Virus record (IMG/VR): IMGVR_UViG_3300045612_000066
Location: 1 to 30,465 of that record
DNA length: 30,465 bases
Strand: one strand, 5' to 3'
From: a virus
Shown here: in pieces, positions 1-30,465 of the stretch
How the letters are laid out: every line of letters starts with the position of its first letter
Numbering within the stretch: position 1 is the first letter of the stretch
Notes under the pieces: generated by a model
Seen by the model: the letters and a program-made list of their open reading frames with translations, nothing else
Database searches by the model: none
Told to the model about the DNA's origin: nothing
Position numbers and translations under genes: made by a program

Positions 1-1084
1 CTTGCGCACCACCTACACCACCCCATGCACCATTGACATAGCCCTCAAACGAGTTAACAGAACTGTTATATCGAAAGTAACCGTTGGCTGGCGAGCCGTC
101 TCTCTGAGCAGTTGTGCCTGATGGGATTACGGCTGAACCAGTATCAGAAGTCTTAGCTACTTTATTAGCCGTCTCGGCCGCGGATGCCGCCGCCGCAGTA
201 GCGCTATTAGCCGCATTGCTTGCTTGCGTCGTTGCAGTTGATGCTGAAGAGCTGGCCGACGAGGCCGAACCAGCGGCGGCCGTTGCAGAGTTGCTCGCGT
301 TGGTTGCCTGGGTAGTTGCCGTTGATGCAGAACCTGCCGCATTAGAGGCCGACGTTGACGCGTTACTTGCTGAAGTGCTGGCCGCACTTGCACTTGCCGC
401 GGCCGCGGCCGCACTAGCGGCGGCAGCCGCCGCATCAACTAACAGGTCCCACTTTGTATAATCAGCATTTGAGCTAATTGGCGTCGTGCCGCTCGATGTA
501 TGGGCCGTGTTGCAACGGTAAACGTTTGCATTGCTGGAATCTTTTACCAGGTCACGGACGGTATAAGACTGTCCGGCGGCCCAGTTACCGCGCCAGTTAC
601 CAATCTCTTCACCTACCGTAGGATTGCCAGTTGAATCAAATGCCAGGATCTTGCCGGCGCGAGAAGTCTGTACCGGCAATACCATGTTGATCGATGCCGG
701 ATCCGTAACCGGGGCAATAATTGCACGTCCCAGGGCCTCGGCATTTTGTTGGTTGAAAATGGTTTGCTGATCTAGTTCAACGTTTAGCGATGCCGCAGTA
801 AAGTCGCCACCAGTTACGTAATCGGATGCGCGGGTAATGTCCCTGGCGCCGACAATCGTAATCCTCTTAGTGGATCCTGGGGCCAAATTAAAAGTAACAA
901 AACCTGTACCGTTCGCATTGATCGTTACCGTGTAATCTGTGGTGAGCGTCTTTAATACCGAGTCAATATAAACATCAATATCGGTTTGCGCCAATATTTC
1001 AAAGGTGAACGCATAGGGTCCTGTACCAGCCGAGCCGGTATAGACTACTCGTCTCACTACGGGCGATATTGGATAATCAGGCAT
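1..1084 (-). CDS. Tail fibre protein, T7 gp17-like N-terminus (partial, C-terminus off the left edge)
   Basis: The reading frame opens at ATG 1084 and stays open for 361 codons to the window edge, so the distal receptor-binding part is missing. SD AGGAG lies 7 nt before the ATG. Residues 1-110 look like the T7-type fibre domain that anchors the fibre to the tail: a YTGSAG..PYAFTFEIL start, then TDYTV and a LNVELDQQTIFNQQ helix. Residues about 160-215 hold a small aromatic module (GNWRGNW, GQSYTVRDLV, YRCNTAHTS, W) like the carbohydrate-binding-type modules common in fibres. Residues about 215-310 are an Ala/Ser/Thr/Asn coiled-coil-like stalk. The frame ends in a GTTAQRDGSP..GYFRYNS..FEGYVNGAW motif common in phage fibre and tail proteins. 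It is the last visible gene of the structural run, just downstream of the internal virion genes, as in T7-like phages. The domain order is seen; host specificity cannot be read. Confidence 0.88.
   Translation of the reverse strand, partial: MPDYPISPVVRRVVYTGSAGTGPYAFTFEILAQTDIDVYIDSVLKTLTTDYTVTINANGTGFVTFNLAPGSTKRITIVGARDITRASDYVTGGDFTAASLNVELDQQTIFNQQNAEALGRAIIAPVTDPASINMVLPVQTSRAGKILAFDSTGNPTVGEEIGNWRGNWAAGQSYTVRDLVKDSSNANVYRCNTAHTSSGTTPISSNADYTKWDLLVDAAAAAASAAAAAASASAASTSASNASTSASNAAGSASTATTQATNASNSATAAAGSASSASSSASTATTQASNAANSATAAAASAAETANKVAKTSDTGSAVIPSGTTAQRDGSPANGYFRYNSSVNSFEGYVNGAWGGVGGAQ
164..331 (-). repeat. Two tandem 28-residue repeats in the tail-fibre stalk
   Basis: Two 84-nt units (331-248 and 247-164) encode near-identical 28-residue segments, both starting SASTATTQ and containing NSATAAA. 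The nucleotides differ at third positions (for example acg gca act acc cag against act gca acg acg caa). The duplication is therefore old, or the protein repeat is selected. It probably lengthens the alpha-helical stalk. Confidence 0.7.
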
Positions 1085-1132
1085 TTTTTTCTCCTAAGAA
1101 TTTATACCTTAAAATGGTAAGTTTTTCCATCA

Positions 1133-3628
1133 TTATTTCCTTCTTGGCGGGGGTTCAGCCGTTAAACGCTCAAAATCCGGGGCGCGTTCCGGTTCAATAT
1201 CGCCTGGCGCCCACCAGTAACGCTGGCCAGTTTCGCGTCTGTAACGCGCTTCGAGTTCCGCCATCCGCTGTTTAGCGTCCGGATCGCCCCAAATTTGTAA
1301 ACGATCCAGGATCAGGCGCTCCAGTCCCAGGCGCAAATACCATATCGACGATCCTGGGGTATAGCGTCCAGCGTACGAAATCAGCTCCCGCATGAAGTGC
1401 GTATCCTTGCCGGTTGCTAGTTCCTGGACGTTGCCAATGGTAAGGCGGCGCGTATCATCTAAGAATCCGACGACTGGACCGGCAATAGTTTGCTCTAGCC
1501 CGCCGCCAAATCGGTTGACATCGTTAAATAGAAAATCTCCTAGGATGCCCAGGCCCCCGCCCTGAAGCAATGCGGCACCCCAAAACTCCGGCGTCATCAC
1601 GGTTCTTGGATCGCGCCCCTTGGTAATCTCTTTGAGTTGCATAGCCAAGGCGCCGAATAAAGTAGTCGAGATAACAAGGTCCGCGAAGTACGCGCCCCTC
1701 TTATTGAAGTTTTCCGTATTCACGGCGCGCATGACGTGTGTATTGAGTAGCGTTACCGGGAAGTTCTTATACATGGAAAACGACCTGGCGATTTCACCGA
1801 CAAACGTACCAGGACGGGATTCTCCGACCAGCATCACCCGGCCACGGATTGACGCAGAAGGCACGGCAAACTCCGTCTCCGACTGGATCATCTCCAGGAA
1901 TCGCGTCGCTAGATCGTCAGCTCGCCCTGGTTGCAAGTCGGTCCGTAAGGCAATTTCTTCAGGACGCAAAAACGTTGCTCCTTCATGCTCATACAACCCG
2001 GACGCCCGCATCACCTCCCAATTACCTTCGCCCAGGCCATATCGGCTTAAACTGTCCTGGAGCGGCTTGTCCAAATCTGCAAATTTTTTGGCAGCGTTAT
2101 CGGCCAAATAACCCATAAACTCCATGCCAAATGCCCAACGTCCGGCCTGGGTCCATGGAGATAAGCCGGTAATCCGCATCACCGTATCTGAGATCCGGCG
2201 TGTAATTTCAGGGCCGGTCATATCCCCGACGAATCGTGCCTGGGCCGCCGCAACACTTGTCCAGTTTTCAGCGATCAATCCCAGGCGCGATGCAAGACGC
2301 CCTTTCTCTTCAATGTTGAGCGGGACTAGGTTATCGGCGATCCGTTTAATTACGTCCGCAGTAGGGATGCCGGAAGTTTTAGCGGCAATACGCTGGAAGT
2401 TAATATCGGTTAATGCGGAGACGGCGGCCGCGCCAAGTTGCGCCGACTGAAGTATTTGGCGCAAGCCGGCAAAGCCCCTGGCCACCGTGCCATCGACGGG
2501 TGATGACGTAGATCCGTTAAGAATCGCGTACATCGAATCAAACATGCCCAGCTCTTTATTGGCCTTTTCGACCATCTTGCTTTCCGGATTGTTTGCCTCT
2601 TTGATCTTGGCGTCTTGCATGACGGTTTGATGGATATACCGCACCGTCGCATTAGGGTTAGGCCCGAGTATTTCCATCATAGCAATATCTCTGGACATTC
2701 CTTCCAGGTGATTAACCATCGTAACGAATGGTTCCGGGTTACCGAATTTCTCCTGGTACTCTAGCCAAGCATCGGCATTCTTAAATGCCAGGAATCGATG
2801 ATCCTGGTGACGGGTGGCAAGAGACCGGCCACCACCAGCTCCGGATGGTTTAACTTTGTTCCAGCCTTCCGTCGCAATGGAATCAAATACCTGGGCGAGA
2901 GCCAGCTCTAGGCGCTCCGGCGTAAACTTTAAGCCAGTACGCTCATCAACCATCTTTTCCGGATCTAGGCGCTCACGGATAAAATTGGTCCACTCCTCCC
3001 GTCCAGCTTTGCGCACCAGCATCGAATCATGGATCTGAGGCATACCCCAATCACTTCTCTTCGAAATCGCACCGCCGGCCGCGTTAAAGCGCTGACGGGC
3101 ATATTCCGCGGCAGTTGACCAGGATTGTGCCAACTCTTTTGCGGCGACTGATCCGGTGTCCTCGCCAAATACTTCGCGCACTAAGTCCTTGGCCATCGCT
3201 TTATTACCCAAGCTACCGGTTACTCCGCGCCTTCTAAAAGCTCCCAAGACGTCATCCATCTTTGAATAAATTTGTCCGAGTACGGCTTTGCGACGTGCCT
3301 CGACGTTGGAATACTTAGCAAACTCGTCGCGATCAAGCAATGCCTGCGCGGCCTTTCCTAGACTTTCTCCGCCGGCATACTGGTTTATGTCAAAACTGAT
3401 CTTTTGCCAGTTACGGATTTGCAACAATTTCACGCGTTTCTTTTCAATCGCCTCTTTTTGCAATGCGTCAAAAGTATCTTTTGCGGCCTGAGTGCTTGCC
3501 TGGATGGGGTCCATCTTTTTGGCGTACTCCGCCTCTAGTTCATCAAATAAACCTCTAGCCTTGGCGGCCTGATCCGATGAGAGTTTTCCCTCATTCTCGC
3601 CGTTTGTAATACATTCTCTGAAGCTCAT
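1133..3628 (-). CDS. Internal virion / ejection protein (gp16-position), 831 aa
   Basis: This is a large protein between the other internal virion proteins and the tail fibre, the position of T7 gp16. It starts MSFRECITNGENEGKLS and continues with a charged helical region (LFDELEAEYAKK), a start typical of podovirus internal virion proteins that I recognise by pattern only. The C-terminal third has hydrophobic stretches (DLVISTTLFGALAMQL; a Gly-rich ALLQGGGLGILGDFLF), as expected for a protein that enters or crosses a membrane on ejection. I see no lysozyme or transglycosylase motif, unlike T7 gp16. An upstream in-frame GTG at 3637 is possible. I prefer ATG 3628 because it forms an ATGA overlap with the TGA of the preceding gene, the same coupling used elsewhere in this operon, and AGGG lies upstream. 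The function is inferred from size and position. Confidence 0.7.
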   Translation of the reverse strand: MSFRECITNGENEGKLSSDQAAKARGLFDELEAEYAKKMDPIQASTQAAKDTFDALQKEAIEKKRVKLLQIRNWQKISFDINQYAGGESLGKAAQALLDRDEFAKYSNVEARRKAVLGQIYSKMDDVLGAFRRRGVTGSLGNKAMAKDLVREVFGEDTGSVAAKELAQSWSTAAEYARQRFNAAGGAISKRSDWGMPQIHDSMLVRKAGREEWTNFIRERLDPEKMVDERTGLKFTPERLELALAQVFDSIATEGWNKVKPSGAGGGRSLATRHQDHRFLAFKNADAWLEYQEKFGNPEPFVTMVNHLEGMSRDIAMMEILGPNPNATVRYIHQTVMQDAKIKEANNPESKMVEKANKELGMFDSMYAILNGSTSSPVDGTVARGFAGLRQILQSAQLGAAAVSALTDINFQRIAAKTSGIPTADVIKRIADNLVPLNIEEKGRLASRLGLIAENWTSVAAAQARFVGDMTGPEITRRISDTVMRITGLSPWTQAGRWAFGMEFMGYLADNAAKKFADLDKPLQDSLSRYGLGEGNWEVMRASGLYEHEGATFLRPEEIALRTDLQPGRADDLATRFLEMIQSETEFAVPSASIRGRVMLVGESRPGTFVGEIARSFSMYKNFPVTLLNTHVMRAVNTENFNKRGAYFADLVISTTLFGALAMQLKEITKGRDPRTVMTPEFWGAALLQGGGLGILGDFLFNDVNRFGGGLEQTIAGPVVGFLDDTRRLTIGNVQELATGKDTHFMRELISYAGRYTPGSSIWYLRLGLERLILDRLQIWGDPDAKQRMAELEARYRRETGQRYWWAPGDIEPERAPDFERLTAEPPPRRK

Positions 3629-6600
3629 TTGACGCACCCTACCAAACGCTCTAACATTGATCTGTCCTGTTCGAAGTCGTCCAAAATTTGTCTTACAGTT
3701 TGCACCTCCGATATTCTCTCACCGGTTACTGGGTCAATTCGCTCGGCAATTGGTACTTCCAGGTTCATTAGATCCGGGTTGCGGTTGCCGCCTGTACCAA
3801 TCTGTGCTAGAGTTAAGTCAGGAGTGTCCTTTATGAAATCATCTAAAAAAGTAGAATTTCTCGACGTTGAAGGGATCCCGGTAACGCTCGGCTCGGTTTC
3901 GGGTTTTACTGGCTTTTGCGCCGCTTGGGACAAAGATTCACCAAGACCCTTCCCAGCGGATTCGGCATTGCGCAATGGCGCACCAATTGATAAAGCAGAG
4001 TTTGAACGATTGAGAACGGCTGCAAACGCCTCATCATAGGCAAGTACCATTTCCGCATTTATCTTATTTATTTGATCCTGTTCAGCTAAGGTCGGTTGAC
4101 GCTCCTCATCTAAAATACGGCGCAAGATGCCATCACGGGTTTTATACATATCGTGATACTTATCTTTGACCTTCATAAATTCAGGAATGCTAATCTGCAC
4201 TTCTGCAATATGACCTTCAATCTCGACATTCATCTTAATATCGCGATAGCCACCATCGAGCGCCTTGACCTTGGGATCGAGTAGATTTCTAAATCCACTA
4301 TCTAGGACGCGATACTGTGAGCGCAATTCTCTTAGTGCAACTCCGGCTTGCTGAAAGTTGTCAACGATAATCGCTGCGCGCAGTAAGTCCTTAATCATCG
4401 TTGCGTCGCCAGCATAGTCGAATATAATTTTCTCGACTGCTCGACTAGATCCTTTAAGACCTGCGGCTTTGTATTCACCATTGACCGTATTTGCGATCGT
4501 ACGATTTATTGCATCGAACTGTTCTTTACGCAATGCGGCGTCTTGGTATAGATTACGCAGAATCGTTTGCGCATCAGGTGTCAACGGCGCAAGATGATCC
4601 GGATTAAGGGACTTGGACACATACTCGTCAACGGTAATCGGTTTGCCGCCATTGGGTAAATTACCCAGGAGATCACCTTCCAGGATGTCACCCTGGTTCT
4701 TAGCGCCAGTGGATCCTGGACCTTCATCAAATAACTTTAGCTCGTCTGCGCCTGGTTCTGTGAATCGATTGCTTTGCGACGGAGTTGTGAAATCGCCGCG
4801 ATCTCCGCCATTTGGTAGCCTTTCATAACTCCCGTCCTCAATTGCTCGGCGGACGCTTTCGGTAAACTCGCGGACGTAAGTTTCAATTTTGGTTCCGCCA
4901 TTGTCTTTCCACGCCTTGGCGATTCGGGTGAGATTGTCTGAGATGGGTCCCCGGACGTTTGCGTTATTTTCAATGATAGCGATTGCTTTGCCATAAATAG
5001 ACTCTTTCTCTTCGTTGCTTAGTTTTGCCAGGGTATTGCCGGCCTGTTCAATATCGGTTGCATTCTTAACCAGGGTTTCAAATAGTTGTTTATCCTTGCG
5101 CAATTCTTTCATTGCGCGATCAAGAATCTTGGCCCGCTCCAGGAATAGGCTTTCGGCAATATCCTCATCACCGAATAGACCAGCTTGCTCGGTTTTAACA
5201 AATCCGGCCTCTCTAGCCTGGCGTACGATCTGCTCGGCCTGGACCGCGTTAGCGGGTTCCAGGCGACGCAAGAGTTGTAGGATGGCCAATTGCTGGGCCT
5301 CATCGGTGATATACCGGCCAACGATTGATCCGAAATGCGGTGGCACTACATCGTTGACCACGGCATTAAATGCTTTAGGCCCCAGTTGCGACAGTTCGTT
5401 TGCTTGCTTAACGAATTGAGACCTAGGTGGCAATGACTTAATCAGCTCAGGCGCATCTCTCAGAATCTTGGCGGCATCGATTAAAGTGCCAGTACCTTCT
5501 GCCAGGTTCTTACCAGCGGCCGTTGCCCTGGCATAAGCCGGATCAAATCCATCTACTTCGCGAATCTTAAATGCGTAAATTTGAATATCTTGAGTTGGAT
5601 CTGTTTCCTGCAAACGTTTTGCCAATCCTAATCGTTGATGGCCATCCGCAATAAACGTACGTCCATCGGCAAATTCATACACGATAGCGGTATTAGCTTT
5701 TACTGGATCCCACTTGGTTATATCCTTGAGCCGCTCAGTAACGCCCATTACATCGCCGCCAGCTTTAAACTGGAATAGTTCGGCATCAACTAGCAAATCT
5801 TTTGGCTTGTACGCAAAAATCTCGCCGTTAAGATTGTCATGGAAAAATATATCTTTTGGCGAAATGATTGCGCTTTCAGGCGGAGCATTAGTGATCTTCG
5901 TTGAATTACCATCGAGTGCGGCGTTATACGATTGATCGACGCGGGCGTTATGTTCCAGGTTACCGGCATCATCTTTTAAAACATTGCCCTGGTTAACGGT
6001 TGCGTCAATCTCGTCAAGCTCTTTAATTATCTTGACATCGGGATCAATCTCATACGGACGGCCTTCGCGAGCTGCTCTAAATTTATTGAGCGCCTCGATG
6101 CCGTCAATCAATTGACGCTTAGTAAACTGTACGGCTGGCCTTGCACCCATAACGCCGGCCGTAATAACTCCAGCACCGGCGGCGGCCGTTCCTACGTTAG
6201 CCAGGAATGTTCTGTAATCGTATGGCAAATCAAGTGTCTTATACCAGTCTGCCACCTCAATTTGCGTTACGGCTTCAGCTCCACCATTCAATACTGCCTG
6301 GCGCAATGATTCTCTTAGAATTGTCGTACCAGCTCCCCTTGTTACATATAGGTCACCAGCAGTAATCGCAATATTTGGTAAGTCCGTTAATACGGCCGTT
6401 GCGCCGCCAGCTACGTCACCAAACCACCCGCCTAGGGTTTGACGTGCCGCTACATCGGCATTCACGTCACCGGCTTTAATAGCGCTCTTTTTAGCTCTTT
6501 CAAATAATGCGTCGTTGTCCAGGTTAATCAGTTCCGGGAATGTATCAGGACGCTCTTTAATAAAATCAAAAATTTGCTTTGAATAGTTTGTGTAGGCGCG

Positions 6601-6861
6601 CTCACCAAATCCACGCTCGGCCGTTACTTGGTTAAAATAATTGCTAGGATTAAAAAACTTGGTACCAGTCTTGTCCTGGATCTCTTTAACAATCGGATCC
6701 CATTGTTCTTTGAGATTGATTGCGCGCGAATCAGTTCGATTCAGTTTTAAATTTGCCTGGTATGCGGCGTTGAAGTTTTCTAAGAAACCAGTATCTTCTC
6801 CGCCTTTAAGCGGAGAAAAAGGAGTTGCTGATAGATTGGGTTCGTCAAAAACAAAACTCAT
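3625..6861 (-). CDS. Large internal virion protein with ParB-like motif and RelA/SpoT-synthetase-like domain, 1078 aa
   Basis: This multi-domain protein sits in the internal-virion block, with ATGA overlaps to both neighbours. Residues 1-330 resemble a structural N-terminus, with a Gly/Ala-rich hydrophobic stretch near 225-245. Around residues 395-440 is a ParB/sulfiredoxin-like segment: FADGRTFIADGHQRLGLAKR, with the DGHQR core at 406-410. Residues about 640-760 are charged and low in complexity. Residues about 790-910 match the layout of the RelA/SpoT nucleotidyltransferase fold: LKGSSRAVEKI (K803, R807, K811), then IKDLLRAAIIVD (D825, R828), GYRDIK (G871, Y872), EVQI (E887, Q889) and YHDMYK (H903). 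In RelA-type synthetases the matching elements are the K..SI..K helix, D..GIR, GY..IH, VEIQIR and a His/Tyr helix. Mosaic proteins like this are known in phages as polyvalent proteins. Catalytic competence is unproven, and the domain calls rest on motifs only. Confidence 0.68.
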   Translation of the reverse strand: MSFVFDEPNLSATPFSPLKGGEDTGFLENFNAAYQANLKLNRTDSRAINLKEQWDPIVKEIQDKTGTKFFNPSNYFNQVTAERGFGERAYTNYSKQIFDFIKERPDTFPELINLDNDALFERAKKSAIKAGDVNADVAARQTLGGWFGDVAGGATAVLTDLPNIAITAGDLYVTRGAGTTILRESLRQAVLNGGAEAVTQIEVADWYKTLDLPYDYRTFLANVGTAAAGAGVITAGVMGARPAVQFTKRQLIDGIEALNKFRAAREGRPYEIDPDVKIIKELDEIDATVNQGNVLKDDAGNLEHNARVDQSYNAALDGNSTKITNAPPESAIISPKDIFFHDNLNGEIFAYKPKDLLVDAELFQFKAGGDVMGVTERLKDITKWDPVKANTAIVYEFADGRTFIADGHQRLGLAKRLQETDPTQDIQIYAFKIREVDGFDPAYARATAAGKNLAEGTGTLIDAAKILRDAPELIKSLPPRSQFVKQANELSQLGPKAFNAVVNDVVPPHFGSIVGRYITDEAQQLAILQLLRRLEPANAVQAEQIVRQAREAGFVKTEQAGLFGDEDIAESLFLERAKILDRAMKELRKDKQLFETLVKNATDIEQAGNTLAKLSNEEKESIYGKAIAIIENNANVRGPISDNLTRIAKAWKDNGGTKIETYVREFTESVRRAIEDGSYERLPNGGDRGDFTTPSQSNRFTEPGADELKLFDEGPGSTGAKNQGDILEGDLLGNLPNGGKPITVDEYVSKSLNPDHLAPLTPDAQTILRNLYQDAALRKEQFDAINRTIANTVNGEYKAAGLKGSSRAVEKIIFDYAGDATMIKDLLRAAIIVDNFQQAGVALRELRSQYRVLDSGFRNLLDPKVKALDGGYRDIKMNVEIEGHIAEVQISIPEFMKVKDKYHDMYKTRDGILRRILDEERQPTLAEQDQINKINAEMVLAYDEAFAAVLNRSNSALSIGAPLRNAESAGKGLGESLSQAAQKPVKPETEPSVTGIPSTSRNSTFLDDFIKDTPDLTLAQIGTGGNRNPDLMNLEVPIAERIDPVTGERISEVQTVRQILDDFEQDRSMLERLVGCVK

Positions 6862-9116
6862 TTAATTTTTTCTCTTTGCTTAACGCGATCTGCCAGTTCA
6901 CGAAAGTTAACCACTAAGGCTGACTTATCTTTAATAGTAAATGCCAATGGGCTAGTTTTGCCGCGATAATCTTCGTAATACAAAACGGCGCGATCTGTAT
7001 CGATAAATGCTGGATAACCTTTACGCAAGCGCTCGATCGTAAACTTCCTGCCCTGGTCATCTTCGGGTAAACCATTAGAGACTGCGGCAAAATCATCGTA
7101 CGTCGCACGATCAATAATGTCTTTAAAACTGTCTTGTGCGATATTATTCGGAATCGGGATACGTGTGCCGCGATATTCAATAATCCCACCGTATGCTTTA
7201 CCGTTTTTAGCAATGGTCATGCCTGACGCCTCTTGGAATGCTTGTTTGTACATATCCTCATCAAATGTTGACTTGCCGGCCACGATAGCGCGCTGGGTAT
7301 AAATGTTGTCAGCAGTTTCAATAATTGCGGAACGTGTCTTAGGAACAAACGCATAGGCACCTCCTAGTTGATCGGTAATTATATTTTTCTTAATTGCCGC
7401 ATCACCAGTACCTTGAAACGGTTTATTACCAGCCTGGCTTTGGCGCATACCATTAAGAGCATCATATACAGTCAATTTGCTTGCGCCGGACAAAACCAGG
7501 CCGCCAGCATGAGCAAACTCCGGTGCAAACTTTGATATCTCGTTCATAGCATTAAGGGAATTCTTTCCGAATCCCTGGTTTATTACACCTAGCAATGTAA
7601 TCTGTTGATCGGGAGTTGCAGTTTGTAAGAATGTCGTAAGAGCGGCCGCCTCATCTTGGGAGAAGTATTTTGGAGAAGAGTTCATGCTGGCCGCAAATGA
7701 TTTTGATTGAGTAACGCGCTCACCAATCTGCTTTATTAAATCAACGGGTGCCGCCGCAAAGTTTAGTGTTTTGACTTGTGCAAATCCGGTTTGATTCATG
7801 TAACCGACTGGATCCTTTTCCAGCATAGTCATTTTATGACTTAGGGTTTTTTGCGCTACGTCAGTCAGCATAGCCTGCTCAATAGTTGACCCACCCTGAA
7901 TTCTAGTTTGTGCTTCGCGCACATAATCGCCTAATTGAATAGGTGACATTTTATTAAAAGCAATTGATTGTTGACGTAACAAGCTTAAGTAATTGGCCCG
8001 GCGCATGACGTCGTCATTGATTGGCAAACCCAAATTTCTTGCGCGTCCCATCAATTCACTTATAACGGATTCGCTTGGCACCTGGCCAAGAGAAAAAATT
8101 TTCAATGTTTCATTAATATCGGATTTTAGTTCTGCGCGCAATGATTTAGCTTGTGCGCCTATAGAGCGTAGATCCGCTTCAATCTCATTAACCAAGGCGC
8201 CCATGCGGCTTACATCGATGCCGCGCGTAATCCGATTTTTTTTAGTTGGGGTGCCAGCTTCATCATAAAGGGCACCAATTGGACCAGCTCCGATATCAGC
8301 TTTAACACGTTTTAAAAATTCTGCTTTGTTGGGTGCCTTATCGTATTCTTTTCTAAAGCGCGCAATATGTGCTTGCTCTGTAATTTTTTGCATATAGCGC
8401 TCAACCTCAGGTGGAGGCAGACTACCGGCGATTGCCGTTTTTTTAATCTCTTGCAATTCCGCAAATAACATCTTTTCGCCATCTATCACTCCGCTACTCA
8501 TTATGCGGATGGCGTCCTCGCCACGCTGATCTAATGCCGCTAATGCAGTTGCTTTAATTTGCTGGGCTACACGGTCGTTATGTTTTTCTGATATTTCTAA
8601 GAATGCGACATTCTTCATCCGATCTAAATCGCTAGCTACGCGGCCACGCAATTTGGGATGAAGTAGGGTAGTTAAGGATTCGAGGCCGTCACGAACGTCG
8701 GATGCCTCCGATAAAAATTGAATTGGATCAGCATTCGGATTATTTTTAAACGCATTCAGTTTTTCAGTTAATAGTCTGCGTCCATCGTTTTGCAATTGCA
8801 ATGCGACCAGTTCGTTTGCCTGTTCGTAAGCGGCTTTGTCGTAAACGGTTGTGGGCGCTCCAGCTTCTTTTCTATAACCTAGTTCCTGCTGTGCTTGCTC
8901 CGGAGTTTGTATAGAAGCCCGACCCTTTTGCTCGGCTTGTTCAAAACCTATTTTTTGAGCAAATGAAATTACACGATCGAGACCTTCATTTGTCGATGCG
9001 GCAATATTTTTGCTCTCGCGCATAAGGGGACCATAATCAATGGTCGGGGATGCGGCCGCACGATAAGGATCTACCTGAATTCCTAGTGGTTGATATCGCG
9101 GAAGTCTTTCGGCCAT
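6858..9116 (-). CDS. Internal virion protein (gp15-position), 752 aa
   Basis: A long, mostly alpha-helical, charged protein between the gp14-position gene and the 1078-aa protein. It begins MAERLPRYQPLGIQVDPY, a proline-containing extended N-terminus like those of T7 gp15-type internal core proteins, followed by repeated helical stretches (for example AYEQANELVALQLQNDGRRL). No enzymatic motif, signal peptide or membrane segment stands out. The length (752 aa) is close to T7 gp15 (about 747 aa). ATG 9116 lies 2 nt after the TAA of the upstream gene, and its TGA overlaps the next ATG (ATGA), so translation is probably coupled through this block. The role as a core protein ejected into the cell during infection is inferred from order and size; sequence similarity to gp15 was not tested. 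Confidence 0.65.
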   Translation of the reverse strand: MAERLPRYQPLGIQVDPYRAAASPTIDYGPLMRESKNIAASTNEGLDRVISFAQKIGFEQAEQKGRASIQTPEQAQQELGYRKEAGAPTTVYDKAAYEQANELVALQLQNDGRRLLTEKLNAFKNNPNADPIQFLSEASDVRDGLESLTTLLHPKLRGRVASDLDRMKNVAFLEISEKHNDRVAQQIKATALAALDQRGEDAIRIMSSGVIDGEKMLFAELQEIKKTAIAGSLPPPEVERYMQKITEQAHIARFRKEYDKAPNKAEFLKRVKADIGAGPIGALYDEAGTPTKKNRITRGIDVSRMGALVNEIEADLRSIGAQAKSLRAELKSDINETLKIFSLGQVPSESVISELMGRARNLGLPINDDVMRRANYLSLLRQQSIAFNKMSPIQLGDYVREAQTRIQGGSTIEQAMLTDVAQKTLSHKMTMLEKDPVGYMNQTGFAQVKTLNFAAAPVDLIKQIGERVTQSKSFAASMNSSPKYFSQDEAAALTTFLQTATPDQQITLLGVINQGFGKNSLNAMNEISKFAPEFAHAGGLVLSGASKLTVYDALNGMRQSQAGNKPFQGTGDAAIKKNIITDQLGGAYAFVPKTRSAIIETADNIYTQRAIVAGKSTFDEDMYKQAFQEASGMTIAKNGKAYGGIIEYRGTRIPIPNNIAQDSFKDIIDRATYDDFAAVSNGLPEDDQGRKFTIERLRKGYPAFIDTDRAVLYYEDYRGKTSPLAFTIKDKSALVVNFRELADRVKQREKIK

Positions 9117-9118
9117 GA

Positions 9119-9652
9119 TTAGAATCCAAATAAAGAATACTTGCCGCCAGGTCCGCCAGCCGTAGCATACGCCGCTCCAGCCTTGCCGACGGTTCCAATA
9201 GCGTTATAAAAACCTGCTTGCGCGGCCGCACTTCCGGATGTGCGCAAAATGTTGGCATTTGCTTCGCCTTGGTATTTATAAACATTGGCCTGGAATGCCG
9301 CCGAAGAAGCGGCCAATTTTGCATTTTCTTGAGAAATGTCAAATTCGGTGTAGCCCTCACGCAATGCGTAGGTTTGCAACGATCCAGCCGATCCACCAAA
9401 TGGATCAATCGCGCCGGCGCCAGCTCTTGCGCGTACAGTAGAGATAGTTCTGTTTAAATTGGTAAGCGTTTTTAATCCTTCATTCCGCGCCCGAATAGCT
9501 TCAGTTCGGCCCTGCATTCTTGCTTGTTCAGCCTGAAACTGAGCTTGTTGTTGAGCTTGTTGGGCTTGTGCGTTATAAATTTGTTGTTGCGTAATTCCTT
9601 GTTGAATTTGACCAACGGCGGAAATAGCTGAAGCGACAAGGGCAAGTTCCAT
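9119..9652 (-). CDS. Internal virion protein B-like (gp14-position), 177 aa
   Basis: The small first member of the internal virion block, directly after tail tubular protein B, as T7 gp14 (196 aa) follows gp13 and the tubular genes. The N-terminus is mildly hydrophobic (MELALVASAISAVGQIQQG). It is followed by a strongly Gln/Ala-rich coiled coil (residues about 18-60, TQQQIYNAQAQQAQQQAQ...), then GAGAIDPFGGSAGSLQTYALREG and a Gly/Ala-rich C-terminus ending KYSLFGF. This Q-rich coil followed by a SGS.....A..G.......... region is typical of podovirus gp14-type proteins, which in T7 form the outer-membrane part of the DNA channel. SD AGGACA precedes ATG 9652. Family placement is by pattern. Confidence 0.72.
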   Translation of the reverse strand: MELALVASAISAVGQIQQGITQQQIYNAQAQQAQQQAQFQAEQARMQGRTEAIRARNEGLKTLTNLNRTISTVRARAGAGAIDPFGGSAGSLQTYALREGYTEFDISQENAKLAASSAAFQANVYKYQGEANANILRTSGSAAAQAGFYNAIGTVGKAGAAYATAGGPGGKYSLFGF

Positions 9653-9654
9653 GA

Positions 9655-11634
9655 TTATTGTCCTACTGAAATCTTATATTCCATGTTTAACAAATTAAAC
9701 CCTAACGGTTCACCTTGAGTTACCGTTATTGTTCCCTCTTTGTCAAATCCTAGCAATGGTCCAGCTTTTTTTACTCCAGTAAATGGCTGGATGGCCGTGT
9801 CCAATACGCCTGATCCAAATTGTCTAAACTGAATTGGGTTATCGTTAATCGTCATAGACTGTGTTTTATAAACGTCCGCGTTTATCTCCATGATGCGTTT
9901 TTTGAATCCGCGAATATTCCCCGATGCCATTTTGGCTTCGACTGGCATAGTTTTTAGATTAATGTTGTAATTTAAACCCACTTGCCATGACGATGTTGCG
10001 GCCTTAGAAAATGTTACAGTTCCGCCGCCTGGCACTACTTTATCTTGCTCTAGGATACCGTCGCGGATAACTTTGACTGTTTTGCCTACCAGGTGCAACA
10101 TCGATGCGGACGCTCCGCTAGTATTAGCAAACTTGGCGCAATCCATTGTCAGATCACGATTAAATGCTTCAACGTAATAAGCAGTTGATCCGTTTACAGT
10201 CCTGGTTACAATCACATAAACCGTATTAACGTCGACGGCTACGGCTTTAAATAGTCCATCCGTAACCAACTCCGACGGTGCAATAACGCTTTGTGAACGC
10301 AATAGCGAAATACACATAATCGTTCCATCATCACCATTAACGATATACAAGCGATCGGTGTCGTCGGTTGACGTCGCACGATTTAGCGCCATATCAACTG
10401 GATTTTTTACCAGGTGTCCCGATAATAATGTAACGTTGTTGGTAACATAAGTTGCCTCGGTATCAGTAAACAATAACTCGTTAATTGATTTACCTTGGCG
10501 TTGCAAAAATAAAGTGCCGGAATCCAGGCCAATAATTGGAAAATTGTTTTTAGAACCAATTTTTGTTGACGTACGAATAATAAAGTTTGTCGGCGTAATC
10601 GGCTCCAAGGTTGCCTGGGGTACGAAAAATTCGCCGCCAATACTAAAAATTTGTAGATCGCGGCCCGAATAAATATCTGTAATCGTATTTAATTGAGACG
10701 TGTCGATTGTCGCCTCGACCGCCTCATCATCCAAACCTTCGCCATATTGAAAATTAAAAAAGTCGGATACGCGCGATCCCCAAACCGTAGTCGGCCTAGA
10801 CCTGGCGCCAGCAAAAAATAACCGCCCTTCATGGAAAGTAACCGATTTTGGCCAGCCGCGGGATGCGCTCCAGGACGGTTCATATCCGCGCTCAATCTCC
10901 CAGTTGCCCTGGGCGATATTGCTAGTATCAAAAAACGGAATCTCAACAACGGCTTTAACTTTTGTGCCTGATTCCAATGCAACAATTTTTGCTCTCCCCT
11001 GGGGTTCGGCATTAATGTATTGACCGACATCACTAGCTACAAAATAACTATTTTGTGATGTCAATGTCACATTACCACTTGTTGCCGATGGGGTTAAATG
11101 TCCAACGGCTGGAGTTGTCACCGTCAAGGTGTAAGCATAAGACGGGATCTCTTCAAATGTAATTGTTGAGACTGTCCAGGTTGCATCATTGACGCCACGT
11201 ACAAATTTAAGCGGCGCCAAATCTTCCTGTACAAAAATAATCGTATCGGCCGATTGAGCAAACTTTAGTCCTGGAATTACTCCGGCCGTAAAACCGGCCA
11301 CGGCTAAATAGTTATTGCCGGATCCATTGATATTGGTTACCAGGGCCTTGTTCTTGTAAATGTAAACGCGCCCAGGCACGATCGCAAACATATACGAATC
11401 GACCACATTAAACTGAAACTGTACAAGTTTAAGAGCCTGGCTTGCTAGGTTAGCCGGCAACGTATCAATGTATTGCAACCCTTCGCGACGACGTGCGCCG
11501 CCCTGGGGTTGAATAACTACATTGGTTGCTTTTTGTAAGGCGTTGTAATATTGATTTAAGTCAATACGGCCGCGCAATAGCGGGTCCAATTCCCCCACTA
11601 CAAAATTGGTTTGAATGAGGACTGTGCGCGGCAT
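9655..11634 (-). CDS. Tail tubular protein B (gp12-like nozzle), 659 aa
   Basis: The N-terminus carries the strong signature of podovirus tail nozzle proteins: QTNFVVGELDPLLRGRIDL, then QYYNALQKATNVVIQPQGG and RRREGLQYIDT. About residue 258 begins SASRGWPKSVTFHEGRLFF, followed by RPTTVWGSRVSDFFNF, a second hallmark of this family. The fold in T7 gp12 is a beta-propeller-like hexamer forming the tail nozzle that carries fibres. At 659 aa it is somewhat shorter than T7 gp12 (about 794 aa). ATG 11634 overlaps the TAA of tail tubular A (TAATG), so the two tail proteins are translationally coupled. Confidence 0.9.
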   Translation of the reverse strand: MPRTVLIQTNFVVGELDPLLRGRIDLNQYYNALQKATNVVIQPQGGARRREGLQYIDTLPANLASQALKLVQFQFNVVDSYMFAIVPGRVYIYKNKALVTNINGSGNNYLAVAGFTAGVIPGLKFAQSADTIIFVQEDLAPLKFVRGVNDATWTVSTITFEEIPSYAYTLTVTTPAVGHLTPSATSGNVTLTSQNSYFVASDVGQYINAEPQGRAKIVALESGTKVKAVVEIPFFDTSNIAQGNWEIERGYEPSWSASRGWPKSVTFHEGRLFFAGARSRPTTVWGSRVSDFFNFQYGEGLDDEAVEATIDTSQLNTITDIYSGRDLQIFSIGGEFFVPQATLEPITPTNFIIRTSTKIGSKNNFPIIGLDSGTLFLQRQGKSINELLFTDTEATYVTNNVTLLSGHLVKNPVDMALNRATSTDDTDRLYIVNGDDGTIMCISLLRSQSVIAPSELVTDGLFKAVAVDVNTVYVIVTRTVNGSTAYYVEAFNRDLTMDCAKFANTSGASASMLHLVGKTVKVIRDGILEQDKVVPGGGTVTFSKAATSSWQVGLNYNINLKTMPVEAKMASGNIRGFKKRIMEINADVYKTQSMTINDNPIQFRQFGSGVLDTAIQPFTGVKKAGPLLGFDKEGTITVTQGEPLGFNLLNMEYKISVGQ

Positions 11635-12260
11635 TATCCAAACCTGACATTAATCAATGGGTATGCGTTTTGATTTTCCAAAGTAACGGATGGACGACTT
11701 TGAGCATCAATCGCCATAGCCTGGCGGAAAAATCCGCCACGCATATTTTCTTCAGGAAGGCCAAATGCTAAACGCTGATAATAATCAGCCTTAGTGAGCT
11801 GGTCAGTCACCATTTGCGCAAAATTAGCGGCCAAAACATACTTTAAGAAGTTAACAAAATAGCTAGGCATTTCACTTTCGGGAGTGCGGTATTGGTAATC
11901 AATCCATGCCTCTTCAATATTAGAAAGCAATTTATCTTGTTGTATATCAAATTCTACGGTAGCTGGATAACCTATGATGTCATCTGAGTAAACTGCACGA
12001 ATTCCAGCCAGGCGGTCGCCTGGCAATTGATACAAATATTTCCAGCCAAATGCGGGCGTATCAACAAGACGAGCGAGCTGGACTTTCTTTAGAGTAAAAC
12101 TCCAAGGATACATCGATAAAACCATGTCCCGAATGTCATCATACAAGCGGTCACAGATTTGCGCCGAATCAGAAGTTTCGGCAAATGAAGTTAATGGTTT
12201 TTGCCCTAGATAAATTAAAGCATCAGAGCATATAGATAGTTTCGTATCGCCTGACGCCAT
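11634..12260 (-). CDS. Tail tubular protein A (gp11-like adaptor), 208 aa
   Basis: Typical length and sequence for the T7 gp11 adaptor family, which forms a dodecameric ring between portal and nozzle. It starts with KLSICSDALIYLGQKPLTSF, has SDSAQICDRLYDDIRDMVL and the family hallmark MYPWSFTLKKVQLA, then QLPGDRLAGIRAVY and DYQYRTPE. SD AAAGGA lies 5 nt before ATG 12260. It is the first gene after the terminator that follows the capsid genes, the same place as gene 11 in T7, so its transcription depends on read-through or on an unseen promoter. Confidence 0.92.
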   Translation of the reverse strand: MASGDTKLSICSDALIYLGQKPLTSFAETSDSAQICDRLYDDIRDMVLSMYPWSFTLKKVQLARLVDTPAFGWKYLYQLPGDRLAGIRAVYSDDIIGYPATVEFDIQQDKLLSNIEEAWIDYQYRTPESEMPSYFVNFLKYVLAANFAQMVTDQLTKADYYQRLAFGLPEENMRGGFFRQAMAIDAQSRPSVTLENQNAYPLINVRFG

Positions 12261-12270
12261 AAAATTCCTT

Positions 12271-12308
12271 TAATAAGTAAAACCCGGGCAGAAAAATCCG
12301 CCCGGGTT
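12271..12308 (-). terminator. Rho-independent-like terminator after the capsid genes
   Basis: A perfect 9-bp inverted repeat, AACCCGGGC / GCCCGGGTT (12281-12289 and 12300-12308), has a 10-nt loop. On the minus strand it is followed by the U-rich tract TTACTTATTA. The position, after the capsid and capsid-adjacent genes and before tail tubular A, is that of T-phi in T7. The U tract is interrupted, so it is probably a partial terminator that lowers downstream expression. Confidence 0.7.
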
Positions 12309-12320
12309 CATTGATACTGA

Positions 12321-12602
12321 TTAGTCAGTATCGGTATTAGCCAAAGTTGTACCGTCGTTTACGTCAACAACGCCAGCGGCGTTAGATACAACATAAACAA
12401 AAGTTGCAACGATTGTGCTACCAGTTGAAGTGACGCAATAAATCAAATCGCCCACGTTAACGATGTCGGATACTGCATTAAAGTACCCAGCATTGTTTAC
12501 ATCGGCAATTGCGTCAGCAGTCTTATACCCCCACATAACTGGAGAATTACCGGCTTTAGATACGTTACCGACTGGACCAAAATTATCTCTTGTGAATGCC
12601 AT
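12321..12602 (-). CDS. Capsid-adjacent small protein, possible head decoration protein, 93 aa
   Basis: An unnamed protein type often found beside the major capsid gene of podoviruses. It starts MAFTRDNFGPVGNVSKAG and reads SPVMWGYKTADAIADVN, NAGYFNAVSDIVNVGDLIYC, then a beta-rich, valine-rich C-terminal half ending NTDTD. It has no charged helices and no motif of an enzyme. A strong SD (AGGAGG) 8 nt before ATG 12602 suggests high expression matching the capsid. It lies between the capsid gene and a terminator, inside the highly expressed segment. A decoration or head-fibre role is inferred from position and predicted beta content; I do not know a proven function. Confidence 0.7.
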   Translation of the reverse strand: MAFTRDNFGPVGNVSKAGNSPVMWGYKTADAIADVNNAGYFNAVSDIVNVGDLIYCVTSTGSTIVATFVYVVSNAAGVVDVNDGTTLANTDTD

Positions 12603-12614
12603 GATCTAGCCTCC

Positions 12615-13466
12615 TTATTCAGCGCAAGTGATTTTAACGATGCCCTCAGAATCAATCGCTACTGAGCCGGCACTAAACATAGACGCCACCAAGAAAGAAG
12701 TTTTCTCGGGGATATAGTCAACGCGGCTAGTTTGATTGAGACCAATTGCCATGCCTACTGAATCGCGATGGAATGCGAATACAGTACGATCGGCGCCAGC
12801 CTTAGGCAAGCCACCTTCATCACGGTCACCGATGGTTACAAACTTAAAGCCCAAGAAGGTATCCACTTCGCCGGTTACCAATGCCTTGACGGTGTTGAAG
12901 TCAGAGCTGGTTACGGTTGTTTGACCCAAAAGAGCAGACAAGTTGTTTGCATGGACAACGATGGTACGGCCTTCCATTGGTACGTTCTTCGCGTCCAAAT
13001 ACTTCTTAGCGGCGCGAAGTTTACCGACATTAAGGTCAGTTGCAGATCCAGTTGTGCCATCGTTTTGAATTGTGTTCGCAACGGTGCCGGTGCTGGATGC
13101 GGCAATAAGTGCATCGATGATTACTTGGTCCATGCGACGGCCAATAGCACCGGATACGACTTGAACGAGTTCTTGACGCTCATTAAAGTTGACGCGTTGC
13201 TGATGGAAAATATCGCTATATTCCGCGGCGATATAGTCAGTCATGGTTGCAGTTACTTGTGAATAAGTAACATTCAAAGGCACTACATCGGTTTGTGGTA
13301 CACGAACGGATGCGGTTCCCTTACCAATTTTTGGGAATTTTACAGTCGAGCCTTCTACGTTAGTGCGCTCACGGGTCAAACCGGCAAGGGCGCGTTGCGC
13401 CTGGTAAGCCTGTTTTACTTCGCTATCGAATAACGTAACGAAAGCATTAGAGATATTAATAGACAT
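12615..13466 (-). CDS. Major capsid protein, 283 aa
   Basis: Lies between the scaffold and tail genes, and reads as an HK97-fold major capsid protein of the compact podovirus type. The N-terminal arm is MSINISNAFVTLFDSEVKQAY. It is followed by EGSTVKFPKIGKGTASVRVP, TDYIAAEYSDIFHQQRVNFNE and RRMDQVIIDALIAASS (the long spine-helix region). It has GRTIVVHANNLSALLGQ, FNTVKALVTGEVDTFLGFKF, and the C-terminal FAFHRDSVGMAIGLN then VASMFSAGSVAIDSEGIV pattern shared by many capsid proteins. It has an SD (AAAGGA) and its own 178-nt leader with a good promoter upstream. The call rests on these motifs and on gene order. Confidence 0.9.
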   Translation of the reverse strand: MSINISNAFVTLFDSEVKQAYQAQRALAGLTRERTNVEGSTVKFPKIGKGTASVRVPQTDVVPLNVTYSQVTATMTDYIAAEYSDIFHQQRVNFNERQELVQVVSGAIGRRMDQVIIDALIAASSTGTVANTIQNDGTTGSATDLNVGKLRAAKKYLDAKNVPMEGRTIVVHANNLSALLGQTTVTSSDFNTVKALVTGEVDTFLGFKFVTIGDRDEGGLPKAGADRTVFAFHRDSVGMAIGLNQTSRVDYIPEKTSFLVASMFSAGSVAIDSEGIVKITCAE

Positions 13467-13514
13467 CTCAGTTTCCTTTCATATCAAAGTTTAAAAAATT
13501 AAAAAACATTTTTA

Positions 13515-13571
13515 GCTTTGCGATTATCCAAGCGGGTCGCTACGCGCAGTAACGGGCCTTGCGGTTATCCA
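13515..13571 (-). repeat. Imperfect 16-bp direct repeat in the capsid leader
   Basis: GCTTTGCGATTATCCA (13515-13530) and GCCTTGCGGTTATCCA (13556-13571) match at 14 of 16 positions, with start points 41 bp apart. A shorter copy, TTAGCTTTGC, occurs at 13512-13521 and 13610-13619. These could bind a protein or pair in the mRNA leader. Confidence 0.5.
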
Positions 13572-13580
13572 TTAAGTAAC

Positions 13581-13609
13581 ACTATAAATAAAAAAATAGT
13601 GCGTTGCAA
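13581..13609 (-). promoter_or_regulatory. Sigma70-like promoter for the capsid gene
   Basis: On the minus strand, -35 TTGCAA (13609-13604) and -10 TATAGT (13586-13581) are separated by exactly 17 nt. Matches to consensus are 4/6 and 5/6. The spacer is T-rich. CACTAT and ATAGTG form a 6-bp inverted repeat across the spacer and the -10 box, which could be an operator or a coincidence. The start of transcription would be about 105 nt upstream of the capsid ATG. Confidence 0.55.
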
Positions 13610-13644
13610 TTAGCTTTGCATTTTTTTTGTAATGACCGGGAAGG

Positions 13645-14508
13645 CTATCGGTTTCCCTCTCCAAACATTGAATAGACCATGTCCTCCACTTTTTTCGTGT
13701 AGATAGAATCTTTCCCATATTTCGGATCGGCCATCATCGATTGAACGTCGCTCATGCTTACTTTTTGATTTTCTTGCATTTCAAGTCCAGGAATGTCTGT
13801 TTCCATATAGGATGCCCTGATCTTGTGTAATGCAGAAATAAAAGCCGCATTGTTGCTGGCGCGACTAATTGCCTCAATCTCGCCCTGATTTAGGGTGCCG
13901 GCGTTTTGCATTTTGACTAACCATTGTTCCGTCGATTGAACAATCTTGTCCGCATTGCGGCCCAATTTCTTCATCTCGGTTTCTCGGCTAGTCTTAAATT
14001 GCTCTTCAGCGGCGCCCATGTAATTCGTGTAAAGATCGATCATTTGATCGAATTGTTCCTGGCTTAAACCTTGCTCCTTGGCCAGTCCCACGAAATCCTT
14101 TAGCATCGGATCATCTTCAGCAATCCCCTTGTCCTTCAGGGTGGTAATCTCATACTTACCATCCTTTGGTGCCTTATGCTTTCCAGCAGACATTTTGGCC
14201 CGTAGCTCGGAGTACGCCTTGGCCAAGCCCTCAACGTCCGGCCCCTCCTCTTCGTCCCAAAAAGTCTCGGGAAAAAAGTCCGGGCGAACAAAATCTAGTT
14301 CTTCGCCGTCATCGTCTTTTACCTGGGACCTGTCGGACGGATCTACTTCCATATGTGGCGCCGCAAGATCATCCATCTTTAGATCGGATTTTGCCGCTGG
14401 CTTTACATTCAGTAGGCTACCTGAATCTTCCTTGTTGCCACCTGTTGCGTTGTTGCCGGCTTGATTGTCGCTAGTATCAGCGGTCAAGTTGTCGGTATCG
14501 CTCATCAT
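13645..14508 (-). CDS. Scaffolding (capsid assembly) protein, 287 aa
   Basis: An acidic, hydrophilic protein directly upstream of the capsid gene, the place of T7 gp9. The N-terminal 60 residues are disordered (DNLTADTSDNQAGNNATGG). A conserved-looking middle follows, PETFWDEEEGPDVEGLAKAY and APKDGKYEITTLKDKG, with DFVGLAKEQGLSQEQFDQMI, a layout common in capsid assembly scaffolds. The C-terminal 100 residues are helical, and the protein ends ...YSMFGEGNR. It begins with two ATG codons (14508 and 14505). The first overlaps the TGA of the preceding gene (ATGA) and has GAGG 8 nt upstream. Its role is to guide procapsid assembly and then leave or be degraded; no protease gene is visible. Confidence 0.85.
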   Translation of the reverse strand: MMSDTDNLTADTSDNQAGNNATGGNKEDSGSLLNVKPAAKSDLKMDDLAAPHMEVDPSDRSQVKDDDGEELDFVRPDFFPETFWDEEEGPDVEGLAKAYSELRAKMSAGKHKAPKDGKYEITTLKDKGIAEDDPMLKDFVGLAKEQGLSQEQFDQMIDLYTNYMGAAEEQFKTSRETEMKKLGRNADKIVQSTEQWLVKMQNAGTLNQGEIEAISRASNNAAFISALHKIRASYMETDIPGLEMQENQKVSMSDVQSMMADPKYGKDSIYTKKVEDMVYSMFGEGNR

Positions 14509-14768
14509 ATTTTAAACCTCGCTCGTTTAATTCGCCTCTCCAATTCCCGGACAAGGGAGTTTTGTCCCTCGCGGGCAAACCCATGGGATGGGTCCTCGCC
14601 CGGATACCAGGTCGGCTGTTCGATGGTTATAGCTCTTAGCCAATCCAAGAGCCTTACGCCATCATCGGTTGAAAAGACGCGAGTGACCAGGAGATCAATC
14701 TCATTGTCCAATGCGCCTTTTTGCTTAATCTCCGGTGACCGGAGACCATCCCATCCTTCATCCATCAT
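14505..14768 (-). CDS. Bbp19-like small protein between portal and scaffold, 87 aa
   Basis: A short protein in the usual slot of Bbp19-like phage proteins. The recognisable pattern is a helix LLVTRVFSTDDGVRLLDWLR, then GEDPSHGFAREGQNSLVREL and a basic C-terminus (ERRIKRARFKI). It starts MM at 14768, 3 nt after the portal TAA, and its TGA overlaps the scaffold ATG. Molecular function is not known for the family; a role in head assembly or packaging is inferred from its constant position. Confidence 0.7.
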   Translation of the reverse strand: MMDEGWDGLRSPEIKQKGALDNEIDLLVTRVFSTDDGVRLLDWLRAITIEQPTWYPGEDPSHGFAREGQNSLVRELERRIKRARFKI

Positions 14769-14771
14769 CTT

Positions 14772-16334
14772 TTAAACCTGTTGTGCTTGTGGTTGTTCTG
14801 CGCCGCCTTGTTGCGCGGCTTGGGCCATTTGCGCGGCTTGGGCCATTTGCGCAATAATTGCCTGGCGTTGTTCTTTTGAGTTAATCAAGTAACTTGGCAC
14901 TCCCAATCGATCGGCCAGGTAATCCGCCAGCTCTTCCTGGTTAATCGCAAGCTGGGTGCCTAGACCGACTTGGCCGGCCACCTGGACAAATTGCAGTACA
15001 TCATTGACTTCTTGCATATTCTGCGCTTGCGCCAGCGATCCAGTTGGTACGACTTTAATTTCAGATCCGTCCACCTTCAATGGGAAATCGATAATCCCCA
15101 TTTCGTCCATAACTTCCATCGTGCGGCGCACAATCGGTTGCATCACCTCAGTAATCAAACGGCCATACGCTGGACCAATGTTTTGCGCCAGCTCTTTCAT
15201 GCGCTCGGCTACTTCGGTTGCTGATCTTGCGCTCATGGTATCCGGCGGCAAGGTATCGTCCAATAGCATTTTTTTAATGGCATTGACCAAATCGTTGATA
15301 ACGAGTTGGGATACGTTAAAGTCTCCGCCGGATCTTAATGGGCGCAGACTTTCTCCCTGGGGTCCGCCGTTGCGAGCCACCGGAATAATCGATCCAGGAG
15401 CAATTTTGACTGTCGCCGGGTTCAATACGCCATCGTCCGCGGCCGTATAGACGCCAGCCACGCTGATCGATGCGTTTTTAAGTAGCAATTCCTTAACTTT
15501 ATTTAGTGTCTTAATGTCAGGTAAAGCGTTGACCAGGGGGCCACGGCCATAAACTTCACCGGCCACCTTCATATAACGGCCCACCACCCAGGGCGAACTC
15601 TTCTTTAGCTCACGATAAACGATTTCATTTTTACCCTTGGGTTCCAAAACATAATAGCAAACAGAACCTGTAAGGTAGTGATAGACTGTTGCCTCCAGCA
15701 AGTCGATCTCTTCTTCTGGTTTACGATCAATCTTTACCTGGAGATCGGCCGGGATCTTGGCATCTTTCCATTGTGTCGTGATCGCCTCACCTTTGACCCG
15801 CAACTTACGGTACACATTATCGACGGTACCGTGTTGGCCCTCTTCGAATGAGACCAGGTATTGCGGCACCGCGGTAAACCGGATGGGCGTATCTTTATCG
15901 CCCGGCATGATAAGCATTACGCCGGTACCGACGGCCATATCCAGTAGCATCTCCGATATTGCTAGGTCAAAATTAGTTTGCCGCAAGACTTCAAAGAATT
16001 TATCGGAGTAAATGTCCAGGGCGTCCGCTACTTCCTTGCGCCTACTTGCCGGGATCGACGATCCTGGCGTCAGTTGCATCCATTTACGGTAGGGCGGGAA
16101 TAGGCCCGACTGGATCCGGTTCGCAAAACGCTGAGTAGAGTTGATCGCCGTCGAATCGAATACTCTGGCGCGCTTATGTTGACCAGGCGTTTTGCCCTCA
16201 TACTGGCCGCTATACAGATTACGCTGGGGGAGCGCAAACTCGTAGCATTCTTCGTAGATTGATCGCCATAGATCCTTACGCGAATCCGCCAATTCTGCCC
16301 GCTTTAATACGTGTGCAACCGGCATTTTTCTCAT
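14772..16334 (-). CDS. Portal / head-tail connector protein (T7 gp8-like), 520 aa
   Basis: A clear T7-type connector, the dodecameric ring at the packaging vertex. Landmarks: DLWRSIYEECYEFALPQRN near the N-terminus; RARVFDSTAINSTQRFANRI, then LFPPYRKWMQLTPG; the MLLDMAVGTGVMLIMPGD segment; a central VYGRGPLVNALPDIKTLNKV; LDDTLPPDTMSARSATEVAE; and IGPAYGRLITEVMQPIVRR. The length is near T7 gp8 (536 aa). The last 30 residues are Gln/Ala-rich (AQMAQAAQ repeats) and look disordered. ATG 16334 overlaps the TGA of the upstream gene. Confidence 0.95.
   Translation of the reverse strand: MRKMPVAHVLKRAELADSRKDLWRSIYEECYEFALPQRNLYSGQYEGKTPGQHKRARVFDSTAINSTQRFANRIQSGLFPPYRKWMQLTPGSSIPASRRKEVADALDIYSDKFFEVLRQTNFDLAISEMLLDMAVGTGVMLIMPGDKDTPIRFTAVPQYLVSFEEGQHGTVDNVYRKLRVKGEAITTQWKDAKIPADLQVKIDRKPEEEIDLLEATVYHYLTGSVCYYVLEPKGKNEIVYRELKKSSPWVVGRYMKVAGEVYGRGPLVNALPDIKTLNKVKELLLKNASISVAGVYTAADDGVLNPATVKIAPGSIIPVARNGGPQGESLRPLRSGGDFNVSQLVINDLVNAIKKMLLDDTLPPDTMSARSATEVAERMKELAQNIGPAYGRLITEVMQPIVRRTMEVMDEMGIIDFPLKVDGSEIKVVPTGSLAQAQNMQEVNDVLQFVQVAGQVGLGTQLAINQEELADYLADRLGVPSYLINSKEQRQAIIAQMAQAAQMAQAAQQGGAEQPQAQQV
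14813..14848 (-). repeat. 18-bp tandem repeat, two exact copies, in the portal C-terminus
   Basis: GCGCGGCTTGGGCCATTT occurs twice in tandem (14813-14830 and 14831-14848). It encodes a duplicated MAQAAQ-type hexapeptide in the Gln/Ala-rich tail of the portal. Exact nucleotide identity points to a recent slippage event in a tolerant, probably disordered region. Confidence 0.8.
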
Positions 16335-16645
16335 TTTTTCGATTCCTTCATTCGCTTATATCTCGCAGAAAGCGACGCCGCTTTCCGTTTTGCATCTGCC
16401 GTCGAACTCGCGCCCCAGGCGCGTAACGATAAAAGTTTTCGCGTCGGCCTTCCCTTCTCATCGTAGTCAGGTCCAGCATTACCCGCCATCCTGGCCAGGA
16501 ATGACGCCTTGCGACGTAACTGTTCCGGACCGGATGGCGCCCCCTTAACGGGCGACTTTAAATTTGATCCTTCGGTGCGCTTATAAAACGCACGTCCGGC
16601 CGCATTAAGGCCACCATTAGGGTTTTGGTATTTTTTCAACGGCAT
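16331..16645 (-). CDS. DUF6321-like small basic phage protein, 104 aa
   Basis: A Lys/Arg-rich protein with the pattern NGGLNAAGRAFYKRTEGSNL, KSPVKGAPSGPEQLRRKASF and LARMAGN, which I associate with the phage family DUF6321 (GGL..AGR..Y.R..GSNLK.PV......RRKSF.ARM). The C-terminus SARYKRMKESKK is strongly basic. It might bind DNA or RNA, or be packaged; no function is established to my knowledge. ATG 16645 overlaps the TAA of the upstream small gene (TAATG), and its TGA overlaps the portal ATG, so it is translated as part of the packaging/portal run. Confidence 0.72.
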   Translation of the reverse strand: MPLKKYQNPNGGLNAAGRAFYKRTEGSNLKSPVKGAPSGPEQLRRKASFLARMAGNAGPDYDEKGRPTRKLLSLRAWGASSTADAKRKAASLSARYKRMKESKK

Positions 16646-16812
16646 TACATATACTCTTTTTTGCGCTTCATCTTGCCGGCCATTTCGGATTTATGCTCCA
16701 GCTCAACGCGGCCCTTTACCTGGGCGGCGTATCGACGGGCCGCGACCATGCCCGCTTTGGTGTACGCAAATTTTTTAAGGACTTTTCCCTCTTTGTCATA
16801 GACTTCAGGCAT
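16645..16812 (-). CDS. Small basic protein, 55 aa
   Basis: A complete short frame: it starts MPEVYDKEGKVLKKFAYTKA, runs through GMVAARRYAAQVKGR, and ends KMKRKKEYM. SD GGAG lies 5 nt before ATG 16812, 2 nt separate it from the upstream stop, and its TAA overlaps the next ATG (TAATG). This tight packing on both sides is the main evidence that it is real. It is rich in Lys/Arg (about a quarter of residues). Function unknown; similar small basic proteins sit in the same region of many podoviruses. Confidence 0.75.
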   Translation of the reverse strand: MPEVYDKEGKVLKKFAYTKAGMVAARRYAAQVKGRVELEHKSEMAGKMKRKKEYM

Positions 16813-16814
16813 GA

Positions 16815-17075
16815 TTACTCCATTGTGTTGGTGCCACCAGCACCCAGGGATTGGGTAGTAATTCCCAACATTGGATTTTGACGATCCGGACTAAAAAGCA
16901 AACGCATACCGCCGCTTTGACGCGCGCGCTTTGTAGCTTGCAAGCGTTGCTGTTGCGCCCTCTCTTGTGCCGCAAGACGCTCCTCTTGTTTTCTCTGATT
17001 TTCAGCAATGGCTGGATCCGGGGCCGGTGGAGGCGGCGGCGCTGGAACAGACGGACTGCCAAATAATGCTCCCAT
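16815..17075 (-). CDS. Small proline/glutamine-rich virion-region protein A, 86 aa
   Basis: Begins MGALFGSPSVP followed by a proline run. A charged Gln/Arg-rich helix follows (RKQEERLAAQERAQQQRLQ), then GGMRLLFSPDRQNPMLG and a Gly-rich end. It belongs to a loose class of small proteins near podovirus terminase genes that start MGG/MGA, carry a proline stretch and end in a short conserved R....S motif. The RLLFS core is shared with the neighbouring 80-aa gene. SD AGGAG precedes ATG 17075. Function unknown. Confidence 0.7.
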   Translation of the reverse strand: MGALFGSPSVPAPPPPPAPDPAIAENQRKQEERLAAQERAQQQRLQATKRARQSGGMRLLFSPDRQNPMLGITTQSLGAGGTNTME

Positions 17076-17087
17076 AACTTTCTCCTA

Positions 17088-17330
17088 TTAAGACAATGTA
17101 TTCTTACCTTCGCCCGAGCCGCCGCCTAATGGTGTCCCGCTCATGCCCAAACCGGCCGAGCGCTCTTGGCTAAACAACAAACGACTACCCATCCGGCGGC
17201 GGGCGCGGGTATTGGCCGCTGTTTGCGCCTCTTCAGAAGTCGCTTTTACCGGCTCGGCTTTTATTTCTGCCTGCACTTGCCTTGCCGGCGGCGGCGCACT
17301 ACCTCCACCGCCACTAAACATTCCCCCCAT
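17088..17330 (-). CDS. Small Gly-rich virion-region protein B, paralogue of its neighbour, 80 aa
   Basis: Begins MGGMFSGGGGSAPPPARQ, has a short charged helix (residues about 20-45), then RARRRMGSRLLFSQERSAGLG and a Gly/Ser-rich end. The block RAR...G.RLLFS.(D/E)R....L followed by LGxG is shared with the 86-aa protein just downstream, so the two look like an old tandem duplication. SD GGAGG lies 7 nt before ATG 17330, and the start overlaps the 3' end of the upstream gene by 17 nt. Function unknown. Confidence 0.7.
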   Translation of the reverse strand: MGGMFSGGGGSAPPPARQVQAEIKAEPVKATSEEAQTAANTRARRRMGSRLLFSQERSAGLGMSGTPLGGGSGEGKNTLS

Positions 17331-17817
17331 TTTTCAACCTCCTATACATAAAATGCGATTCACCGCTAGGGCCAAAAGCCTCTAACTCCGATTCTCTCTC
17401 AAAGTATAAGAACTCCGCCCACTTTTGTGCGCGTACATTAGAAGAACGGACTATTATCTGAATGCGCCGCAGTTGCATAGTGGTTTCAGCCCAAGAGAAA
17501 AATTGCCTCGCACAACGGCATAACGGTATCGCAACGGTATCAATATTGCGATCCGGCACCATCCAGGCTTCGGCAAGTCCTGGCCAAATGGGAATAATTC
17601 CAAAAGAAAGCATCGGCTTGCCGTAATAAAGACCGGTAAATGAAGGCCCCATATTGGTTTGATTCTTTAATCGGTCCAGCCAGTCCGGAACATTTGCCCT
17701 GGATTCGAGATCATGCTCGTTTAAATCCATCAAAGCAACGTGTCCGTAAAAAAATGGGACAATCCTACCCCCTTCCGGTAATCGGACATTGGATGTAAAT
17801 CCACTTGTGTCTATCAT
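17314..17817 (-). CDS. Gp13-like / GNAT-fold phage protein, 167 aa
   Basis: Resembles the T7 gp13 (DUF2833) class, which has a GNAT-like fold. It has FFYGHVALMDLNEHDLES, PDWLDRLKNQTNMGPSFTG, YYGKPMLSFGIIPIWPGLAE and AWMVPDRNIDTVAIPLCR. The C-terminal half fits the acetyltransferase core (LRRIQIIVRSSNVRAQKWAE, then FLYFERESELEAFGPSGE, ending in MYRR). In T7, gp13 is needed for virion morphogenesis and its biochemical activity is unclear. Here it lies between large terminase and the small virion proteins instead of before gp14, so the gene has been relocated relative to T7. ATG 17817 overlaps the terminase TGA (ATGA). Confidence 0.7.
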   Translation of the reverse strand: MIDTSGFTSNVRLPEGGRIVPFFYGHVALMDLNEHDLESRANVPDWLDRLKNQTNMGPSFTGLYYGKPMLSFGIIPIWPGLAEAWMVPDRNIDTVAIPLCRCARQFFSWAETTMQLRRIQIIVRSSNVRAQKWAEFLYFERESELEAFGPSGESHFMYRRLKNGGNV

Positions 17818-19367
17818 AAAACGTCAAAATCAAAGTCGGCCGTGTATTGTTTGGCCTGAGTTCCGTAATTTATGCCACTCCTGGTCAAGCGCTTATACTC
17901 TCCGCCCCCTAGCATCAAATACGAAAACGCATCGCCGACGTGCGAATGCTGATTTTTATTCGGCGCATCTCTAAATCGCTCTTCGCCAGGTATCCCTACC
18001 CGTTTAAAATGATAACCACCAGCTAGCGCCTTTCGTAGTTTTGCACACGTGCGCGCCACTCTCAGGCCAGGCTTTCGATCAATCAGCCGGATCATAGGCG
18101 CGGCGCCAGCTTCACGACGTACCCCAAAATCATTTGTCGGCGCCGGCTGGACCTTGGTAAACCCCAAGGTCCGTAAGTGATCGAATGCCGTTGTTTCGAA
18201 TATCGGATCGCGCGCCTGGCCGGCCGGGTCACCTGTTAATATGATTTGTGCTCTCGGGTATTTCATATTGAGCTGTTGCAGTAGCATCTGCCCAAAACGT
18301 TGCAGGCCCATATCTTCGGTGACAATCTCTTCCAGGATGTTCCAGGCGCCGGACGGCAAGCGTTGCCCGATCACGGCCGCGGGCGTCAAACCAAAGTCGC
18401 ATCCAATCAGCAAAGGCAATTCAGGCACATACGTAATCTGATCGTCCACCATGGTCGAATCATCGTACTCCGCCCATACGGGTTTGCCTTCCTGGACGTA
18501 CACGTATTGGGCGCCAACGTAGCATCGAATCCAGTCCAGGTTCTTACCGCCGAGTTGTTGCTCATAGTAACCGGGCGGCAAATTTTTAACGTTCTCAGCC
18601 TTGGGGTTTTCTAGCCAATGCTTACCGGCCGCGTAGATCGCGCCCGCCGTATCGGCTGGCACCTCAATCATGCCGCCGGGTTGCGTATAGAAATTCCACT
18701 TATATTTGCCCTTGACCGGTTCCTTTTCGGCAAGGCGATACCACCAGCCGTCATCATCGGGCGGGTTCGTATCGGCCCATATTCCGCGCCATGTGCAACC
18801 GCCATGCGTCTTACTTGGGTACCGTCCTACACGGGCCGTTAGTCCCTGGATCACGGCAAGCGGCAATTCGCGCGCCTCGTTGCACCAGCCGCCAGTTACT
18901 TCCAGGGACAACAGCTTGCGGACCGACTTGGTATCGTCAAGCGCTAGGAATATGACCTCACAATCTAACCCTGGCACCCCGTCGCGGGATGGCAATTGCA
19001 AATGGTGAGTGATCGGCGGGGACCAGCGAATCGGACCCCAAACATGCTCCGGGAATATTTCAAGCCAAGTCCTGATCGTCGTGGTCCTAAGTTCCCCGTA
19101 GGTGTTTCGGATGACTACAAATCGTGTATAGCGGATATTGTCCACCGGAGAAGGCGCTTGCCGCACCGCTCGCAAGAGTATTTCCGACGCGCATCCATAC
19201 GACTTACCCGATCCGACGGGTCCCATAAGACCGCGGAAGAATGCATCGTCAGATAAAAATTGCGAAGTCGTCGGGCTTGTTGAGAAGTCTAGGTTGAGAT
19301 CACCCAGCGCATCTAACTCATTCCCCGTTTGACGGTTTCTTGCCGTCGCGCCCATTTTCCTCGGCAT
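17814..19367 (-). CDS. terL: Terminase large subunit (DNA-packaging ATPase-nuclease), 517 aa
   Basis: The N-terminal ATPase has Walker A GPVGSGKS (residues 49-56), a Walker B-like LEVTGGWCNEA (155-165, catalytic Glu 164) and the coupling motif ADTNPP (198-203). The C-terminal RNase H-like nuclease has its metal-binding aspartates in IGCDFGLTP (D324), ILTGDPAGQ (D380) and SHVGDAFSY (D479). It pumps DNA through the portal and cuts genome ends. SD AGAGG lies 6 nt before ATG 19367, which supports this start even though it overlaps the preceding gene by 50 nt. It is the most reliable marker of a tailed phage here. Confidence 0.96.
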   Translation of the reverse strand: MPRKMGATARNRQTGNELDALGDLNLDFSTSPTTSQFLSDDAFFRGLMGPVGSGKSYGCASEILLRAVRQAPSPVDNIRYTRFVVIRNTYGELRTTTIRTWLEIFPEHVWGPIRWSPPITHHLQLPSRDGVPGLDCEVIFLALDDTKSVRKLLSLEVTGGWCNEARELPLAVIQGLTARVGRYPSKTHGGCTWRGIWADTNPPDDDGWWYRLAEKEPVKGKYKWNFYTQPGGMIEVPADTAGAIYAAGKHWLENPKAENVKNLPPGYYEQQLGGKNLDWIRCYVGAQYVYVQEGKPVWAEYDDSTMVDDQITYVPELPLLIGCDFGLTPAAVIGQRLPSGAWNILEEIVTEDMGLQRFGQMLLQQLNMKYPRAQIILTGDPAGQARDPIFETTAFDHLRTLGFTKVQPAPTNDFGVRREAGAAPMIRLIDRKPGLRVARTCAKLRKALAGGYHFKRVGIPGEERFRDAPNKNQHSHVGDAFSYLMLGGGEYKRLTRSGINYGTQAKQYTADFDFDVL

Positions 19368-19737
19368 AAATTACCTCTTCTACTTTCGATAAGTTAAGTT
19401 TGATCCCGATCATCGTCGGGCGGTTGCTTGTTTCTTGTGCCTGGTCCATCATGCCTGTTGCGCGGGCCAGCATACGCAACGCGCCCAGTTTGTCGTGCAT
19501 CTCGACCTCGATCGAACTGCCGTACTTGCCGGGCGTTATCTTTACCTTCTTGATCGCTCTACGCACGTGCGGAGCCAGGGTCTCGCTGGCGTTTAGTACG
19601 GCTACGTTCCCGGTCCACGATACAACATCTGTTATATCCGCCTGAGCAATATGGCCAAGTTCTGTCGATACTTTTTCTTGGTTCTCCGGCGTCGCCAGCA
19701 AAGCGCGTGCCTGGCGCGTTGTAGTTAAGCTTTTCAT
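19318..19737 (-). CDS. Terminase small subunit-like protein, short N-terminus, 139 aa
   Basis: Located directly before the large terminase. The central part matches the C-terminal half of the Terminase_2-type small subunit: ELGHIAQADITDVVSWTGNV, SETLAPHVRRAIKKVKITPG and VEMHDKLGALRMLARATGMM. The usual N-terminal helix-turn-helix (TPKQ..F..EY......A...AGY) is missing; only about 25 residues come before the conserved part. Either DNA binding is done by another protein or this is a reduced form. The end (EENGRDGKKPSNGE) is hydrophilic. The gene overlaps terL by 50 nt. I see no frameshift restoring an HTH upstream. Confidence 0.72.
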   Translation of the reverse strand: MKSLTTTRQARALLATPENQEKVSTELGHIAQADITDVVSWTGNVAVLNASETLAPHVRRAIKKVKITPGKYGSSIEVEMHDKLGALRMLARATGMMDQAQETSNRPTMIGIKLNLSKVEEVIYAEENGRDGKKPSNGE

Positions 19738-19739
19738 TT

Positions 19740-19937
19740 TTACGCGCTTCCCCTTCCAAAATTACGCGCGTCCCTTTCCAAAATTTTTTTAACTTTGAAC
19801 ACTTCAAATTTTAATTCGCTGTAATCATCGACGCGATCCGCCTGGATTAGTAAATCTTTGGTCGCCTGTGCCAACTCCAAATAGTTCTCACACCAAAATT
19901 CGCATCTTTTTTGCCAGTATTTTTCGTCTGTATTCAT
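19740..19937 (-). CDS. Small hypothetical protein at the head of the late operon, 65 aa
   Basis: A short, charged, probably helical protein (MNTDEKYWQKRCEFWCENYL; QADRVDDYSELKFEVFKVKK). A good SD (AGGTG, 10 nt before ATG 19937) and 2-nt spacing to the next start support it. Aromatic residues and paired Cys are present, but no known motif. As the first gene of the leftward operon before terminase, it sits where some phages have small packaging accessory proteins; that role is only a guess. Confidence 0.6.
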   Translation of the reverse strand: MNTDEKYWQKRCEFWCENYLELAQATKDLLIQADRVDDYSELKFEVFKVKKILERDARNFGRGSA

Positions 19938-19940
19938 AAT
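19911..19940 (+). promoter_or_regulatory. Sigma70-like promoter for the GNAT-HNH pair
   Basis: -35 TTGCCA (19911-19916, 5/6) and -10 CATAAT (19935-19940, 5/6) with an 18-nt spacer point rightwards. The start of transcription would be about 25 nt before the GNAT ATG. The promoter lies inside the beginning of the oppositely oriented 65-aa gene because only 34 bp separate the two divergent genes. I see no equally good leftward promoter for the late operon here. Confidence 0.55.
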
Positions 19941-19971
19941 TTAATCACCTTTTGCGTGTAGGTTATGGTCC

Positions 19972-20394
19972 ATGGTTTATTTTAAAAAAGTAAAATTTAA
20001 TGCAGGTAGCAAACCTTTGTTGCTGAGTTTGCAGAAAATTTGCTTGCCGTATGATAAGCCGTACGTTTCAGCCGATTCAGCATGGTGGGTGGGGTATGAC
20101 AATAAAAAACCCGTTGCGTTTTGCGTTATCTCACAGTCCACACGCTGGCAAGATACGGCATATCTTTCAAGATCCGGAGTGATCCCGGAGTATCGAGGAA
20201 ATGGATTACAAAAACGCATGATTACTATTCGAGAAATGTACGCCAAAAGAAAAAACTACACTTGGATCATTAGCGATACTACGTCTAACCCGCAAAGCTC
20301 GAACAGTTTGATTCGCCGAGGATATCAGTTGTTTGACCCAAGCGATCCATGGGCATACGCTCATAGTCTCTACTGGAGAAAGCGAATAAAGTAA
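19972..20394 (+). CDS. GNAT-family N-acetyltransferase, 140 aa
   Basis: A complete GNAT domain. Beta strands lead to motif A, RSGVIPEYRGNGLQKRMI (residues about 67-84), with the acetyl-CoA-binding R-G-N-G-L loop. Motif B follows, SDTTSNPQSSNSLIRRGYQL, in which Asn and a GY pair are typical. It would transfer an acetyl group from acetyl-CoA to an amine on a small molecule, tRNA or protein; the substrate cannot be read. It lies on the opposite strand to both neighbouring operons, with its own promoter, and its stop directly abuts the HNH start. This suggests a moron-like insertion or a packaging-linked pair. Confidence 0.82.
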   Translation: MVYFKKVKFNAGSKPLLLSLQKICLPYDKPYVSADSAWWVGYDNKKPVAFCVISQSTRWQDTAYLSRSGVIPEYRGNGLQKRMITIREMYAKRKNYTWIISDTTSNPQSSNSLIRRGYQLFDPSDPWAYAHSLYWRKRIK

Positions 20395-20796
20395 ATGCCT
20401 TACAAGGATCCGGAAATAAGAAAAATTAAAAACCGAGAGGCTAAAAAACTTTGGTATCAAAAAAACAAAGTAAAACACATAGCCGACGCGGCAAAATATC
20501 GCCGCGATACGCGCCGGTTGTGGATGGAGTTTAAGGAGACGCAAGAATGCGCTTTTTGTGGTTTCTCGCATCCGGCCGCAATTGACTTTCACCATGTCAT
20601 CCGCGACGGAACCAAGCAATCTGTCAACCTTTTGGCCCAACGAGGTTCGTACGCGAAGGCGTATGAAGAAATTAAAAAGTGCATTCCGCTTTGCGCTAAT
20701 TGTCATAGGATTCTTCATTGGCACGAACACGAAGAGGGCAAGGCCGAAAGAGCGAGGCAACGCGAAAAGAATAAAAAGAGCGGCTCCCACCCATAA
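20395..20796 (+). CDS. HNH endonuclease, 133 aa
   Basis: The N-terminus is Lys/Arg-rich (EIRKIKNREAKKLWYQKN), probably DNA-binding. The core has a zinc-ribbon-like C-x2-C (C52, C55), an AIDFHHVI motif with the catalytic His pair (H66, H67), and C-x2-CH (C100, C103, H104) followed by ILHWHEH. It would nick or cut double-stranded DNA with a metal ion. HNH proteins encoded next to terminase in cos-type phages (HK97 gp74-like) help terminase make genome ends; the gene is close to the terminase genes here but on the other strand. A homing or free-standing mobile endonuclease is the alternative. It starts immediately after the GNAT stop codon. Confidence 0.85.
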   Translation: MPYKDPEIRKIKNREAKKLWYQKNKVKHIADAAKYRRDTRRLWMEFKETQECAFCGFSHPAAIDFHHVIRDGTKQSVNLLAQRGSYAKAYEEIKKCIPLCANCHRILHWHEHEEGKAERARQREKNKKSGSHP

Positions 20797-20946
20797 TCAT
20801 TTGCCGATGGCTGTCAAAGCTAGGCCAATATTGCTGATCGCAAAACCAAAAAACGTTACCGCCTGGCCAAACGTTGCCTGACGGGCAAACGTTATCGCCA
20901 CAATCAAATAAATCACGCCCACAAACCCGATTAACCATGGACCCAT
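20797..20946 (-). CDS. Small two-helix membrane protein, 49 aa
   Basis: A short complete frame beginning MGPWLIGFVGVIYLIVAITF and ending IGLALTAIGK. Two hydrophobic segments (about 4-20 and 30-47) are separated by a short polar turn (ARQATFGQ). SD GGGGA lies 7 nt before ATG 20946. It is the last gene of the leftward replication operon, and its stop codon directly abuts the stop of the convergent HNH gene. Small inner-membrane proteins starting MGP[WY]LIG are frequent in tailed phages; their role is unknown. A holin-like or superinfection-related role is possible, but the dedicated lysis cassette is elsewhere. Confidence 0.7.
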   Translation of the reverse strand: MGPWLIGFVGVIYLIVAITFARQATFGQAVTFFGFAISNIGLALTAIGK

Positions 20947-21101
20947 TTTTTAATCCCCAAAAAAATTGAAAAATCCGGAGCGATCCCCCCGCAAGATTAC
21001 GAGCAATGGGGGGGGCCAAAGGTCGATTTTTGACGGATCGCGCGAAAACGCACCCCCCCATGCCTGTGCAAAGGCCAAACGTTCGATTGCCGTTTGCAAA
21101 T
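20947..21101 (-). other. 155-nt non-coding gap with C/G homopolymer runs
   Basis: Holds C6 (20985-20990), G8 (21008-21015) and C7 (21053-21059), so the G run can pair with either C run as alternative stems. GCGATCC (20980-20986) and GGATCGC (21035-21041) form an inverted repeat. CAAACG (21076-21081) and CGTTTG (21091-21096) form another. A minus-strand open frame crosses it but overlaps the membrane gene and looks non-coding. It may hold a packaging or regulatory site near the HNH and terminase genes, or be a structured mRNA spacer. Confidence 0.4.
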
Positions 21102-21782
21102 TCACTCCAGGCCACCCCATTTGGCCACCTGGTCCAAAGTCAGCGGCGGATCCTTACGGTTTTTTCGGTTGTCGATGGTCGCTTGTACGGCCAGCTCCAG
21201 GATTTTGCCGGCGTCGATACCCTTTTCGGCCAGGCGCCTGGCGCATTCCATGCTCGCCGACACGTCGCGGACTACGCCGGACCCGCGCTCTACCCCTTGG
21301 CGGAACGCCTGCGCGATACCTTTAACTAGCTCGCTGTCACCCCCTACAACCCCCTTCCTATTATTGATGTAGTCTATGGCTTCCTGGTCTTGATAGTCCT
21401 CGGCTATAAATGGCCTTGCGGCGAGAAATTGCTCCCTGGTAGGCATTGGCGTCGCGGGGCCATCGAATAACACCTGATAGCGGTTCGTATAGTAGGCCGA
21501 CTTTCGCTTATACGCGAATGGATAAGCCTTGGGTTGTAGCTTGCGAATGTAGCCATCTTTAATCAATCTCCCTATGTGCGTAGATACGGTTTTGATCGAT
21601 CGGCTTACATGCCGGCTTAAAGTCTCCCTGGATGGGAAACAAATCCCGTAACCGTTCGTATGCAAACAGATCGCCGCCAGGACGCGGAAGGTCGTTGGAT
21701 GCAAACTATCATCCTGGACGGACCTGGCTGGCAATATCGAATATTTCCTGGTCGCTGGTTTATCAGAAGGGGATATCATCAT
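21102..21782 (-). CDS. Winged-helix replication-initiator-like protein, 226 aa
   Basis: The N-terminal part is a helix-turn-helix of the phage/plasmid replication protein type: HPTTFRVLAAICLHTNGYGI, CFPSRETLSRHVSRSIKTVS, then HIGRLIKDGYIRKLQ. The C-terminal half (FIAEDYQDQEAIDYIN, and AGKILELAVQATIDNRKNRK) is helical, as in DnaD/phage O-like loaders, though I cannot name a family. An open frame extends further upstream to 21872 but would overlap the previous gene by over 100 nt. I chose the ATGATG at 21782/21779, giving a 20-nt overlap; the SD there is weak. Context (primase-helicase and an iteron cluster just upstream) suggests it binds the origin or loads the helicase. Confidence 0.68.
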   Translation of the reverse strand: MMISPSDKPATRKYSILPARSVQDDSLHPTTFRVLAAICLHTNGYGICFPSRETLSRHVSRSIKTVSTHIGRLIKDGYIRKLQPKAYPFAYKRKSAYYTNRYQVLFDGPATPMPTREQFLAARPFIAEDYQDQEAIDYINNRKGVVGGDSELVKGIAQAFRQGVERGSGVVRDVSASMECARRLAEKGIDAGKILELAVQATIDNRKNRKDPPLTLDQVAKWGGLE

Positions 21783-22443
21783 CCATGTCCAGTATATCGT
21801 TACCGGTTTTCGTTTTTGGATCCTTGGCTTCTCTCTGCAACTTATCTTCGGTCGATTTGCGAATTTGTTCAAAGCTCGTCACAACTTTGACAGTTGACGC
21901 ACCGGGGAATTGCTTTATCAAGTCAATAACTTCTTTCGGAATCCACTTAACCACATCTTCAAGAGCAAAATACGCGAAGTCGGATTCTTGGGGAATCGCG
22001 GCCCGTGTCCGGACCAGTTTGACCACCAATCCGGCCGGATGCTCTACTTGCCACTCGGTACGGTCAATTGGTTGGTGTCCGGCCTCGCGGATCCGCTGGT
22101 CCGCTAATCGCAATCCACGGATCATGGCCTCGCATCTCTGCTCGACAAGATATCCCGCTTTAGCCTCCTTGGCTGTCTCCCGGATAAGTGTCAACTGCTT
22201 GCGTAACTTTCCGGCCAGCTCATCGCCACAAAGTAAGAACGACCTATCGTATCCCCAAGTTTGATTAAACCGATTCAATTCATCACGATAAATCTTCACT
22301 TGCGTTAAATCTTTCCAACGCTCCAACGGATCAATTTGTCCGCCGGACAAGACAGGACAATCTCCTAGAGAGGAGATTTGTCTGTCCGGTCTTGGCACTC
22401 GTTTGTCCGTACTTGTCCGTCGCCCGCCAGCCCTTGTATTCAT
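21763..22443 (-). CDS. Replication-module protein ending in an SSB-type DDDIPF tail, 226 aa
   Basis: The N-terminal 40 residues are basic and repetitive, because the DNA here carries TTGTCCG repeats. The body is helical (RWKDLTQVKIYRDELNRFNQ, DELAGKLRKQLTLIRETAKE), then a region with KLVRTRAAIP and EDVVKWIPKEVIDLIK. The end is a linker (KDPKTKTGND) and DMDDDIPF. DDDIPF is exactly the C-terminal tip of E. coli SSB that binds PriA, RecO, RecQ, DnaG and the chi subunit. I see no OB-fold signature, so this may be a non-SSB protein using the SSB tip to recruit host proteins. ATG 22443 is chosen because AGAGGA lies 6 nt upstream; a frame to 22500 is open but has no such site. Function unknown otherwise. 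Confidence 0.7.
   Translation of the reverse strand: MNTRAGGRRTSTDKRVPRPDRQISSLGDCPVLSGGQIDPLERWKDLTQVKIYRDELNRFNQTWGYDRSFLLCGDELAGKLRKQLTLIRETAKEAKAGYLVEQRCEAMIRGLRLADQRIREAGHQPIDRTEWQVEHPAGLVVKLVRTRAAIPQESDFAYFALEDVVKWIPKEVIDLIKQFPGASTVKVVTSFEQIRKSTEDKLQREAKDPKTKTGNDILDMDDDIPF
22336..22350. repeat. 15-bp palindrome of two head-to-head iterons
   Basis: TTGTCCG-C-CGGACAA is a perfect inverted repeat with a single central base, a plausible dimer site. It lies in the coding sequence near the 5' end of the DDDIPF gene. A second hairpin, AATCTCCT-AGAG-AGGAGATT (22359-22378, 8-bp arms), follows. Confidence 0.75.
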
Positions 22444-22492
22444 TGGGTTCCTCTTGTCTGTCCGGCTTGTCCGGACTTGTCCGACGAAAAAG

Positions 22493-22501
22493 TTATCCAC
22501 A
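22493..22501 (+). promoter_or_regulatory. Perfect DnaA box TTATCCACA
   Basis: TTATCCACA is an exact match to the strong DnaA box of E. coli oriC (TTATNCACA class). It lies in the non-coding gap, 9 bp after the last iteron of one cluster and 3 bp before the TCCGGACAA inverted repeat. This suggests host DnaA helps open the origin or recruit DnaB. Confidence 0.65.
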
Positions 22502-22504
22502 GGA

Positions 22505-22529
22505 TCCGGACAAGTCCATTTTGTCCGGA
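22505..22529. repeat. Perfect 9-bp inverted repeat of iterons
   Basis: TCCGGACAA (22505-22513) and TTGTCCGGA (22521-22529) with a 7-nt loop can form a hairpin. It sits directly beside the DnaA box, and the AT-rich stretch TTTTATAG follows. Confidence 0.8.
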
Positions 22530-22535
22530 TTTTAT

Positions 22536-22547
22536 AGGGTTAACCCT
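22536..22547. repeat. 12-bp perfect palindrome AGGGTTAACCCT
   Basis: A self-complementary dodecamer in the AT-rich flank, beside a possible leftward -10 (TATAAA, minus strand of 22531-22536). It could be a repressor operator or part of the origin. Confidence 0.6.
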
Positions 22548-22557
22548 TACTTTTTGC

Positions 22558-24456
22558 TCATAATTTAGGTTCATGCTTGTCCTTCCATACCCAACAAAAA
22601 TCATCCCACTTGCCCACAATCCCACGTTCCTGAAGCGATTTTGCGGCGCGCAAAAATGCCTTCTTCTTGCTGTCGTCCGATCCATCGCTGATCTGCTTTC
22701 TCATGGCAAAATCGCGCCAAAGTGATTCTGTAACGGTGTAATAGCCCTTTGGGATATAGTTCCCGATCTGTCTTTGCTCCCCGGCATTTGATAACGCATC
22801 ATGTAACGCATCCAAGATAAGGCGTTGTTGGCCCGATAGCTTTTTCCTGGCCACGATGTCCGCGGGTTGGTCTGATAGTGCCAGGACCAGGCTGGTCTCC
22901 ACTTCTAGGGACAAGGGTCCGGCGGCCAGCTCCACACTGATCGCCTTAAACTGCATCGGATCGAGCGGCTCGGCGTCCTTCTGCTTTTCCGTGGTCAGGA
23001 GTACGCGGTCCGTGTCCCTTTCGACGCGCACGGATACATCCACGGCACCGATGAGGGCCGTGGATCCCCTGGCTCCCCGGTTGCTATCCTTGCCTGAATG
23101 GTGAATCGGTAATACGGCACAGCCGATTTGCTCGCGCACACGGTCCATATTCTTAACGGCCTTTCCCATGTCCTGAGCGGAGTTCTCATCGCCTCCGATC
23201 ATGCAACGCGCTACGGTATCAAACACCACCATCGCCACTGGGATTTGAGGGTCCCTGGTTGCCTCGATGGTTTGCAATAGATCTTCAATTTCCATGTCGT
23301 CTAATAGGTTCACGGCCTTAGGGATCAGGTAGAACGGGGCGCTTTCTTCTTTTTCGTTGTGCTGGTGCCAGGCGCCGATACGCTTTCTAAATCCGCCAAC
23401 GCCTTCGCCCGCCACGTAAAAGACTTGTCCCCTGGCGACTTCGTGCCCATGCCATTGCGCGCCGTGTGCCACGGTAAGCGCAATATCCAGCGCCGTGAAC
23501 GTTTTTCCGCCGCCAGGTTCGCCGTAAATCATGGCCAGCGAGTGCTTGGGGATAAGCGAATTCACTAGCCAGGTGACCGGTGGCAATTGCGCAATCTCTT
23601 TAAGGGTCAGGATTCTTAGCTTGGGCGGATTGACTGGTGCGATCCAATCCTTTGCTAACGGGGCGCTCTTGGCCAGCTCAACGAGTTGCTCTTTCGTGCC
23701 GCCTTGGGCGATCCAATCCGATACGTCGCCCTTTTCTTTTAGGTCCGGAAGTTCGAGGATGCGGATCTCTGCGGCCGCGTTGCCGAGTTGCTCAATAATA
23801 ACCTTCGCATGGTTCTGCCCCGCCTCATCGTTGTCCGGCAAAACGATGATCTTGCGCCCGGCAAAATGCAAGTTTAATTCCTGGGTCCATTTCTTGGCCC
23901 CGCCGGAGTTGCAAGATGCCAAAAGTCCAAGTTCCTTGAGGGCCTCGACATCCTTCTCCCCTTCGACCAGGAAGATAGCTTTTCTCGGATGCTCTAGGAT
24001 GGCCGGGAGGTTGTACGGTAAAGGCGTAACGCCTTGAAGGTTCCATACGTGCTTGCCGTTCATCAATCGGCGTTGCCTGAAGTCCTTTGGCTCAAATCGG
24101 ATCACCTCGTATACGATCTCGCCGGCCGCGTTGACGTACGGATATACGGCCTTGACCTTCTTGTTTTGGATAGGTTTAAGTTCTTCGTGTTTGCTAACCC
24201 TGGGTGTGAGTTGAATGCCCAGGTTCTCGGCCATCCAAGGCTCGATCTTGGCGCCGCCAGTTTCTAGCTTGATAAGGTCCGCGACCCCTCCGCCTTCGTT
24301 GGATTCGTGGTCGTACCAGGTGCCTTTTTCAAGATCGATTGACTTGGACCCATGCGTCCCAAACCGGATCTCCTTGCCCGGCTTGGATAGTTTTGTATTT
24401 GGTTCGCCCCAAAAAAACTTGGCGACTTGTTCTATGTGTTGTACCAGTTCCGTCAT
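22558..24456 (-). CDS. TOPRIM primase / RepA-like helicase fusion, 632 aa
   Basis: The N-terminal region (LEKGTWYDHESNEGGGVADL) is typical of phage and D5-type primases. The TOPRIM domain has FLVEGEKDVEAL (Glu 165) and IIVLPDNDEAGQNHA (D208, D210), followed by KEKGDVSDWIAQGG. The C-terminal RecA-like ATPase of the RepA/DnaB-like type has Walker A GEPGGGKT (312-319), Walker B VVFDT (D413) and PIHHSGKD. The last 100 residues look like a winged helix. It would prime and unwind at the origin. The frame is open to a TTG at 24498, but that start lies in the terminator hairpin, so ATG 24456 is chosen. No SD is visible before it, only a U run. It is the largest replication gene in the window. Confidence 0.9.
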   Translation of the reverse strand: MTELVQHIEQVAKFFWGEPNTKLSKPGKEIRFGTHGSKSIDLEKGTWYDHESNEGGGVADLIKLETGGAKIEPWMAENLGIQLTPRVSKHEELKPIQNKKVKAVYPYVNAAGEIVYEVIRFEPKDFRQRRLMNGKHVWNLQGVTPLPYNLPAILEHPRKAIFLVEGEKDVEALKELGLLASCNSGGAKKWTQELNLHFAGRKIIVLPDNDEAGQNHAKVIIEQLGNAAAEIRILELPDLKEKGDVSDWIAQGGTKEQLVELAKSAPLAKDWIAPVNPPKLRILTLKEIAQLPPVTWLVNSLIPKHSLAMIYGEPGGGKTFTALDIALTVAHGAQWHGHEVARGQVFYVAGEGVGGFRKRIGAWHQHNEKEESAPFYLIPKAVNLLDDMEIEDLLQTIEATRDPQIPVAMVVFDTVARCMIGGDENSAQDMGKAVKNMDRVREQIGCAVLPIHHSGKDSNRGARGSTALIGAVDVSVRVERDTDRVLLTTEKQKDAEPLDPMQFKAISVELAAGPLSLEVETSLVLALSDQPADIVARKKLSGQQRLILDALHDALSNAGEQRQIGNYIPKGYYTVTESLWRDFAMRKQISDGSDDSKKKAFLRAAKSLQERGIVGKWDDFCWVWKDKHEPKL

Positions 24457-24461
24457 CGGAT

Positions 24462-24490
24462 AAAAAAGACCGCGGCCATAACCGCGGCCC
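24462..24490 (-). terminator. Rho-independent terminator upstream of the primase-helicase gene
   Basis: On the minus strand, CCGCGG (24487-24482), loop, CCGCGG (24475-24470), extended by wobble and G-C pairs to 8-9 bp, is followed by TTTTTT (24467-24462). It lies in the 48-nt gap between the ADDEF-tail gene and the primase start. It should attenuate transcription into the primase gene. Confidence 0.75.
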
Positions 24491-24504
24491 CTACTCAATT
24501 TTTA

Positions 24505-25074
24505 TCAAAATTCGTCGTCTGCTTGTGCTGGCGCCTTAACTGGTGACGGTGTAACATTTTGAGGTTTTGATTGTGTGAACATGCTTGGATCGTAAAGGAT
24601 AAAGTCAGAAGGCGGATCGATCCACTTTTCCAGGGTGAAGTTCGGCACCTGGGTGCTTCCCTTTCCGATCGCTACTACCGTTGATCCGGTGTATTTTAGG
24701 ACTGGCACCTTGCCAGGATTTGCCCTGGATTGATCCGCAATGGCGCCCCATATAGCCGACAATCCCTTATTACTTCCGGCGGAGTTGGTGGACCACTCGC
24801 GCTGGCCGATTGCTTTACTGTAAATTTGCAGAGAGAAGCCGCGTTTATGTTCGTCGCTGGGCTGGTCACCCTTGACGCCTGGGCGCGTATCCCATTGCCA
24901 GGACGGCGCCGTACCGGCCACGATCTTGCCCCATCCAGTTTTTAAGCTGGAATGATCGACCAAAAATTGACCGAGTTGTACCTGGTTGCCGTCCACATTC
25001 CACGTGCCGGTGCTGGCGTTGTAGCGGATATATTGCCCGCCGCCTTCGCCCGTTAAGCCTAAATCAAAGCTCAT
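24505..25074 (-). CDS. Acidic-tailed replication/recombination protein, possible ssDNA-binding protein, 189 aa
   Basis: A conserved-looking phage protein type: it starts MSFDLGLTGEGGGQYIRYNA, with TGTWNVDGNQVQLGQFLVD and LKTGWGKIVAG in the first third. The middle is KRGFSLQIYSKAIGQREWST, then GKVPVLKYTGSTVVAIGKGS and PNFTLEKWIDPP. The end is a Pro/Ala linker and ADDEF. A beta-rich body with an acidic tip ending in Phe is the plan of phage single-strand binding proteins. I do not recognise a named family, so the ssDNA-binding call is inference. SD AAGGAG lies 8 nt before ATG 25074. It is next to a Holliday junction resolvase and upstream of the primase, which fits a replication or recombination role. 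Confidence 0.6.
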   Translation of the reverse strand: MSFDLGLTGEGGGQYIRYNASTGTWNVDGNQVQLGQFLVDHSSLKTGWGKIVAGTAPSWQWDTRPGVKGDQPSDEHKRGFSLQIYSKAIGQREWSTNSAGSNKGLSAIWGAIADQSRANPGKVPVLKYTGSTVVAIGKGSTQVPNFTLEKWIDPPSDFILYDPSMFTQSKPQNVTPSPVKAPAQADDEF

Positions 25075-25078
25075 TTTC

Positions 25079-25417
25079 TTACTCCTTGCTATCTGCTAAG
25101 TTAAAAAGCCCGTATTGACGATGCCACAAGAGCATTGTCTCTTCCGGGATCACGTATAGGCGCGGCTTTCTGTCGGCTCGTACCACTAGAAAATCGCTCC
25201 CTTGCTGGTCCAAGGCGTCGTATAGCACCCCGAATCCATCTTTGCGGCGCTTGCACTCGACCGTATAACCGGCCAGCATCACATCGCCAATGAACATGCC
25301 GCCAGCTCCGCCCGATAACGGGACGCGCTGGGCCTCTACGCCTTGTGCTTTCCAGGTGTGAACGACTTCAAGCTCAAGTTCTGCGCCCCGCTCGCGATTA
25401 CGCCTACCCCCGGCCAT
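25079..25417 (-). CDS. Holliday junction resolvase, Hjc-type (PD-(D/E)XK), 112 aa
   Basis: Compact archaeal-Hjc-like resolvase. Landmarks: RERGAELELEVVHTWKAQG (first catalytic Glu), RVPLSGGAGGMFIGDVMLAG (catalytic Asp in GDV), YTVECKRRKDGFG (E-x-K core) and FLVVRADRKPRLYVIP. It cuts four-way junctions, clearing branched DNA before packaging. The frame is open to 25444, but ATG 25417 is preferred. It has AGGTG 6 nt upstream and gives a 14-nt overlap with the preceding gene instead of a longer one; the extra residues (MKNASIRCY) are not family-like. Confidence 0.85.
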   Translation of the reverse strand: MAGGRRNRERGAELELEVVHTWKAQGVEAQRVPLSGGAGGMFIGDVMLAGYTVECKRRKDGFGVLYDALDQQGSDFLVVRADRKPRLYVIPEETMLLWHRQYGLFNLADSKE

Positions 25418-25595
25418 GTAGCACCTGATCGATGCGTTCTTCAATCGCCTGCCGCCTAGCGCTCAACCCAATCGCTATCAGCTCTTCTGCCAGGCTAGAC
25501 ATTGAGCGGCGCTCTTTGGTTGATTGATCTTGCAGGTCCCGGCGCAGTTTTGCCGTCAGGTGCAACTGAGTAGGTTTAGTGAAGTTTTTATTCAT
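25404..25595 (-). CDS. Ribbon-helix-helix DNA-binding protein, 63 aa
   Basis: Arc/CopG-like fold: a beta strand (PTQLHLTAKLRRDLQDQS), a basic turn (TKERRSMSS), then helix 2 (SLAEELIAIGLSARRQAIEE). Such proteins bind short operators as dimers of dimers and usually repress their own promoter. It is the first gene of the leftward replication operon, and faces the rightward early operon across a 100-bp gap that carries an 11-bp-spaced direct repeat. It is therefore a good candidate for the switch between the two operons. No clear SD is seen before ATG 25595. Confidence 0.78.
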   Translation of the reverse strand: MNKNFTKPTQLHLTAKLRRDLQDQSTKERRSMSSLAEELIAIGLSARRQAIEERIDQVLHGRG

Positions 25596-25629
25596 GTGTT
25601 GTTTTTAAGAAATTTTTTTTGTTCAGGTG

Positions 25630-25658
25630 TTGCAATGGTACCGTGATGGTGGCACAAT
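25630..25658 (+). promoter_or_regulatory. Early rightward promoter with direct-repeat operator
   Basis: -35 TTGCAA (25630-25635) and -10 CACAAT (25653-25658) have a 17-nt spacer, 4/6 matches each. The same -35 hexamer and spacing occur in the capsid promoter. Within the spacer, ATGGTACC (25635-25642) and ATGGTGGC (25646-25653) are an 11-bp-spaced direct repeat, the usual layout of a ribbon-helix-helix operator. The minus-strand partner promoter for the RHH gene is not clear. Confidence 0.5.
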
Positions 25659-25695
25659 GAAAGCGTACAAACAGCAAACGAAAGGAAATCAGACC

Positions 25696-26283
25696 ATGAA
25701 ACAGTATCTCAGTTGTGCAGAAACCGCAGTAATGATTCGCCAGGTTCTCAAAGAATCGTTCCCTGGTGTGAAGTTTTCCGTACGGTCCAGCGTTTACTCC
25801 GGCGGCGCATCGATTAATATCAAGTACCAGGACGGCCCAAACGCCGACGCAGTAAAGGCCGCAGTCTCGATTTTTGAGGCGTCCTACTTCGACGGGATGC
25901 AAGACTACAAGGGTCAAAACTATACCGCGATCGACGGCCAACAAATCTGGTTCGGTGCCGATTTCGTGTTCGTGGATCGTAAGATTAGCGATGAGTTGTA
26001 CGCCGCCGCTATCGACGCCTTGTATGTCAAGTTCGCCGGTAACTTCGCCAGCGATTCCCTTCCACGTGTGACCGTTGAAGAAGTAAAAAACGGCGCGTCA
26101 TATAGCCGCGAGATCCCTGGCCTTGGTAACGGATTGTACGGCGGGTTCAATAGATACCTGGGCCAAGTTGTCGAAGAGTTGTCCGCTGACTTTCCCGTCC
26201 AGCAGAGCGCGACCCTGGCTCGGATTTCTAGCCTGGGCGATGACGGTTACGGCCAAGGTTGTGTCGGTAGGTTGGCCGCTTGA
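25696..26283 (+). CDS. LPD29-like (large polyvalent protein-associated) domain protein, 195 aa
   Basis: The first half matches the pattern I associate with the LPD29 domain: MKQYLSCAETAVMIRQVLKE, SFPGVKFSVRSSVYSGGASI, then NIKYQDGPNADAVKAAVS and FEASYFDGMQDYKG. Then IWFGADFVFVDRKIS closes the domain. In polyvalent proteins and in stand-alone form, LPD domains occur on plasmids, conjugative elements and phages, with proposed roles in protecting incoming DNA; no activity is proven for LPD29. ATG 25696 is chosen because AAAGGA lies 9-10 nt upstream. The frame is open to 25627, but that start lies in the promoter. It is the first gene of the rightward operon, so probably made very early. Confidence 0.7.
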   Translation: MKQYLSCAETAVMIRQVLKESFPGVKFSVRSSVYSGGASINIKYQDGPNADAVKAAVSIFEASYFDGMQDYKGQNYTAIDGQQIWFGADFVFVDRKISDELYAAAIDALYVKFAGNFASDSLPRVTVEEVKNGASYSREIPGLGNGLYGGFNRYLGQVVEELSADFPVQQSATLARISSLGDDGYGQGCVGRLAA

Positions 26284-26302
26284 TTAACCAAGGGGATAAG
26301 TT

Positions 26303-26986
26303 ATGAAAGTCATCGCGTATTACCGAGTGAGTACCAAGAAACAGGGCGATAGCGGTTTGGGTTTAGAAGCCCAAAAAAACACAATCGAGCGATTCCTAGC
26401 TGGTTCATCCTATGAGCTTGTCTCCGAGTATGTTGAGATTGAGAGCGGCCGCAAGACCGACAAGCGCAGACCACAATTGCGCGCCGCCCTGGAGCAATGC
26501 GAAATTCAAGGCGCGACCCTGATGATTGCCAAGCTAGACCGTTTGACCCGTAACGTCGGATTACTAACGACGCTCCTGGATCGCCAGGTTCCGATCATGG
26601 CGCTTGACATACCAAACCTACAAGATCCAGCGATGAGCCGATTCATACTCCAGCTCATGGCCAACGTCGCCGAATTGGAAAGAGCGCAGATCTCAGACCG
26701 TACTAAGAAGGCCCTAGCGGCGCGCAAGGCGAGGGGCATGGCATTGGGTTCACCCGCCCCAGCCAACGGCGCCAAGGCCGGCGGATTAGTTACGGCGGCC
26801 CAAGCAAAAGAGTTTGCTTGCCAGGCATACCCCGTGATCCAGGAATTGAAAGCGTTCGGATGCTCGACCCTTGCCAAGATCGCCGCGGGTTTATCAGCCA
26901 GGGGAGTTGCCACGGCCACCGGTAAAAAAGCCTGGTCCGTGAGTGCGGTGCGCAACGTAATTAACAGATACGAGGCCATAATATGA
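26303..26986 (+). CDS. Small serine recombinase (resolvase/invertase family), 227 aa
   Basis: An N-terminal catalytic domain: MKVIAYYRVSTKKQGDSGLG with nucleophile S10 and R8, the second arginine cluster AKLDRLTRN (R80, R83), and SRFILQLMANVAELERAQIS with the conserved E-R pair. A short linker leads to a C-terminal helix-turn-helix-like region (STLAKIAAGLSARGVATATG; WSVSAVRNVINRYE). It cuts and rejoins DNA through a phosphoserine intermediate. The length is that of a resolvase or invertase, not of a large phage integrase. SD AAGGGG lies before ATG 26303, and its TGA overlaps the next ATG. No crossover site is evident, so the substrate (dimer resolution, inversion or integration) cannot be read. 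Confidence 0.88.
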   Translation: MKVIAYYRVSTKKQGDSGLGLEAQKNTIERFLAGSSYELVSEYVEIESGRKTDKRRPQLRAALEQCEIQGATLMIAKLDRLTRNVGLLTTLLDRQVPIMALDIPNLQDPAMSRFILQLMANVAELERAQISDRTKKALAARKARGMALGSPAPANGAKAGGLVTAAQAKEFACQAYPVIQELKAFGCSTLAKIAAGLSARGVATATGKKAWSVSAVRNVINRYEAII

Positions 26987-27504
26987 ACATCGTCGCAAGA
27001 GCTACGCTATTTGCGTCCCTTAAACATAGTGGCAAAGTCCGTAAATTTTCCGGCCTGCCTTATATCAGCCATCCGGTGCAAGTTTTGCAGACTGTGCGTG
27101 AAGTTACAAGTGACAAAGAAATTTTAGCCGCCGCAGTTTTACACGACGTCATTGAGGATTGCGACGTAACTTATACCGATTTAGCCCAAGAGTTCGGCGA
27201 GCGAGTAGCCTCCCTGGTTTACGAGGTTACCGACGCGGCCGATGACAGCGACGGCGACCGCGCCACGAAAGCATTTTTAAATCGTGCCGCAATGTCGAAC
27301 GCCAGCGCTGAAGCGCAGACGATAAAGCTGGCCGACATCATCTCTAATCTTTCTTGGTTCGATATTGCCCTGAAATGTGATCCATCTTGGGCAAGAGTGT
27401 ATTTGGTCGAAAAAATCGACATGATTAATACTCTGACCAAAGGCGACGCGTCTTTAAAAAAGCGAGCGTTAACAGTTGCCGCTCGGCTAGCCATAAAAAC
27501 CTGA
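26983..27504 (+). CDS. HD-domain alarmone-hydrolase-like protein (Mesh1/SpoT type), 173 aa
   Basis: A compact HD protein with the order and spacing of (p)ppGpp hydrolases: H30 in LPYISHPVQVLQTV, then HDVIED (H54, D55, E58, D59) preceded by AAAVL, and D118 in AQTIKLADIISNL. RelA/SpoT/Mesh1 hydrolases use the same HPxxV, HDxxED and D-x-x-x-N elements with about the same spacing. EFGERVASLVYEVT also matches the helix after the HD motif of that family. The length is about that of Mesh1 (179 aa). It would remove pyrophosphate from (p)ppGpp and blunt the stringent response; nucleotide hydrolysis of another kind cannot be excluded. ATG 26983 overlaps the recombinase TGA (ATGA), so the pair are co-expressed. 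Confidence 0.8.
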   Translation: MNIVARATLFASLKHSGKVRKFSGLPYISHPVQVLQTVREVTSDKEILAAAVLHDVIEDCDVTYTDLAQEFGERVASLVYEVTDAADDSDGDRATKAFLNRAAMSNASAEAQTIKLADIISNLSWFDIALKCDPSWARVYLVEKIDMINTLTKGDASLKKRALTVAARLAIKT

Positions 27505-27539
27505 GCGGTTCATTTTATGTTTACTTAATGGAGGTTCGA

Positions 27540-27713
27540 ATGAAAAAATTTTGTTTGTCTGTTTTGCAATCCTTAATGATGCTTGCGTTTTCCGTTTTTT
27601 TGGCATTCATGGTCACCGAATGGATGGCTGGTTGCGGCGAGTATTACTACGACGCAAAGGGCCGCCTAGTGCTGAACGAGTGTGTGTTTATTGACTTCCC
27701 GAAAGGAGAATAA
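27540..27713 (+). CDS. Small membrane-anchored or secreted protein, 57 aa
   Basis: MKKF start, then a hydrophobic stretch (LSVLQSLMMLAFSVFLAFMV), then WMAGCGEYYYDAKGR and a polar end (FIDFPKGE). The MAGC is lipobox-like, but it lies a few polar residues after the hydrophobic core, so lipidation is uncertain. A perfect SD (GGAGG) lies 5 nt before ATG 27540, which decides this start over the ATG at 27528 that contains the SD. It sits between the HD protein and the exonuclease, and its stop is 1 nt before the exonuclease start. Function unknown. Confidence 0.65.
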   Translation: MKKFCLSVLQSLMMLAFSVFLAFMVTEWMAGCGEYYYDAKGRLVLNECVFIDFPKGE

Positions 27714-27714
27714 A

Positions 27715-28683
27715 ATGGTTGGAAAAATTACAAATGATATTCTGCCGTCCGGGTCACGGATCCCAGGCATTATGGGGGTATCCCCTTTCCGTTCACCCAA
27801 TGACGAGCTGGCGGCCAGCATCGACGCGCTAGAAGGCAAGCCGCGCCCACCGTTTGAAGTTGAGGCCGCAGACTGGGGCAATACTTTGGAGCCAATCATC
27901 ATCACCGAGGCGGCCAAACGCCTGGGGATTACGATCAAAGAGTTCCAAGTTGACTATGCGCTTTCGTACTTGGAAGATGACGAGATCATTTTGCAATGCT
28001 CGCTCGATTCGATTTTGGAAGGAGACGGCCGCACGATTAAAACTGATCCAGACCTGCGCATTTATGTGATTGGTGCCAATCAAATCACATTGAACGGCCT
28101 TGGGTGTTGCGAATCAAAATTAACAAGTGCCATGCCTGAAGAAGAGCCGCCCGCATATCGCGGCCCGCTTCAGCTCCAGGCACAACTGCTATGCGCTGGC
28201 TTTACCTGGGGAGTGATCGCGACTTTGTACCGAGGGACCGAGTTGCGCTTATTCTTTTACCAGGCGAGCGGAAATATGCAGACCAAGATCATTGATGTTT
28301 GCAAAGAGTTCACGCGCCGCGTTAATAGTAAGTCCTGGTATCCGGCCGTTAATCCAGCCGATGCCGTGAAAGCATACCCGACCGTTGACGAATCTAAGCC
28401 AGCGATCGAGTTGGCCGGTGATGTAGGCGAGTACGCGCGCCGCTTGATCGAGATCAAGGCCCAGGCCAAGATCTTAGACGAAGAGATTGACCAACTCCAG
28501 TCAAAGATTATGGACACGATGGCCGATGCTGAAGAAGCGTATATTAAAAACGAGGACGGATCTGTTGCGGCGCGAATCAAGTGGGCCATGAGGTCGTATA
28601 AGGCCCAGCCTGAGAAAGTGACGCCAGCTAAACCGGCAAGGATAGAGCGTGCTAAAACTTTACAAATTTTAGGAGTGTCATGA
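27715..28683 (+). CDS. YqaJ-like viral recombinase / exonuclease, 322 aa
   Basis: A lambda-exonuclease-like PD-(D/E)XK fold. The first half has SGSRIPGIMGVSPFRSPNDE, then WGNTLEPIIITEAAKRLGI (conserved Glu), LQCSLDSILEGDGRT (Asp), CCESKLTSAMPEEE (E-S-K) and PLQLQAQLLCAGFTWGV (Q of the YqaJ motif). The C-terminal part has a coiled coil (residues about 250-285) and a basic end. It would resect double-stranded ends for recombination. No separate annealing protein (Redbeta/RecT/Erf type) is recognisable in the window. SD AAAGGAG lies before ATG 27715, which is preferred over an upstream start inside the preceding gene. Confidence 0.85.
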   Translation: MVGKITNDILPSGSRIPGIMGVSPFRSPNDELAASIDALEGKPRPPFEVEAADWGNTLEPIIITEAAKRLGITIKEFQVDYALSYLEDDEIILQCSLDSILEGDGRTIKTDPDLRIYVIGANQITLNGLGCCESKLTSAMPEEEPPAYRGPLQLQAQLLCAGFTWGVIATLYRGTELRLFFYQASGNMQTKIIDVCKEFTRRVNSKSWYPAVNPADAVKAYPTVDESKPAIELAGDVGEYARRLIEIKAQAKILDEEIDQLQSKIMDTMADAEEAYIKNEDGSVAARIKWAMRSYKAQPEKVTPAKPARIERAKTLQILGVS

Positions 28684-28898
28684 AACTTGCGCCGACCCCG
28701 ATGCAAAAAAAAATGCTAGATCATTTAGGAGAGTACTACTCTCAGCATGGCACCTACCCAAGCATGCGAGAAGTCTGTAAACACCTTGGGTATAAAAGCC
28801 CATCTACGGTCCATGCGATGATGCACCGACTAGAGCGGCGCGGTTTGATTAAGATCAAACCGTACCTTACTAGGGGAATTGAGATTGTGGTAAATTAA
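28680..28898 (+). CDS. LexA-type winged-helix DNA-binding protein without protease domain, 72 aa
   Basis: The whole protein equals the LexA N-terminal domain: TPMQKKMLDHLGEYYSQHGT, YPSMREVCKHLGYKSPSTVH (recognition helix) and MMHRLERRGLIKIKP. The Ala-Gly cleavage site and Ser-Lys protease of LexA are absent, and the frame ends at residue 72. Such a truncated form could bind SOS-box-like or phage operators without being inactivated by RecA. ATG 28680 overlaps the exonuclease TGA. It is the last gene of the rightward operon, followed at once by a terminator. No target operator could be picked by eye. Confidence 0.85.
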   Translation: MKLAPTPMQKKMLDHLGEYYSQHGTYPSMREVCKHLGYKSPSTVHAMMHRLERRGLIKIKPYLTRGIEIVVN

Positions 28899-28929
28899 TT
28901 CATCCAGGTGTCAAGTTCCTGGACTTGCT

Positions 28930-28955
28930 CCCCGCCCAGTGCGGGGATTTTTTTT
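28930..28955 (+). terminator. Strong Rho-independent terminator of the rightward operon
   Basis: CCCCGC (28930-28935), 5-nt loop, GCGGGG (28941-28946), then A and eight T (28948-28955). A weaker inverted repeat, CCAGG/CCTGG (28904-28908 and 28918-28922), precedes it. The T run also overlaps the TAA of the convergent endolysin gene. On the minus strand there is no U tract, so it acts only rightwards. Confidence 0.9.
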
Positions 28956-29382
28956 AAGTAATCTGCGCGCCTTCTTTCAACTGGGCCAGCGTTAACCCGG
29001 CCGTGTATTGGAAGTGAGCAAACTCCCTAAACGTTCTCCAGCGGCCAGCCCATTCGAGGCCCACGGATTCACCGATCTCGCCGATGCGATTCCACAATTT
29101 GCCGTCCTCTCCGGACGTACTCCATACCGGTTTGCCATTACGCAACGGCACGACATCAACGGCGCATTGAAAGTTATGGAATGATTCTCCACCCTTGGCA
29201 TTGGTGACAATCTTGCCAGGCTTAGTTCGGCCCTGGGCGTACAGCTCGTTTTGGCTTTCTTGGTCCCGGAATGTTGACGTGACCAAGAGATCGATCCCTT
29301 CCGCGGCGCAAGCGTCAATTAAGGCCCGGATTTTTTTTTCGACAACTGGCAAGAGATCATCGAGTTGACGCGAGTTAATCAT
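28954..29382 (-). CDS. Endolysin, peptidase M15 (L-Ala-D-Glu endopeptidase type), 142 aa
   Basis: A zinc peptidase of the Ply500/VanY-like M15 type. Landmarks: LLVTSTFRDQESQNELYAQG with R39, GGESFHNFQCAVDVVP (zinc ligands H69 and D76), GLEWAGRW, and FAHFQY with H123, the third ligand. It cleaves stem-peptide bonds in peptidoglycan. No signal peptide or SAR segment is seen, so it needs the holin encoded just upstream. ATG 29382 overlaps the holin TAA (TAATG). It is the last gene of the lysis cassette. Confidence 0.93.
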   Translation of the reverse strand: MINSRQLDDLLPVVEKKIRALIDACAAEGIDLLVTSTFRDQESQNELYAQGRTKPGKIVTNAKGGESFHNFQCAVDVVPLRNGKPVWSTSGEDGKLWNRIGEIGESVGLEWAGRWRTFREFAHFQYTAGLTLAQLKEGAQIT

Positions 29383-29780
29383 TAGTCTTTCTTACGGATC
29401 GTAATAATTTTCTCTAAAGTGCGGCCCCCGAAGTACGCGCCCATGACTAGCATGCCCCATTGCCCAAGGAGTTCCACATAGGCCGGGGCGATTTTAAATC
29501 CAGCTCCATCGGCCACGGCAAAAAGGATATACGCCGTAAGTATATAAACGAGGGTGAGCGGGCGAATGTTCTTGGCCAGGGTGCTATCGGATAGCGCGTC
29601 GGCTTGCCAGCGTTTGGTGATCTCTTGCGTCTCAATGTTGTCCGCCTGGAGTTCGGCCAGGCGCCCCTCTTGTTGCATTTTTAAAAGTTCTTGCTGGGCC
29701 TTGGCTTTGGCTTCAGGATCCGGGATAAATTTATCCAGGACCTTCATGCCGACATCGAATAATGCGGTGAGTGGAAACAT
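29382..29780 (-). CDS. Holin, Holin_3TM-like, 132 aa
   Basis: N-terminal amphipathic/coiled part: DKFIPDPEAKAKAQQELLKM and a Gln/Glu-rich helix, then TKRWQADALSDSTLAKNIRP, a pattern typical of the Holin_3TM phage family. Hydrophobic segments lie at about 75-91 (PLTLVYILTAYILFAV) and 101-120 (VELLGQWGMLVMGAYFGG), with a basic C-terminus. It forms holes in the inner membrane at the timed end of infection so that the endolysin can reach the wall. TAATG overlaps both the gene before and the gene after. Confidence 0.85.
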   Translation of the reverse strand: MFPLTALFDVGMKVLDKFIPDPEAKAKAQQELLKMQQEGRLAELQADNIETQEITKRWQADALSDSTLAKNIRPLTLVYILTAYILFAVADGAGFKIAPAYVELLGQWGMLVMGAYFGGRTLEKIITIRKKD

Positions 29781-29938
29781 TATTTTTTCCCTTTAACCTG
29801 GCGCGCCTCAGAAAGAGCGATCGCGACGGCCTGCTTGCGACTAACGACTTTCTTTCCGGAACTGGATTTTAATTCGCCGCCCTTGTATTCACGCATGACT
29901 TTTTCAACTTTCATCATTTGCTTACCGGTCATTGGCAT
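29780..29938 (-). CDS. DUF6496-like small basic protein, 52 aa
   Basis: Complete short frame: MTGKQMMKVEKVMREYKGGE, then KSSSGKKVVSRKQAVAIALS and EARQVKGKK. The pattern (V..VM.E.K.G.LKS.SGKKV..RKQA.AIALSEA) is that of DUF6496, common in phages and some bacteria. It is Lys-rich and probably binds nucleic acid. ATG 29938 and its TAA both overlap neighbours as TAATG, supporting expression. Function unknown. Confidence 0.8.
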   Translation of the reverse strand: MPMTGKQMMKVEKVMREYKGGELKSSSGKKVVSRKQAVAIALSEARQVKGKK

Positions 29939-30105
29939 TACTTGCTCCCCATTGCTTTAGCGCGAATGTTGTCTATCATGTTTGGATAAGGACGGCCGGC
30001 TTTCTCGGCCATCGCTTTGGCCGCCTTTAGCTGGCCAGGCGTTAACTTTTTAGATTTCCCCAAGGACTTGGGGCGATCCTTTTCCCATATTGGTTTTGTT
30101 GCCAT
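29938..30105 (-). CDS. Small basic phage protein, 55 aa
   Basis: Complete frame: MATKPIWEKDRPKSLGKSKK, then LTPGQLKAAKAMAEKAGRPY and PNMIDNIRAKAMGSK. A W-x-K-x-RP-K-SLGK-x-KKLTP pattern followed by AGRPYPN is found in many phage small proteins; I know no function. SD GGAG lies 6-7 nt before ATG 30105, and its TAA overlaps the next ATG. It travels with the DUF6496-like gene, upstream of the holin. Confidence 0.75.
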   Translation of the reverse strand: MATKPIWEKDRPKSLGKSKKLTPGQLKAAKAMAEKAGRPYPNMIDNIRAKAMGSK

Positions 30106-30117
30106 ACTATTCTCCAA

Positions 30118-30324
30118 TCATTTCTTAAACACTAAGTCTGCGACCCATGTCACAAATCCACCGAATAAGGATGCTATACCCATAATCGCCCAAAGTGATC
30201 CCTTTGATCTCTCTGCCATAGCAACTAACTTTTTAATGTCGGCTTCCATTATTCCGACTTTACTCTCTAAATTTTCAACGGCTTGAACTAATTTGCCATA
30301 TTCAATTGGATTAATATCGGCCAT
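30118..30324 (-). CDS. XhlA-like single-span membrane protein, 68 aa
   Basis: The N-terminal half is a charged coiled coil (YGKLVQAVENLESKVGIM; EADIKKLVAMAERSKG). One membrane helix follows (LWAIMGIASLFGGFVTWVAD) and a short basic end. This plan is that of XhlA/hemolysin-type proteins encoded beside phage holins, which help lysis from the membrane. Here it opens the lysis cassette. SD AGGGAAG precedes ATG 30324. It could instead be an antiholin. Confidence 0.72.
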   Translation of the reverse strand: MADINPIEYGKLVQAVENLESKVGIMEADIKKLVAMAERSKGSLWAIMGIASLFGGFVTWVADLVFKK

Positions 30325-30357
30325 TTTAGTGCTTCCCTGTAAAAAGGTTGAGACCCA

Positions 30358-30465
30358 TTATTCTTCCTTTGGTGGCTCATCCGCCGGTAATGGTGTATTG
30401 CCTTCTTCAAGCCACTTTAAATAGGCTTGGTAGTCTGTGTTGGCTGGGTCGAATGGGATGAAGGC
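30358..30465 (-). CDS. C-terminus of a fibre-associated small protein (partial, start off the right edge)
   Basis: Only the last 35 residues are present: AFIPFDPANTDYQAYLKWLE, then EGNTPLPADEPPKEE and stop. The PFDPANTDYQAYLKWLEEGNTP pattern is common in short proteins or C-termini encoded next to phage tail-fibre genes. Being upstream of the lysis cassette, it would connect the cassette to the fibre gene if the genome is circular. The frame does not join the left-edge fibre frame, so sequence is missing between the two edges. Confidence 0.7.
   Translation of the reverse strand, partial: AFIPFDPANTDYQAYLKWLEEGNTPLPADEPPKEE

Follow-up and report, generated by a model that had tools for sequence, protein, structure and literature searches.

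The locus studied here raises the question of what a RelA/SpoT-type synthetase (SYNTH) domain is doing inside a large protein encoded in the internal-virion gene block of a phage. The window, that is, the whole stretch of DNA analysed, comprises 30,465 nucleotides of the IMG/VR virus record IMGVR_UViG_3300045612_000066, and its relevant features are collected in Table 1. The explanation that we regard as probable is a virion-delivered alarmone synthetase effector, presumably (p)ppApp-making, built into a polyvalent ejection-block protein; its packaging, ejection, activity, product and purpose are what we infer from the computational evidence below.

Table 1. Positions of the features discussed, in window coordinates; residue numbers refer to the 1078-residue protein.
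Feature	Position	Strand	Evidence or remark
Virion structural protein, downstream; homologue of phiV10 p20, position of epsilon15 gp17	1133..3637	minus	phrog_684 5.9e-189
Polyvalent ejection-block protein with SYNTH domain, 1078 aa, ATG start	3625..6861	minus	ORF
Conserved C-terminal tail (TVRQILDDFEQDRSMLERLVGCVK)	3628..3711	minus	Same whichever cassette is present; near-terminal Cys invariant
Putative effector cassette, approximate limits, residues ~742-1050	3712..4638	minus	Identity drop between orthologues
RelA/SpoT-type SYNTH (pyrophosphokinase) domain, residues ~765-960	3982..4569	minus	Tas1 profile match, AF2, Z scores
E887-V-Q889-I, aligned with Apk1 E382 and the next Gln	4192..4203	minus	E887 67/67, Q889 61/67
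G871-Y872, acceptor (G-) loop	4246..4251	minus	G871 66/67, Y872 63/67
D825-L-L-R828, aligned with the catalytic Asp and Apk1 R330	4378..4389	minus	D825 67/67, R828 66/67
Donor-site motif K803-x3-R807-x3-K811	4429..4455	minus	K803 64/64, R807 60/64, K811 64/64
ParB/Noc-fold domain (DGHQR motif) and helical part, residues 345-680	4822..5829	minus	Foldseek, phrog_10691
N-terminal region, residues 1-330, Gly/Ala-rich, all-helical in the model	5872..6861	minus	Full-length AF2, low to moderate confidence
gp15-like internal protein, upstream	6858..9116	minus	phrog_992
gp14-like internal virion protein	9119..9652	minus	T7_gp14 3.4e-4, phrog_418 3.3e-5
Small alarmone hydrolase (Mesh1/SAH-type HD domain), candidate antidote	26983..27504	plus	Overlaps end of resolvase gene

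In regard to the identity of the domain, a RelA/SpoT synthetase fold had been proposed in the earlier note from the letters of the sequence, and a sequence profile, the predicted structure and a search of known structures with it all bear this out. With a single sequence as the phmmer query, the PDB yielded only Tas1 (6ox6, E=4.8e-7), and a profile of 36 relatives recovered Tas1/Apk1 (1.8e-27), followed among RSH enzymes by RelA (7.5e-7) and RelSeq (2.4e-6), together with the exported alarmone synthetase SaSAS; CapRel and FaRel2 were not found by this profile. The comparison with Pfam RelA_SpoT (PF04607) that the earlier note had suggested gave a match for 22 of the 36 members of the family, the strongest at 3e-9, but not for the window's own protein. 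The AF2 model of the core (pLDDT ~90-98) adopts the Pol-beta-like SYNTH fold and matches SAS, Rel, Tas1 and CapRel (Foldseek, VIA), with Z scores of 16.6 to SAS1/RelQ (5dec), 13.7 to Tas1, 12.7 to CapRel and 7.0-7.7 to FaRel2. The RelA/SpoT-type identity is far above chance.

The residues singled out earlier (K803/R807/K811, D825, R828, GY 871-872, EVQI 887-890 and H903) are all present at these numbers, and the catalytic ones are invariant or nearly so among 67 distinct relatives (64 for K803, R807 and K811), with H903 kept in 57 of 67. The position of Apk1 Asn370 (numbering as given in PMC12691689) is taken by Lys876 in the window protein, so the acceptor specificity may differ from that of Apk1. 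Values of dN/dS are ~0.07-0.13 across the domain versus 0.27-0.36 in the adjoining linker, which places the domain, judging by substitution patterns, under purifying selection. Among Vibrio phages, N4-like virion RNA polymerases gave weak hits (E 0.2-0.3), which were rejected because the donor-site and GY motifs were missing from the alignment, and scans of bacterial genome contigs revealed no close relative within the contigs scanned.

About 20 kb from the ejection gene, on the opposite strand, the window encodes a second protein of alarmone metabolism. Its product matches Pfam HD_4 (1.5e-16) and, among structures, Mesh1/SAH (1e-12 to 3e-15) and the (p)ppApp hydrolase 7smg (3.4e-7), and the motifs RK, HP, HD-x2-ED and D-x3-N are present in alignments with SpoT, Mesh1 and SAH; the predicted hydrolase gene is intact and of a known antidote type. 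It occurs in all five window-clade records of at least 27 kb, the window included. Among records of at least 25 kb, it was found in 7/19 RSH records and in 0/12 records of the Zeta, empty or other kinds (Fisher p 0.026; one of the seven positives lies below Pfam's cut-off), an association that is only suggestive because the records are non-independent, five of the seven belonging to one clade that includes the window. In most of the diverged podoviruses bearing a SYNTH domain no HD_4 hydrolase was seen, many of those records being fragments.

A Tas1/Apk-type domain would use ATP as the pyrophosphate donor and the 3'-OH group on a purine nucleotide as the acceptor, and the product would most likely be (p)ppApp, perhaps (p)ppGpp. 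Alternatively, a domain delivered in the same way could act as an RNA pyrophosphokinase on tRNA 3'-CCA ends and halt host translation. Modification of the tRNA 3'-CCA end is how CapRel and FaRel2 stop translation. The structural match to CapRel is clear (Z 12.7) and the core is common to Tox-SYNTH enzymes of both kinds, but the much lower scores of the FaRel2 structures argue against this alternative, which we consider rather unlikely. An alarmone is favoured as the product, because the nearest characterised relatives are Tas1/Apk1 and exported alarmone synthetases, not CapRel or FaRel2, and because the phage carries a gene for an alarmone hydrolase. We know of no sequence rule for adenosine acceptor specificity. 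Swaps of the syn motif failed to convert acceptor specificity (PMC12226406).

In regard to delivery, the location of the gene in an internal-virion block, as claimed in the earlier note, agrees with its neighbours and with the order gp14-gp15-X-gp17, which is syntenic with epsilon15 and phiV10, and the window phage is a short-tailed, epsilon15/T7-like podovirus. Orthologues of the protein keep the gene order in 18 or more viral contigs. Profiles of the gp15-like protein and of phrog_684 gave no convincing match in the PDB, so the relation to T7 gp15/gp16 is one of gene order and not of sequence. Alignment of the full window family with epsilon15 gp16 by hhalign gave no significant homology, the N-terminal region included, and the ejection role in the window's own clade is therefore drawn from gene order. 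The likeness to epsilon15 gp16 and phiV10 p19 consists in the slot between gp15 and gp17; unlike the window protein, epsilon15 gp16 itself is devoid of a SYNTH domain. In diverged podoviruses (the relatives L059-L062), the SYNTH domain is found within homologues of epsilon15 gp16 (hhalign E 2.6e-24). Epsilon15 gp15 and gp17/16 have been listed among the components of the injection apparatus (PMC12391199), and T7 gp16-C gets into the cytoplasm (PMC8954989).

The SYNTH domain lies behind a ParB-like region that matches Noc 7nfu (4.5e-5) and ParB 6sdk (8.6e-4) in Foldseek searches with the full-length model, as well as phrog_10691 (3e-62), with DGHQR invariant. According to these matches and the model, this region is a DdrB-like ParB as in polyvalent proteins; ParB of this type occurs in the P1 head protein DdrB, according to PMC5512222. 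The N-terminal region evolves fast, and no relative with known function was detected for it, while the C-terminal tail is a possible packaging or assembly anchor. Since the full-length AF2 model is weak (pLDDT 66, pTM 0.31), the arrangement of the domains was left uninterpreted. Pfam searches with the full protein also returned Lipase_chap, Arm_3 and DUF1015 (the lipase chaperone in NCBIfam as well), which were dismissed as lying outside the SYNTH domain and below curated cut-offs. PADLOC gave no match, and neither Pfam nor PHROGs contained a MuF match for the protein.

Under the effector explanation, the protein would be packed alongside the gp14-, gp15- and gp17-like proteins and then delivered via the tail into a new host, where a pulse of nucleotide at the start of infection would drain ATP and bring nucleotide, RNA and translation metabolism in the host to a stop, or would act on competing phages and defence. 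The hydrolase would remove the nucleotide after phage genes switch on, or shield the producer when the late protein is made. Such shielding is compatible with a domain that works not at entry but late in the producing cell, in host shut-off or superinfection exclusion, or that attacks neighbours as a toxin once lysis has set it free; the gene does lie within a late structural block, and the function of the nearest analogue, the MuF-Apk2 toxins, is still unknown (PMC11699363). However, the fusion to a ParB/DdrB-type domain and the conserved C-terminal tail, in an ejection block and in many phages, point to virion carriage, and we regard a late role as improbable.

The comparison of orthologues adds a further aspect to the effector explanation. 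Between L166/L172 and L120/L122, identity falls sharply over the stretch equivalent to the cassette and recovers in the last ~35 residues, and between the conserved flanks the orthologues hold a SYNTH domain, a Zeta toxin (Pfam 1e-16 to 1e-18) or nothing, the empty slot being found also in Dunaliella viridis virus SI2. About 8-10 exchanges were counted on the backbone tree. The slot is a polymorphic cassette, which is a new finding, as are the SYNTH domain in gp16 homologues and the phage-encoded hydrolase. The slots of L156, L169 and L175 were scored as RSH, though diverged and with altered motifs. With a ParB-fold domain joined to SYNTH or to a Zeta toxin, and encoded in the structural block, the protein fits the architecture of polyvalent proteins, large and multi-domain in a late context. 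The replacement of SYNTH by another toxin domain suggests a set of interchangeable enzyme weapons, which these phages would inject along with the DNA. In its fullest form, to which we give slightly less than even chances, this would mean an ejectosome slot repeatedly reloaded with an alarmone synthetase, a Zeta toxin kinase or none, with toxins that enter with the DNA and act before phage expression, and an early-region hydrolase as the antidote. That the SYNTH domain is enzymatically dead, and only fills out the structure of the ejectosome or binds nucleotides in it, is very improbable: low-copy internal proteins could tolerate scaffold-role domains and the slot may be empty, but the catalytic residues are all retained among 67 relatives, and what replaces the domain elsewhere is a kinase toxin of unrelated fold, which fits an effector better than a scaffold.

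RelA/SpoT domains in polyvalent proteins and MuF-Apk2 are already known, and the window case is a variation on them. The closest solved sequence relative, the Pseudomonas aeruginosa T6SS (p)ppApp synthetase Tas1/Apk1 (25% identity in the structure alignment), shares the active-site residues and is likewise delivered into another bacterium. However, it uses the T6SS and is adjoined by its immunity protein Tis1, whereas the window carrier is a podovirus ejection-block protein, with no immunity gene seen next to its SYNTH gene. Apk2, which belongs to the MuF polymorphic toxins of temperate phages, produces (p)ppApp and is countered by the small alarmone hydrolase Aph1 (PMC12226406). As is predicted for the window protein, a synthetase of this kind is fused to a phage structural protein there, the toxin domains can be exchanged and a hydrolase serves as the antidote. 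The carrier of Apk2 is a MuF head protein beside the portal, and iapK and aph1 follow it immediately, in contrast to the ejection-block ParB protein of the window, whose cassette, unlike Apk2, has conserved phage sequence on both sides. Iyer et al. (2017, PMC5512222), in the text available, described RelA/SpoT domains in large multi-domain phage proteins with predicted injection, their co-occurrence with DdrB-like ParB in Helicobacter prophages, and fusions to MuF, as well as domains acquired by (pro)phages of spirochaetes and epsilonproteobacteria; an epsilon15/T7-like ejection slot, the Zeta-toxin swap and the hydrolase are not described in that text.

The survey of exported alarmone synthetases names Sec, T3SS, T6SS, T7SS, MuF and contractile systems as routes in its available part (PMC12691689). 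If our explanation is true, podovirus ejectosomes would join the routes that carry alarmone synthetases into other cells. Near-identical phages with RSH, Zeta or empty slots (L166, L172) would offer a natural comparison of what an injected toxin does for its phage, and proteomics together with the timing of metabolites would put the old idea of effectors co-injected with the genome to a direct test.

The earlier note had listed residues of the (p)ppGpp synthetase fold in the subject protein, and every one of them was found at its given number. In a single-sequence PDB search, the only match to residues 765-960, which hold the RelA/SpoT-type synthetase domain (SYNTH), was Tas1 (PDB 6ox6, the T6SS (p)ppApp synthetase, also named Apk1; E=4.8e-7), and the window sequence by itself gave no match to Pfam RelA_SpoT. 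Three profile scans of IMG/VR yielded 49 viral loci with the domain. The profile built from 36 of these matched Tas1 (1.8e-27), E. coli RelA (7.5e-7), RelSeq (2.4e-6) and SaSAS, an exported synthetase (2.6e-5), with Pfam RelA_SpoT matched by 22 of the 36 members. The AlphaFold2 model has a domain core with pLDDT 90-98, its top Foldseek match is Tas1 (3.9e-9), and VIA-align Z values are 16.6 for SAS1, 13.8 for SaSAS, 13.7 for Tas1 (25% identity) and 12.7 for CapRel.

Among 67 distinct relatives, D825, E887 and K899 are constant in all, K803 and K811 show no variation wherever aligned, and R828, G871 and Y872 are nearly invariant. With residue numbers for Apk1 taken from PMC12691689 (offset of 21, derived here), the alignment to Tas1 pairs R828 with Apk1 R330 and E887 with E382. 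The dN/dS is about 0.07-0.13 in the domain versus about 0.27-0.36 in the adjacent linker, with synonymous sites near saturation in some pairs. Together with the profile and fold matches, this residue conservation and low dN/dS mean that the domain is a maintained pyrophosphokinase, very probably an active one.

Features of the window and occupants of the slot in related records
Feature	Position or records	Strand	Details
Subject gene	3625-6861	minus	1078 aa
Small alarmone hydrolase	26983-27504	+	Pfam HD_4 1.5e-16
Toprim/AAA primase-helicase	22558-24498	-	
GNAT acetyltransferase	19972-20394	+	beside terminase small subunit
YqaJ-like recombinase	27682-28683	+	
Zeta-slot loci	L104/L122 (IMGVR_UViG_3300037502_002060), L126, L129, L139, L148, L149, L164, L166, L176		Zeta in place of SYNTH
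Empty-slot records	L173, L177, L182, L183, Dunaliella viridis virus SI2		

The minus-strand gene order is tail tube A, tail tube B, gp14-like, gp15-like, subject gene and phrog_684, the last being a homologue of phiV10 p20 in the epsilon15 gp17 position; between gp15 and gp17 lies gp16 in epsilon15 and p19 in phiV10. Internal proteins are ejected by epsilon15 and T7 (PMC8954989), and gp15 and gp17/16 are cited as injection-device parts in a 2025 epsilon15 paper (PMC12391199). In the diverged podoviruses L059-L062, the N-terminal part of SYNTH-bearing proteins is homologous to epsilon15 gp16 (hhalign 99.6%, 2.6e-24); such homology was not detected for the window's own family. Residues 345-680 adopt a ParB/Noc fold (7nfu 4.5e-5) with an invariant DGHQR motif, of the type named DdrB-like ParB by Iyer et al., and P1 DdrB is a head protein (PMC5512222). 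From the gene order, the gp16 homology in L059-L062 and the DdrB-like ParB, we infer that the subject protein is packed in the virion and ejected. The C-terminal tails of the window protein (3628-3711), L059-L062 and epsilon15 gp16, proteins otherwise different, share a short acidic/helical end with a near-terminal Cys, which could be a common packaging signal.

A scan with the ParB part retrieved 80 loci. With carrier protein and neighbours unchanged, the slot before the C-terminal tail holds SYNTH, a Zeta toxin (with Pfam matches at 1e-16 to 1e-18) or nothing. In a 55-phage tree built on the virion protein encoded downstream, 10 changes of occupant type are needed, and for Zeta at least 8 are forced by well supported branches. 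Up to residue ~735, and apart from an N-terminal insert, L166 (Zeta) and L172 (SYNTH) share mostly 90-100% identity; the figure is 10-37% through the cassette and 87-100% in the last ~35 residues. Such a pattern marks a polymorphic toxin slot between two conserved flanks.

Other relatives show further arrangements. By eye, L063 (6153-10814) has one 1554-aa frame with an ART-like stretch, SYNTH and a long C-terminal virion-like part, L065 (5967-10496) one 1510-aa frame with portal-like, SYNTH and metalloprotease-like stretches, and L056-L058 (~1245-aa protein) ~170 extra residues (~735-905) between the ParB part and SYNTH. In L156, L169 and L175 the diverged slot domain still matches the SYNTH profile with altered motifs (HIRDSYRFK, VEWYLP), and may be an additional pyrophosphokinase-like lineage. 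SYNTH lies in two adjoining unannotated open frames, as if duplicated, in L018 (4714-6558, Photobacterium sp. DA100 plasmid). In Bordetella phage vB_BbrM_PHB04 (L014, 11077-13342), a portal-adjoining gene has a C-terminal SYNTH domain, and an annotated (p)ppGpp synthetase/hydrolase follows one gene beyond, resembling MuF-Apk2/Aph1.

The window hydrolase matches Lmo0812 (2.7e-15), SpoT (3.1e-15), Mesh1 (about 1e-14 to 7e-13) and the (p)ppApp hydrolase 7smg (3.4e-7). Its gene lies in the region on the strand opposite to the subject gene, and overlaps a resolvase gene (26303-26986) at that gene's end. Besides the window, each of the four other records of 27 kb or more from the window's clade has the hydrolase, and 36 related records, with a Zeta slot, an empty slot or otherwise, all lack it. 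Its association with the SYNTH slot is suggestive only, because all five positives belong to one clade and many of the records are fragmentary. The natural partner of MuF-Apk2 toxins is the small alarmone hydrolase Aph1 (PMC12226406), and the window enzyme is a candidate antidote to SYNTH; alternatively, it could act against host (p)ppGpp.

That injected phage proteins carry RelA/SpoT domains was a 2017 prediction (PMC5512222), and (p)ppApp synthesis by MuF-Apk2 has been demonstrated (PMC12226406). Our literature search, with most subscription papers outside its scope, found no paper linking alarmone synthetases with internal virion proteins, and none that connects ejection or polyvalent proteins to Zeta toxin. 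New here are the podovirus ejection slot, its Zeta-toxin exchange and the presence of a hydrolase gene alongside it in one genome.

Most likely, the protein is injected with the DNA as an early alarmone synthetase whose action is ended by the phage hydrolase. Ranked first below this is CapRel-like pyrophosphorylation of tRNA. Second comes a role in the producing cell or following lysis, and third a structural relic without activity. As an injected synthetase, the protein would enter the host along with the DNA and, as infection begins, use ATP to make (p)ppApp or (p)ppGpp. This pulse would disable host metabolism, rivals or defence, and would end once the phage hydrolase acts.
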